NCBI RefSeq assembly: GCF_000214595.1
Contig: NZ_AFIG01000003.1
Location: forward strand, 496,001 to 560,000
Reading direction: 5' to 3'
Length of the DNA: 64,000 nucleotides
Origin: Methylophaga thalassica MP
GTDB taxonomy: Bacteria; Pseudomonadota; Gammaproteobacteria; Nitrosococcales; Methylophagaceae
The position numbers and the translations under genes were made by a program. Positions within the stretch are counted from its first letter, which is position 1. Every line of letters begins with the position of its first letter. The notes under the pieces were generated by a model. That model did not search any database, was not told the DNA's origin, and saw only the letters and a program-made list of their open reading frames with translations. Of this stretch, positions 1 through 64,000 are shown one piece after another.

Positions 1-120
1 AAAAAGGTAAATGGATGAGGTCTGAAAACCTTGAAATAAAATCCTAGTAATCTCTTGTGCTTCGTTCATGACACACCTGCAAGCTTTTTTGGAATAGGAA
101 TAAGTGATTGCTGAGGTTGG

Positions 121-158
121 AAAAGCGTGCTGCCGTTATCGACAGCACACTCCTTTTC
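121..158 (-). terminator. Probable Rho-independent terminator after tmd
   Basis: Read on the minus strand, GTGTGCTG (150-143) and CAGCACGC (132-125) can pair around a 10-base loop, with one G-T pair, and the stem is followed by TTTT. It begins 13 bases after the tmd stop codon, so it most likely ends that transcript. The short T-run makes it a moderate rather than a strong terminator. Confidence 0.6.
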
Positions 159-162
159 CGGT

Positions 163-2775
<2,613 letters not shown>

Positions 2776-3795
2776 ATGGAAGTAACAAAAATTCCCGTAC
2801 TTCGGCTTCCTCAACGTCTTCCGCACGCTGAGGCTATAAAATCATTTAAAGATAATCAGCATAGTTATGAGGCTGAGTTCTGGGAATTTCAGTATCAAAC
2901 CTACAGATATTTAGAACGCCTTCCAGACGAATCATTGCTCACTAGGTATGCGGATATATTGAAAAACATGCGAGCTCTAGTTAGTGAAGACAGACACATT
3001 ATTCCAATACAAAGCTTTTTGAGTTCTTGGTATTGGTTTAGAAAAGAACATCAAACACGTTTTGAATTCTATCTTCGCGGTTTGCAATTGCCATCTTCAG
3101 TCCCCCTAGACATTACCTTTAATAATGTGCCGATTGACTCTATAGTTAGGCCAAAACATCCTAATTCTGGCGATGTACTTTTTCGTTACGACAAACGAGA
3201 GCACTTGGATAATATTGTTAATCAAGGAATTATCAGAATTAGACCTGCATCAGATTTTCAAGCTAGTGAGCATAACATTGCTCGACAAGATGAGGAGAGA
3301 TCAAAAAAGCACTACCTTCCCGGAGGGTATACGCGCATTACGACCGAGAATGGAACTTCCATCCCAATTACAGGAGATGTAGAAAGGATGGTTACTATGC
3401 CCAACTACTATATTTTTTGCATGTCTTGTGACTGGGATCAGGGTCTCTTCCCCGCCTTTGATGGAGATGCATGCTTAATTATCAAAAACGTCGAAGAATT
3501 TTCGCGTCGGCTAGAATATGCCGCAACTTCTAGGTTGCCTGGATGGTACTTTCATCATAATCCTATTCAATACTTTGATCCTTATGAAAGAGCAAAAAAC
3601 GAGTATTTTGACGCTACGATGTCAAAAAATTTTAGATTCGCATATCAAAGAGAATATCGATTCTTATGGATGCCACAGAATGGTGAAGAACCAAACGGTT
3701 TCAAATTCTTGAATCTAGGAGATTTGAGTAACCTTGCAGAAGTTCATAACGAATCAAGGAATCAAGGTGTCAGCCAACTTAATAAGGTTAATTGA
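2776..3795 (+). CDS. Hypothetical protein, possibly DUF2971-like
   Basis: I do not recognise this 339-residue protein with confidence. It is soluble, with no signal peptide or membrane segment. A central FRYDKREHL...GIIRIRPASDF stretch (about 135-165) and a late FRFAYQREYRFLW stretch (about 290) recall DUF2971-type proteins, which begin with an FRY motif and carry a conserved glutamate-arginine pair near the end. The last residues, NQGVSQLNKVN, are encoded by a sequence repeated after other genes nearby (5755-5788 and 6341-6371), so the natural C-terminus may have been replaced when the repeat arrived. Confidence 0.6.
   Translation: MEVTKIPVLRLPQRLPHAEAIKSFKDNQHSYEAEFWEFQYQTYRYLERLPDESLLTRYADILKNMRALVSEDRHIIPIQSFLSSWYWFRKEHQTRFEFYLRGLQLPSSVPLDITFNNVPIDSIVRPKHPNSGDVLFRYDKREHLDNIVNQGIIRIRPASDFQASEHNIARQDEERSKKHYLPGGYTRITTENGTSIPITGDVERMVTMPNYYIFCMSCDWDQGLFPAFDGDACLIIKNVEEFSRRLEYAATSRLPGWYFHHNPIQYFDPYERAKNEYFDATMSKNFRFAYQREYRFLWMPQNGEEPNGFKFLNLGDLSNLAEVHNESRNQGVSQLNKVN
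3760..3795 (+). repeat. Dispersed repeat, copy 1
   Basis: AATCAAGGTGTCAGCCAACTT and what follows resembles 5755-5788 (CATGGCGTCAGCCAGCTTGA core) and 6341-6371 (CAAGGAGATACCCAACTTGA core). Here it forms the 3' end of the upstream gene. It probably belongs with the REP-like elements of this region. Confidence 0.45.
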
Positions 3796-3828
3796 ATCGG
3801 AGAAGAAGAACATGAGGGAGAGGAAAAA

Positions 3829-4470
3829 ATGTTAGATCCTTTTTCACTTTTCATGATTGGCCTTTCCTTTTTTGTAGTTGCTGTAACGCCCGGTCCTGCC
3901 AATATTTCAAATGCAATAATTGCTATGAGACGAGGAAGAAAAGTAAGCCTAATCTATGGTGCAGGCTTATCGTTTGGGCTGGTATTCTGGGGTGTGATAG
4001 CTGCAAGTGGCATGGGGGCCATCCTCCAAAGTTCTGTCTATCTATTGATGCTTCTTAAAGTCTTTGGTGGGCTTTATTTGCTGCGGTTAGCTTATCTATC
4101 AGGAAAGTCAGCTTTCAATCCTCAAGTAGAGGACATCAATGACCCTAGCAATATTCCAACTGCAAAAAAGTGGTTTATCCGTGGGTTCATCCTTAATATC
4201 TCTAATCCCAAGACTGTTATTGCTTGGTTAGCAGCACTTTCCGTTGGTCTGGATGCTGGTGACGACATACATGCCTTAATTGCAGGTGTTTTAGTATGCG
4301 TTTTTGTTGGGTTCTCAGTAAACGCTATGTATTCTTTAGTTTTTTCATTTACCGGTGTGATGAATATTTATCAGCGCATAAGCCGTTGGATAAACGGCAT
4401 TGCCTCTGCGCTTTTTGCCGTTGCAGGTATAGGTTTGATTCGCTCAGCTTTTAACCGAAGTCCTGTATGA
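3829..4470 (+). CDS. LysE/RhtB family amino-acid exporter
   Basis: A 213-residue inner-membrane protein with about six hydrophobic segments. The N-terminal FFVVAVTPGPANISNAI block is the hallmark of the LysE/RhtB translocators, which export amino acids or related small molecules. A second conserved stretch, FILNISNPKTVIAW, lies near residue 120 and is also typical of the family. The ATG is preceded by a strong purine-rich ribosome site (GGGAGAGGAA). The substrate cannot be told from sequence, and the neighbouring genes give no hint. Confidence 0.9.
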   Translation: MLDPFSLFMIGLSFFVVAVTPGPANISNAIIAMRRGRKVSLIYGAGLSFGLVFWGVIAASGMGAILQSSVYLLMLLKVFGGLYLLRLAYLSGKSAFNPQVEDINDPSNIPTAKKWFIRGFILNISNPKTVIAWLAALSVGLDAGDDIHALIAGVLVCVFVGFSVNAMYSLVFSFTGVMNIYQRISRWINGIASALFAVAGIGLIRSAFNRSPV

Positions 4471-4492
4471 ATAACAAATACAACAATCCAAG

Positions 4493-4535
4493 AATCAATG
4501 GGTCAGTAAAATCAAACACTTCGACCCTATTGATT
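4493..4535. repeat. REP-like inverted repeat
   Basis: AATCAATGGGTC (4493-4504) and GACCCTATTGATT (4523-4535) form an inverted repeat. They match the ends of the repeat that flanks the RAYT transposase at 27.8-28.7 kb, so this looks like a two-armed REP unit mobilised by such an enzyme. Confidence 0.65.
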
Positions 4536-4576
4536 TTCTAGTAGTACGTTTCGGAGTTTTTAGCTAATAAGTCGCA

Positions 4577-4611
4577 AGTAAAGGACGTCTCTGTCGAGAC
4601 ACTACTTTACT
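4577..4611. other. Two-part stem-loop upstream of the 4641 gene
   Basis: AGTAAAG (4577-4583) pairs with CTTTACT (4605-4611), and inside it GTCTC (4587-4591) pairs with GAGAC (4596-4600). It lies 30 bases before the next start codon. It may be a leader structure or the terminator of the LysE gene, although no T-run follows. Confidence 0.35.
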
Positions 4612-4640
4612 CAGAGTTATGAAATATTTGGAGATATCAC

Positions 4641-4967
4641 ATGGATAAAGTAGATCAGATATTAAGTGAGCTGGAAAAGTCATATAAAAGATTAGCAATA
4701 CCCACTGTCATGCTAGCAGCTGTTTATTTTATGATTCACACCGCCGAGGTAAAAGGCAAAGACATAGATTCTATTATGCTGCATCTCGTAATAGTTTCAT
4801 TATCGGCAGTTGCATTCACTTTGGCGTCTGGAATAGTCGCTTTGGCTAAATTTAGCTCTATGGATATCAATAAGTTGAGCTATGCGATAGTCTCAATTTC
4901 ATATCTTATTTCAGCCATTTTTTTGATCATGGTAGGTTTAAACATGGCTGTAGGTGAATTTACATAA
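4641..4967 (+). CDS. Hypothetical small membrane protein
   Basis: A 108-residue protein of no recognised family. After a charged N-terminal helix (residues 1-18) there are three hydrophobic segments, at about 19-32, 45-68 and 80-102. The start has a ribosome site (TTTGGAG). It sits alone between REP-like repeats on both sides, so it is probably transcribed on its own. Confidence 0.55.
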   Translation: MDKVDQILSELEKSYKRLAIPTVMLAAVYFMIHTAEVKGKDIDSIMLHLVIVSLSAVAFTLASGIVALAKFSSMDINKLSYAIVSISYLISAIFLIMVGLNMAVGEFT

Positions 4968-4968
4968 T

Positions 4969-4996
4969 AATCAATAGGGTAGGAGCATTTGATTTT
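4969..4996. repeat. REP-like repeat, single arm
   Basis: AATCAATAGGGTAGGAGCAT followed by TTGATTTT differs at only a few positions from the RAYT-flanking unit (AATCAATAGGGTCAGAGTGT then TTGATTTT). It begins at the stop codon of the preceding gene. Confidence 0.6.
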
Positions 4997-5149
4997 GAAA
5001 AACGCTCATATCGATTAACTTATATACAGTAACAAAGGATTGAGGTAACACCGTGTTTCAGACTGAAAAGGAATTCTGCATATCAACCTTAACTCTCAAC
5101 AACACTTCAATATTATCATTGAGTGAGTGTTCATCCTGGCTCATAGACA

Positions 5150-5755
5150 ATGAAGCATAGAGAACACTTTTGGAAAAAAGACACTCCTCGTGAGCAACGT
5201 ATCCTAGGAGTTATTTTTCTCAGTTCGTTTTGTATTGCGTTCATACAATTTGTCTGTGTGGACAATTTTATACCCGATCCAACAGTCAGCTTATTTTCAT
5301 TCTATATAGCCTTTGCAATTTCCCTGTTATTTTGTGCAGCAATCATTATTTTAAAAATAAAGGCAAAGCAAAGTGTCGGGACAGTTGTGAAGACTATGCC
5401 TTTAAGAAATAAGTTAGCTTCTATACTGATACTTCCCATCCTCTTAATTGCTACTTATTGGATGCTTCTTGCTTCAGTCATTCCTTATCAGTTAACCAAA
5501 ATAACTGGACAAGATTTTGAAGAACAGACACAGGTTCACAAAGTTAAGACTCGTCACGGAAGAAGGAGCTTCTTTCGTGATTATCATTACGAGTTGCGAC
5601 TTATCGATAGTCCTCCCATTCCTCTCTTTCGATTCAGTATTTCTGAGCATTCGTATAATAAATTTCCAGAAGGAAACCTAAAAGCAACGTTATTTGGATT
5701 GAAAGGAAACCTAGGATTTATTGTGGAAGAGATTCAAATAGATACTCAAGACTAA
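5150..5755 (+). CDS. Hypothetical membrane protein
   Basis: A 201-residue protein with no family I recognise. Three hydrophobic segments lie at about residues 20-38, 46-68 and 86-112. A polar C-terminal half follows and, if the segments are oriented conventionally, could face the periplasm. No convincing ribosome site precedes the ATG, so the start is uncertain. It is followed directly by a composite repeat. Confidence 0.5.
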   Translation: MKHREHFWKKDTPREQRILGVIFLSSFCIAFIQFVCVDNFIPDPTVSLFSFYIAFAISLLFCAAIIILKIKAKQSVGTVVKTMPLRNKLASILILPILLIATYWMLLASVIPYQLTKITGQDFEEQTQVHKVKTRHGRRSFFRDYHYELRLIDSPPIPLFRFSISEHSYNKFPEGNLKATLFGLKGNLGFIVEEIQIDTQD

Positions 5756-5834
5756 ATCATGGCGTCAGCCAGCTTGACAACTACAAGGAAAAATCAATGA
5801 GGTCAATCAAATCAAAAACTCCGCCTCTATTGAT
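5755..5834. repeat. Composite REP-like repeat
   Basis: Two repeat types occur back to back. The first (5755-5788) matches 3760-3795 and 6341-6371. The second (5792-5834) has the ends AATCAATGAGGTC and CCTCTATTGATT, a diverged copy of the inverted repeat at 4493-4535. Their adjacency here suggests that both belong to one larger ancestral unit. Confidence 0.5.
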
Positions 5835-5944
5835 TACTTCTTTCAGTAATTTATAAGGACGTTAAAAATATGAATCCATAATTCAAAAATGCTTTATTGA
5901 TAATGTTAACTCATCTGATTACAGATTAAAGCAATAGAAAAAAT

Positions 5945-6313
5945 ATGATCAATCAAAGAAGCGTATCAGTACTAATTGGACTACTTTTACTAGCATGGGG
6001 GTTTTATAGTCTCTACGCAATGCTCATTAACGAATATACCTTGCCGTTAACTATACTCGTATTCGCAATGGCTGCATTGTCATCATTATCAGGCATTGGC
6101 ATTCTCTGGAAAAAATATTGGGGATTTACTACATATATTATTTTTTCATTCATTTTCCTCTTATTGATGATATACACCAGCAGCCTCTTACTAGAATCTG
6201 CCAGTTCTGTTGATTTTGGGATTGTACTGTTGTCTGTATTTTGTATTTTTGGGCTTTGCGGTTTCATACTGAAAAAGGACTTACAGAAATCAAGGCAGAA
6301 TCAAGGAGACTGA
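5945..6313 (+). CDS. Hypothetical small membrane protein
   Basis: A 122-residue, strongly hydrophobic protein with about four membrane segments (residues 7-27, 33-53, 60-82 and 88-108) and a short basic tail. No family recognised. Upstream sequence gives no clear ribosome site. Repeats lie on both sides, as for its neighbours. Confidence 0.5.
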   Translation: MINQRSVSVLIGLLLLAWGFYSLYAMLINEYTLPLTILVFAMAALSSLSGIGILWKKYWGFTTYIIFSFIFLLLMIYTSSLLLESASSVDFGIVLLSVFCIFGLCGFILKKDLQKSRQNQGD

Positions 6314-6340
6314 CAGAATTGACGAGTCAGCCCAGCAGGG

Positions 6341-6371
6341 CTCAAGGAGATACCCAACTTGATAATTACAA
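6341..6371. repeat. Dispersed repeat, copy 3
   Basis: The CTCAAGGAGATACCCAACTT stretch plus GATAATTACAA resembles 3760-3795 and 5755-5788. A degenerate CTGACCCTACTGAATT piece follows at about 6403-6418, as expected if this is another decayed composite unit. Confidence 0.4.
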
Positions 6372-6453
6372 AGTTTAGAGCATTCATTGGCCTAATTAGA
6401 TAATCTGACCCTACTGAATTATATATAAACCAAAACTATCTTAAGGTACTCAC

Positions 6454-7158
6454 ATGGATGAATTAAAACAAAAAATAGCACTATTTATTGATGCTGATAA
6501 TGCGCCTGCAAGTAAGTTTGAAGATGTCCTGAGCGAGGTTGCCAACTATGGTGTAGTTACTATCCGTAAGGCTTACGGTAATTGGAAGTCGCCTACGTTA
6601 AAGGCCTGGGAAGATCTGCTACATGAATATGCCATTCAACCCATACAGCAATATGATTTAACCAAAGGGAAAAATGCGTCGGATATTGCACTGGTGATTG
6701 ATGCAATGGATGTGATGTATACCAAGCAAATTGATGTAATGTGTTTTGTATCATCGGATTGTGATTTTACGCCGATGGTGACCAGAGCATTAGCTGAAGG
6801 AAAGGTGGTTTTGGGGTTTGGTGAGAGAAAAACGCCAGCAGCATTCGTAAACGCCTGCTCTAAGTTTCTTTTCCTGGATGAAGAAAAAGAAAAAACCAAA
6901 ACAACCGTTAAACCGAAGAATATTAAATCGGATACTAGGTTAATTAATTTACTAAGACAGGCCATTGAGGCAACAGAAGACGAAGAAGGCTGGGCGGCAC
7001 TTGGACCAGTAGGCTCAAATATTTCTAACAAAACCTCATTTGATACCCGAAATTATGGCTTTAAGAATCTTAGCAGCTTGTTCAAAGCCATTGACTTATT
7101 CGAACTTAAACGTGGACCCAATAATTCTTTCTTGGTAAAAAACGTACGAAATAAATAA
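6454..7158 (+). CDS. NYN-domain (LabA/PIN-like) protein with C-terminal OST-HTH-like domain
   Basis: The first 140 or so residues form a NYN domain of the LabA/DUF88 group, a PIN-like fold associated with metal-dependent RNA cleavage. Visible acidic motifs are FIDADN (11-16), NASDIALVIDAMD (about 73-85) and SSDCDF (about 99-104), which would bind the metal. After a lysine-rich linker, residues 160-230 fit an OST-HTH/LOTUS RNA-binding domain (SDTRLINLLRQAI...GWAALGPVGS). The target is unknown. It is a single gene with a ribosome site (TAAGG). Confidence 0.8.
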   Translation: MDELKQKIALFIDADNAPASKFEDVLSEVANYGVVTIRKAYGNWKSPTLKAWEDLLHEYAIQPIQQYDLTKGKNASDIALVIDAMDVMYTKQIDVMCFVSSDCDFTPMVTRALAEGKVVLGFGERKTPAAFVNACSKFLFLDEEKEKTKTTVKPKNIKSDTRLINLLRQAIEATEDEEGWAALGPVGSNISNKTSFDTRNYGFKNLSSLFKAIDLFELKRGPNNSFLVKNVRNK

Positions 7159-7163
7159 TTCAG

Positions 7164-7190
7164 AATTAAAAGGGTCAGAGAATTTGATTT
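7164..7190. repeat. REP-like repeat, single arm
   Basis: AATTAAAAGGGTCAGAGAAT followed by TTGATTT keeps the GGGTCAGAG...TTTGATTT core of the RAYT-flanking unit. It lies just after the NYN gene. Confidence 0.5.
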
Positions 7191-7217
7191 CGTTTACTTC
7201 ATCATTGCTGTCTGTGC

Positions 7218-7553
7218 TCATTCATTTTCTCCCAGTAATCCCTGCCATGGATCATCGGCCAATGAGCTACTTTTTTCTTTGTCCGTCTGGTGTGGCTTGG
7301 TTGATACTCTTGTTGGTGACACGTTATCGTCAGCCAATACTGCCAGTACAGCATTTAATTTTTCCTGAGGTATCAGCAGTAATTCACTTTTAAGCCCCTT
7401 GGCAATAAGTTCAAGGGTATCAAGCCGTGGATTGCCTTTGGATTCCAATCGCTGATATTGCTGGCGAGATATACCAACACGCAGCATCATATCGTGTTGC
7501 TTGAGTTCTAATGCAATACGGCGCTTTTTGATCTGGTCGAGTAGTGAATTCAT
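7218..7553 (-). CDS. HipB-like helix-turn-helix regulator (orphan)
   Basis: A 111-residue XRE-family DNA-binding protein. The helix-turn-helix covers residues 6-58 (LELKQHDMMLRVGISRQQYQ is the recognition part), and a polar tail follows. Such proteins usually repress their own promoter and neutralise a HipA kinase encoded next to them. No hipA gene follows here; the next gene downstream is the NYN gene on the opposite strand. It may be a left-over antitoxin or a stand-alone regulator. Dyad sequences lie directly upstream. Confidence 0.75.
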   Translation of the reverse strand: MNSLLDQIKKRRIALELKQHDMMLRVGISRQQYQRLESKGNPRLDTLELIAKGLKSELLLIPQEKLNAVLAVLADDNVSPTRVSTKPHQTDKEKSSSLADDPWQGLLGENE

Positions 7554-7561
7554 AATGAAAT

Positions 7562-7690
7562 ATATAAGTTGCTATTTACCAATAAGAAACATATTAGTTT
7601 CTTTTTTTTCATAATAGCAACATATAAGCCGCTTTTAAGTATAAAAAGCAATCTCGTTTAAGAAAGAAACATATATATTGCTTTCATAGA
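7562..7690. promoter_or_regulatory. Putative autoregulatory operators of the HipB-like gene
   Basis: A perfect 7-bp-arm dyad, AAGAAAC...GTTTCTT, lies at 7584-7603. Related sequences follow: AGCAACATATAAGCCGCTT (about 7616-7634) and AAGAAACATATATATTGCTT (7664-7683), and TATAAGTTGCT precedes it at 7563. Repeated GAAACATAT and GCAACATATAAG cores right in front of the start fit a repressor binding its own promoter. Confidence 0.5.
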
Positions 7691-7771
7691 AGTATTTAGA
7701 AATCAGTGAGATCAAGGGAATCGGCAAAATGGATAAATAATTTTTATGCCTTATATCGTTCACCCCGATAG

Positions 7772-9469
7772 TTAACTAACTAAAAACTGAATCCCGCCCA
7801 CCAGCAACACGCTGAACAGTAAAACCAGATAAGGCCATCGACCTGCTTTACGGGAAGTTTCTATGGTGTTGCCAGCCTGAATATCTTCTTGCATCGATGA
7901 TGGCAGTTGGCCTTTATCAATCAGGTAATGCCGCCAGCAAAACAGTGGAATGCTCAGGCTCGCCAGAATCAAACCACTCATCAATGTGCCACCGCCCCAG
8001 ATATTGGCTCCCAGTGCCATAAAGGTAATATTCAAAAAGGCCATGGCGATACCGGCGATAAATAAGACTTTTGGGGTTCGATATGAGCGTTTCCAGTTGG
8101 GTCTGTCGATGCGGTGAATCCAACCGGCATTAAGGGTCAGGAAGTTAAAAATGATGTAACTGACACAAGATGCAGCAAGTAAAAATACATAGTCAGATAG
8201 GCTCAGCAACATCAGGTTAACGATAAGATTAGTCCACATCGCACTAGTGGGGGCACCGTGCTGATTTACCTGTGACAGGTATTTAGGCAATAGACCATCA
8301 ATTGAGCCCTGGTATAACGTACGAGACGATCCGGACATCGTGGTCATAATCGATAACATCAATGCCAGCACCAACATCACCACAAACATATCCACCATAA
8401 TGCCGCTATTACCTACAATGCCATAAAGCGCATTGGCGATGCCCATGCCACTATAAATATCCGCGGCTAGCATGCCGTCATATTGAGCTGGTTGAATCAC
8501 TTCACCGGCAGCATTAAAGTGCTGTGGCTCAATCATTTGCCCTAATCCCATGTGGCCCTGAAAAGTAAAAGGAATCAGCACAAAGGCAAATAAACATAAT
8601 AAACCGGAATATAAAATAGCGCGGTAGGTATCACGGCTGGGATCTTTAAACTCACGGGTGTAACACACGGCCGTTTCAAAGCCATAGGTTGACCAGGCCG
8701 CAATAAACAAAGCGCCTGCCACTAAAGACCAGCCTTTAATATCCCAAACACCGGGTATTACATAACCATCACTGTCATAGGCAAGCGGCGCTAATGGGTA
8801 AAAGTTACTCATAACCATATCACCGGTAATCAATGGCACAATGGCAATCAGCATCAATGGGGCCAGCCCGGACAAGCCAATAATCATCATGGCTTTGGCG
8901 GAGCGTAAAATGCCGCCGTTTTGAATGGCAAATACCAACACCATCAATACCGCGCCAATAATAAACACAGCATTGATTCGCAGACAGAGTCCCGCTTTAA
9001 GGAAGCTCAGATCGAGTAAGGTTATCTGCCAGGTATTAATCACCGCATCCGGCGGATAGGTCACATTCAAAATATAGCCTGCTGCCAAAGCAGAGCCGAT
9101 GGCTAATACCGGCCCCCATGCCACCCAGTTACACCAGATACATAAGGCCGCTATCCATTTACTGTAATTTGCCCAGGCAACCGAGCTATGCACCGAGATA
9201 CCGCCGGTTTTATGAGGGAATAATCCGGCAATTTCGGCATAGGTAAAGGCTTGAACAAGCCCGATAGAAATAGACACAATCCAGATTAACCAGGCCGGTT
9301 TACCGACTGTGGCGGCAATCGCCCCCATCGAAAATAACACCAGTGCTGGCACACCACTGGCCAGCCAGAAAGCACCAGTCCAGTCGATACTGCGATGTAA
9401 TGAAAAACGATTGTAGAGAGAAAGTGTTATCGGCTGCTGGGCTTTGTTTTCCAACGTCTCTAACCTCAC
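7772..9469 (-). CDS. APC-superfamily amino acid permease
   Basis: A 565-residue inner-membrane transporter with 12 or more hydrophobic segments. The N-terminal block (GAFWLASGVPALVLFSMGAI) and ETAVCYTREFKDPSRDT near residue 265 are typical of the amino acid-polyamine-organocation superfamily. The substrate is not evident. The start is a GTG without an ideal ribosome site; a TTG five codons later, with GAGG at a usable distance, is an alternative. It is transcribed alone, with a dyad 11 bases upstream. Confidence 0.85.
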   Translation of the reverse strand: MRLETLENKAQQPITLSLYNRFSLHRSIDWTGAFWLASGVPALVLFSMGAIAATVGKPAWLIWIVSISIGLVQAFTYAEIAGLFPHKTGGISVHSSVAWANYSKWIAALCIWCNWVAWGPVLAIGSALAAGYILNVTYPPDAVINTWQITLLDLSFLKAGLCLRINAVFIIGAVLMVLVFAIQNGGILRSAKAMMIIGLSGLAPLMLIAIVPLITGDMVMSNFYPLAPLAYDSDGYVIPGVWDIKGWSLVAGALFIAAWSTYGFETAVCYTREFKDPSRDTYRAILYSGLLCLFAFVLIPFTFQGHMGLGQMIEPQHFNAAGEVIQPAQYDGMLAADIYSGMGIANALYGIVGNSGIMVDMFVVMLVLALMLSIMTTMSGSSRTLYQGSIDGLLPKYLSQVNQHGAPTSAMWTNLIVNLMLLSLSDYVFLLAASCVSYIIFNFLTLNAGWIHRIDRPNWKRSYRTPKVLFIAGIAMAFLNITFMALGANIWGGGTLMSGLILASLSIPLFCWRHYLIDKGQLPSSMQEDIQAGNTIETSRKAGRWPYLVLLFSVLLVGGIQFLVS

Positions 9470-9479
9470 CTAACTTATG

Positions 9480-9495
9480 CTGACACCATTGTCAG
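9480..9495. promoter_or_regulatory. Dyad upstream of the APC permease
   Basis: CTGACACCATTGTCAG has perfect 6-base arms (CTGACA/TGTCAG) around four bases. It lies immediately before the permease start, where a repressor would block transcription or translation. No cognate regulator can be assigned. Confidence 0.35.
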
Positions 9496-9606
9496 TCAAA
9501 ACAAGCAGTAACATACCACGCCTCTTATTAACGGTATCGGTTAACAGTAACGGGTATAGAGAAACCACTCAGGTGAGCCCATAAACAAAAGCAGACTGCC
9601 GCCTGT

Positions 9607-9921
9607 TTAGTGAGATATTTTCAGCCCGATGATACCCGATAGAATTAATAGGATACTGAACAGACGTGCAATGGTCGCTGGCTCAGATAAAAACACAATA
9701 CCGAAAATCACCGTGCCAATCGCACCGATGCCGACCCAGACACCGTAAGCAGTGCCTAATGGCAGGGTTTTCATTGCTACACCCAAAAGCCACAAACTCA
9801 AGGCAACGGTGACCAGTGCCAACAGACTGGGCCCTAACTTAGTCAGACCTTCTGAATATTTCAGTCCAGCCGCCCAGACGACTTCCAGTAATCCCGCTAC
9901 TACTAATGCTACCCAAGCCAT
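9607..9921 (-). CDS. Small multidrug resistance family exporter (SugE/Gdx-like)
   Basis: A 104-residue protein with four membrane helices, the standard SMR size. The conserved membrane glutamate is Glu13 in [15 protein letters not shown], and [15 protein letters not shown] lies in helix 3. The [10 protein letters not shown] version is closer to the SugE/Gdx subgroup, which exports guanidinium, than to EmrE-type drug exporters. No guanidine riboswitch is visible in the 54 bases upstream. It acts as an antiparallel dimer in the inner membrane. Confidence 0.85.
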
Positions 9922-9975
9922 ATTAATCCTTTGTTATTACTTATTAATTGATACCTAACCAGCTAACAACAGCGT

Positions 9976-11127
9976 TTATACAACGGCTGATGCAGCAAGT
10001 TTTTCTGCTAAGTCTTCTGGTAAGACATAGTTAGTGACACTCAAGCCAAAACCGCTCATTGATGGCAGTTTTCTCGGCCAGGTCATCAACTTCATTTCAG
10101 TGACACCGAGATCTCTTAATATCTGAGCTCCAATGCCATAGTGTTTCAGTACATACTCTTCAGCATAATTTCGATCTGACTGAACGAGTCTCTGCCACTC
10201 CTCTTCATCCCCATGCAGCAGGACAAGCACACCCGAGCCTTGCTGCTGAATATATTGCATGGCTTCGGCCACACTCCAGGTATGTCCGTTCCGGTCGTAA
10301 TCCAGCAAGTCCATACTATTAAACGGTGCATGAACTCTGACCAGGGTTTCTTCACCAGCCGCTGACGTGCCGTAGACCAGTGCCAGATGTTTCATACCTG
10401 TCGTTTTATCTAAATAATCATGACGACGGAATGAACCCAGCATGGTTTGCATTTCACGTTCATTCAGGCGGATGACATTTTGCTCATGCTGGTGACGATA
10501 AGCGATAAGGTCGGCAATGGTGCCTACTTTTAAGTCATGCTGTTTAGCAAATTCAATAAGATCCGGTAGACGGGCCATGGTGCCGTCTTCATTCATGATT
10601 TCGCAGATAACAGCAGCAGGCTCCAGCCCTGCCAATGCCGCCAAGTCACAGCCAGCTTCTGTGTGTCCTGCACGGGTTAACACGCCCCCCGCTCTGGCCA
10701 TAACCGGGAAAATATGACCAGGACTGACAATATCTTCCGGTGTGGCATTAGCCGCCACAGCAGCCTGAATCGTCAACGCACGATCCTGTGTAGAAATGCC
10801 GGTGGTGACGCCTTCAGCCGCTTCAATAGACAGCGTAAAGTTAGTTTCAAAACCGGCTTTATTTTGTTTTACCATTAATGGCAGGTTTAACTGCTGACAG
10901 CGTGCTTCAGTTAAAGTCAGGCAAATGAGACCGCGTGCATGCATCGCCATAAAATTCACTGCTTCGGCAGTAACATGACTGGCCGCCATAACCAGATCAC
11001 CTTCATTTTCACGGTTTTCATCATCCATTAAGACAACCATTTTGCCCTGTCTAATATCCTCAATAATCGCTTCTGCACTAGCGATTTGTGCGGGTTGAGA
11101 ATAAGACGTCAACTTAGATTGTGGCAT
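9976..11127 (-). CDS. ribB: 3,4-dihydroxy-2-butanone-4-phosphate synthase with degenerate GTP cyclohydrolase II-like domain
   Basis: The N-terminal 215 residues are an intact RibB: DDENRENEGDL (34-44) supplies the metal-binding acidic residues, and RAGHTEAGCDLAALAG (about 152-167) is the second conserved block. RibB makes the four-carbon precursor of riboflavin from ribulose 5-phosphate. Residues 225-383 align with the RibA fold but lack the zinc-binding cysteines of true cyclohydrolases, so this half is probably inactive. This fused, degenerate form is common in proteobacteria. It lies 14 bases after folE2, probably co-transcribed. FMN supply matters here because TMA dehydrogenase and MgsC are flavoproteins. 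Confidence 0.9.
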   Translation of the reverse strand: MPQSKLTSYSQPAQIASAEAIIEDIRQGKMVVLMDDENRENEGDLVMAASHVTAEAVNFMAMHARGLICLTLTEARCQQLNLPLMVKQNKAGFETNFTLSIEAAEGVTTGISTQDRALTIQAAVAANATPEDIVSPGHIFPVMARAGGVLTRAGHTEAGCDLAALAGLEPAAVICEIMNEDGTMARLPDLIEFAKQHDLKVGTIADLIAYRHQHEQNVIRLNEREMQTMLGSFRRHDYLDKTTGMKHLALVYGTSAAGEETLVRVHAPFNSMDLLDYDRNGHTWSVAEAMQYIQQQGSGVLVLLHGDEEEWQRLVQSDRNYAEEYVLKHYGIGAQILRDLGVTEMKLMTWPRKLPSMSGFGLSVTNYVLPEDLAEKLAASAVV

Positions 11128-11141
11128 GAGGATATAGCTCC

Positions 11142-11930
11142 TTATAACTGGTCAATAACGGCGTAGGCAGAATGATTATGAATAGATTCAAAGTTTTCAC
11201 ACTCAACACGGAACCCTGACACGGTGTCCTGTTGAGCTAATGCGACAGCAATATCTCTAACTAAATCCTCAACAAACTTGGGATTGTCGTAAGCAAATTC
11301 GGTCACATACTTTTCGTCCGGGCGTTTCAACAGCCCGTAAAGCTGACTGGAGGCTTGTTCTTCAATCAATTGAATCAAGGCATCCAGCGTCATCTCTTCG
11401 CTGATGCGTGCTTCAACACTGACCAAAGAACGTTGATTATGTGCACCATAATCTGAAATCTTCTTCGAGCAAGGACAAAGACTGGTCACAGGGATCTCAG
11501 CTTTCACGGTCAGTTCCAGTTTATCGGTGTAATCCGCTGTCAGCGTAATGTCGTAATCCATAAAGCTTTTCACACCTGAAACGGGTGCGGTTTTGCTGAT
11601 GAAATACGGAAAACGTAAGCTGACGTGACCTTGTTTTGCGCCTAATAATTCCAGCATGTCGGTCATAAATGCGGGCATATTGCTCAGGCTGAATATCGCG
11701 TCAGGGCGTTCCAGTAATTCAATGAAACGTGACATATGGGTGCCTTTCACATCAGCCGCCAAATGCACATACATATTAAATTCGGCCACAACACGTATGG
11801 GTGTTTCGGTAGTTGATTGAAATAAAACCGGGTAACGCAGTGACTTTATACCGACTTTATCAATGATTAACTGGCGTTTGTCAGGCGTATTTTGAACATC
11901 TTCAAGTCGATGTGTTAAAGGCAGATTCAT
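11142..11930 (-). CDS. folE2: GTP cyclohydrolase FolE2
   Basis: Makes 7,8-dihydroneopterin triphosphate from GTP, the first step of folate and related pterin synthesis. FolE2 is the type IB enzyme, which can use metals other than zinc. The conserved PVTSLCPCSKKIS block with its catalytic cysteine is present near residue 145-157, and the N-terminus (LIIDKVGIKSLRYPV) is typical. The frame is open further upstream, but the ATG at 11930 has an AAGGA ribosome site and gives a 262-residue protein that begins where the family begins, so I chose it. Confidence 0.92.
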   Translation of the reverse strand: MNLPLTHRLEDVQNTPDKRQLIIDKVGIKSLRYPVLFQSTTETPIRVVAEFNMYVHLAADVKGTHMSRFIELLERPDAIFSLSNMPAFMTDMLELLGAKQGHVSLRFPYFISKTAPVSGVKSFMDYDITLTADYTDKLELTVKAEIPVTSLCPCSKKISDYGAHNQRSLVSVEARISEEMTLDALIQLIEEQASSQLYGLLKRPDEKYVTEFAYDNPKFVEDLVRDIAVALAQQDTVSGFRVECENFESIHNHSAYAVIDQL

Positions 11931-12158
11931 TATGTATCCTTGTTTTTTTGATTCACACATCGGTTGAATCAACTGAAAAAATGGTGTGAATGACTGAATC
12001 TCATCAGTCATTCACCCAAAGGTCTCAAATCGCAAAGAGTCCGAGGATAACCATGAAGAAACGGTTTCATCTAAAACCAACTTCAGGTTAAGTATTGCTT
12101 AGTTTCAGGGATAAAAAAATTCCAAAGAAGGATTACTACCTTGGGGTTATACCCTTAC

Positions 12159-12446
12159 CTATTGAGAGAAATTGGCTTGCTCCCAACGAATTCTGGCCCA
12201 CATATAGGCATCCATAATCGATAGTGCATAAATAAAAATCCCGCCAGCAAACTGGCCTATCACCGAAATACCTGGTGCGGCCATTTGATAGGTCACCACA
12301 CCTAACACCAGCATAAAAAACAACATGGTCAAACCGCGCATGGGATTGTGATTCACGACCTGCCCCACCCCAGGCAACACAATGGCAATCAATAGCACCA
12401 GATAGGGATGAACGGGTCCCTGCAATAGGCGACTAGGCTGCTTCAT
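12159..12446 (-). CDS. Hypothetical small membrane protein
   Basis: A 95-residue protein with two or three hydrophobic segments (about 18-34, 42-60 and 68-84) and the motif VLPGVGQVVNHNPMRG, which resembles the loop of small TM2-like proteins. Its start overlaps the end of the upstream gene, suggesting translational coupling. The ATG at 12446 has a GAGGTG ribosome site, whereas an ATG four codons earlier has none. Confidence 0.6.
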   Translation of the reverse strand: MKQPSRLLQGPVHPYLVLLIAIVLPGVGQVVNHNPMRGLTMLFFMLVLGVVTYQMAAPGISVIGQFAGGIFIYALSIMDAYMWARIRWEQANFSQ

Positions 12447-13116
12447 CTTGCACCTCATCCAGGTGAGTCACTAAGTTATCTAACTTGTGTAATAAACCGG
12501 CTACCAAACTTGCCTCAATGGGTTTGTCATCAAAATTAATGGCCCGTAGTAATAAATAATGGCCGCGATCTGATTGCTTAGCTAAGCAAGTGAGCCGAAT
12601 CGCCATCGGGGTAATCAGTAACTCTTTGCAGCGAGAATCAGCAAACAAGTCTTTAATATCTTGATCTATCCCTGCTAATGGCGGCGGCTGGGTTTTTGTC
12701 ATATAACGGGCATGTTGCGGCCAGCCAGCTAAAGGCATCACCGGTTTTATCCACTGCCATGACGGACTGAAGCTCTCGGTATTTTGTGGTCTGACTAAAA
12801 TATCGAGTGTCGCGCCACTGCTGTCTTTATGTGCTCGATACAAGGTTATATGCATCCACATCACTGGTAATTTTCTTGCCGTGAGGTTATCCACCTCGAC
12901 TGAAAGCTTTACCCTGGCATTATTCCAATCGGCAAAAACAGAGGCATATCCTTGTCCATCAAGCGTTGATGACGTCATCTGAACAACCTCATGACAATCA
13001 TCAAATACCTGCTGTCTTGATACCAACACATGGCGATGATGATGGCGATATAGAAGCAGCAAGCAAGTACTCCCTAACAACACAAAAATCATGGCGTATA
13101 TAGCATCTACATTCAT
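12433..13116 (-). CDS. Hypothetical membrane-anchored protein
   Basis: A 227-residue protein with one N-terminal membrane helix (residues 5-21) followed by a histidine-rich HHHHRH-like stretch and a soluble domain of about 195 residues. No family recognised. It is in the same direction as the uspA gene (65 bases upstream) and overlaps the next gene, so it may be the tail of the permease operon. Confidence 0.6.
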   Translation of the reverse strand: MNVDAIYAMIFVLLGSTCLLLLYRHHHRHVLVSRQQVFDDCHEVVQMTSSTLDGQGYASVFADWNNARVKLSVEVDNLTARKLPVMWMHITLYRAHKDSSGATLDILVRPQNTESFSPSWQWIKPVMPLAGWPQHARYMTKTQPPPLAGIDQDIKDLFADSRCKELLITPMAIRLTCLAKQSDRGHYLLLRAINFDDKPIEASLVAGLLHKLDNLVTHLDEVQDEAA

Positions 13117-13181
13117 TCAATATTCCTCTTTTCCCTCAGAAAAAGAGTCCCGCAGCCATGACAATACTGCGGGACTAAGGC

Positions 13182-13610
13182 TTATCTGACGACGGTCACC
13201 GGACAGTGGGATCGCTGCACAATATGCTGCGCTATCGATCCTAATAACACTCTCGCAATACCACTACGCCCAACCGATCCAGTCACCACATGGTCATGCT
13301 CATGTTTCTCAGCATAATCAACAATGGCTTTGGCAATATCGTGGCCAGCTGCCGTTATACAAAACACATCATCTAGTCCTTGAGATGTGGCCTTAACCAT
13401 CGCATCACGTAGCTCCTGTTTGATTTGAGCATCTGCTGCATCGAGAATGCTCGAATCCCAAAAGTAACTATGTGAAATGTCTTCACTGGTCGGTCTAACC
13501 ACATGAATAAATGTCAGCCTGGCATTGACCGATTTCGCCAGCTCCACAGCAAAATCCACGGCTTTCATCGCACTATGCGATCCATCCGTTGCACATAAAA
13601 TATGTTTCAT
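13182..13610 (-). CDS. Universal stress protein, UspA family
   Basis: A 142-residue single-domain Usp protein. The start (MKHILCATDGSHSAMKAVDFA) and the end (GSVGRSGIARVLLGSIAQHIVQRSHCPVTVV) are characteristic; the G-2x-G-9x-G-S type signature near residues 113-128 is the ATP-binding motif of the nucleotide-binding subgroup. Its gene follows the permease by 11 bases. A Usp protein encoded with a transporter often modulates that transporter, though this is an inference. Confidence 0.9.
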   Translation of the reverse strand: MKHILCATDGSHSAMKAVDFAVELAKSVNARLTFIHVVRPTSEDISHSYFWDSSILDAADAQIKQELRDAMVKATSQGLDDVFCITAAGHDIAKAIVDYAEKHEHDHVVTGSVGRSGIARVLLGSIAQHIVQRSHCPVTVVR

Positions 13611-13621
13611 GCTGCTTCCTC

Positions 13622-15016
13622 CTAATAACCTTTAGGCCGTGGCCAGGGCATGGTGAACTGATCACCCCGTTTCACGAACTGGTAACGTCGTTTCACAAAC
13701 CAGACCGAGGCCACGATATAAAACGCCATAATCGACAATAATGACGCACCGTAACCCAGGAAGGTCGCGAAATAGACCAGAGAACATAAACCCAGCAAGG
13801 TATAAGCTGGAATAGGATGGAACGGATGGATATAGCCCCGCTTGATCACATCCAATGGCCACATTTTTCTGAACTTGACCATATTGATGGACATGAAGGT
13901 GTAACCCAGCAGACCTGACAGAATCGAAAAGGTAATGACCTGATCCAATAAACCTGTGAACGCAAATGACACAGCAATTGGAATCAGGAAAATAATCGAT
14001 CTGAACGGCGTGCGGTAACGCGGATGAATCGCTCCAAACCATGTCGGCATATAGCGATCCCGTCCCATGGAAAACCAGGCACGCGCCGCATCATTAATAC
14101 AGCCATTAGCCGAAGCAATGGCCGCAAACATGGTGCCGATAAATAACACGACCTGTAATACCGGATTACCAATAATCGAAGCAGCGTCATATAACGGCGT
14201 GGTCGCCTGACCTAAATATTGCCATGGCATCAGACCCGTCGAGATATACCAGGTCAGTGTCGCTGCCACTAATAAAGTTAAAATGCCACCAATCGTGCCC
14301 AGTGGAATCGCCCGACCTGCACTCCTCACCTCTTCCGCTGCCTGACAGGTGCCCTCAATGCCGAGGTAATACCACATGCCAAACTGCAATGCAGCGACAA
14401 CCCCAATCCAGCCATACGGTAATTCTGTTAACAGATCACTGTGTTTCAGAATATGCCCGGGGTTAAGCGGATCGGCCCCAATAAATAAAGCCAGAATCGC
14501 CAGAAAGGCAAACAGGGTAATGACAAAATTTACCGTCAGCGTCATAAACACGCCGCGGTAATTCAGCCAGGCCAGAAACGAAATGGTCAGTACCACAAAG
14601 GGTTGAGGACTCAGATCATGGAAGCCAGTTGCTGATGCCACAGCCGCCATCAAGTCACCGACTATCAAAGCATCCGCCGCTTCCAGCATGGTATATGCCA
14701 TCACCAGATACAAGCCCACATTAAAGGCCATTAACGGACCAATAATGTGTTTTGCCTGCGTGTACTGACCACCGGCCGCCGCCACGGTAGACGTGACTTC
14801 CGAATCGATCATCGCGACACAGCTATAGAGTAAGCCAATAACCCAACAGGCAATCAAGGCACCATAAGCACCACCTTTGGCAACAGAGAAGTTCCAGCCC
14901 ATAAATTCACCGACCAGAACAATACCCACACCCAGCGCCCAGATATGAAAAGGGTTCAATACCTTCAGCATTGAAATGCGTTGTTCCCCGGATTGAGAAG
15001 AAGATTGCTGACTCAT
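13622..15016 (-). CDS. Ethanolamine-permease-type APC transporter, candidate methylated-amine permease
   Basis: A 464-residue inner-membrane protein with about 12 helices. The start, NPFHIWALGVGIVLVGEFMGWNFSVAKGG in two overlapping halves, is like ethanolamine permeases of the APC superfamily, where this loop binds the amine. The location, just downstream of the N-methylglutamate genes, suggests that it imports methylamine or a related amine; that is an inference. Its start overlaps the stop of a 59-residue membrane protein gene (ATGA), and two more small membrane proteins precede it, so all are probably translated together. Confidence 0.82.
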   Translation of the reverse strand: MSQQSSSQSGEQRISMLKVLNPFHIWALGVGIVLVGEFMGWNFSVAKGGAYGALIACWVIGLLYSCVAMIDSEVTSTVAAAGGQYTQAKHIIGPLMAFNVGLYLVMAYTMLEAADALIVGDLMAAVASATGFHDLSPQPFVVLTISFLAWLNYRGVFMTLTVNFVITLFAFLAILALFIGADPLNPGHILKHSDLLTELPYGWIGVVAALQFGMWYYLGIEGTCQAAEEVRSAGRAIPLGTIGGILTLLVAATLTWYISTGLMPWQYLGQATTPLYDAASIIGNPVLQVVLFIGTMFAAIASANGCINDAARAWFSMGRDRYMPTWFGAIHPRYRTPFRSIIFLIPIAVSFAFTGLLDQVITFSILSGLLGYTFMSINMVKFRKMWPLDVIKRGYIHPFHPIPAYTLLGLCSLVYFATFLGYGASLLSIMAFYIVASVWFVKRRYQFVKRGDQFTMPWPRPKGY

Positions 15017-15192
15017 GACTGCTGCTCCTCTCGCTCGAGCTCTGCCATCAGTTCATCAGCGCCTTCACGCGAACTCATGAGTAGCGATTCATCAAACTGA
15101 CGAGACACACTGAGTGCATCCACCAGAATCCACAGCAATAGCATGGCTGAGATAATCCAGGCGGCGTAACTTAAAATTTCCCAATAGCTCAT
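15013..15192 (-). CDS. Small single-helix membrane protein of the permease operon
   Basis: A 59-residue protein that begins MSYWEILSYAAWIISAMLLL, with one membrane helix at about residues 8-25, then an acidic, helical tail (EGADELMAELEREEQQS). Its start overlaps the previous stop and its stop overlaps the permease start, both through ATGA, which indicates strict translational coupling. No family recognised. The tight coupling suggests an accessory subunit or assembly factor for the permease. Confidence 0.75.
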   Translation of the reverse strand: MSYWEILSYAAWIISAMLLLWILVDALSVSRQFDESLLMSSREGADELMAELEREEQQS

Positions 15193-15599
15193 CGGTGTGC
15201 CTCCTGTTCCGTAAGCGAAGACTTATCACCAAATTTTTCAGCAATCACTTCACGGTATTGAGACTCAGAGACACGCAGCATAAAGATGAAATAGCCAATA
15301 ATGACTAAAGCCGTAATGCCAAGCATCAACGGATCAATGGTGTAATCAAATTTATCGTTAATGATTTCAGCCGCTGAGGTTTCATCAAAACCCAGCTTCT
15401 GCCATTGTTCCTGCTCAACAGGTGAGACGTTTAGGGATTCCCAGGAGATAACCTGAGATGAGGTGGTGTCACTTGCTGATTTAGAATCAGATTCAAGAAA
15501 CAAAGGAATATACAAACTGACATAGACAAGTATCAGAATAAAGAGACTATCAAACAACTGCCCCTTTTTAGACTGTACCTTTGGTACATAAGTAGACAT
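15189..15599 (-). CDS. Small membrane protein with two helices, permease operon
   Basis: A 136-residue protein with membrane helices at about 16-34 and 90-110 and a polar loop of about 55 residues between them, probably periplasmic. The C-terminal tail is charged. An AGGAAA ribosome site precedes the ATG. Not recognised as a known family. Its stop overlaps the start of the 59-residue gene. Confidence 0.7.
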   Translation of the reverse strand: MSTYVPKVQSKKGQLFDSLFILILVYVSLYIPLFLESDSKSASDTTSSQVISWESLNVSPVEQEQWQKLGFDETSAAEIINDKFDYTIDPLMLGITALVIIGYFIFMLRVSESQYREVIAEKFGDKSSLTEQEAHR

Positions 15600-15628
15600 A
15601 AGATTTCCTCATTAAAATCACTCGGCAA

Positions 15629-15919
15629 TTAGCGCTTCGCTGCTCTATTTTCATCGAGATGTTTGATGTCCAATCCGTAGATAAACTCTTTATCTTCTGC
15701 GTAGTGCTTAGTCATCGCACCGACAGAAGCGGTATTGAAAAAGACGAGCAAAGCACTGGAAATAATCATTACCCATCGGATAACCGGATCTTCCAGAATG
15801 CTTAAGATGCTAATGAGGACGAAACCCACAGCCAGCCAGATAAGTAGCACATCTGCCCAAGCCATGATGCAGTCTCGTAGATACATATTTTGAATACGAT
15901 TTTTTATTTTATTATTCAT
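15629..15919 (-). CDS. Small membrane protein with two helices, first gene of permease operon
   Basis: A 96-residue protein with two helices (about 22-42 and 47-66) joined by a very short turn, and a charged tail. No family recognised. It has a GAGAGAAA ribosome site. It lies 185 bases downstream of mgsC and is separated from it by a structured spacer, so it may have its own promoter or be read through from the mgs genes. Confidence 0.65.
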   Translation of the reverse strand: MNNKIKNRIQNMYLRDCIMAWADVLLIWLAVGFVLISILSILEDPVIRWVMIISSALLVFFNTASVGAMTKHYAEDKEFIYGLDIKHLDENRAAKR

Positions 15920-15993
15920 GGTTATATTTCTCTCTTCTAATGGTTAAAAATGATTTACACACTGTCCTCCTGTTTTGCTAAGAAAAAGAAAAA

Positions 15994-16074
15994 AACCGAT
16001 GTTACGCAGACAAGGCAACTTATATTGACGGGGTAAGGATCGCTATAAGACACATTGTCTTTGTAACACCGGTT
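15994..16074 (-). terminator. Structured spacer after mgsC, possible terminator
   Basis: AACCGATGTTAC (15994-16005) and GTAACACCGGTT (16063-16074) can pair with one mismatch. On the minus strand the stem ends in a run of seven Ts. A smaller hairpin, AAGACA CAT TGTCTT (16047-16061), lies inside the loop. It could end or attenuate transcription between mgsC and the permease operon; the long loop makes this uncertain. Confidence 0.4.
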
Positions 16075-16104
16075 TTTAACTATCAATGGCACAACAACAT
16101 TTTT

Positions 16105-17436
16105 TTAGAATGTATGTGTGCCTGGAATCCAGCTTGTTCCGGCTAATGGCACACGTGCCATCGCTGCTGATTCCACTGTTAATGCCACTAAGTCTTCTGG
16201 TTCCAGATGACGCAGATCATTCTTACCGCAAGCACGCGCTAATGTTTGTGCTTCCAGCGTCAGAACACGTATGTAGTTAGCCAGACGACGACCACCTTCA
16301 ACCGGGTCAAAGCGTTTCATCAGCTCCGGATCCTGGGTAGAAATACCGGCTGGGTCACGACCTTCGTGCCAGTCATCGTAGGAACCGGCTGTTGAACCCA
16401 GTTTTTGGTACTCTTCTTCCCATTTAGGATCGTTATCACCCAATGCCACCAATGCAGCGGTACCGATAGCCACCGCGTCAGCACCTAAAGCCATACATTT
16501 CGCGACGTCAGCACCATTACGGATACCACCAGACACAATCAGTTGAACCTTACGGTGCATACCCATTTCCTGTAACGCTTGAACCGCTTGAGGAATGGCC
16601 GCCATGGTTGGGATACCTACGTGTTCGATAAACACGTCTTGCGTTGCCGCTGTACCACCTTGCATACCGTCGACCACGATAACGTCAGCACCTGCTTTCA
16701 CCGCCAGCTTCACATCATAGTAAGTACGTGTTGCACCGACTTTGATGTAGATAGGCACTTGCCAGTCTGTAATTTCACGCAGTTCTTTGATCTTGATTTC
16801 CAGATCGTCAGGCCCTGTCCAGTCTGGGTGACGACAGGCTGAACGTTGGTCAACACCCATCGGTAAGGTACGCATTTTGGCAACACGTTCAGTAATTTTC
16901 TGACCCAGTAACATACCGCCGCCGCCTGGTTTTGCACCTTGGCCCAATACCACTTCGATCGCATCCGCTTTTCGTAAGTCGTCTGGGTTCATGCCATAAC
17001 GTGATGGCAGGTATTGGTAAACCAGTTTGCTTGACTGACCACGTTCTTCCGGTGTCATACCACCGTCACCTGTGGTGGTAGATGTACCCACTGCTGATGC
17101 ACCCCGTCCTAACGCTTCTTTAGCATAGGCAGACAGCGCACCGAAGCTCATACCGGCAATCGTGACAGGCGTATCAATAGTGATAGGCTTTTTCGCAAAA
17201 CGGGTACCTAAGGTCACCGAGGTATTACATTTTTCACGATAGCCTTCTAATGGGTAACGCGACATACTCGCCCCCAGGAACAACAGATCGTCGAAATGGG
17301 GCAGTTTACGTTTGGCACCGGCACCGCGGATATCATAAATACCCGTATCAGCAGCACGACGGATTTCAGCCATCGTCAATTTATCAAACGTCGCTGACTC
17401 GCGCGGTACGGTCATGTATTTTTTCTTTTCAGTCAT
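16105..17436 (-). CDS. mgsC: N-methylglutamate synthase, FMN-binding subunit C
   Basis: Transfers methylamine from gamma-glutamylmethylamide to glutamate to give N-methylglutamate, together with MgsA and MgsB. The 443-residue protein corresponds to the FMN-containing synthase domain of glutamate synthase: GASMSRYPLEGYR, the GMSFGALS phosphate-binding turn, KPGGGGMLLGQK, KVGATRTYYDVKLAVKAGAD and LIVSGGIRNGADVAKCMALGAD are all present. The separate-gene arrangement (amidotransferase, GXGXG domain, synthase) is characteristic of N-methylglutamate synthase and of archaeal-type glutamate synthases; the neighbours gmaS and mgdABCD decide in favour of the former. Confidence 0.93.
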   Translation of the reverse strand: MTEKKKYMTVPRESATFDKLTMAEIRRAADTGIYDIRGAGAKRKLPHFDDLLFLGASMSRYPLEGYREKCNTSVTLGTRFAKKPITIDTPVTIAGMSFGALSAYAKEALGRGASAVGTSTTTGDGGMTPEERGQSSKLVYQYLPSRYGMNPDDLRKADAIEVVLGQGAKPGGGGMLLGQKITERVAKMRTLPMGVDQRSACRHPDWTGPDDLEIKIKELREITDWQVPIYIKVGATRTYYDVKLAVKAGADVIVVDGMQGGTAATQDVFIEHVGIPTMAAIPQAVQALQEMGMHRKVQLIVSGGIRNGADVAKCMALGADAVAIGTAALVALGDNDPKWEEEYQKLGSTAGSYDDWHEGRDPAGISTQDPELMKRFDPVEGGRRLANYIRVLTLEAQTLARACGKNDLRHLEPEDLVALTVESAAMARVPLAGTSWIPGTHTF

Positions 17437-17461
17437 TTCTATTTCCTCGCAATATCAGCAA

Positions 17462-18190
17462 TTAATAAGCACTCGCGTTATCAACTTTGAAGTTGTACAA
17501 CTGACGAGCTGAACCATAACGTTTGAAGGCTTTTGGATCTTCATCCACACCGGCTTTTTCTAATAAAGCCGACAGTTCATCCAGGTGCTCCTGACGCATT
17601 TCTTTTTCGATGCAGTCTGCGCCCAGTGATTTCACTGCGCCTTTTACATAGATATGCACTTCGTACAGCGAGTCACCCAACGCATCACCGGCATCACCAC
17701 ACACCACTAGTGAACCAGCCTGGCCCATAAAGCAGCTCATATGACCGACATTGCCTTTCACCACAATATCAATGCCTTTCATCGAGATACCGCAACGTGA
17801 ACCGGCATCGCCTTCAATCACTAACAAACCGCCATGGGCTGTCGCGCCGGCTGCTGATGAAGCGTTACCTTTCACACGCACACTGCCTGACATCATGTTT
17901 TCAGCAATGCCTTGACCAGCATGACCGTGAACGGTGATGTCGGCTTCTTTGTTCATACCCGCACAGTAGTAACCGACCGGACCGTGGATATCGACTTTGA
18001 GCTTCTGATCAAGACCAACAGCCAGGTTATGCTCCCCTTTTGGGTTTAATACTTCCCATTCAGCAATGGTCAGTTCCTTGTTTTGATCATGCAGCGCCTG
18101 ATTCAAATCACGAACTGTTTGTTGTGCCAAATCCACCGTTTGCTTGCCGCCGGATGTGGTCACTGATTCTGCTACAGATTTAGTACTCAT
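17462..18190 (-). CDS. mgsB: N-methylglutamate synthase subunit B
   Basis: A 242-residue protein equivalent to the C-terminal right-handed beta-helix (GXGXG domain) of glutamate synthase. Repeating glycine turns are visible from about 85 to 195 (GHAGQGIAENMMSG, GGLLVIEGDAG, GNVGHMSCFMGQAG). This domain is structural and holds the other subunits together. It lies 25 bases from both mgsA and mgsC in the same operon. Confidence 0.92.
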   Translation of the reverse strand: MSTKSVAESVTTSGGKQTVDLAQQTVRDLNQALHDQNKELTIAEWEVLNPKGEHNLAVGLDQKLKVDIHGPVGYYCAGMNKEADITVHGHAGQGIAENMMSGSVRVKGNASSAAGATAHGGLLVIEGDAGSRCGISMKGIDIVVKGNVGHMSCFMGQAGSLVVCGDAGDALGDSLYEVHIYVKGAVKSLGADCIEKEMRQEHLDELSALLEKAGVDEDPKAFKRYGSARQLYNFKVDNASAY

Positions 18191-18215
18191 TTATATTCTC
18201 CTCATACACCATTGC

Positions 18216-19118
18216 TTAGTGCGTGGTACGTTCCCAAACATAGACTTTTGAAGGCTCTGGTTCCCAAACTTTGGCGTTTTCAATGCCAGGTAATGTTGTT
18301 AAAGCCTGATACTCAGAGGCCATGGCCACATAATCATCTGTTTCTGCAATCACCGCAGGTTTGCAAGCAATCGGATCACGCACGACAGCAAAGCCATCTT
18401 TAGTACCGATAGTGAAGGTGAAGAAACCATCCAGATCGTCTAAGGCATGCTCTAACGCTTCTGTCAGGCTATCGCCTTGTTGTAAACGGTATGTCAGGTA
18501 ACCTGCAGCCACTTCTGAATCGTTTTCAGTTTCAAAATGAATGCCTTCACGTTTCAGTTCCTGACGCAGACGGTTGTGGTTAGACAGAGAACCGTTATGT
18601 ACCAGACACAGATCCATACCTGTTGAGAAAGGATGGCTACCCGCCATGGTTACAGCAGATTCCGTTGCCATACGTGTATGACCGATGATGTGGCTGCCTT
18701 TCATGTTTTCCAGGTGGAACAGATTGACGATACGTTCTGGTAAACCGACTTCTTTCAGGATTTCGATAGATTTACCTGAGCTCATGATCAGCACGTCCTG
18801 ATGATTTTCCATCAGATAGTTTTCAACGGTTTCAGCATCGATATCGACTTTAAAGACCGCCACTTTGCTGTTTTGGAACCAGTCGACTTTTGTATTCAGT
18901 TTGGCTTCAATGTCTTTTGCCAATGCAGCCCAATCATAATTTTCATCTTCGTTGCGAAGCGTTAACTTCACACCTTGATCTACTTCATCACCATAGACAG
19001 CAAAGCCGGCACTGTCAGGGCCACGTTCTGTCATCGCAATTAACATTGGCGCAAACAGTTCACCCAGACGGTCTTGGTATTTATCGTTTTTCAAATACAG
19101 GCCAACGATTCCACACAT
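18216..19118 (-). CDS. mgsA: N-methylglutamate synthase, amidotransferase subunit A
   Basis: A 300-residue class II glutamine amidotransferase-type protein. The N-terminal MCGIVGLY carries the nucleophile Cys2, and further motifs are HTRMATESAVT, HPFSTGMDLCLVHNGSLSNHN and NDSEVAAGYL. In this system the domain releases the methylamine group from gamma-glutamylmethylamide. It is next to gmaS, which makes that substrate. Confidence 0.93.
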   Translation of the reverse strand: MCGIVGLYLKNDKYQDRLGELFAPMLIAMTERGPDSAGFAVYGDEVDQGVKLTLRNEDENYDWAALAKDIEAKLNTKVDWFQNSKVAVFKVDIDAETVENYLMENHQDVLIMSSGKSIEILKEVGLPERIVNLFHLENMKGSHIIGHTRMATESAVTMAGSHPFSTGMDLCLVHNGSLSNHNRLRQELKREGIHFETENDSEVAAGYLTYRLQQGDSLTEALEHALDDLDGFFTFTIGTKDGFAVVRDPIACKPAVIAETDDYVAMASEYQALTTLPGIENAKVWEPEPSKVYVWERTTH

Positions 19119-19157
19119 AACTATTCTCCTAACATCATTCCCTGGGAAGGGACTCTT

Positions 19158-20525
19158 TTAATAAAATTCAACGTAACGATTGATTTCCCAATCAGATACA
19201 TGACGCATGTATTCCACCCATTCCATGTGTTTAAGTTCTAAGAACTCTTTAACAAACTCATCGCCTAAAGCCCCTTTAATCACGTCATCTTTTTCTAACG
19301 CAGTCAGAGCTTCATGAAGATTTTGTGGCAGGATGCCAATACCTTTTTCTTCCAACTCTTCTGGGCTTAAGTCATATAAATTAATGTCATAACCTGGACC
19401 CGCTTCCAGTTGACGCTCCACACCATCCAGACCCGCTGCAATCGCTGCCGCCGCTGTCAGATAAGGGTTACAAGTACCATCTGGCAGGCGTAATTCGATA
19501 CGGCCGTAAGGAATACGCACCATGGTCGAACGGTTGTTATTACCATATGAAATATAGGCTGGCGCCCAAGTCGCACCGGATAATGAACGACCGACCACTA
19601 AACGTTTGTATGAGTTAACGGTAGGCGCTGCAATCGCTGATAACGCAGGTGCGTGAGCCAGAATCCCCGCCATAAAGTGATAAGCCAGTTTTGATAAACC
19701 ATGACCGGTTTCATCGCTGTCATCATGGAATAAGCTTTTCTCGCCATCACCAATCGACATATGCATGTGCATGCCGTTACCAGGGCGGTTGCTGAACGGT
19801 TTAGACATGAATGAACACACCATGCCCATTTCATTAGCAATTTCACTGGCTGCCATTTTGAACATGACATAGTCATCCGCACTCTTCAGTGCATCGGCAT
19901 AGGTGTAATTGATTTCAAACTGACCATTCGCATCTTCATGATCGATTTGGTAAATATCCAAACCGACATCAATTAATGACTCAGTCAGTTTTTCCAGGAA
20001 AGCACTCTGACGTGTGATGCCTTTATAGTCATAACACGGTTTTTGCAGTGTATCGGTTGGATCAAATGGATGCAGATGACCGAACTCATCTTTTTTCAGT
20101 AAAGAGAATTCAGGCTCTAAACCGGTGTATAAAATCCAGCCTTTTTCAGTCAGACGGGAAATTTGTTTTTTCAGTACAACACGACTGTCATGGCTGTATG
20201 GTTTGCCGTTAACGTGACCATCACAGATCAGGCGTGCATAACCAGGTTGCCATGGCAATAAACTCAATGTGCTTAAGTCGCCCATTGCCATGTAATCTGG
20301 ACCATTAGGTTTAATGCCCATTCCCCAAATAGCACCACCAGCAAAACCAGCACCGGTTTTAATGATGTCTTCCAGGTGATCTGCTGGCACAGATTTGACC
20401 TTAGCCACACCGTGGATATCAACAAACTGGGCCAACACATATTTCACATTGTTTTCAGCCAAAAACTTCTGCGCATAGGCTAATTGGTCTGCTGGCGAAG
20501 CCTTAGGGTCGAATTCATACTTCAT
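19158..20525 (-). CDS. gmaS: Gamma-glutamylmethylamide synthetase
   Basis: A glutamine-synthetase-family enzyme that joins methylamine to glutamate with ATP. Conserved GS blocks are present: GLEPEFSLL (catalytic glutamates), [26 protein letters not shown] and [10 protein letters not shown]. The operon context identifies it as GmaS rather than a GlnA. The frame is open to 20642, but the ATG at 20525 has an AGAGGAAA ribosome site and starts at the family N-terminus; the protein is 455 residues. The gene sits between mgdD and mgsA. Confidence 0.93.
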
Positions 20526-20563
20526 AACATTTCCTCTGTTTGAATGATCAACACTTGGTCGTA

Positions 20564-21232
20564 TCAATTGATCTCGTAATAAAAACTGAACCCTATAGCA
20601 CCGCCACCATATTCTTCGGTGATGCCCAATAGTGTTTTCCACAGGTAGGGTCCAAACGTACCATCACACCAAATGCGATAAACAGATTGGCCATTCAGCA
20701 TCTGTCTCAGCAACGTTACCGATACACCGGCGATGACAGTCATGACAAGACGATTCTCTTCAAGTGCATCTCCTGACAGGTCGATAGCACAGACTTCAGA
20801 AAATAACTTTGATGTCAGCTTGCCACTGACAATAAACGACGCATCATTGCGAATTACCTTGTGGACACCTGCTTTGTTCACAGGCAAGGCATTTAACTGA
20901 GCGACCAGATGAGAGTTCAGTGGCTCTTCAATCAGATACTCACTTCCCCCCAATCTTAAGACCAGCTCTCTTTTGCCTTGTAATGTCCAACTGTTTTTTG
21001 CTTCTGGCAGTGTCAGGTTGGCAGAGGCTAACCACTCCGCTGCATTAGGTCCTTTCACGCCAAAGCGATTTAATGCACTCACATCACAAATACTTAATAA
21101 CTCGTAACGTGAAGATTCAATGGCCTTGTCCGCCATGGTTATTGCAGTCTCCATGCCATTCACGATGCCACTAATCGGCTTCAAAGGGGCTTGAGCAAAA
21201 GCGACCGGGCTTTTAAAAATGCCGTCTTGCAT
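20564..21232 (-). CDS. mgdD: N-methylglutamate dehydrogenase, subunit D (SoxG-like)
   Basis: A 222-residue protein like the gamma subunit of heterotetrameric sarcosine oxidase, with a folate-binding GCV_T-like fold ([20 protein letters not shown] about 49-68; FGPYLWKTL near the end). It starts two bases after the mgdC stop codon. It works in the complex that oxidises N-methylglutamate to glutamate and formaldehyde (or methylene-tetrahydrofolate). Confidence 0.9.
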
Positions 21233-21234
21233 GC

Positions 21235-24147
21235 TTACTCTCCGTCTTTATCAAGTAGGTGAAAAAAAGGGGCTTCGACGACAGTCGCTTCAACCATTGC
21301 ACCGCTATCGGTACGAATGGAAAACGTTGAGCCCACATTGCCCTGTTCTGGTGCAACAAAAGCAAAACCGATTACTCTGTCGAGATATCTGCTGTATGCA
21401 ATACTGGTGACACGGCCTTTGATGTTGTTGCCGTTATCAATCACCAGATTGCATTCATTCGGCATTTCCCTGGCAAAGCCTTTCTCCAGTACAAAGTTCA
21501 CTAACTTCTTGTTCAGCGTTTTCTTAGCGATGATTTTCAGGCTGCGTTGGCCGATAAAGAACGGCTTATCCATTTTGAGTAACGCTTCGGAATGCGCTTC
21601 AAATGGATTGGTCAGACCATCGGTATCGTGACTAATCAGGTGATGTCCCATTTCCAGACGTAGCAGACGCTGTGCATCTGTACCAAATGGACGAATACCA
21701 TGATCTTGTCCGGCAGCCATGATTTGTTTCCAGACATGCAGTCCCGCTTTGTAAGGCACATGAATTTCAAAAGCCAGGTCAGCAACAAAACTCACTCGCA
21801 TGACTTTGGCATTCACACCGGCAATCTCAGCTTCAATCATGTTTCCATCTGGTAACGCGGCTTCACTCAAATCGGCATTGGTCAGTGAACTTAAAATCTC
21901 ACGTGACTTCGGTCCGGCCAGTGTCATCGCTGCAATGGCGCCGGTCAGATTCACCAAAGTGACTTGTAATCCCCATGCCTGAACATTACGTTGCATTTCA
22001 CGGTAAACCGTCGCGGCATTGGATGAGTTCGTTGATACATAGAACTTTTCAGCTTCGACACGAACAGCCAGCCCGTCATCCAGCATGACACCCGCTTCAT
22101 CCAGCAGCAGAGCAATGCGGCTTTCGCCGATTTTCTGTTTGCTGAACTTGCCTGTATAAAAGCGTTCCAGAAATTCAGTGGCATCGGCACCGTAGACTTC
22201 AATTTTCCCTAAGGTGCTGCCATCAATCATGCCAGCCTGTTTTCTGACCGCTAACGCTTCTTGCTGTACCGCTTCCATGGCCGTCATTGAACGACCCGAA
22301 TATTGATAATAAGCAGGACGCATCCACATACCCGCATCCATCATCACACCACCATTCTCAACATGCCATTCATGCATCGCGGTATAACGATGAGGGTGGA
22401 ATCCGCGTCCGCCCAGGTGACCAATCGGTGTTGGGTGGAAGAATGGACGCGCGGTGGTGCTACCAATTTTCTCAACCGGTAACTGACGAATACGAGCCAA
22501 AATACGAATCGCATTCATATTAGAATGTTTGCCCTGACTTGGCCCCATACCCACCGTGGTAAAGCGTTTCATCAACTCGATATTGTCAAAACCTTCTTTG
22601 GCGGCATTGATGAAATCTTTGACTTGAATATCTTCGTCAAAGTCGACAAAGTTTTTGCCTTTCGGATGCTCAACAATCGGATAAGGATGACTGGGTGATG
22701 TCATTTCAACTTTTGGCACAGTAACCACATCGACCGTTTTACCCAGGAAAGCGGCTGCTTCTGCTGCTGCACGCTGACCATCAAGTTGGCGAGCTTTAAA
22801 ATCAAATACGCCATTGACCTTACCCGCTGCAAACACCCCTTCCGGTAACTCGTCAGGGACAAACTGCTCGACGCTATAGTCATAACGCATTTTTGTGCCT
22901 GCCTGATACAGCAAGGCAGCGGCTGGTGCCCAACCGGCACTCATCGCTACACCATCACATCCCAAACGCACAGTATGGCCACTATCGGCGCCTGCACTAA
23001 TATCGTCATAAGGGCTAACAGCAACAGCTTTAACACCTAACTTGTCAGAGGTCGGGATCACTTCATAAATACAGCTTGAGATATGAACAGGAATACCTAG
23101 ATCTCTGACTTTCTGAGCCAGTTCACGTGGTGCGCCGTTTCTACGCATATCAATGACAGCCACAACTTCGACACCAACAGACGCTAGGTCCAGTGCTGTT
23201 CGATATCCGTGATCATTCGCTGTAACAACCACACCTTTATTAAAAGGTTTAACCGCATAACGATGAATCAGACGTTGTGCTGCCGATCCCATCATCACGC
23301 CCGGTAGATCGTTGTAACGAAATACAGGTGGTTGCTCAAACGCACCAGCAGCCACGATCACCGTTTTCGCCCAGACTTTCGTGATGCCGTCTTTACCGAC
23401 TAATGGCACTAATTTATCGCCATAAAAACCGCCGGCATACGCATCGGTAATTAAACGAATATTCGGGTTTGACTCCACTTTACCTAACAGGCTTGTCAGC
23501 GTATCGGCTGTCGTTTGGTCACCAGCATAGTCGTATGTCAGGCTGCCACCCGCCTGCTTGTTTTCATCAACAACAATCACATCCAGGCCTTGCTCAGCCG
23601 CTTTAACCGCTGCTGATAAACCAGACAGACCGGCACCGATGATTAACACATCACAGTGGGCAAACTTTTTCGGTTTAATAATACGTGGGTAGTTAAAGTT
23701 AACTTCGCCTAAACCAGCCGCCTTACGGATTTTGTCTTCCCAGAACGGAAACAGACTTTTTGGTTTATAAAACGTTTTGTAATAAAAACCGACCGGCAGA
23801 AACGGTGATAAATAATCGATATATTTGTTTTTATCTTTTAATACACCACCAATAGTATTAACGGCTTTAATATCCATACCATCAGCAACAGGCCAGACAT
23901 CAGCACGGATATTGGTATCCACGCCGTCTGTCATCATGGCGTTGACATCATGATTGGCAAAACTCAATACACCACGTGCACGGTGATATTTAAAACTACG
24001 GCCCAGCACATTAATACCAGCCGCCCACAGCGCACTGGAAATGGTATCGCCTTCGTAACCTTGCACAGTCTGACCTTCATATTGAAAAGTCAGTGGCTTG
24101 TCACGGTTAATCCACTCACCTCGTTTCTTAGCAATACGGCTGGTCAT
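21235..24147 (-). CDS. mgdC: N-methylglutamate dehydrogenase, large subunit C (SoxA-like)
   Basis: A 970-residue homologue of the alpha subunit of heterotetrameric sarcosine oxidase. Residues 1-100 form a small N-terminal domain that begins with EGQTVQGYEGDTISSALWAAG. A dinucleotide-binding fold follows (LIIGAGLSGLSAAVKAAEQG near 170-190). From about 590 onward lies an aminomethyltransferase-type folate-binding domain. Its start overlaps the mgdB stop (ATGA). Confidence 0.93.
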   Translation of the reverse strand: MTSRIAKKRGEWINRDKPLTFQYEGQTVQGYEGDTISSALWAAGINVLGRSFKYHRARGVLSFANHDVNAMMTDGVDTNIRADVWPVADGMDIKAVNTIGGVLKDKNKYIDYLSPFLPVGFYYKTFYKPKSLFPFWEDKIRKAAGLGEVNFNYPRIIKPKKFAHCDVLIIGAGLSGLSAAVKAAEQGLDVIVVDENKQAGGSLTYDYAGDQTTADTLTSLLGKVESNPNIRLITDAYAGGFYGDKLVPLVGKDGITKVWAKTVIVAAGAFEQPPVFRYNDLPGVMMGSAAQRLIHRYAVKPFNKGVVVTANDHGYRTALDLASVGVEVVAVIDMRRNGAPRELAQKVRDLGIPVHISSCIYEVIPTSDKLGVKAVAVSPYDDISAGADSGHTVRLGCDGVAMSAGWAPAAALLYQAGTKMRYDYSVEQFVPDELPEGVFAAGKVNGVFDFKARQLDGQRAAAEAAAFLGKTVDVVTVPKVEMTSPSHPYPIVEHPKGKNFVDFDEDIQVKDFINAAKEGFDNIELMKRFTTVGMGPSQGKHSNMNAIRILARIRQLPVEKIGSTTARPFFHPTPIGHLGGRGFHPHRYTAMHEWHVENGGVMMDAGMWMRPAYYQYSGRSMTAMEAVQQEALAVRKQAGMIDGSTLGKIEVYGADATEFLERFYTGKFSKQKIGESRIALLLDEAGVMLDDGLAVRVEAEKFYVSTNSSNAATVYREMQRNVQAWGLQVTLVNLTGAIAAMTLAGPKSREILSSLTNADLSEAALPDGNMIEAEIAGVNAKVMRVSFVADLAFEIHVPYKAGLHVWKQIMAAGQDHGIRPFGTDAQRLLRLEMGHHLISHDTDGLTNPFEAHSEALLKMDKPFFIGQRSLKIIAKKTLNKKLVNFVLEKGFAREMPNECNLVIDNGNNIKGRVTSIAYSRYLDRVIGFAFVAPEQGNVGSTFSIRTDSGAMVEATVVEAPFFHLLDKDGE

Positions 24148-24407
24148 TTAGCTTCCTCCTGACCCAGAAGATAAGTACGGTTGACCTTATCAGTCATCGT
24201 GTTACGTTCAGCGATAAACCAAGTACCGCTGGGGGTGTGATACCACCATTCTTTTTTCAAACCAGGTGCTCCATTACGATAGTGCACATAGGCAGCCCAC
24301 TCAGAATCTGAACATGTGTCAGGGTTGGGCATATTTCGATATTCTCCGCCGTAGGTGAATTCACTCATCGGCCTGATACCATTAACGGGACATTCAAGTA
24401 GTTTCAT
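24144..24407 (-). CDS. mgdB: N-methylglutamate dehydrogenase, small subunit B (SoxD-like)
   Basis: An 87-residue homologue of the delta subunit of sarcosine oxidase, a small zinc-binding protein of the complex. The start LLECPVNGIRPMSEFTYGGE and the run HYRNGAPGLKKEWWYHTPSG are characteristic. It is located between mgdA (15 bases upstream) and mgdC (overlapping). Confidence 0.92.
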   Translation of the reverse strand: MKLLECPVNGIRPMSEFTYGGEYRNMPNPDTCSDSEWAAYVHYRNGAPGLKKEWWYHTPSGTWFIAERNTMTDKVNRTYLLGQEEAK

Positions 24408-24422
24408 AGCCTTACTCTTAAC

Positions 24423-25664
24423 TTAGTGACCAACTGAAGCTGCGCCTTTTTCACCGGTCAGCTCATAGTCTTCAAAACGTGATAAACGGAATGATTTAAT
24501 AAGATCAGGAGCCATATCTTTGGCTATTGTCTCGGCCATGGTTTTGCCACTGATTGGCGTGGCTTTAAATCCCCATGTGCCCCATCCGGCATCCAGATAA
24601 AACCCTTCTAGTGGTGTTTTACCCATAATCGGTGCAAAGTCAGGCGTGATGTCAGCCATACCCGCCCATTGGCGTACCACTTTGACATTCGATAAAAACG
24701 GGAACATATCGGTGATATGTGTGGTGAGTCCTTCCACGAAATCCAGTGATGAACGTGTTGAATGGAATTCATAAGGATCCAGTGATGACCCCATGACCAG
24801 TTCACCACGAGACGATTGACTCACGTACACATGCAAACTACCGGAAACTAAAATGGTATCGAGCCAGGGCTTCATCGGTTCTGATACGCAAGCTTGCAGG
24901 GGATGAATCACTATCGGTGTTTTCAAATCCACCATCTCAGTGATGCGTGGTGTAAAACCTGCCACTGCAGATAGAACACGATTTGTGCTGATATAGCCTT
25001 TAGATGTGTTTACACCAACGACTTTGCCGCCTTTAGTATCAATACCCGTGACTTCCGTCATTTGGAATATTTCAACACCCATGCGATCCGCTTCTTTGGC
25101 ATAACCCCATGCCACGGCATCATGACGAGCCACAGAGCCTGGTGCATGATATAAAGCGCCCAGGATAGGTGCTTGGCCACTGCAGGAGATATCCAATTGC
25201 GGACAGGCTTTGGATATCTCCTCAGGACCAACGACATAACTCTCAACCCCAACATGTTTATTCACTTCTGCACGCCAGCGCATGGTTCTCATTGCTGATT
25301 CTGTGTGAGCTAAAGTGAAGTGCCCACGAGTTGAATAAAACAGGTTCAGGTCTAATTCTTCTGATAAATCTTCGTACAATTTAACGCTGGCATCATAGAA
25401 GTTAACCCCTTCCGGTGTCAGGTAATTTGAACGTACGATAGTGGTATTACGGCCCGTGTTACCGCCACCAATATAACCTTTCTCTAATACTGCTACATTG
25501 GTAATGCCATAGTCTTTCGCTAAGTAATACGCCGCAGCCAAACCATGTCCGCCGCCACCGATAATCACGGCATCGTACGATTTCTTAGGCTCGGTACAGT
25601 CCCTAAAAAAACGTGGTGCCGGGTGTTCACTACTCAGACCATATTTTAATAGCCCTAATGGCAT
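24423..25664 (-). CDS. mgdA: N-methylglutamate dehydrogenase, FAD subunit A (SoxB-like)
   Basis: A 413-residue FAD-dependent amine oxidase of the DAO family, homologous to sarcosine oxidase beta. The FAD-binding motif AVIIGGGGHGLAAAYYLAKD lies near residues 33-52, and the end (GFYLDAGWGTWGFKATPISG near 360) closes the flavin site. It is the first gene of the mgd-gmaS-mgs operon, with a GGAGG ribosome site. Candidate operators lie 27 bases upstream. Confidence 0.94.
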   Translation of the reverse strand: MPLGLLKYGLSSEHPAPRFFRDCTEPKKSYDAVIIGGGGHGLAAAYYLAKDYGITNVAVLEKGYIGGGNTGRNTTIVRSNYLTPEGVNFYDASVKLYEDLSEELDLNLFYSTRGHFTLAHTESAMRTMRWRAEVNKHVGVESYVVGPEEISKACPQLDISCSGQAPILGALYHAPGSVARHDAVAWGYAKEADRMGVEIFQMTEVTGIDTKGGKVVGVNTSKGYISTNRVLSAVAGFTPRITEMVDLKTPIVIHPLQACVSEPMKPWLDTILVSGSLHVYVSQSSRGELVMGSSLDPYEFHSTRSSLDFVEGLTTHITDMFPFLSNVKVVRQWAGMADITPDFAPIMGKTPLEGFYLDAGWGTWGFKATPISGKTMAETIAKDMAPDLIKSFRLSRFEDYELTGEKGAASVGH

Positions 25665-25690
25665 TCTTAACCTCCACTCATAATGCTCAA

Positions 25691-25715
25691 TACTACTTAA
25701 GTAGTATGCGAATCT
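25691..25715. promoter_or_regulatory. Candidate operator of the mgd operon
   Basis: TACTACTTAAGTAGTA (25691-25706) is a perfect 16-bp palindrome, followed by TG and then CGAATCT. The tmd promoter carries a near copy (2435-2457). It lies between mgdA and the divergent XRE-cupin regulator, the place where an autoregulated local regulator usually binds. Confidence 0.55.
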
Positions 25716-25737
25716 ACCTCTAACTAGGTAAACAATA

Positions 25738-25790
25738 TTTCATGTGATGAAACATGGTTCTATTTACTCATGTCGAAAAAAACATGTCAA
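25738..25790 (-). promoter_or_regulatory. mgdA promoter region with second dyad
   Basis: TTTCATGTGATGAAA (25738-25752) has perfect 6-base arms around three bases. On the minus strand a TTGACA box lies at 25790-25785, and a weak TAAATA-like -10 follows 17-18 bases later. A sigma-70 promoter for mgdA overlapped or followed by the dyads is plausible, but the -10 match is poor. Confidence 0.35.
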
Positions 25791-25854
25791 TAGCCTTGTA
25801 AACTTTTTTTCACAATAGGAAACATTTAGTGCGGATAAATAAAAAAACCTCAGG

Positions 25855-25860
25855 TATAAT
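25855..25860 (+). promoter_or_regulatory. -10 box of the XRE-cupin regulator
   Basis: A consensus TATAAT lies 39 bases upstream of the GTG start. No good -35 is visible at 16-18 bases, so activation or weak expression is possible. Confidence 0.4.
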
Positions 25861-25899
25861 CAGGCAAAACAGCCTTAAAGAAGACGGAGTATTCTTGCC

Positions 25900-26544
25900 G
25901 TGAGCAAACAGCAAACGATCGTGACGACTGAAACTGCGACACATCAGTCGTTAGATAAACACCTGGGAAATACGCTGCGCCATATTCGTACTGAAAATGG
26001 ATTAACGATTGCGGATGTCGCTATGCGAGCCAATGTCAGCCGCGGCATGCTGAGTAAGATCGAGAACGGACTGACCTCGCCCAGCCTGGAAAAACTGGAA
26101 CATCTTGCTAATGCTCTGGGTGTAAAGCTTTCGCGGTTATTTCATGATTACGACACGCCCATGGGTGGTGCTCAATATGTGAAGAATGGCGAAGGAATGG
26201 AAGTGGTTCGCCGTGGCACCAAAAGTGGTCACACATACCATTTACTGGCGTATGACACCGGTCCGAAAAAACTGTTTGAACCGTTTTTGATTACCTTAAA
26301 TGAAGAAAGTGAAGTGTTTGATCCGTTTGAACATGCCGGCACCGAATTCATTTATATGTTGGAAGGTAAACTGGAATACACCGTAGGTGATGAGCGTTTT
26401 ATTCTGGAACCTGGCGATTCTCTGACATTTCATGCAGAACAGCCCCACCGACCGGAAACAAAACTAAAAATGCCGATTCAGTATCTGGCTATCATCTACT
26501 ACGATAGCCTCGATGACTTTGAAGACGATAGTTATAAAAACTAG
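25900..26544 (+). CDS. XRE-family regulator with cupin domain, probable regulator of methylamine genes
   Basis: A 214-residue protein: helix-turn-helix at residues 23-77 (LTIADVAMRANVSRGMLSKI), then a cupin sensor domain at about 120-205 (AGTEFIYMLEGKLEYTVGD, LEPGDSLTFHAEQPHRPE). Such proteins sense a small molecule through the cupin barrel and control adjacent catabolic genes. It is divergent from mgdA and separated by 235 bases with palindromes, so it probably controls that operon and itself. The start is GTG. Confidence 0.88.
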   Translation: MSKQQTIVTTETATHQSLDKHLGNTLRHIRTENGLTIADVAMRANVSRGMLSKIENGLTSPSLEKLEHLANALGVKLSRLFHDYDTPMGGAQYVKNGEGMEVVRRGTKSGHTYHLLAYDTGPKKLFEPFLITLNEESEVFDPFEHAGTEFIYMLEGKLEYTVGDERFILEPGDSLTFHAEQPHRPETKLKMPIQYLAIIYYDSLDDFEDDSYKN

Positions 26545-26704
26545 TTTGTTTTTATTGAATAACATTCAAGAGCGAAAAACTCACGGAAACTGTTTAAAAG
26601 CGTTTTTTTAATCGCCAATAAACGTAAATCATTATTCTATCTTCGTTAGATTAGCTGTCGCCGATGAAGGCTTTTCTGAGCAGAACCATGATATTTAACA
26701 TTTC

Positions 26705-26776
26705 GTATAACGCTCGCACCAGCAGTTAACCAAGTGCCTAAACGATTAGCTAGTCTGATGCTTGCTCTTGTTAAGC
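26705..26776 (-). other. attC-like recombination site 1
   Basis: On the minus strand the element starts with GCTTAAC, which holds the stop codon of the preceding gene, continues with AAGAGCAAGCA and ends with GTTATAC. These fit the RYYYAAC and GTTRRRY-like ends of integron attC sites; the second has one deviation. The two halves show imperfect pairing (GCAAGCATCAG against GCTCGCACCAG), as in folded attC. Its first 18 bases closely resemble those of the site ending at 28766. Confidence 0.5.
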
Positions 26777-27808
26777 TTCTGAACATATAGACTTAGCCAT
26801 ATCTATTGTCTCTGTACCCAACAAACCTAAATCGACTTCCGACTCATCAATTATGAGTATCAGATTGGCAATAGATTTATACGTCTTTTTCAATTGCTCA
26901 ATACGCATATCATTGGCATCAACATTATTTACAGCGACACCATCAAATAATTTACTAAGCCTTTTAATCCACTTTTGTTGTTCAGGTTCTTCACTTTCAA
27001 ACATGGCTTCAAATTCTTTATAGCCAATCACATCAAAAGTACGACTCTTAGACTCAGATTTGACTAGCATCAACTCACCAATGCCTGTTTGCCAATCGCG
27101 ATATATCCACGCTTCTCTAATAGCCAATCTCTTTGCTACATCGAACTGTGTAGCTCTCAATTTTTCATCTGCAATTCTATCTATGTTGAGAGAATCACAT
27201 AAATAATCTGCACATTTTCGAGCAACTTCTAGATTTCGGTCTGCAGATAGATCACTAATTAACTGAACCTCGCTAACTTTTAGCTCATGCTTAACAATAC
27301 GTGATATTTCAGAACCTAGTGCCATTAATTCACCTTCTGGCACCTCGATACTCCAAATCTCGCACAAATATCTTGCTCTATTTTCTTCAGTATGAGGTCC
27401 ATCAGCTAGTGACTTTTCTAGTTTGTGGAGTGACCCTGAGAGTTTCTTACTATCACCATCATTACTTGCTCTAATATATGACTGCTCTTTTTTAATAGCA
27501 GTTATCCAACCTAACAGCGCCCCTAGACGATATAAAGTACTGATATACTTGTAATTATCGAAGTCTGTTATAACTTTTCCTCGTTCCAAAAACTTTGACT
27601 TTGTACCGTTAGAAAAGATTTCATTCAATCTCCAAAATATGCTCTCAGCAGACTTCCCTAGTGGTTCAGCATACTTTTTGTAGATTTCAATCTTTTGTTT
27701 TTTCTCTTCTTTTGTTGCTTTCAACTTCGGAAGAAGAAAGTCTCTTATGAATAACAAAAACACTGCTACTACTGACGAAATCACTACCGCTTGTATTCTA
27801 ATATCCAT
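26771..27808 (-). CDS. Hypothetical membrane-anchored protein, cassette-borne
   Basis: A 345-residue protein of no recognised family. One membrane helix at residues 6-25 is followed by a basic stretch and a long, mostly helical soluble domain. Its TAA stop lies inside the attC-like GCTTAAC, a hallmark of integron gene cassettes. AT-rich base composition differs from the mgd genes. Function unknown. Confidence 0.65.
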   Translation of the reverse strand: MDIRIQAVVISSVVAVFLLFIRDFLLPKLKATKEEKKQKIEIYKKYAEPLGKSAESIFWRLNEIFSNGTKSKFLERGKVITDFDNYKYISTLYRLGALLGWITAIKKEQSYIRASNDGDSKKLSGSLHKLEKSLADGPHTEENRARYLCEIWSIEVPEGELMALGSEISRIVKHELKVSEVQLISDLSADRNLEVARKCADYLCDSLNIDRIADEKLRATQFDVAKRLAIREAWIYRDWQTGIGELMLVKSESKSRTFDVIGYKEFEAMFESEEPEQQKWIKRLSKLFDGVAVNNVDANDMRIEQLKKTYKSIANLILIIDESEVDLGLLGTETIDMAKSICSEA

Positions 27809-27834
27809 ATATTCTCTTTAATTTAGAATCAAAA

Positions 27835-27899
27835 AATCAATAGGGTCAGAGTGTTTAATCAATAGGGTCATAATCAATAGGGTCAGAGTGTTTGATTTT
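27835..27899. repeat. REP-like repeats, three tandem copies downstream of RAYT
   Basis: AATCAATAGGGTCA occurs three times in 65 bases (27835, about 27858 and 27872), two of them continuing with GAGTGTTT. The last runs into the RAYT stop codon. The opposite end of the transposase gene carries the same unit inverted (28656-28682). Confidence 0.8.
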
Positions 27900-28605
27900 T
27901 GGCCTGCTCACGAAATTTCTCCGATTTTCTGTCACCACCACGATTAGTTGGCTCTATTCGTCTATTAACCTGAGTTTCAATTTCTCGCTTGAAACGGTCA
28001 CTACCCAAAACCCATGCTTTATTAGTTGCCGTTCTAATCAACTCTAAAGTATTGTCTGAGATGAAGTCATCAAACAAACCAACATACCGTTCAAGCCTTT
28101 CAACATTGCTCTTACCTAATTTTATATAGCGTTCATGTGGCGTGAGCAACTCGATAACTTTCCCAACTCCATTAGCTTGATAACTTGACCAAGGGTATTC
28201 TGCTGGATGCTCTACCATACCTGCTCTCACAGGATTCATCTCAATATACCGCATTACAGTTAATAAATAATTATCACTATCGACAATTGTTGATCTATAC
28301 CGTCCTTCCCACAAAGTGCCTGTTCGTTGATAATTTTTATTAATGTATAAAACATAATAACGCCCTATCGATTGCATCATCTTACTGATGGCACCCTCAT
28401 GTTCGGTCGAAACTAATAAATGAACATGATTTGTCATTAACACATAGGCATGTACTTTAACTTCATACTGCTCGGAGAAGTCTTTGAGTTTAGCTAAATA
28501 GACGGTGTAATCTTCATCAGAAAAGAAAATAGCTTGACGATTGTTACCCCGTTGAATGAGATGCTGGGGACAACCTTTGATAAACAATCTTGGTAAACGT
28601 GCCAT
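27883..28605 (-). CDS. REP-associated tyrosine transposase (RAYT, Y1_Tnp family)
   Basis: A 240-residue HUH-type single-strand DNA transposase. The metal-binding motif is TNHVHLLV (about 60-67), and the catalytic tyrosine helix lies near GRYYVLYINKNYQRTGTLWEGRY; the MRYIEMNPVRAGMV block is typical. Such enzymes act on REP hairpins. The gene is bounded by inverted copies of the repeat found throughout 4.5-7.2 kb, so it is the likely source of those elements. The ATG at 28605 has an AAGGA site; a TTG two codons earlier is less likely. Confidence 0.92.
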   Translation of the reverse strand: MARLPRLFIKGCPQHLIQRGNNRQAIFFSDEDYTVYLAKLKDFSEQYEVKVHAYVLMTNHVHLLVSTEHEGAISKMMQSIGRYYVLYINKNYQRTGTLWEGRYRSTIVDSDNYLLTVMRYIEMNPVRAGMVEHPAEYPWSSYQANGVGKVIELLTPHERYIKLGKSNVERLERYVGLFDDFISDNTLELIRTATNKAWVLGSDRFKREIETQVNRRIEPTNRGGDRKSEKFREQAKNQTL

Positions 28606-28655
28606 AAGCAATCCTTGCTTGAATAACTATCGAATTAATTTAATCCCTTTATTTA

Positions 28656-28682
28656 AAATCAAATACTCTGACCCTATTGATT
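28656..28682. repeat. REP-like repeat upstream of RAYT, inverted
   Basis: AAAATCAAATACTCTGACCC followed by TATTGATT is the reverse complement of the unit at 27872-27899 apart from a base or so. Together they bracket the transposase gene in opposite orientation. Confidence 0.8.
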
Positions 28683-28689
28683 CTGCTAT

Positions 28690-28766
28690 TGATTCCAGGC
28701 CGAGCGAAGCGAGGTCCAGTGCAATGCGCTTTTTGCATTGCACGATTGTGCTTGGCCTTGTTAGAT
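28690..28766 (-). other. attC-like recombination site 2, truncated
   Basis: On the minus strand ATCTAAC (28766-28760) contains the stop of the upstream gene, then AAGGCCAAGCA, a perfect 9-bp hairpin (GTGCAATGC/GCATTGCAC, 28719-28743), and GGCCT, which can pair with AGGCC. The expected closing GTTRRRY is missing; instead the sequence runs into the REP/RAYT block. It looks like an attC site interrupted by the transposase element. Confidence 0.55.
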
Positions 28767-29459
28767 TTTTGACTCATATATCCAGCAAGTAATTTTATCT
28801 CTAATTGTTTCATCTTCTTGGCTTTGCACTCTCCACACATAAGACGAGTACCCATCAAGACTAAATGGCTGAAGTAGTTTTGTTTTTACTTTCTTTACAC
28901 CAGCTTTAGTTAAAGCATCTATGTAACTTGAATCTAGGTCGTCAAAAAGAACCTTGCTGCCAACCTGTATAGCAGGGCTAATTGAATCTTGGCTTATATA
29001 CTTATTGACTGATGTATTGAACAACTTAGATATATTAACGTCACGACCACACAAAAATAGATATGTTGAAACGCTTCTTCTCTTTGCCAATACTGCAAGT
29101 CTCGCTATGTCCTGAATTACTTCTTTCTTATTGGACGATCTTTCATAGCTCCTCTTGATTTCAGCAATTGTGTACACATTTTTGTTTTCTGGGTTCTCCC
29201 ATGGATTAAAAATAACAATATCCGCACATGGGTTTTTCGAGCTTTCAAATCCTAAATCATCTCGAATAGAAAACTCTTTGTTTTTTAAATTTGAAGATGG
29301 CAGCAGAGCACGCAATTTATTCAACGCCTCTTCCTGTAAAAAACTCTCTGAAACTTCTTTTGAATCTCCGGCCTCATCATCATCCAGCTTTGAAATGGCT
29401 TTCTTAACCAAACTACGTCCTAAAAGAACAGCCCATTCATAATCAGGGTTATAAGGCAT
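28761..29459 (-). CDS. Hypothetical protein, possible PD-(D/E)XK nuclease fold
   Basis: A 232-residue soluble protein. CADIVIFNP (about 81-89) and YTIAEIKRSYE (about 98-108) give the spacing of a D...ExK nuclease core, but this is only a motif match. The C-terminal third contains a predicted beta-rich region. The ATG at 29459 has an AAGGA ribosome site and overlaps the preceding gene, so the two are coupled. Its TAA stop lies in the attC-like ATCTAAC. Confidence 0.6.
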   Translation of the reverse strand: MPYNPDYEWAVLLGRSLVKKAISKLDDDEAGDSKEVSESFLQEEALNKLRALLPSSNLKNKEFSIRDDLGFESSKNPCADIVIFNPWENPENKNVYTIAEIKRSYERSSNKKEVIQDIARLAVLAKRRSVSTYLFLCGRDVNISKLFNTSVNKYISQDSISPAIQVGSKVLFDDLDSSYIDALTKAGVKKVKTKLLQPFSLDGYSSYVWRVQSQEDETIRDKITCWIYESKI

Positions 29460-29970
29460 TCTTAACAATCCTTTCGTACTTCACTCCAATCTTCTCTTCT
29501 AAGTATTCCTTACTTAAAAGGTTGCTCCAAACAGGTGAGCCATCTTCAGTAATGTAAACTCTTTGAATAGTTATTCTGTCATCTACTATCCCTGTTCCTG
29601 GTGGATATATTTCTAACCAAATTAGAATGCCCTTTTCAAATAATTCGGGGTAATTAGGTGATGCATTTGTATTGCTCTTAAGCAATGACTTCAACTTTGC
29701 AAAAAAGCTACTTTCTTGGGCAATGTTCTTTGCTAATAACTCCTTGAACTCTTCTCCATAAATCCCATTCAAACCTTCTTTACAGAGCTTCTGCAGAATG
29801 ATCTCAAAACCGTTGGTTATTGAAGTTCCTGTGTAATTCTTATTTTGTGTGCAAGCCACTATAACGCAATTTTCTTTATTTTCCGGAAAAAGCAAGCTGA
29901 CTGAACATTTCGATTCGACCCCGCTAAAACCAGGAAAATCAAAGCTTTCAATGTTAATTGTTTTAGACAT
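29449..29970 (-). CDS. Hypothetical protein, partner of the 28761 gene
   Basis: A 173-residue soluble protein that I do not recognise. It has no signal peptide or membrane helix. It is the first of the two genes in a cassette-like unit (28760-29993), with an AAAGG ribosome site 17 bases after the GTTAGAT cassette boundary. Overlapping reading frames suggest that the two products act together. Confidence 0.6.
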   Translation of the reverse strand: MSKTINIESFDFPGFSGVESKCSVSLLFPENKENCVIVACTQNKNYTGTSITNGFEIILQKLCKEGLNGIYGEEFKELLAKNIAQESSFFAKLKSLLKSNTNASPNYPELFEKGILIWLEIYPPGTGIVDDRITIQRVYITEDGSPVWSNLLSKEYLEEKIGVKYERIVKNAL

Positions 29971-29986
29971 GTTTACCTTTTGTAAA

Positions 29987-29993
29987 ATCTAAC
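29987..29993 (-). other. Cassette boundary (GTTAGAT)
   Basis: On the minus strand GTTAGAT precedes the cassette genes at the position where the GTTRRRY recombination point of an integron cassette is expected. It matches the ATCTAAC at the other end (28760-28766). Confidence 0.45.
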
Positions 29994-30001
29994 AGTCTGT
30001 T

Positions 30002-30119
30002 TTATAAGGCCACTGGCCTCATAATAAATATTAAAGGGGCGGCCTTATAATTCATTTTTAAAAACATAACAAATTGATTATTAATCAATTTTTATTTATT
30101 GCTTTTGAATTATGAGGCC
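30002..30119. repeat. Nested inverted repeats between cassette and bioD
   Basis: TTATAAGGCC ACT GGCCTCATAA (about 30002-30024) is a dyad with one mismatch. GGCCTTATAATTCA (30041-30054) and TGAATTATGAGGCC (30106-30119) form a second, larger one with one mismatch, around a perfect 21-base dyad, AAATTGATTA T TAATCAATTT (30071-30091). All share the GGCCTYATAAT core. Role unknown; a bidirectional terminator or a miniature mobile element is possible. Confidence 0.5.
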
Positions 30120-30200
30120 AATTTTTTGAACTAACAGTGAAAAATAGTGCCTGACATTACTTATTTTGGAAAGGCGGTTTTATGAAGTCAGGTAATGATT

Positions 30201-30866
30201 TTATTCAGGTAGTCGCAGGAAACTGGCCGCCGACTCATTACTGTTAAGATGAGGGATCACTCCCAAGCAAGGGGCATTAATTCGGCTGGTTAAGGTCTCT
30301 ATCATTTCAGTTGATTCTGATTGTTCAGCCACATGATTCGCCACCCAGCCAGCCAGTTTGAGACTTTGTTGTTCAATGGCTGCCACGGTTAATAAGGCAT
30401 GATTAATACAACCTAGTTTAATTGCCACCACCAAAATCACTGGCAATTGAAGTTCAACAGCAAGATCGGCCATGGTGCTTTCTGAGTTTAGTGGTACATA
30501 CCAGCCACCCGCACCTTCCACAATGACTGCGTCTGCCTGTTCAGCGATTAATTCATAGTTGCCTTTAATGTTGGCAATAGAGAGTGTTACCCCCTCTCGC
30601 TCCGCCGCAATATGGGGAGCAATCGCCGGTTCAAAGGCATAAGGATTGATCAGTGAATAAGCTAAATCCGTCTGGCTTTGTTTGATTAACGCGAGTGCAT
30701 CTTCATTTTTCCACTGACCATCTAACCACTCACAACCGCTGGCAATCGGCTTCATGCCAACTGTTTTATAGCCTTGTTGTTGCAGTAGAGATACCAAGCC
30801 GACACTGATGAAGGTCTTCCCAACTTCAGTATCTGTGCCTGTCACAAAAAAATGTGTGCTGGTCAT
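30201..30866 (-). CDS. bioD: Dethiobiotin synthetase
   Basis: Closes the ureido ring of biotin from 7,8-diaminopelargonate, CO2 and ATP. The 221-residue protein has the P-loop FVTGTDTEVGKTFIS (8-22), KPIASG near 41 and VEGAGGWYVPL near 116-126. Last gene of the bioBFHCD operon; its start overlaps bioC by four bases. Confidence 0.95.
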   Translation of the reverse strand: MTSTHFFVTGTDTEVGKTFISVGLVSLLQQQGYKTVGMKPIASGCEWLDGQWKNEDALALIKQSQTDLAYSLINPYAFEPAIAPHIAAEREGVTLSIANIKGNYELIAEQADAVIVEGAGGWYVPLNSESTMADLAVELQLPVILVVAIKLGCINHALLTVAAIEQQSLKLAGWVANHVAEQSESTEMIETLTSRINAPCLGVIPHLNSNESAASFLRLPE

Positions 30867-31756
30867 AATCGTTTAATCTCACTGATCGGAATATAAACAC
30901 TGTCATCATCAGCTCGGCACTGACCTGATTGAGCTAATTTCCACGCATGACCAAAAATGACTTCATAACTGGCCGGTAAACCGTCAGCTTGGCGAAATGT
31001 TTCATACGAGGAAATCACTTTTTGCATCAATTGTTTGCCTGTCAGGCCACGACGGCGTCCTTCATTCACATTACGTGCACCAAGGATTTTTAGATCGCGC
31101 ATCACACTCATTGCATCGTTGTAACTTAATGTGTAAGGCTCCATATCCAGCACACAATCCGCTAAGCCGCTGGCTGTCATGGCATCACCCACATCATGCA
31201 TATCGTAGAATAAATTCACATGAGGATAGCTATCGACTTCAGCCCAAGCCTGACGCAACTCCGTCAAGGTATCAGGGCCAAGGCTGGTAAACATCAATAG
31301 TCCCTGTGGTTTTAGCACCCGAAAGATCTCGCTGAAACAACGTTTAGGATCACACCACTGTAATGCCAGATTGGCATAGATCAGATCGACACTGTTATCA
31401 GCCAGGGGAATGGCTTCCGCATCCCCCGCCAATACCTGTAAACGTGGCTGTTTCGGTAACCAGCGTTTAATGCCTTGATCATGCCGATAACGCTTTTCGG
31501 CCTGCTTTAACATTTGTGGTGCGATATCGACGGCGACTAATTGGGCATGAGGATAGCGCTTTTGCAATAACGATAAATTACGTCCCGTCCCCGCCCCTAA
31601 ATCCACTATCGTCTGAGGTTCAATAGTGATGTAAGACAGCCGCTCTAATAATTCATCGGCTGTTTGTCTTTGTAACACTGCCACATCATCATAATGCTCG
31701 GCGGCGGCAGAAAATGACTGAGCCACTCTTTTTTTATCGGGACGATATTCACTCAT
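30863..31756 (-). CDS. bioC: Malonyl-ACP O-methyltransferase
   Basis: Methylates malonyl-ACP with S-adenosylmethionine to start pimelate-moiety synthesis. The 297-residue protein begins with VAQSFSAAAEHYDDVAVLQR, typical of BioC, followed by the methyltransferase motif IVDLGAGTGRNL (about 48-59) and DLIYANLALQWC (about 124-135). It overlaps bioH by eight bases. Confidence 0.94.
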   Translation of the reverse strand: MSEYRPDKKRVAQSFSAAAEHYDDVAVLQRQTADELLERLSYITIEPQTIVDLGAGTGRNLSLLQKRYPHAQLVAVDIAPQMLKQAEKRYRHDQGIKRWLPKQPRLQVLAGDAEAIPLADNSVDLIYANLALQWCDPKRCFSEIFRVLKPQGLLMFTSLGPDTLTELRQAWAEVDSYPHVNLFYDMHDVGDAMTASGLADCVLDMEPYTLSYNDAMSVMRDLKILGARNVNEGRRRGLTGKQLMQKVISSYETFRQADGLPASYEVIFGHAWKLAQSGQCRADDDSVYIPISEIKRL

Positions 31757-32510
31757 GGATAAACTGTTCTATCACTAATTGGCATTGCTGAGGCTGGGAA
31801 ATAAAAGGGGCATGACCTAAGCCAGGCATCACATCAATGCGTAGTTTTGGCTGCAATGTCAGCGCGTATTCTGCTAATGACAGCGGAATGAGGTGATCAT
31901 TCTCTGCCATGATTATTTGTGTGGGGCAATTTACAGTGGCAAGCGCATCTCGTAAATCCCACTCAGCCAGACACTTTAAGCCTGCCTGTAATGCATCTGG
32001 TTCTGGTTCATGCTGTTGAGCCAGTTGTTCGCTTAATTGTTTTATCACTTGTCGAGGCTGATTCGCGCCTTTCGCTTGCAGCATAATAAAACGTTGCAAG
32101 GTCTGTTGTTGATCATCAGCTAAGCTGGCTGAAAATGTGTCAAAGACTTCTGGTGCCATCGCACAAGGCCAATCATCTGTTTGAACGAAGCGTGGATTAC
32201 TTGCCAGCATAATCAGTTTTTTTAAGTTATCAGGATAATGTTTAGCCATAGCTAATGACACCTGCCCGCCTAATGACCAGCCCAGCCAAATGGCCTTTTC
32301 TGGTAAAGCCTCTGCTAGCTTGGCTAATAAGGTGCTTAATTCAAAATCACCTTCGTGCCAATCACTTTGACCATGTCCGGGTAAATCAACCAGATGACAA
32401 CGAAAATGTTTAACCAATAAATCAACGAGTGGTTGCCAGACACCACTATGCATACTCCAACCATGTACCAGAACTAAATCAGGCCCTTGGCCTATGCTGT
32501 TAATGTGCAT
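31749..32510 (-). CDS. bioH: Pimeloyl-ACP methyl ester carboxylesterase
   Basis: An alpha/beta hydrolase of 253 residues that removes the methyl group from pimeloyl-ACP methyl ester. Visible motifs are LVHGWSMHSGVW, the nucleophile elbow GWSLGGQ, and a late GLGHAPFISQP histidine. The frame is open upstream, but the ATG at 32510 has GGAG and begins at the family start. It overlaps bioF by 11 bases. Confidence 0.93.
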   Translation of the reverse strand: MHINSIGQGPDLVLVHGWSMHSGVWQPLVDLLVKHFRCHLVDLPGHGQSDWHEGDFELSTLLAKLAEALPEKAIWLGWSLGGQVSLAMAKHYPDNLKKLIMLASNPRFVQTDDWPCAMAPEVFDTFSASLADDQQQTLQRFIMLQAKGANQPRQVIKQLSEQLAQQHEPEPDALQAGLKCLAEWDLRDALATVNCPTQIIMAENDHLIPLSLAEYALTLQPKLRIDVMPGLGHAPFISQPQQCQLVIEQFIHE

Positions 32511-33675
32511 ACGCCTGCTCCAGAGCAACAAGCAGTCTGTCCACATCCTGTTCTGTATGGGCAGCAGAAAACGTAATTCTCAATCTAGCCGTATTTTTAG
32601 GCACGGTGGGTGGCCGGATAACACCGACTAAAATACCTTGCTCTTCTAATCTCGCGCCTATTTCCAACGCTTTTTTATCATCACCGATAATCACCGGCTG
32701 GATCGGTGTCATCGATGGCATTAGTTCTAAGCCGAGTTGTTCAGCGCCTTGTCTGAATTGCTGAATTAACTGCTGAAGTTGGTCACGTCGCCATTGTTCC
32801 TTTTCAACCAGATCCAGACTCACCAGCGTCGCAGCCGCAATCGCCGGTGGTTGTGCTGTGGTGTACACATAACTGCGTGCTTGCTGAATTAAGGTTTCGA
32901 TGACCAGTTCATCTGCGGCGACAAAGGCACCGCCAGTACCAATGGCTTTACCTAAGGTGCCCACCACAATGGGGGCTTTATCTGCTGCGATTTGATAATG
33001 AGATACTGTGCCGCGACCACCTTCACCAATGACACCAAAACCATGGGCATCATCAATCAATACCGCTGCACGGTGCTGTTCCGATAGCGCCATAATCTCG
33101 GGTAATGGGGCGATATCACCATCCATACTGAATAAGCCATCACTGACAATGAGTCGGTGTTTTGCTGTGGCGGCGTTATGGAGTCGTTTGTGTAACAGAC
33201 TCATGTCCGCGTGAGGGTAACGTAACTGGTCGGCATCGGTGAGACGGCCACCGTCCAGTAGAGAAGCATGATTCCATTTGTCCTGAATCACGGCATCGCC
33301 GCGAGTAAGCAGACCATCAATCACACCCAGATTCGCCATATAACCAGTGGAAAAAAGTAATACGCGCTGTTGACCCGTAAAGTCGGCTAGCTTTTCTTCC
33401 AAAGCCTGATGATAAAAACTGTGTCCGGTTAATAAATGTGCGGCGCCACTACCGACACCTTCTTTATCTACCGCTTGTTTAAATGCTTGTTTGATAGCAG
33501 GATGGGCAGCCAATCCAAGATAATCATTGCTGCAAAATGACAAAATAGTTTTGTCACCAAGTTGAATATGCACGCCCTGCTCACCGATACGAAGCCGGTT
33601 TTGCCGGTAACGCCCCGCCGCTTTGCGTTCAGCTAAAGCGGCGGTCAGTTCATTATGCCAAGGGAGTTTGGCCAC
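32500..33675 (-). CDS. bioF: 8-amino-7-oxononanoate synthase
   Basis: A pyridoxal-phosphate enzyme that condenses pimeloyl-ACP with alanine. The 391-residue protein shows FCSNDYLGLAAHP, GSGAAHLLTGHS, IDDAHGFGVIGEGGRG and the cofactor lysine in VGTLGKAIGTGGAF. It lies 15 bases after bioB. Confidence 0.95.
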   Translation of the reverse strand: MAKLPWHNELTAALAERKAAGRYRQNRLRIGEQGVHIQLGDKTILSFCSNDYLGLAAHPAIKQAFKQAVDKEGVGSGAAHLLTGHSFYHQALEEKLADFTGQQRVLLFSTGYMANLGVIDGLLTRGDAVIQDKWNHASLLDGGRLTDADQLRYPHADMSLLHKRLHNAATAKHRLIVSDGLFSMDGDIAPLPEIMALSEQHRAAVLIDDAHGFGVIGEGGRGTVSHYQIAADKAPIVVGTLGKAIGTGGAFVAADELVIETLIQQARSYVYTTAQPPAIAAATLVSLDLVEKEQWRRDQLQQLIQQFRQGAEQLGLELMPSMTPIQPVIIGDDKKALEIGARLEEQGILVGVIRPPTVPKNTARLRITFSAAHTEQDVDRLLVALEQAYAH

Positions 33676-33690
33676 TCGAAAATAAAGACG

Positions 33691-34704
33691 TTATGCTGCT
33701 GAAGAACAGCTGTGTTCTTCGGTTTTTTCTTCACCCACCCAAGGTGTGATACCTAAACGTTTGAACAGTTGCTGATCATGGTTGGTATCAGGATTGTCAG
33801 TGGTTAACAGTTTTTCACCGTAGAAAATCGAATTAGCACCAGCTAAGAAACACATCGCTTGTAACTCATCGGTCATATGCTCACGACCGGCTGATAAACG
33901 CACAAATGATTTCGGCATCATGATACGAGCGACAGCAATAGTGCGAACAAACTCGATAGGATCCAGATTATCAACACCATCTAATGGTGTACCTTCAACT
34001 TGAACTAATAGATTGATAGGCACACTTTGTGGTTGGGTTGGCAGATTAGCCAGGCTGATTAATAAACCAGCACGGTCATGACGACCTTCGCCCATGCCCA
34101 CAATACCGCCACTACATACATTAATACCGGCATCACGAACGTGGCTTAGGGTATTCAGACGATCTTCATAAGTACGGGTAGTAATAATTTCACCGTAATA
34201 TTCAGGTGAGGTATCCAGGTTATGGTTGTAATAATCCAGACCGGCTTCTTTTAAACGTTTCGCTTGGTGCTCTTCCAGCATGCCCAATGTGACACAGGTC
34301 TCCAGACCTAAACTTTTCACACCCTCGACCATTTCGGCGACACGTTCCAGATCACGGTCTTTCAGACTACGCCAGGCCGCGCCCATACAGAAACGGTTAG
34401 CACCGGCTTGTTTGGCTTCGTTGGCTGATTTCATCACTTCATCAAGCGGCATCAAAGGCTCAGCTTTTACGGCTGACTCGTGATGTGCACTCTGTGGGCA
34501 ATAACCACAGTCTTCGGCACAACCACCGGTTTTAATGCTTAATAAGGTACTAATCTGCACCGCATTAGCATCAAAATTGGCACGATGAACAGTTTGTGCT
34601 TTAAACATCAGGTCGTTAAAGGGCATGGCAAATAAGGCTTCAACCTCTTGCTGGCTCCAGTCGTTGCGGATTGTTGCTTGGGTTTCTGCTACATTCTCAG
34701 GCAT
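33691..34704 (-). CDS. bioB: Biotin synthase
   Basis: A radical-SAM enzyme that inserts sulfur into dethiobiotin. The 337-residue protein has the cluster motif [11 protein letters not shown] (C-x3-C-x2-C, about 57-67) and [13 protein letters not shown]. First gene of bioBFHCD; only 42 bases separate it from the divergent comF, so the promoters overlap. I see no clear BirA operator there. Confidence 0.95.
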
Positions 34705-34746
34705 GATGACTCTTTACTGATTTAAAGGATTAAATTAGGTCATGTC

Positions 34747-35457
34747 ATGGCAAATCTGCTCTCACTGACACAACAATTGCAACAATTATACAGGAAAGTA
34801 TTTCCAATTCCGTGTTTACTCTGCGGCTTGGTAACAGAAGGGCAAGCGCTATGTGAGAGCTGCATCGCTGAATTACCTGTTATCCAACAGTGTTGTATTC
34901 ACTGCGCGATACCCATAGAACAAGGACAGATTTGCGGACAATGTTTGAAAAAACCACCCATTCAGGATTCCAGCCTGAGTCTATATCGCTATGAACAGGC
35001 AGTCCCCAGAATGATGTCAGCACTGAAATATCATCGGCAAATTCAGCTTGCAGACATCTGTGCCAGAGAATTTATTCTGCATCACGGATTGGTTAAACCA
35101 CCGGATGTGTTACTTCCCATACCACTGCACCCGAGCCGACTCCGACAACGTGGTTATAATCAATCTCTGTTATTTGCCGATACGCTCGCTCAGTTATTGA
35201 AGATTCCCTGTCGACCAGAATTACTGAAACGCATCAAGAAAACAGCAACACAGACTCAACTTAATGCCAAGCAACGACATAAAAATATGCGACAAGCTTT
35301 TAAGTATGATTCTTCTTTTGTACCTGAGCATGTAGCTATTATCGATGACGTCATGACATCCGGTGCAACCACACATGAAGCGGCACGTGTATTAAAGCGA
35401 GCTGGCGTAGAGACAATAGAAGTATGGACAATTGCACGTGCAATAAGCCATTATTAG
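34747..35457 (+). CDS. comF: ComF/GntX family phosphoribosyltransferase-like protein
   Basis: A 236-residue protein with an N-terminal zinc-ribbon (CLLCGLVTEGQALCESC, later CCIHC and CGQC) and a C-terminal phosphoribosyltransferase fold (VAIIDDVMTSGATTHEAARVL). Family members take part in DNA uptake or in gluconate-related and adhesion phenotypes; the exact role here is unknown. The bioB/comF divergent pair is widespread in Gammaproteobacteria. Confidence 0.88.
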   Translation: MANLLSLTQQLQQLYRKVFPIPCLLCGLVTEGQALCESCIAELPVIQQCCIHCAIPIEQGQICGQCLKKPPIQDSSLSLYRYEQAVPRMMSALKYHRQIQLADICAREFILHHGLVKPPDVLLPIPLHPSRLRQRGYNQSLLFADTLAQLLKIPCRPELLKRIKKTATQTQLNAKQRHKNMRQAFKYDSSFVPEHVAIIDDVMTSGATTHEAARVLKRAGVETIEVWTIARAISHY

Positions 35458-35495
35458 TGTTAACTAAATCACACTTAGGCTCATAAGGCGTTTGG

Positions 35496-36560
35496 ATGCA
35501 AGATATCGCCACCTTACAAGCTCGTTTGGATGAACTGCTTCGCATCGCTAAAAGCAATGAGCGAAAACAAACCAATTTCCAGGAATATGAACTGGCACTT
35601 CTTGCCAGTAACAATCTTCATGAGCTGTTAGGGATTGTACTTGAGGAACATAAAGAACGTTTTCAGCTGACTGATGTGACTTTGCTGTTACATGATCCGG
35701 AATATGAATTCCAGCGCTTGATCGAGGCGCAGCCCGTCAAATCATCCTGGCTCGATAAACTGATATTTACTGAATCAGCCCATTTATTAAATCAATATTT
35801 CAGCCCCTTACGTAAACCACGCCTGATTCGTTACTCTCCTCATCAACACGCTTTTTTATTTCCTGATCAAGCTGAGCTCGGTTCCATCGCCTTGCTGCCA
35901 TTAATCAGACATAACGTATTAATTGGCAGTCTGAATTTAGGCAGTCGCAACCCGAATCGCTTTGAAAGTCATATCGGCACTCAATTTCTGGAACATCTGG
36001 CCGCAGTCATGTCAGCCTGTCTGGAAAATGCCCGTTTACACGAACATATTAAATTAGTCGGCTTGCGTGATCCTTTAACAGGCATTAATAATCGTCGTTT
36101 CTTCGATCAACGCATCAGTGAAGAAGTCAGTCGGGCCAAGCGGGTAAATAGTCCATTAACCTGCTTGTTTATTGATTTAGATTTTTTTAAACGTATCAAT
36201 GATCACTACGGCCATCAAGCGGGTGATGCGGTACTCAAACAAGTGTCACAATTACTCAATGACCGTCTGCGTAATAGTGATGTGCTGGCTCGTTATGGTG
36301 GAGAAGAATTTGTCATTTTATTAGCGGATACCAGCGCCGAAGACGCCGCTTTGATAGCAGAGCAAATTCGCCATCGCGTCGAGAAAACTGAATTTATTAT
36401 TCCATCCGGTAAAGCCATACACGCCACTCTCTCTATTGGCTCGGCAACACTTGGTCAATATGGTCATATCCATGACACAAAATCACTGATAGCAGCGGCT
36501 GATCAGGCTGTTTATGCAGCCAAATTATCAGGTCGAAATCAAATCAAACAGGCACGTTAA
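35496..36560 (+). CDS. Diguanylate cyclase with DUF484/GAF-like sensor domain
   Basis: A 354-residue cytoplasmic protein. Residues 1-30 form a coiled coil; residues about 30-180 resemble DUF484/GAF sensors. The GGDEF domain follows: LRDPLTGINNRRFFDQRI, IDLDFFKRINDHYGH, and the catalytic ARYGGEEF. The inhibitory site RNSD lies five residues before GGEEF, so product feedback is expected. It makes cyclic-di-GMP. The next gene starts one base after its stop codon. Confidence 0.9.
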   Translation: MQDIATLQARLDELLRIAKSNERKQTNFQEYELALLASNNLHELLGIVLEEHKERFQLTDVTLLLHDPEYEFQRLIEAQPVKSSWLDKLIFTESAHLLNQYFSPLRKPRLIRYSPHQHAFLFPDQAELGSIALLPLIRHNVLIGSLNLGSRNPNRFESHIGTQFLEHLAAVMSACLENARLHEHIKLVGLRDPLTGINNRRFFDQRISEEVSRAKRVNSPLTCLFIDLDFFKRINDHYGHQAGDAVLKQVSQLLNDRLRNSDVLARYGGEEFVILLADTSAEDAALIAEQIRHRVEKTEFIIPSGKAIHATLSIGSATLGQYGHIHDTKSLIAAADQAVYAAKLSGRNQIKQAR

Positions 36561-36989
36561 ATGTTACTTACGACGTTTGTCATTAATACTTTTGTTTTTG
36601 TCAGCACCATATTGATCCACTACGAGACACTTTACCAGCTAGCTAAGCGCCTCCCTGCCTTGCATATTATTCATCGTTATCGGGTTTTACTCTCGGTGAT
36701 GGTGGTTATGGTGGCTCATATCGTTGAGATTTGGCTATTTGCTATCGCTTATTATCTGATGATACAGGCGGATGGTTTCGGCACGCTGATGGGAAATATT
36801 GATTCCAGTTTGCTTGATTGCAGTTATTTTTCTTTCACTACTTATACCACGCTGGGGTTTGGCGATATCGAACCGACCGGTTATGTCCGCTTTTTAACCG
36901 GACTCGAATCACTGACAGGATTAGTGATGATTACCTGGTCCGCCTCTTTTGTATTTCTGGAGATGCAGAAATACTGGCCAAAACGCTAA
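36561..36989 (+). CDS. Two-helix potassium-channel-like protein
   Basis: A 142-residue inner-membrane protein with three hydrophobic segments and a pore sequence, TTYTTLGFGDIEPTG (about 93-107), in which TLGFGD matches the potassium selectivity filter. No RCK or ligand-binding domain is attached. Starting directly after the diguanylate cyclase stop, it is probably co-expressed with it. Confidence 0.78.
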   Translation: MLLTTFVINTFVFVSTILIHYETLYQLAKRLPALHIIHRYRVLLSVMVVMVAHIVEIWLFAIAYYLMIQADGFGTLMGNIDSSLLDCSYFSFTTYTTLGFGDIEPTGYVRFLTGLESLTGLVMITWSASFVFLEMQKYWPKR

Positions 36990-36992
36990 TAT

Positions 36993-37817
36993 TTATTGGC
37001 TTATAATCGCTGAAGGGTGTCTGACATTCATATAAAACTGTTTACCCTGTCGACGAATCCAGCCACGCACTTCAAGCGTTTGATTCAGGTAATTTTTTAC
37101 ATCTCCAAAATAGACGATATCTTTCTTTTTGATCGCTAATCTGAAATGCGTATTCGCTTCCAGAAAAACCGTCTTTTTGCCGTATTTTATTGATTTGAGT
37201 TTTAACCTAATTCGCTGCCAGCCACGGTAGTTCTTTCCTGTTTTTAACTCGGAAAGACGTTTTACCCGATAGTCAGACAAAGCCCAGAGGGCTTTTTTAG
37301 CTTGCTCAGCTTTGTTTTGTGCAGCAATAAGTTTATCGCTGTATCGCAAATTAGGTGGAATCAATGTTAGTGAGGCAAGCCCTTGTTCAATCAGCATGGC
37401 ATTTAAATAACGGCCATCCGGCAAAAAACAATGAGCTAAAGCACGATCATATTTATCTCGCTGTTGCTGATCATATTCAATAAAAAGCTCCGGCTGACTT
37501 AACATTTCTTTTAGCCACTGTTTCGCCTGCTCACCACCGGCTTCGCCATCCCGATAACGGCTCTGGACCTCAGGGGTATTGATGCCCAGTAAACGAATGA
37601 CTTGTCCTGATTGTAATTCGAGGGTATCTCCGTCAATCACTCGTTTAAGACTGACGCGGTAACGGTAGGGTTTTGACTTGACTGATATTAAGGTCGCATT
37701 GTCAGAGGGCTGATCGGAAAAAACAGTCCGCCCCTGCTCATTCTGTGATTGATAAACCGATGTGGGATAACAGACGGTCGGTATGATGATGGCGATAAAC
37801 ACCAGAATCATTCGCAT
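36993..37817 (-). CDS. Secreted thermonuclease-family protein with DUF4124-like N-terminus
   Basis: A 274-residue protein with a signal peptide (residues 1-18), then VYQSQNEQGRTVFSDQP, typical of DUF4124, then a staphylococcal-nuclease domain (about 55-165): VIDGDTLEL, the active-site stretch VIRLLGINTPE, and DKYDRALAH. The remaining C-terminal part (180-274) resembles an OB-fold and may bind nucleic acid. It probably acts in the periplasm or outside the cell. Confidence 0.85.
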   Translation of the reverse strand: MRMILVFIAIIIPTVCYPTSVYQSQNEQGRTVFSDQPSDNATLISVKSKPYRYRVSLKRVIDGDTLELQSGQVIRLLGINTPEVQSRYRDGEAGGEQAKQWLKEMLSQPELFIEYDQQQRDKYDRALAHCFLPDGRYLNAMLIEQGLASLTLIPPNLRYSDKLIAAQNKAEQAKKALWALSDYRVKRLSELKTGKNYRGWQRIRLKLKSIKYGKKTVFLEANTHFRLAIKKKDIVYFGDVKNYLNQTLEVRGWIRRQGKQFYMNVRHPSAIISQ

Positions 37818-37848
37818 CGTTTTCCTCCATGAATAACGATAGTGATGA

Positions 37849-38346
37849 CTAAACTTCTTCGAGCATATTCGTTATTAGTGTTTTTTGCTTAACAATCTCT
37901 TCTCTGAGATCCGTAATCAAGGATTTCAACATTTGTGCAACTGAATTAAATCGTGTCGCGTGGCTCTCTGCATGCGCCGCTTCCACAGAACAATAAATAG
38001 CTAAATAATCGCCTTTGGCCACTGCCGCTGGTAATTCTTCCAATGTTGACTTGATTTCAAATAAGAGTTTTTTCTTTTCAGCCTCTGACTGACTGTCAGC
38101 GAGTGCCAGCAATAGCTCTTTGGAATTATCAATTTCATGTTTGATTTCCAGCCCTAATTCCTGAATACCTTGGGTTAGCACACGGAAGGCATCACCTTCG
38201 GAACCAGCCCTGGCAGCCGCACTGACTGCATTGGAAGCCAGTAAACGCATTTTCTTTAACATGGGATTAAGATCATCCATTGCCCTTGCCAGAGCATCTG
38301 CTTGCTGCTGCAAACTTGAAGAAGATATTTCTGATATCGCGTTCAT
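37849..38346 (-). CDS. Hypothetical helical protein resembling a chemoreceptor signalling region
   Basis: A 165-residue, fully helical, soluble protein. LLASNAVSAAARAGSEGDAF and the following GIQELGLEIKHEI (about 35-75) look like the conserved hairpin of methyl-accepting chemotaxis proteins (NAxIEAARAGExGxGFxVVAxEV). It has no sensor or membrane part. It starts four bases before the ubiA stop. The likeness may be functional or only structural. Confidence 0.6.
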   Translation of the reverse strand: MNAISEISSSSLQQQADALARAMDDLNPMLKKMRLLASNAVSAAARAGSEGDAFRVLTQGIQELGLEIKHEIDNSKELLLALADSQSEAEKKKLLFEIKSTLEELPAAVAKGDYLAIYCSVEAAHAESHATRFNSVAQMLKSLITDLREEIVKQKTLITNMLEEV

Positions 38347-39233
38347 TTTCCCACCGACACAATACTGTAATGAATGACCAGACTGATAAAAATAATCAAT
38401 CCAACCCAGTTATTATTTAAAAATGCTTGTAAACAGCGTTGTGGCTGCCGGTCTTTTGCCAAAAACTGTTGATAGACAAACAGGGCACTAGCCAGACACA
38501 ACCCCAAATAAAAAATAAAGCTCATCTCTAATTGCAGGCCGACTAATACCATCACCACGATATAGGCGACTTGCATAATGCCCTGAATAATCAGGTCATC
38601 ATCACCAAATAACACGGCTGTTGATTTGACCCCAGCCAACAGATCATCTTCCCTGTCTGCCATCGCATAAAATGTGTCGTACATCGTTGTCCAGATAATA
38701 TTAGCCAGAAACAATAACCAGGCCATCACCGGAACCGTATTCGTCTGTGCTGCAAATGTCATGGGAATCGCCCAACCAAATGCCATGCCCAGATAAATCT
38801 GAGGGAAATAGGTGTAGCGTTTCATGAAAGGGTAAGTCGCTGCCAGAAAGACACCACCCAACGATAACCAGATGGTCAAACTATTCAGCAAGGACACCAG
38901 AATAAAGGCCACCAAGGCCATGCCTATAAAGACATACACCGCTTGTCTGGCCGTTAACTCACCCGTCGCCAGAGGACGGTTTTGTGTTCGCCAGACGCTG
39001 CCATCTATTTCCCTGTCGGCAAAATCATTAATCGCACAGCCTGCTGAACGCATTAAAATCACACCTAAAATGAATACGATTAACACCGTGAGATCAGGCA
39101 TGCCTTCAGCAGCAATCCACAATGCCGATAATGTTGGCCATAACAAAAGTAAAATGCCAATCGGTCTGTCCAGTCGCATCAACTGGATATAAGGCATGAT
39201 ACGTTGTTGAACCTTGCTCACACATGACTCCAT
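38343..39233 (-). CDS. ubiA: 4-hydroxybenzoate octaprenyltransferase
   Basis: A membrane prenyltransferase of ubiquinone synthesis, 296 residues with about eight helices. The two aspartate motifs are NDFADREID (about 80-88) and DREDDLLAGVKST (about 204-216), with YDTFYAMADRE between them. It overlaps ubiC. An internal ATG at 39197 is a possible alternative start. Confidence 0.95.
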   Translation of the reverse strand: MESCVSKVQQRIMPYIQLMRLDRPIGILLLLWPTLSALWIAAEGMPDLTVLIVFILGVILMRSAGCAINDFADREIDGSVWRTQNRPLATGELTARQAVYVFIGMALVAFILVSLLNSLTIWLSLGGVFLAATYPFMKRYTYFPQIYLGMAFGWAIPMTFAAQTNTVPVMAWLLFLANIIWTTMYDTFYAMADREDDLLAGVKSTAVLFGDDDLIIQGIMQVAYIVVMVLVGLQLEMSFIFYLGLCLASALFVYQQFLAKDRQPQRCLQAFLNNNWVGLIIFISLVIHYSIVSVGK

Positions 39234-39760
39234 TTTTCTGATGGCAAAAATATTTCACACACAAGTACTGGGTTACCTTTCAAGTAAAAACATGACCGTC
39301 TTGCCCATAAAATATCAGGACGTATGTCCAACCACTCGGTCGCTAATTGATACAACCAATGCTGCGACGTTAAACACGCGACCTGAATATCACTTCGGCT
39401 TAATGTTGGCTCATCAAATAACATCTGGCCTAATGGTTTTGTACCTAGGTTATCGAACCGAGACGGCAAGACTTGATAGGTGGATTGAGGAATAATCGTT
39501 CGGGCATAAATTTCCGGTCTGTCACCATCACACAATAAAACCTCACGCTCCAGTTGAATACGCCGTAATGGTTGCTGAAGAAATAGGCTTTCTTCAGGCA
39601 AAGCGGTATGCCAGTCATAATGTAATAACTCGACATTCACTGCTTGCTCACTGACCGATTGCAGTCGCTTGGTCAGTGATCCGCTATCCGTCAGCCACTC
39701 GCGTAAGTCATACGGTAATGATGGCTTACGAGCTGGCAGCCAGTTTGTCCAATGCTTCAT
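39218..39760 (-). CDS. ubiC: Chorismate lyase
   Basis: Removes pyruvate from chorismate to give 4-hydroxybenzoate, the substrate of UbiA. The 180-residue protein has WLTDSGSLTKRL (about 23-34), with the conserved arginine, and a LQQPLRRIQLEREVLL strand near 60-75. The family is poorly conserved, so context with ubiA is important. Ends inside the ubiA start. Confidence 0.9.
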   Translation of the reverse strand: MKHWTNWLPARKPSLPYDLREWLTDSGSLTKRLQSVSEQAVNVELLHYDWHTALPEESLFLQQPLRRIQLEREVLLCDGDRPEIYARTIIPQSTYQVLPSRFDNLGTKPLGQMLFDEPTLSRSDIQVACLTSQHWLYQLATEWLDIRPDILWARRSCFYLKGNPVLVCEIFLPSEKWSHV

Positions 39761-39775
39761 TCAAAATCCAACTAA

Positions 39776-41863
39776 TTAAACATGCCCAAAATCAAGTTTG
39801 TGGGCAAACCAACGTGTTACTAAGGCCTCGGCTTTGTCCGGCGCTAACTCCAGCATTTTATTGGCCGCCTGTTCCATCACCGTTAACAGTTCCTGATCTT
39901 CCAGTAAATTAGCAACGCGAAATTGCGGCAGACCAGTTTGACGAGTGCCGAGAACTTCACCAGGGCCTCGGATTTCCAGATCACGCTGAGCAATCACAAA
40001 ACCATCATTACTTTCACGCAGACATTTTAATCTGGCCTGACCGTTCTCAGACAGTGGCGCATGGTACATCAAAACACAATGACTCTCGATCTGGCCACGT
40101 CCGACCCGGCCACGCAACTGATGTAACTGTGCCAGCCCTAGTCGCTCGGCATTCTCAATCACCATCAAACTGGCATTAGGCACATCCACACCGACCTCAA
40201 TCACCGTGGTCGCCACCAGCATATCCAGTTCTCCAGACTTGAACGCCGTCATCACCTGCTCTTTTTGTGCTGATTTCATGCGGCCATGGACCAGACCGAT
40301 TTTCAAATCTGGTAAGCAATCCTGCAAGGTAGTCGCGGTATCTTCCGCCGCCTGACACTGCAAATGTTCAGACTCTTCAATTAAGGTACACACCCAGTAG
40401 ACTTGACGGTGCTGTTGGCAAGCGGCATGGACACGTTCAATCACATCCTGCCGTCGGCCATCTGAAACGACCACTGTTGTGACTGGTGTTCTTCCGGGCG
40501 GTAACTCATCAATCACCGAGACACTTAGGTCGGCATAAGCGGTCATCGCCAGTGTGCGGGGAATCGGGGTTGCTGTCATCACCAGTTGGTGTGGCATGGT
40601 ATCCACATCACGGCCTTTATCTCGTAAGGCCAGACGCTGATGTACGCCAAAGCGATGTTGCTCATCAATAATGACTAAACCCAGCTGATTAAATACCACT
40701 TCATCCTGAAATAAGGCATGGGTGCCTACTGCTACTTTAATCTCACCGGACTTTAGCTGTTCTAATACCTGTCGGCGTTCTGCTGCGGTCTGTTTTCCAG
40801 CGCACCAGCCTACTTTCATACCCAATGGCGTCAGCCATTGTGTAAAGGTCTTGAAATGTTGTTCTGCCAGTAGCTCTGTTGGCGCCATCATCACTGCTTG
40901 TGCACCAGCACTGACAGCATCAATAGCGGCAAGTGCCGCGACAACGGTTTTGCCTGAGCCCACATCTCCCTGTACCAATCGCTGCATCGGAAACGGCTTG
41001 CTCATATCCGCTTCAATTTCCGTTAGTACTCGTTGCTGCGCTTTGGTTAACGGAAATGGCAATTGATTTAACAAGGCTTCGCGCTGTGCCGGGTCTGGAT
41101 TTAATGCTGGTGCCCGATGATGTTGTGTCTGCTGACGCAGCTTTTTCATGGTCAGTTGCTGAGCCAGTAACTCTTCATAAGCCAGTCGTTTTTGTGCAGG
41201 ATGTTGCCTGTCGATCAGTTGCTGGACAGGTGCATCTGGCGGCGGTTGATGCACAAACTTCAAGGCCTCCGTCAGAGAAAAATCAGCCACATTGTGACAA
41301 CGGGCTTCAGGTATCACTAACTCTGGCATCAAGCCATTTTCAAGACTGGCAAGCGCCTGTGTGATCAGTTTACGCAGGGAAAGTTGATGAAGTCCTTCTG
41401 TAGTCGGATACACCGGTGTCAGTTCAGAATCGACCGGCACAATTTTACCGGCATCGATTAACTGATATTCAGGATGTACCATCTCAAAACTGGAAGGCCC
41501 ATTACGTACTTCACCAAAACAGCGAATCTTCCGGCCTTTTTCCAGCTGCAATTGTTGAGCTTTAGAAAAGTGAAAAAAACGCAGGATCAATGAGCCTGTT
41601 CCGTCAGAGATATGACATAGCAATGAACGACGACGGCCAAATTTGACTTGGGAGAGTTGAATGGTGCCTTCAACCAGAACTTCCTGTTGCAATCTCAATG
41701 CACCAAGCGGCATTAAGCGGGTACGGTCCTGATAGCGGAGAGGAAGATGAAACAGCAGGTCCTGGACCTGCTGTACACCAATTTTGACAAGACGTTCGGC
41801 GACTTTTCCGCCCACGCCTTTTAATGAAGTCACGGGTTGTGATAATCCATTATCCGCCACCAC
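39776..41863 (-). CDS. recG: ATP-dependent DNA helicase RecG
   Basis: A 695-residue branch-migration helicase for stalled forks. A wedge/OB domain fills residues 1-190; helicase motifs follow: GDVGSGKTVVA (Walker A), DEQHRFGV (motif II), TATPIPRTLA (III) and QLRGRVGRG (VI). Start is GTG with an AGGAGG ribosome site. Confidence 0.95.
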   Translation of the reverse strand: MVADNGLSQPVTSLKGVGGKVAERLVKIGVQQVQDLLFHLPLRYQDRTRLMPLGALRLQQEVLVEGTIQLSQVKFGRRRSLLCHISDGTGSLILRFFHFSKAQQLQLEKGRKIRCFGEVRNGPSSFEMVHPEYQLIDAGKIVPVDSELTPVYPTTEGLHQLSLRKLITQALASLENGLMPELVIPEARCHNVADFSLTEALKFVHQPPPDAPVQQLIDRQHPAQKRLAYEELLAQQLTMKKLRQQTQHHRAPALNPDPAQREALLNQLPFPLTKAQQRVLTEIEADMSKPFPMQRLVQGDVGSGKTVVAALAAIDAVSAGAQAVMMAPTELLAEQHFKTFTQWLTPLGMKVGWCAGKQTAAERRQVLEQLKSGEIKVAVGTHALFQDEVVFNQLGLVIIDEQHRFGVHQRLALRDKGRDVDTMPHQLVMTATPIPRTLAMTAYADLSVSVIDELPPGRTPVTTVVVSDGRRQDVIERVHAACQQHRQVYWVCTLIEESEHLQCQAAEDTATTLQDCLPDLKIGLVHGRMKSAQKEQVMTAFKSGELDMLVATTVIEVGVDVPNASLMVIENAERLGLAQLHQLRGRVGRGQIESHCVLMYHAPLSENGQARLKCLRESNDGFVIAQRDLEIRGPGEVLGTRQTGLPQFRVANLLEDQELLTVMEQAANKMLELAPDKAEALVTRWFAHKLDFGHV

Positions 41864-41889
41864 AACCTTAACCTCCTAAAGGTTAATAA

Positions 41890-42276
41890 TTACGCATTAA
41901 GATGCAGAATTGCATCCATTTCCACAGGCACATCTTTCGGTAAAGAAGCCACGCCGATCGCTGCACGTGCTGGATAAGGCTGCTCAAAATACTCCGCCAT
42001 AATTTCATTAACAGCACCGAAATAGCTTAAGTCGGTCAGGTAAATATTCAACTTCACCACATCCTGCAAACTACCACCAGCCGCTTTGGCTACCGCAGAC
42101 AAATTATCAAATACACGTTTAACCTGTGTATTAAAGTCACCTTCGATAACGGTCATTGTTTCGGGTACCAATGGAATCTGCCCTGACAGGTAAACCACAT
42201 CACCCACTTTTACTGCTTGTGAGTATGTGCCAATAGCTTCAGGGGCATCCGCTGTATGAATAATTTCGCGAGACAT
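41890..42276 (-). CDS. ridA: RidA family reactive intermediate deaminase
   Basis: A 128-residue enzyme that hydrolyses reactive enamine/imine products of pyridoxal-phosphate enzymes. [21 protein letters not shown] and [20 protein letters not shown] are present, including the substrate-binding arginine near 105. It is located between spoT and recG, an arrangement common in this class. Confidence 0.94.
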
Positions 42277-42300
42277 TCATTTCTCCATCAAAGTCTGGTT

Positions 42301-44457
42301 TTAATTAATACGAGTAATTCTTTCTACCATGTCGAGGCGACGTAAGCGGCGGATAACACGCGCTAAATGCTGGCGATTAGCGACTTCGATGGTCAGACGT
42401 AAATCAGAGTAGCCACCATCACGCTCATCAACGACAACATTGTCGATATTGGAATCGGACTCAGATACCACGGCTGCAATCGTCGCGAGGACGCCACGTT
42501 GGTTTTTCACATGAATCATAATATCGACCGGGAAGTCACGTGATACGTCAGGCGACCAGGCCACATCCAGCCATTTTTCATTTTGCACGCGTAAATGCGA
42601 GGTATTTTTACAGCCACGTTGGTGAATAATGATGCCACGACCACTACTGACATAACCATGAATTGGATCACCCGGAATCGGATGACAACAACGGGCAAAG
42701 CTCACCACCATACCCTCGGTACCAGCAATCATCAGTGCCTGCGCTTCTGTATCCGGCGTTGATTCATGCACCAGTTTCTGGGCAATCAATAAAGCAGAAT
42801 GGTTACCGAGACCGATATCCTCTAATAAGTCATCAAATTGTTTCAGTTCAAACTCATTAATCAGCTCGTTGAAGCGTTCAACCGGAATTTCATCCAGATT
42901 AGTCGAGAACGCGGTCAGGTGTTTGTTTAACAAACGACGTCCGAGTAACACCGCTTCTTCGGTCTGCAAATGACGTAAATAATTACGAATATTGGTTCGC
43001 GCTTTCGCCGTCACCACAAAATTGAGCCAGGCAGGATTTGGATGTGAAGCGGGTGAAGTAATGATTTCCACTGACTCACCGGTTTCCAGCTGACTGCTCA
43101 GCGGCACCAGATGACGGCCGACACGGGCAGCGACACAGTTGTTACCCACATCGCTATGAACAGCATAAGCAAAGTCGACCGCTGTAGCGCCACGTGGCAG
43201 TGTCAGAATTTCCCCTTTTGGCGTCGACACATAAATTTCGTCTGGGAATAAATCGATACGCAGATTTTCCAGAAACTCCATTGAGTCACCAGAGCCTTTC
43301 TGCATTTCCAGAATGCCTTGCAGCCATTGGCGTGCTTTACGGTGGGCTAAATTATTACCCACTGATTCACCGGTTTTGTATAACCAGTGAGCAGCAACAC
43401 CCGCTTCTGCCATGTGATCCATATCACGGGAACGAATCTGCACTTCAATAGGCACACCATAAGGACCAAACAACACCGTATGTAATGATTGGTAGCCATT
43501 GGCTTTAGGAATCGCAATATAATCTTTGAATTTACCTTGTACCGGTTTGTAGAGGTTATGCACCACCCCCAGCATCCGATAGCAGGCGTCCACATCATCG
43601 ACGATAATGCGGAAAGCGTACACATCCATCACCTCAGAGAATGACAGTTGTTTACTGACCATTTTTTTGTACAGGCTATACAGGTTTTTCTCACGACCCT
43701 GAATATCAGCACTCAACCCTTCCTGTTCCATTCGATTCAGAATAGACGCAGTGATCTGTGTGACAATTTCTTTGCGGTTACCACGCGATTTTCTTACTGC
43801 ATCTTGAAGCACACGGTAACGAATCGGATACAGAACATGGAACCCCAGGTCTTCCAGCTCACAACGCATTAAATTCATGCCAAGGCGTTGGGCAATGGGC
43901 GCGTAAATATCCAATGTTTCGTTGGCTATGCGACGGCGTTTTTCAGGGCGTAAATGACCCAGCGTGCGCATATTGTGGAGACGGTCTGCCAGCTTAACGA
44001 TAATAACGCGGATATCACGTGACATCGCCAGTAGCATTTTTCTTAAGTTTTCAGCCTGAGCATGCTTTTGCGTTTCAAAAGCGGCTTTTGCTAATTTGGT
44101 AACACCTTCAACTAACTCACCGACTTCTTCACCAAATTCAGCGGCCAGGTCAGCTTTTGTCAGAGCAGTGTCTTCAATCACATCATGAAGCAATCCGGCC
44201 ATGATGCATTCATAATCCATATGCATCATGGCCAGAACATGGGCGACGGCTAACGGATGGGTGATGTATCGCTCGCCACTCCGGCGAGTTTGGCCTTCAT
44301 GTGCGTTATCCGCGAAATGATAGGCTCTTCGTATCGCATCGACCTGGCCTGATTCCAGGTAATTTGCCGTCGCATAGCACAAGTCATCTATTGTCAGTTT
44401 GGGTTCTGACTCCTGGATAAAATCCAGTTCAGAAGCAACGGATGGCTTGGCACTCAC
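42301..44457 (-). CDS. spoT: Bifunctional (p)ppGpp synthetase/hydrolase
   Basis: A 718-residue protein. The hydrolase domain has ITHPLAVAHVL and LLHDVIEDT (HD motif), so hydrolysis should be intact. The synthetase domain has KFKDYIAIPKANGYQSLHT and VPIEVQIRS. TGS (about 400-460) and C-terminal ACT domains complete it. The rpoZ-spoT gene pair is typical for Gammaproteobacteria, and the length fits SpoT. Confidence 0.95.
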   Translation of the reverse strand: MSAKPSVASELDFIQESEPKLTIDDLCYATANYLESGQVDAIRRAYHFADNAHEGQTRRSGERYITHPLAVAHVLAMMHMDYECIMAGLLHDVIEDTALTKADLAAEFGEEVGELVEGVTKLAKAAFETQKHAQAENLRKMLLAMSRDIRVIIVKLADRLHNMRTLGHLRPEKRRRIANETLDIYAPIAQRLGMNLMRCELEDLGFHVLYPIRYRVLQDAVRKSRGNRKEIVTQITASILNRMEQEGLSADIQGREKNLYSLYKKMVSKQLSFSEVMDVYAFRIIVDDVDACYRMLGVVHNLYKPVQGKFKDYIAIPKANGYQSLHTVLFGPYGVPIEVQIRSRDMDHMAEAGVAAHWLYKTGESVGNNLAHRKARQWLQGILEMQKGSGDSMEFLENLRIDLFPDEIYVSTPKGEILTLPRGATAVDFAYAVHSDVGNNCVAARVGRHLVPLSSQLETGESVEIITSPASHPNPAWLNFVVTAKARTNIRNYLRHLQTEEAVLLGRRLLNKHLTAFSTNLDEIPVERFNELINEFELKQFDDLLEDIGLGNHSALLIAQKLVHESTPDTEAQALMIAGTEGMVVSFARCCHPIPGDPIHGYVSSGRGIIIHQRGCKNTSHLRVQNEKWLDVAWSPDVSRDFPVDIMIHVKNQRGVLATIAAVVSESDSNIDNVVVDERDGGYSDLRLTIEVANRQHLARVIRRLRRLDMVERITRIN

Positions 44458-44463
44458 TGTCGT

Positions 44464-44724
44464 TTATTCTTCCGTTTGTAATTCTTCGTCACTGACGATG
44501 CTTTCAGCAGCATGTTCACGGGCATTGGTCTTTTCGAGAATTTCACGACCAACTAAACCTGCAGCAATCTCACGTAACGCTAGAACAGTAGGTTTGTCAT
44601 TATCAATGCTGACCATAGCGTCATCACCCATGGCGATTTCACGAGCACGTTTTGAAGCAACCAGGACTAATTGGAAACGGTTATCAACATTTTCTAAACA
44701 ATCTTCAACAGTAGTACGAGCCAT
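44464..44724 (-). CDS. rpoZ: RNA polymerase omega subunit
   Basis: An 86-residue protein: [20 protein letters not shown] at the start and a [15 protein letters not shown] block near 45-60 are diagnostic. It helps assemble RNA polymerase and contributes to the ppGpp site. Located between gmk and spoT. Confidence 0.96.
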
Positions 44725-44769
44725 GGTTTTTCCCAGTTAAAATTTAAAGAATCAATTTTACGAAATATC

Positions 44770-45387
44770 TTAGCTTTGAGCCAGTAATTCAGCGATTAAG
44801 TCCGCTTGAATATTTTTTTGAATCGCTAAGGAATGACGCTGTGCAACGATGATAGATGACAAACTGGTCAGTGCCTGTTCAAAATCATCATTGACGATTA
44901 TGTAGTCAAATTCAACATAGTGCGAGATTTCATTCTCTGCATCACGCATACGTCTGGAAATGACATCCTCATTATCCTGACCGCGATTGCGTAAGCGTTG
45001 TTCCAAAGTCGCTTTTGATGGCGGCAGAATGAATATGCCAATCGCTTGCTGGAAATTGTTTCTGACTTGTTGCGCACCCTGCCAGTCAATTTCCAGAATG
45101 ACGTCAAAGCCTTCACTTAATAAGGTTTCAACTGTTTCAGAAGATGTGCCGTAGCTGTTATCAAATACCGTGGCTGACTCTAGAAACTGGCCAGCATCTC
45201 GCATCGCTGAAAAGGTTTGCTGATCAACAAAATGGTAATCCTTGCCATCGATCTCACCATCACGAGGAGCCCGAGTTGTGTGTGAGACTGATAGTTTAAT
45301 TTCAGCATGCTGTGCAATAAGCGCATTGACCAAACTCGTTTTGCCCGCACCTGACGGTGCAGCCACAATAAAAAGATTACCCATCAT
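44770..45387 (-). CDS. gmk: Guanylate kinase
   Basis: Phosphorylates GMP to GDP. The 205-residue version begins MMGNLFIVAAPSGAGKTSLV with the P-loop; HTTRAPRDGEIDGKDYHFV and the RGQDNEDVISRRM lid follow. The frame is open 21 codons further, but this extension is not family-like; neither start has a clear ribosome site. Confidence 0.94.
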   Translation of the reverse strand: MMGNLFIVAAPSGAGKTSLVNALIAQHAEIKLSVSHTTRAPRDGEIDGKDYHFVDQQTFSAMRDAGQFLESATVFDNSYGTSSETVETLLSEGFDVILEIDWQGAQQVRNNFQQAIGIFILPPSKATLEQRLRNRGQDNEDVISRRMRDAENEISHYVEFDYIIVNDDFEQALTSLSSIIVAQRHSLAIQKNIQADLIAELLAQS

Positions 45388-45732
45388 ATAATTCTGAACG
45401 CTGTTAGGAATAATTGGGCAATTATGACAAAAAGTCCTGTGTTTCACCATGAAGGATCTAATGCTGCCTCTATTTTCATAAATAAACCGATCTAAATGAT
45501 GAACATAAGCAACTATTTTTATTAAGCCAATTCACATTGGCACAATTATCAATCATAATGATTGTGCGCAACAAATTATGTGCACTAGTACCAAGGTACA
45601 ATATAAAAATAATTGTCCATGCATATAATTATCACAGCGTAACAAACTAGTGGAATTACCGACGATTCCTTCATAACTTCTTTGAAAGCAAACTAGTTCA
45701 GCGATTAACTACTTCCTCATTTGGAGGGGAAA
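45388..45732. other. Regulatory region between gmk and the PEP-CTERM-type gene
   Basis: Non-coding. It holds an inverted repeat, GCACAAT (45540-45546)/ATTGTGC (45561-45567), and three ACTAGT sites (45584-45589, 45646-45651, 45692-45697), two of them as the direct repeat CAAACTAGT. A TATAAT lies at 45624-45629. The spacing of the ACTAGT sites suggests regulator binding, but none can be assigned. Confidence 0.4.
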
Positions 45733-46383
45733 ATGAAAATATTAAAGACTTTAGCAGGTGTGGCTCTGTCACTCTTCATTGCAGGTTCAGCTTCCGCTGC
45801 TCACCTCAGCGACAAAGTTATTTATGCGACAAAAAATAAAAAAGAAAGCACAATTCAGCACTTTGCAGGCGCTTATCAGTACGTAAGTACAGATGGTAGC
45901 TTCACCGCTGGTACAGGCCCGGATTACGCATATCAAATCAATCCAGAGGCAACAACAAACTCGGTTAAACAAGACCAGTTAAACACCGCGTTTAATGCTG
46001 CTGAAGCTTCTGGTAATTATTCTGAACTGGTTGGCTACGATGTATCAGATTTTTACAGCACGGGTTCCTACCCTGCGGCTACAGAAAGCACCGACTTTTT
46101 CACCTCAGATGTGTTTTCAACCGGCTATGTGAATACAAGCTCACTCGGTCTGACATTTGAAGGCATCATGATCAAATCAGGTAACACTACCCTTGTCGCC
46201 TTATTCAGTGATGCGATTTCAGAGTTGTATTTCAAAACCTTTATTAAACAGGGCATTTCTCATATTGCCTTGTTCAACACAGCCCCTATCTCTGCAGTGC
46301 CAGTGCCTGCCGCTTTATGGCTGTTTGCTCCAGCATTACTTGGTTTAGTTGGTTTCCGTAGAAGGCAATCAGAGATTAAGTAA
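45733..46383 (+). CDS. Exported protein with VPLPA/PEP-CTERM-type sorting signal
   Basis: A 216-residue secreted protein. The signal peptide covers residues 1-22 (MKILKTLAGVALSLFIAGSA). The C-terminus has VPVPAALWLFAPALLGLVG followed by FRRRQ, i.e. motif, membrane helix and basic end, recognised by an exosortase and then anchored or released. The mature domain (about 23-185) is not recognised. The ATG is preceded by GGAGGGG. No exosortase is in the window. Confidence 0.85.
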   Translation: MKILKTLAGVALSLFIAGSASAAHLSDKVIYATKNKKESTIQHFAGAYQYVSTDGSFTAGTGPDYAYQINPEATTNSVKQDQLNTAFNAAEASGNYSELVGYDVSDFYSTGSYPAATESTDFFTSDVFSTGYVNTSSLGLTFEGIMIKSGNTTLVALFSDAISELYFKTFIKQGISHIALFNTAPISAVPVPAALWLFAPALLGLVGFRRRQSEIK

Positions 46384-46923
46384 GATTGTCGTAAAAGCTC
46401 AAAAAAACGCGGCCAAAAGCCGCGTTTTTTTATGTCTGATTGAAAAGATTTTCAATCACTCAATATTCTGGATCTGCTCATTGAGTAGCGGCCTAGACTC
46501 TAACCAACTCAATAACTTACCGAGAATAAACCGTTCAAAAATGCCTGTTTGCCCACCAAACTGCCCACCACTTGTCTATGGCTTTTACGAAATCTTAGTG
46601 GTTAGCAATGGAAAAACAGTGCCGTTTTTATGCTGCTGTTAGGGTTTAAAAATAGCAGTTTTGAAAGGCTTTATCGAGTACGATTTCTGTCAATATAGCT
46701 TTGCCATTTTTTCACTGGTTCTACACAATAGTAATGAGTCAGCAGAAAGCTCACTTAGCCTGAAATGGACATTATGGTGTCCATTTTAATAGGAATAAGC
46801 TCAATATGGATACTATGGTATCCAAGAGAGATAAGACTGAGTGTCGAATGATAAGCATCAGGTCTACAAATTGTTATCCCTAAGGTAACTTTGTGTAGAC
46901 CTTCGGGGCTAGGCAACGCGCCT
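46384..46923. other. Non-coding region at probable island border with several dyads
   Basis: Besides the terminator it contains: GATTGAAAA GA TTTTCAATC (46438-46457); two related operator-like dyads with 7-base arms, ATGGACA...TGTCCAT (46765-46784) and TGGATAC...GTATCCA (46807-46824), 41 bases apart; and an imperfect palindrome of about 43 bases (46860-46902) bounded by AGGTCTACA and TGTAGACCT. No credible gene. The dyads suggest a lost or distant regulator, or recombination sites. Confidence 0.45.
46402..46430 (+). terminator. Strong Rho-independent terminator
   Basis: CGCGGC (46408-46413) pairs with GCCGCG (46419-46424); flanking A and T tracts lengthen the stem and provide the T-run. It ends the PEP-CTERM-type gene and can work in both directions. 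The left border of the genomic island probably lies not far beyond. Confidence 0.9.
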
Positions 46924-48243
46924 TTACCATCTCTCTGGTAAATACTGCGTGAAATACAAAGGCATCACGATATTGGTTTGTTCTAACGCTGAAGAGCCTT
47001 GTGTACCCGTTAACTTAAAGGTTTTACGGGGAGTACATTTTTCAACGTAGGATGCCAACGATTTTGCTCTTGTACGTTTACCACTTTTGACTTCAACAGG
47101 GATGATATCGCCTTCATCGGTCGCCAAAATAAATTCGATTTCGGCGCGGGCGTCATTCCATGAATAGCTTGGGTCAACGCCAATAGCTGTGAGCTCTTGT
47201 TGCACAAAGTTTTCAGCCACATAGCCTTTGTATTCATAGTTTTGTTGCTTAATCTCTTTATAACTGCTGCCCAGCATATGATTGAGCAGGCCCACATCAA
47301 ACAGAAATAGTTTAACCATATTGTCTTTTTTATAGGCCGCCAACGGAGATTTCGGTAATCCTTCAATAGGGTAGTTTGGCAAAGCTAAGCGGCAGCAGTT
47401 AAGCCAATGGATCGCGGTTTCAAAATCGCTATAACGAGATTTACGCTCATGCACATGCTTAAATTTAAAGCGTTTAACTGACTCATCGCTGACAAGTGAT
47501 AGCTGGGCTGGAATGCTATTAAACACCGATTCAATCAGTGTGGCGTCGACCTTGCCCGCGTACTTACCAAAATCGCGGCGATAACCTTCAACTAAATCGG
47601 CATGAATTTTTGTGACTTTTTCAACACGCTCTAGAATGCTTGAATCCTTATACTGATACCAAGCAGAAACGGCTTCCGGCATACCACCCGTAAAAAAATA
47701 GTCGGTTAGTTTATCCATCAATTTAGTATGTACCGCCGGTGTACTTGCTTGACTATCAAATGCTTTGATCAGTGCTTGCTCGTTGGATGCGTAAATAAAT
47801 TCTTGGAAGGTCAGTGGTCGTAAATTGTATTGTTCTACCTTGCCCACAGGGAAGGTGTTGAGCAAACCAATATTTGAACCGCTGGCTGCGACAAAATAGG
47901 ACGGTGCTTTTTCAGCAAAGTACTTTAGTGAGGTAACGGCACGTTCACATTCGCCAATTTCATCTAATATCAGCAGATCGGTTTCTGGGTTGAACGCTTG
48001 GTTGGTTAACAACTCAATGTTCATTACTAGCTCGTCAGGTGACAGAGAGCCATCGAACGCTTCTTTGTAAGCAGGGTTTTCAAGTAAGTCGATACGAAGG
48101 ATGTTGGCAAAGGTGTTCCCAAATAACTCTTGTAGCAGATAGGTTTTACCTGTTTGTCTTGCACCATCGATCAATAATGGCTTGCGCACCGGTTGATTTT
48201 TCCATGCTATTAGGGCGTTTAGTAAGTTGCGCTGCATTGTCAT
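46924..48243 (-). CDS. ATPase with AAA_14 and DUF4143 domains
   Basis: A 439-residue protein. Walker A is GARQTGKTYLLQELFG (about 27-42), Walker B LLILDEIGECERA (about 93-105), and the C-terminal DUF4143 holds an EIEFILATDEGDIIPVEVKSG stretch that looks like a PD-(D/E)XK-type fold. Many bacteria carry several; function is unsettled. A second ATG two codons in (48237) has better ribosome-site spacing. Palindromes lie directly upstream. Confidence 0.85.
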   Translation of the reverse strand: MTMQRNLLNALIAWKNQPVRKPLLIDGARQTGKTYLLQELFGNTFANILRIDLLENPAYKEAFDGSLSPDELVMNIELLTNQAFNPETDLLILDEIGECERAVTSLKYFAEKAPSYFVAASGSNIGLLNTFPVGKVEQYNLRPLTFQEFIYASNEQALIKAFDSQASTPAVHTKLMDKLTDYFFTGGMPEAVSAWYQYKDSSILERVEKVTKIHADLVEGYRRDFGKYAGKVDATLIESVFNSIPAQLSLVSDESVKRFKFKHVHERKSRYSDFETAIHWLNCCRLALPNYPIEGLPKSPLAAYKKDNMVKLFLFDVGLLNHMLGSSYKEIKQQNYEYKGYVAENFVQQELTAIGVDPSYSWNDARAEIEFILATDEGDIIPVEVKSGKRTRAKSLASYVEKCTPRKTFKLTGTQGSSALEQTNIVMPLYFTQYLPERW

Positions 48244-48290
48244 TTCCCGCCAATTAAGACTGTTAACTGCCTGTAGTATAACTCAGTCTA

Positions 48291-48347
48291 CACTTTTACG
48301 CGCAGAAAAGTGAGGAATTTTACATTTTTATGCGCATAAAAGTGTAA
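48291..48347. promoter_or_regulatory. Two related palindromes upstream of the ATPase gene
   Basis: CACTTTTACGCGCAGAAAAG plus TG (48291-48312) and a 28-base near-perfect palindrome (48320-48347; centre TTTTATGCGCATAAAA, ends TTACA/TGTAA) share the layout CACTTTTAxGCGCAxAAAAGTG. Both lie 48-104 bases before the ATPase start, suggesting paired binding of a repressor. Confidence 0.5.
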
Positions 48348-48412
48348 TCCGCAACCTTTGGCATTCAGGGATCCATTTCATCGCCTTGGCCAACGCGCAA
48401 GCTAAACCTAAA

Positions 48413-48540
48413 GGTGGGATATAAATCCAATTATATTGAGTAAAGTGGGAATATAGTCCTATATGTAAATTGTTGGAGTTGCTTGGGATTCAAAGTTGGA
48501 CTATATTCCCATTAAAGGTTAAATAGTGGGAATATAGTCC
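48413..48540. promoter_or_regulatory. Operator cluster of the first hipBA module
   Basis: GTGGGAATATAGTCC occurs at 48445-48459 and 48526-48540, its inverse GGACTATATTCCCA at 48498-48511, and a decayed copy GGTGGGATATAAATCC at 48413-48428. The last copy ends 14 bases before the ATG. The layout fits cooperative autorepression by the HipB-like protein encoded next. Confidence 0.65.
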
Positions 48541-48554
48541 CTTTGGTTGGTGAT

Positions 48555-48860
48555 ATGGCTAAGCGTGACTTACACAATGTACTGTTTCCAAAGCAGCGCA
48601 AAATCCTGACGCATTTTGGTGAAGACTTGCTGTTGGCGATGAAACGACGTGGTTTTACAAAAAAGCTACTGTGTGAACGTACTGGTTTTGATCATAAAAC
48701 CGTGAATAAAGTCTTCGCCGGTGATCCGGGCGTTGCCATAGGCACTTACTTAAAAGTGATGGCTGTTCTTGGCATGGAAAGCAACTTTGCAGAAATGGCC
48801 GCTCATGATGAAGTGGGTATCAAGCTGCAAAACATAAAATTGCTGGAAGGTTCAAAATGA
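48555..48860 (+). CDS. HipB-like antitoxin/regulator of module 1
   Basis: A 101-residue helix-turn-helix protein. The DNA-binding region is about 24-80 (GEDLLLAMKRRGFTKKLLCE then RTGFDHKTVNKVFAG). It overlaps hipA by four bases (ATGA). It should repress the module and neutralise the kinase. The ATG at 48555 is preferred to an upstream TTG, which lies too close to the last operator. Confidence 0.8.
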   Translation: MAKRDLHNVLFPKQRKILTHFGEDLLLAMKRRGFTKKLLCERTGFDHKTVNKVFAGDPGVAIGTYLKVMAVLGMESNFAEMAAHDEVGIKLQNIKLLEGSK

Positions 48861-50107
48861 GCCGTGAAATCGTCGAAGTCTATGCCGACTGGCAGCCAAT
48901 TGAAGCGCCTTTGCTAATTGGGCTGCTTGCTTACAGTGATTCAAGCCGAGGTGGCGTATTTAGTTTTGCCTACGATAAAGCATTTTTAACCTCAGCCTAT
49001 CGCTTGCAAATTGATCCCATCCTGTCGCTTCACTCCGGTGAACTCTATAACGATGAAGCCGATAAAAACTTTCGCGCATTTCTTGATTCATCGCCTGATA
49101 GATGGGGGCGTATTTTAATGCAGCGGCGTGCGGCGATTGAGGCGCGCAAAGGTATTCGAGCAACAAGTCGATTAAACGAATTGGATTACCTGCTGGGCGT
49201 ACATGACTCTTATCGGATGGGGGGGATTCGATTTAAGCGAGTAGGCTCGGATGCTTTTTTGGACGACAACTCTGAGTTTGCTGCGCCGCCAATGGCTTCT
49301 TTGCGAGAGCTAGAGCACGCAGCAATGCAGATTGAAAAAGACGATAATATCGACAGTGACGAGTATTACCGCTGGTTGAAAATGCTGATTTCTCCAGGCT
49401 CATCATTAGGTGGTGCAAGGCCCAAGGCTTGTGTCACAGATGAACAAGGCCACTTGTGGATTGCCAAGTTTCCCAATCTAAATGATACCCATGACGTGGG
49501 CGCATGGGAGATGGTCTGTTATGAATTGGCTCTTGCGGCAGGTGTTCACATGTTTCCAAGTGAGATCAAGCAATTTTCGTCACAGCACCATACCTTTTTA
49601 ACCAAACGGTTTGACCGCGACGGTGAAAAGCGGCTGCATTTTTCATCGGCCATGACACAGCTTCAATACTATGATGGTGAACAATCTCAAGGTGCTAGCT
49701 ACTTAGAGATTGCTGAATTTATTTCCAATTCTGGTGCACAAACCGCCGCCGATTTAGCTCAGTTATGGCGTCGAATCGTGTTTAATATTGCGGTGTCCAA
49801 CACGGATGATCACCTGCGTAACCATGGGTTTTTATTAACAAAGAATGGCTGGAAGTTATCACCTGCTTATGATTTAAACCCGATAGTGGGTAAGCATGGC
49901 CTGCATCTGAATATTACCGATGCAGACAACGCTTTAGACTACCAGCTAGCCTTTGATGTGAAAGACTTCTTCAGACTTTCGCAAACCCAAGCCACGCAAA
50001 TTTACGATGAAGTATTAATGGCGGTTAAGCAATGGCAAACCGTTGCTAAGCGGCTAGGGATCAGCCGAGCGGAGCAAGCCATGAAACAATCAGCGTTTAA
50101 CGTTTAA
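48857..50107 (+). CDS. HipA-family serine/threonine kinase of module 1
   Basis: A 416-residue protein: N-terminal HipA subdomain (1-100), then the kinase core. SSLGGARPKACV (about 172-183) is the phosphate-binding loop, LWIAKFP carries the lysine, NIAVSNTDDHLRNHG (about 311-325) is the catalytic loop with the aspartate, and LSPAYDLNP (about 332-340) is the metal-binding end. HipA kinases phosphorylate targets such as tRNA synthetases and slow growth. Confidence 0.88.
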   Translation: MSREIVEVYADWQPIEAPLLIGLLAYSDSSRGGVFSFAYDKAFLTSAYRLQIDPILSLHSGELYNDEADKNFRAFLDSSPDRWGRILMQRRAAIEARKGIRATSRLNELDYLLGVHDSYRMGGIRFKRVGSDAFLDDNSEFAAPPMASLRELEHAAMQIEKDDNIDSDEYYRWLKMLISPGSSLGGARPKACVTDEQGHLWIAKFPNLNDTHDVGAWEMVCYELALAAGVHMFPSEIKQFSSQHHTFLTKRFDRDGEKRLHFSSAMTQLQYYDGEQSQGASYLEIAEFISNSGAQTAADLAQLWRRIVFNIAVSNTDDHLRNHGFLLTKNGWKLSPAYDLNPIVGKHGLHLNITDADNALDYQLAFDVKDFFRLSQTQATQIYDEVLMAVKQWQTVAKRLGISRAEQAMKQSAFNV

Positions 50108-50437
50108 TGAGTCAGTGAAACTATATTTTCATTTTTCAGCAGATAAAGAAGTTTTAGTTTCACTTTATGCTTTGCCTCATACTCCATGTGTTTTAACACT
50201 TCGCTCATCCCTTGGGCTTTTGGGGCAGTTTGGGCAAAGCCTTAGTTCACGCCACTTAGCCATGCACTAACTCTGCCCACAGAGCATTTATTGTTTTGGG
50301 CACTCTCTACAAACTGGGGCAAGTAGCTACTTGTACCCTCAGAAAGCTGCACGATCTGGGCATTTATCTGCCTACTGCGTCCGTTTAGTACTGGCAAACT
50401 CCTAACTGAACTTAACAGATCAGTGAGGAAGCAAACG
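50108..50437. other. Non-coding region before the AlpA-like gene
   Basis: No credible gene. It contains the perfect 12-base palindrome AAGTAGCTACTT (50321-50332) and several TGCCCAC/TGGGCA pieces of uncertain meaning. The AlpA-like protein could bind here. Confidence 0.35.
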
Positions 50438-50680
50438 ATGAACCCAACTACACAATCATCCACCACATCAACACACCCAGCGCGTCAGCAGCGGATTTTG
50501 CGCTTGCCCGAGGTAAAGGCCAAAACAGGCTTTGGCCGCAGCACCATTTATGCCTTGATGGCCAACGGTGAATTTCCCCGTTCCATTCGTATTGGTGCGC
50601 GTGCCGTGGGCTGGTTAGAAAGCGATATCGACCAGTGGATTGAAACCCGCCGTATCGGTGCTGCTTATGGCCGTGGATAA
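50438..50680 (+). CDS. AlpA-family helix-turn-helix regulator
   Basis: An 80-residue excisionase-type DNA-binding protein: RILRLPEVKAKTGFGRSTIY (19-38) and FPRSIRIGARAVGWLESDID (about 46-65) are the winged-helix signature of AlpA proteins in P4-like islands, which activate the integrase. The ATG at 50438 follows GAGGA by eight bases; a GTG five codons earlier overlaps it. Confidence 0.85.
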   Translation: MNPTTQSSTTSTHPARQQRILRLPEVKAKTGFGRSTIYALMANGEFPRSIRIGARAVGWLESDIDQWIETRRIGAAYGRG

Positions 50681-50726
50681 ACCATCAGCATCAACCCCGT
50701 TACCTGCCAATGAGGTGAATAACAAC

Positions 50727-52409
50727 ATGCCAACATTACCGGCTGGTTTTGCCTATAACTCGCAAAACTGGCTGGTGATGCAACTGGCTGGGCAAGATAG
50801 CCCTGTTAAAATCTGCTCTTGGCTGCAAGTAGCGGCACGCACCCGCGATCCGCAAGGAGACAACTACGGCTATTTATTGCACTGGTTAGACGATGACAAT
50901 CGCCATCGCTATTGGGCCATGCCCGCAGAACTCTTAGCCGGAGACGGCAGCGAGTACCGCCGAATTCTACTTAGCCGAGGCATGCGGCTAAGTAACAGTG
51001 TCAAAGCGCGGCAGTTGCTCTCGCTGTTTATTCAACAAATGGGCGAACTGGCCACGCAAAAGGCCATCAGCGTGAACTGCATTGGCTGGCATCATCACGC
51101 TTATGTGCATCCGCGCCTCACCTTTTACCCAAGCGAACACAGCAATAACCCGCGCATGGTGCTGCAAACTATGCACCCGATAGAAGGCTTTATTCAACAA
51201 GGCAGTAGCGACAGTTGGCGGCAGCACGTTGGCTGTTATTGTCTGGATAACCCGCTATTAATTGTTGGCGTTTGTGCTGCACTGGCTGCACCTTTGTTGC
51301 ACTTGTGTGGGGTGGATGGTTTTGGTTTACACCTCTATGGTGCCAGCAGTACTGGTAAAACTGCGGCGCTGTATCCGGCATTATCGGTGTGGGGCGAGCC
51401 TAATCAACTGCGCCACAGTTGGCGTGCCACGGCCAACGGTTTAGAAGGCACAGCATTAGCGCATAACGATGCCTTGCTGGCGCTCGATGAAATGGGCGAA
51501 GTTGATCCAAAAGAGGCGGGAGATGTCGCTTATATGCTTGCCAATGGCCAAGGTAAAACCCGTGCAGGCAAATACGGTGAAATGCGCTTACCCGCCCGTT
51601 GGCGTTTAGTGTTTTTATCTACTGGTGAAGTGACGCTCGAAAGCCATCTTGCCAGTATCGGCAAGCGCGTGAAAGCGGGGCAGCAAGTGCGCGTGATTGA
51701 TCTCAGTGCCGATGCCGGAGCGCAAATGGGCGTGTTTAACCATTGCCATGACATGAATGCCGCCGATTTAGCCGATCACCTAAAACAGCAAAGTCGCCAA
51801 CACTACGGCTGCTTGGCCTTGGACTGGTTACGTTATTTAACGCAGCACAGCGCGCAGGTGCGACCCGTTTTCCAAAACGTACGCCAACGCTTTTTAGCCA
51901 GTTTACCACCCGAGGCTGACGGCCAAGTGCGCCGAGTTGCCGAAAAATTTGCCTTACTGGCCAGCGCAGGCCTGTTAGCCATTCAAGCCGAAGTACTTGA
52001 TTGGCCAGCTCAAAGTGTCGAAGCTGCCTGTTTAAGCCAGCTTAACCAATGGATACTTGCCCGCGGTGGTGTGGCCGCCAATGAAGACCAACAAGCCATT
52101 CGCCAAGTGCGTAGCTTTATTGAGCAGCATGGCGAAAGCCGCTTTACGCCTAAACAAACCGGTTACAGCAGCCAAGTACGCCAGCGCGCGGGTTGGCTTG
52201 ATACTTCTGGCCCACAAACCCTCTACCTGTTTTACCCAACTGGCTGGCGTGAAGCCACCGAAGGCCTAAGCCCAGATCGCGCCGCCAAAGCACTGATGGC
52301 CGCAGGCTACCTAGTCCCCGATGGTAATCGGCCACAGCGCAAAGTCAGCCTCCCCGATAACACCCGCCCACGAATGTACTGCGTGAAAGGCAGCATCTTG
52401 GATGACTAA
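50727..52409 (+). CDS. DUF927-domain ATPase of a mobile element
   Basis: A 560-residue protein with the DUF927 superfamily core found in replication modules of P4-like elements. Walker A-like GLHLYGASSTGKTAALYPAL (about 195-215), LLALDEMGEVDPKEAG (Walker B, about 250) and RLVFLSTGEVTLESHL (sensor 1) are visible. It may act as a primase-associated helicase. The ATG at 50727 has GAGGTG upstream; ATG at 50667 without a site is an alternative and would overlap alpA. Confidence 0.78.
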   Translation: MPTLPAGFAYNSQNWLVMQLAGQDSPVKICSWLQVAARTRDPQGDNYGYLLHWLDDDNRHRYWAMPAELLAGDGSEYRRILLSRGMRLSNSVKARQLLSLFIQQMGELATQKAISVNCIGWHHHAYVHPRLTFYPSEHSNNPRMVLQTMHPIEGFIQQGSSDSWRQHVGCYCLDNPLLIVGVCAALAAPLLHLCGVDGFGLHLYGASSTGKTAALYPALSVWGEPNQLRHSWRATANGLEGTALAHNDALLALDEMGEVDPKEAGDVAYMLANGQGKTRAGKYGEMRLPARWRLVFLSTGEVTLESHLASIGKRVKAGQQVRVIDLSADAGAQMGVFNHCHDMNAADLADHLKQQSRQHYGCLALDWLRYLTQHSAQVRPVFQNVRQRFLASLPPEADGQVRRVAEKFALLASAGLLAIQAEVLDWPAQSVEAACLSQLNQWILARGGVAANEDQQAIRQVRSFIEQHGESRFTPKQTGYSSQVRQRAGWLDTSGPQTLYLFYPTGWREATEGLSPDRAAKALMAAGYLVPDGNRPQRKVSLPDNTRPRMYCVKGSILDD

Positions 52410-52641
52410 AATGGCGATGAATCCTGTGTAGGCTTGTCGCCTTGCAGTGTGCCGACAGTCAACCTAAGGGCTGGGCGAGGATTAAAGGCTAAGGCAGACA
52501 ATACCGCCAGTGTACTGGTTGTGTACTTGCTGTGATTGGTGATCGCCATTGCGCTGAATGATGGAAAATAATCTTGTGATCTAATCAGTAGATGATAAGA
52601 TGCATGGCATGTATAAATGCACAGTTATCAAGGGGCGTGTA

Positions 52642-52941
52642 ATGGAAGAGCTTAAATTTGGGTTTAATTCTCACGATATACCAGTAACGCTGGTTAACAA
52701 TACATCGCCAAACGATGCTTGCGCGTCGTTCTACTTCCGTCAGGATGGTGAGTACTATCTGCTTTGGGTTGAGCACCAAAATGCTGAGTATCGAGAGAGT
52801 GATGACTTACCAAGGTATGCCATAAGCTGCGCCATCAACGAAGGGGATGATGAATATCCCGAAATTTACAGCGACACATCCAAAAACGATATTTTTAGAT
52901 CCGATGACGTTAAAGACTTGATCGCTTATTTCCATTCTTAG
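52642..52941 (+). CDS. Hypothetical protein
   Basis: A 99-residue acidic soluble protein with no family recognised and no membrane segment. The ATG at 52642 has an AAGGGG ribosome site; the frame is open to 52600, but without one. It precedes the restriction-modification genes by 32 bases, and could be part of that cluster. Confidence 0.5.
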   Translation: MEELKFGFNSHDIPVTLVNNTSPNDACASFYFRQDGEYYLLWVEHQNAEYRESDDLPRYAISCAINEGDDEYPEIYSDTSKNDIFRSDDVKDLIAYFHS

Positions 52942-52973
52942 GTTTCATCTTCAATTTTTGTCAGTAGAGAAAT

Positions 52974-53306
52974 ATGAAAAACCTCAAACAATCGCGCTGC
53001 GTGATTGGCATTAAAGGGCAAACGCCCGACCCCGATTTCCCCGTTGATATCTGGTTCGATTCGCTGAAATCGGTGGCCAATGTGCTGTCGAAAGAAAATC
53101 AGCAGTTGTTAAAAGTAATCGCCGAACAACAGCCACAATCGGTCACTGAGCTGGCCATGCTAACAGGCCGAGCGGTCAGTAATGTGTCGAGAACACTGAA
53201 AACATTGGGCAAGTACAACTTGGTTGAAATGCAAAGTACAAAAAACATGCTTCGCCCTACCGTCACCCATCAAGAATTTTTAGTAGTAGTCAATAATGAA
53301 CAATAA
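52974..53306 (+). CDS. MarR/ArsR-like winged-helix regulator
   Basis: A 110-residue protein. Residues 40-95 form a winged helix: LLKVIAEQQPQSVTELAMLT then GRAVSNVSRTLKTL. Its stop overlaps the methyltransferase start by 11 bases, so it very probably controls the methyltransferase-McrB-McrC genes, as controller proteins do in many restriction systems. Confidence 0.75.
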   Translation: MKNLKQSRCVIGIKGQTPDPDFPVDIWFDSLKSVANVLSKENQQLLKVIAEQQPQSVTELAMLTGRAVSNVSRTLKTLGKYNLVEMQSTKNMLRPTVTHQEFLVVVNNEQ

Positions 53307-54558
53307 AATCAACGTCCTTCTACAAGCAGAAGAAATTATTAAACCCTTAGCACTTGAGCATGTGCCACAAGACAGTGTCGTTGAAGCGGTAATTGACCAA
53401 TGGTTACACGCCATTGCGACTGATAGCCAGTTTTACTGCAAGCCAGATATCAGCAAGCCAGAACAGCTCAAAGAGCGTGTAATCAGCCTGCTACAGCAAA
53501 ATGGTTTATACACAACAAGAGACGCGTTCTTTAATGAGGTATTTGGTGCTTTAAAGCTAAAGCCTGATTTTGACGCTAAGTTTCGTTTTATCGACTTATT
53601 TGCAGGGATCGGTGGAGTTCGACTCGGTTTTCAACAAAACGGCGGCGTTTGTGTTTTTTCTTCCGAATTTGATAAGCATGCTCAGCAAACCTACAAAAAT
53701 AATCATGGCGAGATTCCATTTGGCGATATTACAAAGATCCCTGCGAATGAAATCCCTGATCATGACGTTCTTTTGGCTGGCTTCCCATGCCAGCCATTTT
53801 CGCATGCAGGCCTTAAACTAGGGATTGAAGATACCCGAGGTACTCTATTTCATGACATAGCCAATATTCTAGAAACGAAAAAGCCTAAGTTTGCGTTACT
53901 TGAAAATGTGAAAGGTTTAATTAGCCATGATAAAGGCTATACGCTCAAGGTTATTTTAAAAACGCTAACCAAAATGGGATATAGCTGCAATATTCCTAAA
54001 AGTGTTATTGAGCATGGTTCTACAAAGGAAATTCAAGCCTTAGCCAAAGAAATGGTTCTGAAGTCAGTGGACTTTGGAATACCGCAGAATAGACAGCGCA
54101 TATACATCGTTTTATGGCGTGATGGCGAAGTTAAAAGTTTTGAGTACCCAAAACCACTAGGTATTGAAGTTAAAGTTGGTGATATGCTTGAGGAAAACCC
54201 AGATCCTAAATTAACTATTTCTGATAGATTATGGGAAGGCCATCAACGTAGAAAAATTGAAAATAAAAAAAATGGCAAAGGCTTTGGTTTTGGCTTGGTT
54301 ACGAAAGCATCCCCCTACACCAATACTATCTCGGCACGATATTACAAAGACGGTAGCGAAGTACTGATTGAACAGGTTGGAAAAAATCCTCGGAAGATTA
54401 GCCCAAGAGAGGCTGCACGATTACAAGGGTTCCCTGATGAATTTGAACCAAGCGCTTCAAAAGTGCAAGCGTATAAACAATTTGGTAATAGCGTTACTGT
54501 TAATGTAATTGATGGATTAGCTAAAAAAATTAGGAATATATTAGATGGCATTAATTGA
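53296..54558 (+). CDS. DNA (cytosine-5) methyltransferase
   Basis: A 420-residue modification enzyme. After an N-terminal extension of about 95 residues come motif I FIDLFAGIGGVRLGF, motif IV GFPCQPFSHAG with the catalytic cysteine, motif VI ENVKGL, motif VIII QNRQRIYIV, motif IX PREAARLQGFPDEF and motif X QFGNSVTVNV. All key blocks are present, so it should be active. It overlaps the mcrB-like gene by 14 bases. Confidence 0.93.
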   Translation: MNNKINVLLQAEEIIKPLALEHVPQDSVVEAVIDQWLHAIATDSQFYCKPDISKPEQLKERVISLLQQNGLYTTRDAFFNEVFGALKLKPDFDAKFRFIDLFAGIGGVRLGFQQNGGVCVFSSEFDKHAQQTYKNNHGEIPFGDITKIPANEIPDHDVLLAGFPCQPFSHAGLKLGIEDTRGTLFHDIANILETKKPKFALLENVKGLISHDKGYTLKVILKTLTKMGYSCNIPKSVIEHGSTKEIQALAKEMVLKSVDFGIPQNRQRIYIVLWRDGEVKSFEYPKPLGIEVKVGDMLEENPDPKLTISDRLWEGHQRRKIENKKNGKGFGFGLVTKASPYTNTISARYYKDGSEVLIEQVGKNPRKISPREAARLQGFPDEFEPSASKVQAYKQFGNSVTVNVIDGLAKKIRNILDGIN

Positions 54559-56881
54559 TTTAAGTGAGAAATTCAGAGAAATCAGAAGCTCAGTTGATGG
54601 GGTCAACTTTACTGATGTTAAGCTAACAGAAGAGTTCAAAAAAGAATATGAGCTTTATCTTAGTGAGAATAGGGCAAATGGTTACTCTAAAGTAGAGTTT
54701 GCTGATTTTTCTACTAAAATCACCACATCAACAGGTAAAGCCATTTTTATAACTAACTTTTGGTTCTATATTGCTGCAGAGCTTTCTAATTACTTAGATG
54801 GTCTATCACAACAAAAAAATATTTTTAAAGATATATATAAGGATACAGATCTTCAACAAGCTGCCGTCGCTCTAAGAGATGGAGTTTCCGAACAAGAAAA
54901 AAGCAAGATTGAAAATTATTTCAGTTCAAAGGGTTATACAAATGATGATCTTGAGTGCTTTTTATCATTCGTATCGGATTACAAAAGTTGGGGAGGAGGT
55001 AAAACAATAGATCGTAATGATTACTACGTATCCCCATTATTACAGGCTGGAAATTTGTTGGCAGAAACTCAAAGTGCAGTAGCCGAAATAGCAAAGCAAA
55101 TGTCTGAATATCCAGCTTTGAAAGATTCATTTACACCCATATTTGTGAATAAGCCAAGATCATTACATATTGATACGCATGGAAAAGAGATTTTAAAATC
55201 AGAAACAATAAGATCTTTTGTAAAAGAAGTTTTTCAATACTTATATCGTGAGAATCTTAGCGATCCTTTGTCCTCTTGTTTGGTGGAAGTTGAAACCGAT
55301 TTAGGTAAGAAGTATCTAGAGCTTGTCAGAGGAGATCAAAAAATATACAGATTATTTTTGGTTTCTGATACCCGCTTGGAAGATTCTGAACTGACATCAG
55401 GTAGCAATATTCGATACTTCAATGAACCATTTAATAATGGTAGTCAGTTGTTGTATCTAACGAATCAGTGGGCTGATAATAACGGAGATTCAAAAAATAG
55501 TCGTGACTTGGGGGCTTTTTCATCGATATTCAACGCTATTTATCAAGACTTGAAGATAGTTAAAAAAGATGGGTTTTATGTTCTTACTAGCACAACAAAT
55601 AACGTTGGACAGGGAGAATATTTATCCAAACCCTTCCTCCTTCTCGCAGGCATCTCAGGCACAGGTAAAACCCGTTTTGTGCGTGAGCAGGCTAAAACCT
55701 CGGGGCAGTTTGCTGAAACCTATTGTTTAACTTCGGTGCGCCCTGACTGGCATGAGCCGAGTGATTTGCTTGGCTATATTTCTCGTCTTGCAAAAGACGG
55801 AAAAGCCGAATACATCACTACCGATGTATTGCAGTTTATAGCTAAAGCATGGCGTGCGATTGCTGATAACGGCTTAAACATTAAGCCTGAAGAGAACGAA
55901 GACCAAGGCAAGCGTTTAGTTGTGGCCGGTGAACGCGATGAGCTAGATAAGGTGCTGCCTTACTGGCTGTGCTTAGATGAAATGAACCTTGCCCCTGTTG
56001 AGCAGTATTTTGCTGATTATTTGTCGGTACTGGAAACCCGCGAATGGAGTTGGACAGATGATAGCTTTACCTACAGCTGCGATGCGCTATTGAAACCCGC
56101 CACCATTAAAGAAGTCGCGGATAAAGAAAAGCTGCGTGAAGCGCTAGGCTTTGAGGGTTCGCAATACGATGAGCTGTGGGCTGACATTTGCCAATATGGT
56201 TTAAGTATTCCGTTTAACCTGCTGGTCGCAGGCACGGTGAATATGGATGAAACCACTCACGGCTTTTCACGCAAAGTGATTGACCGAGCGCTGAGCTTTG
56301 ATTTTGGTGCGTTTTTCCCGAACGACTATCACGACTTTTTCACCCCAACCAGTTGCAATAAACGCCTTAGCTATCCTATTTGGTCAAACGCCAGCAAAGC
56401 AGACTTAGACAATACCTTTGATGCGGATGGCACAAAAACCGTTGCGTTTTTATCGGCCGTTAATGCGGTGCTAAAAAATACACCGCTTGAATTGGCATTT
56501 CGTGCGCTCAATGAACTTCTTCTCGCGGTTGCCAGCAGCCAACCACAAGATGACCTGACTCTAAAAGCTGTATGGGACGACTTTATGATGTGTAAGGTTC
56601 TGCCGCGTATCGAAGGCGATACCGACAAACTGACTACATCTGATGGTAAGGCTTTGTTGGTTGAACTTAATACTGTGTTGGCAGACCAGTTTGCCCCTAT
56701 TTGGTTAGCGTCTGACGCAGACGAAGCCAATCAACGCCCTGACTTGTATCGCGAGAAAATCGTGGCCGATGGTGCTACTGAAGAGGAAAAAGTACTGCGT
56801 ATACCTTGCCGTTCAAAAGCGAAGTTGCAGTGGATGAGCGAGCGATTAGCCAGTGCGACCTTTACCAGTTTCTGGCCTTAA
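54545..56881 (+). CDS. McrB-like AAA+ restriction NTPase
   Basis: A 778-residue protein. The first 360 residues are not recognised and probably recognise DNA. The AAA+ domain begins with LLLAGISGTGKTRFVREQA (about 359-377); LCLDEMNLAPVEQYFADYL is Walker B and LLVAGTVNMDETTHGFSRKV is the sensor/signature (NxD) region typical of McrB. It should power DNA translocation with the McrC-like nuclease encoded next. Confidence 0.87.
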   Translation: MALIDLSEKFREIRSSVDGVNFTDVKLTEEFKKEYELYLSENRANGYSKVEFADFSTKITTSTGKAIFITNFWFYIAAELSNYLDGLSQQKNIFKDIYKDTDLQQAAVALRDGVSEQEKSKIENYFSSKGYTNDDLECFLSFVSDYKSWGGGKTIDRNDYYVSPLLQAGNLLAETQSAVAEIAKQMSEYPALKDSFTPIFVNKPRSLHIDTHGKEILKSETIRSFVKEVFQYLYRENLSDPLSSCLVEVETDLGKKYLELVRGDQKIYRLFLVSDTRLEDSELTSGSNIRYFNEPFNNGSQLLYLTNQWADNNGDSKNSRDLGAFSSIFNAIYQDLKIVKKDGFYVLTSTTNNVGQGEYLSKPFLLLAGISGTGKTRFVREQAKTSGQFAETYCLTSVRPDWHEPSDLLGYISRLAKDGKAEYITTDVLQFIAKAWRAIADNGLNIKPEENEDQGKRLVVAGERDELDKVLPYWLCLDEMNLAPVEQYFADYLSVLETREWSWTDDSFTYSCDALLKPATIKEVADKEKLREALGFEGSQYDELWADICQYGLSIPFNLLVAGTVNMDETTHGFSRKVIDRALSFDFGAFFPNDYHDFFTPTSCNKRLSYPIWSNASKADLDNTFDADGTKTVAFLSAVNAVLKNTPLELAFRALNELLLAVASSQPQDDLTLKAVWDDFMMCKVLPRIEGDTDKLTTSDGKALLVELNTVLADQFAPIWLASDADEANQRPDLYREKIVADGATEEEKVLRIPCRSKAKLQWMSERLASATFTSFWP

Positions 56882-56966
56882 TGAGTCGGTGCTGTTTGAT
56901 GCCTTCTGCAATGAATGAAACCTATAAGCAGAACCCGTACAGTGATGGTGTAAGGAGTGGTAGGGA

Positions 56967-59573
56967 ATGCCGGAGTTAATACGATTACAAACCCCTGACT
57001 TTGAGTTTTCGGTCTGGGCGAATGATATTAGCCAGCGGTTGCGCGTGTACCAGAATACAATGGCGCACAGGGCGAGCGCTAATGATGTACAACCTAGCTA
57101 CGAATTGCGCTTTGCGCCTGCGGCGCAGCTGAGCAATGCGATTGAACCGCAAGGGCTAGTTGCAGATGGCTTAGTACAAAGTGGGTTAGATGAAAGTGAC
57201 TTAGCCGAAAATGAACTTGTTGCCAATGGCTTAGCGAAACACGCTGAGCTTACATTAAATTCCCCGCTGTTTTTTGAGAATACTCAGTACCAGTTTGAGT
57301 GGGTATTTTTTAGTGAAGTCACTCATGCGCGGCTAACTCACCGAAGCCAAAACGTGAATGAGGCGTTTCGTTTTGCTCCCGAAGTAAAAACCGCAAGGGG
57401 CGTAGTGCCCGCACGTTTAACCGGCACCATTAATACTGGCAATGATGTGGGCTGGTTACGCTTGCCACTTACCTTTGAGCACAATGGCAAAACACAGACT
57501 CAGCACATAGCCTTTGAAGTGCTGCCAACCAAAATGGCACTTCACCAAGACTTACCCGCCATGTACCAAGCCATAGACAAAGTTTACCCTCTTTGGCGCT
57601 TTAGTTTGGTCGAAAAAACCGAACAAGACGCTGCGACTAGCCAGCAACGCGGGCATTTTCCACTTATGTGGTTAGCTAATTTTGCCGCGTTACGGGAGCG
57701 TTTTGAGCAAGGCTTAAAAGTGATTTGTGCAGCCCCTCATAGCCGTTTGCAACCGACGGTAGCCAATATTAAAGCGGCTAAATTAAAAGGCCGCCTGCCA
57801 CATAAGTTAGCCGAGAAAGTTAAGCAAGACTTTGCCAATGGCCAGTACGATAAGCGCTATGCAGTCGAAAAAAAGCAACTGAGTGTCGATACCCCAGAAA
57901 ACCGTTTTATCAAAATGGCGGTGAGTAAAAGTAAGCGGCAATTAGCGGAGTTTGAACAAAAGCTTAGGCAGAGTAACCAAGCACCAGAACGGCAACGGTT
58001 GTCTGATTCATTTTTAAATGAGCTGCATAGTTGGCAGCAGCCGCTACAAAAAGTGTTAGGTCAGAGTTTTTTAAAAGAGGTGGGTGCATACACAGGGTTA
58101 AGCCGTGAGTCGTTAGTGCTACAGCAAAAAACAGGTTACAGCGCGGTCTATCGCATTTGGCAGGAGCTGAAATTTTATTTAGATGTGTTTGGCAATCAGT
58201 CGAGCATTTCAATGAAATCAGTGGCCGAGATTTACGAAGTGTGGTGTTTTTTGTGTTTGAAACAGATTTTAGAGCAGGATCTCGGCTTTGAATTGGTCGA
58301 AAACGGGGCGACTAAGCTCGCCCAGAATAACTTTTTTGAGTACCAACTAAAAGATGGTTTTGCTGGAGCCTTTCGTTTTAAACGCAGCGATGGTGTGACC
58401 GCTCGGCTGGCACACGAGCCGAAATTTACCAAAAAGGGCCAATCAATCCGCTCGTACTTGGTTAACCAAGAGCCAGATATTGTGTTGGAAGTGACACTGC
58501 CTAAAAGCGCTGGTTCAACGAAAGCAGACTCATTAGAAGAAAAGCAGTTTATTTGGTTGTTTGATGCCAAGTACCGTATTAAAACTGAGAAAAACCGCTT
58601 TGATGACAGCAATGAAGATATCGAAAGTAAGGATTACGTACCAGACGATGCCATTAACCAAATGCATCGTTATCGGGATGCCTTGATTCGGCTATCAGAG
58701 CCCCGTTTTTCAGAGCCGCGCGATTCTAAATCACCATCAAGTGGAAACGCTGGCCAATCTCCTAAGAAAAGCCGCCCTGTTTTTGGTGCGTTTGCTTTAT
58801 ACCCAGGCTTTTTTGATCAAGCTACAACCCCCAACCCCTACGCAGCCGCGATAGAAGAAGTGGGTATTGGTGCGTTTGCCCTCTTACCCAGCCAAAACGA
58901 ACTTAGTCAAACTGAATCAACCCAGACTAAGAGCTGTTATTCTGGTCACCAGTGGTTGCTAGAGTTCTTGCAAGCGCAAATTGGCACAGCGCCGAATGTA
59001 CAAACAGGGCAAGGCAATGAGGCCATGTATCCTGTGGCTGGCATGGCGGAAAGGCTCTACGTACAAGAAGCAGCACGCATACCTTATTACGGCATGCGCC
59101 AAGTGCTGTATCCTGATTTGACGATGACCGTGGCATTGGGTGGGCAACGTGGCCGTGATAATGGCTACTTTGAACAATTTGAGCAAGGCACAGCGCTGTG
59201 GTATCACCTGCCGCAAAGCACGTTTTTGCAGAAATTTAAGCAGCATATTGCCGAGGAAATTCGCTATTTAGCATTGGCATCTACCTCAGACACTCAAAGT
59301 TCAACCAAGCAAATTGACAAGCTCTGGCCAGTTAAACGAGTCACAGTGTTACCACGTTACGCCATTACCGAAGATCAAGCAGGTAAGAAGTCAGGTTCTG
59401 CTGATTTGTATTATTTATTTGAGTTAGGCAAACCACTGTCACTGCAAACGCCAGTGACCAATGTGCCGCATCGTCCAATGAAAAACTCGATGAAACTCAC
59501 AACCTTAACGCGCCTAGAGAGCGTCACTAAGTTTACCGAGGTTGAAAAAGTGTACGAAGCGGCAATGGTGTGA
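56967..59573 (+). CDS. McrC-like nuclease with DUF2357 domain
   Basis: An 868-residue protein. DUF2357 occupies about 150-480 (TPENRFIKMAVSKSKRQL near 310). A PD-(D/E)XK-like core follows: EPDIVLEVTLP (about 510) and FIWLFDAKYRI (about 530). DUF2357 proteins partner with McrB-type NTPases. The ATG has a GGAG site and lies 85 bases after mcrB. Confidence 0.83.
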   Translation: MPELIRLQTPDFEFSVWANDISQRLRVYQNTMAHRASANDVQPSYELRFAPAAQLSNAIEPQGLVADGLVQSGLDESDLAENELVANGLAKHAELTLNSPLFFENTQYQFEWVFFSEVTHARLTHRSQNVNEAFRFAPEVKTARGVVPARLTGTINTGNDVGWLRLPLTFEHNGKTQTQHIAFEVLPTKMALHQDLPAMYQAIDKVYPLWRFSLVEKTEQDAATSQQRGHFPLMWLANFAALRERFEQGLKVICAAPHSRLQPTVANIKAAKLKGRLPHKLAEKVKQDFANGQYDKRYAVEKKQLSVDTPENRFIKMAVSKSKRQLAEFEQKLRQSNQAPERQRLSDSFLNELHSWQQPLQKVLGQSFLKEVGAYTGLSRESLVLQQKTGYSAVYRIWQELKFYLDVFGNQSSISMKSVAEIYEVWCFLCLKQILEQDLGFELVENGATKLAQNNFFEYQLKDGFAGAFRFKRSDGVTARLAHEPKFTKKGQSIRSYLVNQEPDIVLEVTLPKSAGSTKADSLEEKQFIWLFDAKYRIKTEKNRFDDSNEDIESKDYVPDDAINQMHRYRDALIRLSEPRFSEPRDSKSPSSGNAGQSPKKSRPVFGAFALYPGFFDQATTPNPYAAAIEEVGIGAFALLPSQNELSQTESTQTKSCYSGHQWLLEFLQAQIGTAPNVQTGQGNEAMYPVAGMAERLYVQEAARIPYYGMRQVLYPDLTMTVALGGQRGRDNGYFEQFEQGTALWYHLPQSTFLQKFKQHIAEEIRYLALASTSDTQSSTKQIDKLWPVKRVTVLPRYAITEDQAGKKSGSADLYYLFELGKPLSLQTPVTNVPHRPMKNSMKLTTLTRLESVTKFTEVEKVYEAAMV

Positions 59574-59615
59574 GCGAGTGTTATTAATTATGCAGAAGAT
59601 GAATTGGCCGAAAAT

Positions 59616-59644
59616 GCAGTTGTTCGGTTATTCCGAACAACTGC
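59616..59644. other. Perfect 12-bp hairpin after mcrC
   Basis: GCAGTTGTTCGG (59616-59627) and CCGAACAACTGC (59633-59644) pair perfectly around TTATT. No T-run follows. It may stabilise the mRNA end or be a recombination or binding site. Confidence 0.5.
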
Positions 59645-59712
59645 TAAGTAAAATCGACATCAAAAAATATCGAGCTATTTGGCGCTTTTGATATTAAAAT
59701 CGCATCAACAAC

Positions 59713-59764
59713 ACCCCTCCCGCTACCCGTTAGATCAGCGCCCCGCGAGGGGTTACTCGTTTTT
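59713..59764 (+). terminator. Possible terminator of the restriction operon
   Basis: ACCCCTC (59713-59719) can pair with GAGGGGT (59747-59753), and a smaller CGAG/CTCG hairpin (59746-59759) ends in TTTTT. Alternative pairing makes it uncertain. The convergent gene ends just to the right. Confidence 0.4.
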
Positions 59765-59771
59765 AAGGCTT

Positions 59772-60470
59772 CTAATTTTTGCTACCGTAATCAGTTACGG
59801 CACCAAAATTAGCTTCCAACCACACATCATTCTCCGGCCCACAAATGTGGTGCAGCAGCGCTAGGTTGATTTGGTGGCTGATCACGTTGCCGTTTCGTTT
59901 TTGGCTTTCTTTTTTCAAACCTCTCAGTAATAACCCTGTGCATGATTTTCCTATTTGCTCCGGCGAACTGGGCAGGCAAAAGCCGCGGTTTTGCTGTTTG
60001 GGGTGCAAGGTAGCGCGCTTTCCTGTTTTAGACAAAGGCGTGATGCACCAAAAGATACAGGCGTTGGCCGGTGTGTTTGCTTGCAATGTTCTGGTTTGTA
60101 TTGTGCCGTTCATATATACCGGTAAAAAATGTGCTGGTAACAAAACCAACCCGCCTTGCGCGTGGCCATCAACCTCAGGTAAAGGTAGCCAATACAGGTT
60201 TGGCCATTGCTCGGGGCTTTGCCATTTTTCTACGATCTCTTGTGCGCCAATGCTATTTAGCCATTGGTGAATCGGGCAGCCTGGGTGTGCTTGTTTAACG
60301 CGTGGTAACTGAAAGGTCAGCCAGCGGGTTAAGCGTTCAGCGGCATTATCGCACTGGCTTAATGCTGGGTAGAGGGTAAACGCGCCATGCCCAACCAGTA
60401 AAGTGACCACCTGCTGTATCCATTCTCTATCCCAATCGTTAGCACTTGCCCATAACACGTCACTTATCAC
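59772..60470 (-). CDS. Hypothetical protein
   Basis: A 232-residue soluble protein of no recognised family. Tryptophan and histidine rich, with PEVDGHAQGGLVLLPAHFLP in the middle and a basic C-terminal third. The GTG start is uncertain; a GTG four codons later has AAGGTG at a suitable distance. Convergent with the McrC-like gene. Confidence 0.5.
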   Translation of the reverse strand: MISDVLWASANDWDREWIQQVVTLLVGHGAFTLYPALSQCDNAAERLTRWLTFQLPRVKQAHPGCPIHQWLNSIGAQEIVEKWQSPEQWPNLYWLPLPEVDGHAQGGLVLLPAHFLPVYMNGTIQTRTLQANTPANACIFWCITPLSKTGKRATLHPKQQNRGFCLPSSPEQIGKSCTGLLLRGLKKESQKRNGNVISHQINLALLHHICGPENDVWLEANFGAVTDYGSKN

Positions 60471-61220
60471 CTTGTTGGTTCGTCATGCCGTCTATTTTCA
60501 GTCGTCGAGTGCAGACGCGGTGGTGAATTAGATGAAAGAAATGGCCATCAAACTCACCAGTCAAATCGGTTTTTTATGATGACCTGTGCGCGGCTAACTA
60601 TTTGATATACATAGTCCAATACGGCTCTGTTTGGCGGCATTTGGCTAGTGAAAAAAATCGAGACGCCAAACGATCGTTTGCATTCTGGGTTTAAAAAATC
60701 AAACGGTTTGTACTTTGGATTCGAGGTTGGTTTAGGGTGAAAAAAGTGCCAAACCTTGCTTTGAGCCTGTACTGGCAAGGCCTACCAGCGTTGGATTTCA
60801 ATCGAGAAGCCAAACAGTAAATGGGCTAGTTTCCCTGTTTGGCGTTTCGATCCAAAAGCCAAACGGATAGTGGTTTTGGCGTATGGGGGTAAAGGCATGG
60901 GGAAGTGTGTGGCGGCTGTTGAAACTCATGGATTAGCAAATGAGGCATATAGGGGGATTGCATCAGCTGATCAAAGTAAGTAGTTGGGTTGGTTGATTCA
61001 GCTTAAATCTGGATGTGGTATTTTGTAAGCAAGCTATTCAAATTACAGCCCATTGTCCCAACTGCCCACGGTAAGTGAGCGCGCGTTACAAGTTATCTAT
61101 AATTGCATATTAGAAAGTGCTTTTTGATACATAATAGCTAATCATTCTTGTGTTTGCGGGATTGCGGTGATATGTTTTTGTATATAATTATTCTTAATTG
61201 ATGCATCAAGGCGTATCGAA
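60471..61220. other. Non-coding region with iteron-like repeats
   Basis: Related 18-base units occur at 60657-60674 (ATCGAGACGCCAAACGAT), 60801-60818 (ATCGAGAAGCCAAACAGT), 60835-60851 (inverted) and 60850-60867. Further GCCAAAC cores lie at about 60629 (inverted) and 60749. The perfect palindrome CAAACGATCGTTTG lies at 60667-60680. The layout resembles iterons at a replication origin or a multi-copy operator. Beyond it lies a 32-base direct repeat (61049-61080). Confidence 0.5.
61049..61080 (+). repeat. 32-bp direct repeat, left copy
   Basis: Starts CCCATTGTCCCAACTGCCCA and ends ACGGTAAGTGAGC's last bases GTGAGC. An identical copy lies at 62939-62970. The pair encloses the second hipBA module, which suggests that the module was inserted, duplicated or excised through this sequence. 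Confidence 0.9.
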
Positions 61221-61541
61221 ATGAGTTATGTAACAGAGCAGATACTAGAAAGTCTTCGAGAAGCTCGGGTACGCAAGGGGTTTAGCCAAAGAGAGTTAAG
61301 CGCACGGTCGGGTGTACCGCAAAGCCATATTTCGAAAATCGAGTCTGGCGGTGTTGATTTAAGAATATCCAGTTTAATTGCACTTGCCCGTGTACTCGAC
61401 CTAGAGCTATTGGTTGCGCCTAAAAAGTCCATTCCTGCCATCAAGTCAATCATTCGAAGTGGCCAAGGTATTAACGGCATCAGCGACGAGGGTGAGCCAA
61501 TGTCGCCCGCATATCAGTTAGAGGAAGACGACAATGACTAA
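61221..61541 (+). CDS. hipB: HipB antitoxin of module 2
   Basis: A 106-residue XRE-family protein: helix-turn-helix at about 11-65 (FSQRELSARSGVPQSHISKI), then a tail (SPAYQLEEDDND) that would contact HipA. Overlaps hipA by eight bases. Classic HipB size and position. Confidence 0.87.
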   Translation: MSYVTEQILESLREARVRKGFSQRELSARSGVPQSHISKIESGGVDLRISSLIALARVLDLELLVAPKKSIPAIKSIIRSGQGINGISDEGEPMSPAYQLEEDDND

Positions 61542-62763
61542 CCATGTCTCTACGCTCAACGTGTTGCTCTACGGGGAACCTATCGCAACGATCACTAACG
61601 TGGGCAATGACAGAACGCTTTTTGCCTTTATGGATTCGTACATTAATGACGAATCGCGGCCCGTGTTAGGGCTGGGTTTTAAAGATGCACTGGGTGGCTT
61701 ACTGACTAATTTTAAACCGACCCAAACCAAGTTAACTCCGTTTTTCTCTAACCTTTTGCCAGAAGAAACCATGCGTCATTACCTGGCTGAGCGTGCCGGA
61801 GTGAATCCAGCACGGGAGTTTTTTCTATTGTGGGTGTTAGGACAAGATTTAGCAGGTGCGATCACGGTTGAACCTGCTGATGGCGAAGCGCTGCCGCCTA
61901 ATGTGCATCAAGACATTGACGAAGAAACGAAAATTGAAGCGCCGATGCGCTTCTCATTGGCGGGTGTGCAGTTGAAGTTTTCAGCTGTACAACAGGCAAA
62001 CGGTGGTTTGACTATTCCAGTAACCGGTCAAGGTGGCTCTTGGATTGTGAAATTGCCATCGTCTCGCTTTGACGCTGTGCCAGAAAATGAATATTCGATG
62101 ATGGAATTGGCTCGCATGTTGGGGATGGATGTGCCAGAAACGCAGCTACTCCCGATTAACCAGATTGCTAATATCCCAGATGGTATTGGTAAATTTGGCG
62201 ATGCTTTTAAAAATGCTCAGGCGTTTGTGATCAAGCGCTTTGATCGTGCAGGTGATCAAGCCATACATATTGAAGATTTTGCGCAAGTGTTTGGCGTCTA
62301 TCCTCAAGATAAATACAAAAAAGCCAGTATGCGCAATATTGCTCAGGTTATCGGCATCGAAGGTCAAGACGAAGACATTGCAGAATTTACGCGTCGATTG
62401 GTGTTCAATACCCTAATTGGCAATGCGGATATGCATCTGAAGAATTGGTCTGTGATTTACAAAGACAAGCGCGCAGCATCGATTGCGCCTGCCTATGACT
62501 TTGTCTCGACCATTCCTTATATCCCCGATGATAGTGCATCGCTGAAGGTGAGTCGTAGCAAGAAATTCAGTGATTTCACGCTGGATGAGCTGTCACACTT
62601 GGCGGCTAAAGCCATGCTGCCAGAAAAATTGGTGTTAGATACTGCCAAGCAAACCGTGGCAGGCTTTCATGAAATCTGGGCGAAAGAAAAAGCGCATTTA
62701 CCGCTCACGAAGTCGATGATTGAAGCAATTGAAACACATTTGCGAAGCATACCGCTACGCTAA
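61534..62763 (+). CDS. hipA: HipA serine/threonine kinase of module 2
   Basis: A 409-residue HipA. The N-terminal domain has LTPFFSNLLPEETMRHYLAE; the kinase core follows with MRFSLAGVQLKFSA (about 146-159; phosphate-binding loop), WIVKLPSSRF (lysine), NTLIGNADMHLKNWS (about 291-305; catalytic loop) and APAYDFVST (about 318; metal binding). Complete and probably active. Sequence differs strongly from module 1, so they were acquired separately. Confidence 0.92.
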   Translation: MTNHVSTLNVLLYGEPIATITNVGNDRTLFAFMDSYINDESRPVLGLGFKDALGGLLTNFKPTQTKLTPFFSNLLPEETMRHYLAERAGVNPAREFFLLWVLGQDLAGAITVEPADGEALPPNVHQDIDEETKIEAPMRFSLAGVQLKFSAVQQANGGLTIPVTGQGGSWIVKLPSSRFDAVPENEYSMMELARMLGMDVPETQLLPINQIANIPDGIGKFGDAFKNAQAFVIKRFDRAGDQAIHIEDFAQVFGVYPQDKYKKASMRNIAQVIGIEGQDEDIAEFTRRLVFNTLIGNADMHLKNWSVIYKDKRAASIAPAYDFVSTIPYIPDDSASLKVSRSKKFSDFTLDELSHLAAKAMLPEKLVLDTAKQTVAGFHEIWAKEKAHLPLTKSMIEAIETHLRSIPLR

Positions 62764-62938
62764 AATGAGAACCGACGCGTACAGAAATGCAGAGGCGCCG
62801 GTCATAGTGGTTTGAAAGCTGTGTTTGAAAGGTATGTTTGGTGACTTGTGTTGTCAATCAAAGCCCCGATTGCCCCACTCCTTGGGGCGGTTCAAATCCC
62901 TCTTATTCACCTTCTATAGCTTGTATATCAAGTGTTGC

Positions 62939-62970
62939 CCCATTGTCCCAACTGCCCACGGTAAGTGAGC
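62939..62970 (+). repeat. 32-bp direct repeat, right copy
   Basis: Identical to 61049-61080. It lies 176 bases after the hipA stop. It is not followed by similar sequence on either side, so identity is confined to this segment. Confidence 0.9.
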
Positions 62971-62984
62971 AAATGGGTGGTTTG

Positions 62985-63323
62985 TTAGTTTCGCCTGATG
63001 GGCCTTTTCGGCATGCGGCTGCGTTTGCCATCGAAAAAGGCTAATACTCTGAACCAATAGAGTGATTCTTCATAACCCAAGCTGTACGTTGGGCGTGCAG
63101 GCGGGATAAGCCCCAGTTTGCGTCCTAGGCTGACAATCACGTAGAACGTGAGTTTTAGCGCCAGCCAAGGGGCGAGTACCACCAATGTCGACAGGCAATA
63201 CCGAGTAAGTGCGTAGCCTATACCATGAGGTTGATCGAGTAAGGCAATGCCAATACACCAACCAAGGCATGCCAGCATGGCTATTGGAAAGGTAATGGGG
63301 GCGAGTCGCATCATCAGTTGCAT
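62985..63323 (-). CDS. Hypothetical membrane protein downstream of the integrase
   Basis: A 112-residue protein with two or three membrane helices (about 8-28 and 45-70) and a basic tail (FFDGKRSRMPKRPIRRN). The ATG at 63323 has a strong GGAGGG ribosome site lying inside the integrase gene end, so it is coupled to it. Unrecognised. Confidence 0.65.
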   Translation of the reverse strand: MQLMMRLAPITFPIAMLACLGWCIGIALLDQPHGIGYALTRYCLSTLVVLAPWLALKLTFYVIVSLGRKLGLIPPARPTYSLGYEESLYWFRVLAFFDGKRSRMPKRPIRRN

Positions 63324-63324
63324 G

Positions 63325-64000
63325 TTAACGCCCTCCTGTGTTGTGCTGTGAAGTGTGCTCAAAGTTCACCAGCGGTTCAACCACATCAGCCACGGTTTGA
63401 TGGGCAATACGGCGCTCTTCAAAGTAATCGTGTCGGTCGTAGATGCCCTCAACGCCTTTTAGCTTATGGTTAAGACAGCGTTCGGCCACGTTGCCTGCGA
63501 TACCCAAAGAGGCGGCAAGGCTGCGAAAGGTGCGGCGCAAATCGTGTACGGTGAAGTGTTCAAGTTTGCCCATTTTATTGGGTGGCTGTTTTTTGCGACC
63601 CGGTTCTCGACCAAAGAGTTTAGAAATGGCTCGGTTCAGCGTATCTGGCCCCATATGGGGACGATGGCTTGCTCGTCTGGCCGGGAAAACATAAGGCGAG
63701 CCACAAGCGCGGATTTGCAGCTCGTTAAACCAAGCAATGGCTTGGCGCGGTAAGGGGATGCTGATTGGCACGCCGGTTTTGCTGCGTTCTTTGGGTAGAT
63801 CCCACACGCCCGTGGTTAAATCCATTTCACGCCACATGGCTTCGCACAGTTCGCTTTTGCGCACGCCCAACACCAAAAACAGGCAGCAAGCGAGGTAGTT
63901 ATCGCGACCAAAGCTATTGATATGGGTATGAAACACGCTAAAGGCGTAGTGAATTTCCTCTTTGCTGAGCATCCTGTCTTTACTGGACTCCACGCCACCG
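63325..64000 (-). CDS. Tyrosine recombinase/integrase, 5' end outside the window
   Basis: The catalytic domain of a phage-type integrase; at least 225 residues are visible and the frame continues off the right edge. Active-site blocks: LGVRKSELCEAMW (first arginine), HDLRRTFRSLA (H-x-x-R), CLNHKLKGVEGIYDRHDYFEE (histidine and nucleophile tyrosine, in two overlapping halves). It resembles P4-type integrases of genomic islands, consistent with AlpA and DUF927 genes in the same island. Confidence 0.88.
   Translation of the reverse strand, partial: GGVESSKDRMLSKEEIHYAFSVFHTHINSFGRDNYLACCLFLVLGVRKSELCEAMWREMDLTTGVWDLPKERSKTGVPISIPLPRQAIAWFNELQIRACGSPYVFPARRASHRPHMGPDTLNRAISKLFGREPGRKKQPPNKMGKLEHFTVHDLRRTFRSLAASLGIAGNVAERCLNHKLKGVEGIYDRHDYFEERRIAHQTVADVVEPLVNFEHTSQHNTGGR

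Follow-up and report, generated by a model that had tools for sequence, protein, structure and literature searches.

Two identical short repeats around a single toxin-antitoxin operon raise the question of whether the operon is a cassette that moves or is lost by means of its repeats, or whether the repeats serve something larger. In the window (the whole stretch of 64 kb of DNA analysed here), two 32-base copies that are 100% identical and on the same strand lie at 61049-61080 and 62939-62970, 1890 bp apart from start to start. The first-pass annotation had described them as identical copies 1.9 kb apart, enclosing only hipB and hipA and with no other similarity nearby, and had proposed that hipBA moves as a unit or is lost through the repeats. 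The spacing was borne out, with exact coordinates and strand confirmed, and so was the content, as the number of other credible genes between the copies is zero. The statement about nearby similarity needs one correction: the right copy ends a conserved element of about 107 bp (62864-62970), the arm of which is missing beside the left copy here. A third copy was found neither in the 64-kb window at up to 3 mismatches (0 expected, from 100 shuffles) nor, at the same threshold, anywhere else in the 3.26-Mb genome; the genome has these two copies only.

The enclosed genes are readily identified. The HTH antitoxin gene hipB (61221-61541, plus strand, 106 aa; Pfam HTH_3, 1.8e-14) stands directly upstream of the HipA kinase toxin gene hipA (61534-62763, plus strand, 409 aa; Pfam HipA_C, 2.2e-50, and Couple_hipA, 3.4e-18), with an overlap of 8 bp. 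The catalytic motifs of HipA, GNADMHLKN and PAYD, are kept and align with GNEDMHLKN and PAYD of HipT(Lp) in the PDB matches to HipT and HipA. Judged by gene order and domains, the pair is a genuine HipBA type II toxin-antitoxin operon, in which HipA would be toxic and would stabilise the island. The chromosomal hipBA of E. coli K-12 has the same hipB-hipA order with overlap, an HTH antitoxin and the HipA kinase fold; sequence similarity to it is moderate (PDB HipA, E about 1e-14), and the pair described here differs in lying on a mobile island. A composite transposon or MITE-like unit was considered and rejected: around hipBA we found no transposase ORF and no bounding pair of inverted repeats; it ends in direct repeats instead, copies of a backbone element.

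Sequence comparison shows that the hipBA module is part of an integrative island of 18.5 kb, inserted in the yicC 3' end; gene content and relatives make Methylophaga the probable host genus. The left end, attL (ATATTCTGGATCTGCTCA, 46463-46480), and the right end, attR (ATATTTTGGATCTGCTCA, in the yicC 3' end at window-equivalent 64940-64957, just beyond the window), match at 17 of 18 positions; the integrase gene adjoins the att site in the yicC 3' end, and the 18-bp core is duplicated at the other end. In two genomes of the same genus (G1049 and G1050) the site is uninterrupted, and the island is absent from both, because the same upstream gene and terminator run directly into the yicC 3' end. 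No tRNA or tmRNA was found in the window as an att target, and Rfam gave no match in 60400-64000 even at E values as high as 1. The tyrosine integrase (minus strand; Pfam Phage_integrase, 3.1e-13) occupies 63325-64000 in the window, and its full gene of 418 aa extends over window-equivalent 63325-64581. A small backbone ORF (62985-63362, minus strand, 125 aa), which has no Pfam match and is 84-98% identical in relatives, overlaps the integrase end; its C-terminus shows a faint likeness, far below the cut-off, to EexR/EexS entry exclusion (NF041429). Two direct repeats of TGCCCACCA lie by attL (46550-46570, plus strand), where they would function as arm-type sites of the integrase, and five more copies stand next to attR (window-equivalent 64620-64814). 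A 66-kb stretch has 9 copies of TGCYCACCA on this strand; 7 of them lie at the two island ends, and the motif is probably an arm site of the integrase.

The remainder of the island is cargo and putative mobility functions. Near attL lies a second, different HTH and HipA-family pair (48555-50107, plus strand; weak NF007297 and PDC-M03A matches), a toxin-antitoxin-type cargo of the left end. It is followed by an AlpA-like HTH gene, an excisionase candidate, and a DUF927-type helicase gene (50438-52409, plus strand; from ORFs and NCBIfam), and the annotation of the E. coli yicC island (L028) has such a pair of HTH and DUF927 genes as well. The best NCBIfam match of the DUF927-type gene, below cut-off, is the cassette replicative helicase Cch1 of SCCmec, and the island may replicate after excision. 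A type II cytosine methyltransferase and a two-gene McrBC-like restriction pair (53296-59573, plus strand; PADLOC MTase_II, PDC-M26A/B) form variable defence cargo. The 5.1 kb that lead up to the att site are 98.3% identical between the window and P. lipolytica (L019), and we therefore conclude that there has been recent transfer between distant genera.

The two copies of the 32-mer turned out to have different attachments. When 84,980 species genomes were scanned for exact matches, 21 loci came up in many gammaproteobacterial genera, and a copy on the integrase side is present in each of them (with one mismatch in L012). This copy is preceded by a conserved arm of about 75 bp starting CCCC(A/G)ATTGCCCCATTCCTTGGGGC, which in the window reads CCCCGATTGCCCCACTCCTTGGGGC...GTTGC (62864-62938, plus strand), and in more than 20 genomes the island has the arm and 32-mer beside this same pair of small ORF and integrase gene. 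Because the integrase-side copy and its arm recur in every locus, the right-hand copy (62939-62970, plus strand), which contains the inverted repeat TGCCCAC-N5-GTGAGCA, is island backbone. Among loci that were retrieved by other means than the 32-mer (relatives by way of the small backbone ORF, those of E. coli and Acinetobacter with longer DNA queries), its conservation reaches 96.5%, whereas each flank stands at 88%; the arm and 32-mer together keep about 90% from genus to genus. Overall the island is rare: in an even sample of 369 Gammaproteobacteria, the arm and 32-mer occurred in its own genome only. No sign of a phage origin was seen, because the exact 32-mer has 0 matches among IMG/VR viral contigs and hipBA was found in no phage records.

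The left copy (61049-61080, plus strand) is the 5' end of the hipBA unit and is followed by hipB in L019, L008, L068, L012 and L020. It is exact in L019, has one mismatch in L008 and L068, is degenerate in L016/L029, carries the full arm in two relatives (L012 and L020) and is collapsed in L066; in L004 it is absent, through a deletion that joins 59914 to 61093. In L031, hipBA and its left copy are sited elsewhere, after a DUF4143-type gene of another island remnant, and no copy stands on the right. Judged by this distribution, the hipB-side 32-mer is part of the hipBA unit and stays with it at another site too. Because other lineages (L016, L020) have a diverged left copy, the pair of repeats is not simply a recent duplication. 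We also observed that at the left island end a DUF4143-type gene is followed either by hipBA (L031) or by the different HTH-HipA pair (window 48345-50107), and there is possibly a second toxin-antitoxin slot near attL.

What lies between the conserved parts varies as a whole. A left border block (59660-60908), which includes an ORF without Pfam match (59772-60470, minus strand) and ends ...AAAGGCATGGGGAAGTGT, is 87-95% identical in most related islands, and different cargoes begin at its end; just before the slot, at 60650-60875 of the window, there are several degenerate AAGCCAAACGG-like motifs, both direct and inverted. The slot extends from this block, which ends near 60908, to the arm, which starts at 62864 and forms a sharp right border, with HigBA, PIN, Abi_2, hipBA and RhuM cargoes all meeting the arm at its CCCC; a site-specific event could also have produced this sharp border. 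The AATGAGAACCGACGCG... segment (62764-62809, plus strand) is another right-hand junction that recurs, following hipA or Abi_2 and also present where the slot is module-free. A hairpin in 62764-62815 was no stronger than in shuffles, and was dropped as a recombination or terminator structure. The cargo is HigBA with a TOTE primase-helicase in L005, L009, L010, L015, L018, L022, L064, L070, L028 and L026/L027 (loci cut inside the cargo being assigned by HigBA or border sequence), an HTH-ImmA/IrrE gene with a putative PIN-like gene, read as PIN from its sequence, in L006, L007, L013, L014 and L024, and HTH-ImmA/IrrE with Abi_2 in L021 and L023. The same HTH-ImmA/IrrE gene is followed by the PIN-like gene in L006 and by Abi_2 in L021, as if the toxin alone had been exchanged and the regulator kept in common. 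Two-module stacks, with hipBA nearest the integrase, occur in L012 and L066 (HigBA and hipBA) and in L020 (a putative RhuM-like module and hipBA), and the slot is module-free in L011/L074, L017 and L069. The first-pass annotation had proposed to look in other genomes for one repeat alone, either beside different cargo or with the module missing; both forms were found. Within the window's own species, another genome (G1066) has HigBA-type cargo in the slot and an integrase side that is 96% identical. The island or slot end is also seen in E. coli E14 (L028, in yicC) and on Acinetobacter plasmids (L026/L027), with HigBA and TOTE primase, and on an A. baumannii plasmid tet(39) lies near the HigBA-form slot end. 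The slot is carried by many marine and a few gut bacteria, with different toxin-antitoxin or phage-defence genes.

If hipBA were a cassette bounded by the two 32-bp repeats and moved or lost by recombination between them, each deletion should leave a scar in which a non-arm flank, one 32-mer and the integrase side are joined. The perfect direct repeats around hipBA alone are in favour of such a cassette, 32 bp is sufficient homology for RecA recombination, and the arm-32-mer-hipB arrangement of L012 indicates that the 32-mer was once a joint. Against it, the 21 distinct exact 32-mer contexts obtained from the 84,980 species genomes comprise 19 arm/integrase, one non-arm/hipB and one arm/hipB, and the predicted scar is found in 0 of 21. 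Three module-free slots (L017, L074 and L069) have their junctions elsewhere, at positions 61037 and 62763, and have in common a filler of about 36 bp. Because of the missing scar and the position of these junctions, the module was not lost through the repeats in any case seen. Moreover, hipBA in L031 has the left copy only, and the left copy has diverged in L016 and L020. We thus consider the deletable cassette unlikely. The proposal that hipBA moves as a unit or is lost via the repeats stands in part: hipBA is an exchangeable module, as other cargo at a single repeat (such as HigBA in G1066) indicates, but a unit bounded by the two repeats is not supported, the right copy being present with or without hipBA and L031 lacking it, nor is loss by recombination between them, of which no scar was seen.

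The stacks suggest another possibility, in which the 107-bp arm and 32-mer would be a recombination site at the 3' side of each toxin-antitoxin cassette, worked by the adjoining integrase, so that modules would be inserted beside int and stack in the manner of an integron. In L012 and L020 each stacked module does end in arm and 32-mer, the border is sharp and common to the cargoes, the 32-mer is more conserved than its flanks, and its TGCCCAC-N5-GTGAGCA resembles the TGCYCAC motif of the island ends. However, the attC consensus GTTRRRY/RYYYAAC is absent from 62764-62975, arm alleles are common to several cargo types and differ within one type, no circular cassettes were seen, arrays hold at most two modules (most islands have a single one, and the stack of L066 is degraded), and hipBA of L031 has no arm and 32-mer at its 3' end. 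We therefore hold this integron-like arrangement to be very unlikely, and give still less credence to its more specific form, in which the yicC-island integrase would use the 107-bp element, with its inverted TGCCCAC-N5-GTGAGCA core, to collect and stack toxin-antitoxin modules as a simple capture system without attC. It is just as improbable as the integron-like arrangement that the arm and 32-mer are a defunct att end left by an older element, in which TTGCCCCA/TGCCCAC would be decayed arm sites of the integrase, and that the variety of cargo comes from old nested insertions and deletions. The TTGCCCCA-like motifs repeated in the arm, the TGCYCACCA at the true ends and the composite islands built by accretion that are documented in the yicC-island family (PMC8978831) agree with such a relic, but the slot has neither an att core pair nor a second integrase, and conservation of about 90% across genera suggests more than a relic.

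The repeats are best read as a point of cargo exchange and not as the termini of a cassette that moves or deletes itself. Cargo has been reassorted between islands, and its type appears to have little linkage with the integrase-block tree: on that poorly resolved tree (1 of 24 inner branches starred) it changes 14 times, compared with a mean of 15.3 in shuffles, 68 of 300 of which gave 14 or fewer (L067 and L072, duplicate records of L008, and L073, of L017, were left out of the counts). Because the tree is weak, the shuffle test shows lack of linkage, not the number of events, and the tree was rejected as a history of the islands, its resolution being too poor. We infer that the exchange occurs by homologous recombination, and regard as probable a model in which related islands present in one cell trade cargo by way of short conserved blocks; hipBA would be one of the alternative modules and would help to retain the island. 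Islands of the yicC-integrating family would carry interchangeable toxin-antitoxin or abortive-infection modules in a slot at the integrase end, and two of them in one cell could recombine through the left block, the arm, the 32-mer and the integrase block, with modules swapped or stacked as a result. The 32-mer, which stands at the joint of the stacked modules in L012 and L020, would then be the homology that lets hipBA join behind another module, and hipBA would probably serve as an addiction module that keeps the cell from losing the island.

In Shewanella, experiments showed that a HipAB pair on a yicC-type island is a functional toxin-antitoxin pair that stabilises its composite island (PMC8978831), and by this parallel with a different, reversed pair, hipBA probably has a stabilising role here. 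The islands GI21 of Shewanella putrefaciens CN-32, GISpuPO1, GISspANA3 and GIPspSM9913 share with the present island the yicC target, a tyrosine integrase, an AlpA-type protein (Xis in GI21), restriction cargo and HipA/HipB near an island end (PMC8978831). In GI21, however, hipA-hipB are reversed and lie beside the end opposite int, whereas here hipB-hipA stand beside int in the exchange slot and AlpA is at the island end away from them; a repeated 32-mer is not described in the parts of that paper that were consulted (PMC8978831). SXT-mobilizable islands (MGIVflInd1) and SGI1-like yicC elements have the same target, the yicC 3' end (PMC8409611), but the backbone here, with AlpA and DUF927, is different.

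The hotspots of P2 and P4 are dedicated positions for defence cargo in mobile elements, and are comparable with the slot. E. coli defence islands likewise have conserved flanks and many alternative small defence or toxin-antitoxin modules swapped between related elements (PMC10121019); compared with both, the slot described here lies in yicC islands, mostly from marine gammaproteobacteria, and its modules are mostly of toxin-antitoxin type. The principle that defence and toxin-antitoxin modules occupy dedicated positions of mobile elements is already known (PMC10121019), and in the open-licence literature we found no description of this slot. Its significance is that of one slot with base-exact borders where islands of a single kind exchange entire toxin-antitoxin and abortive-infection modules, in many genera and also in E. 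coli and on Acinetobacter plasmids. Further modules can be found by reading between the left block and the arm and 32-mer, and the swapping of addiction and defence modules by mobile islands becomes testable in harmless marine strains.
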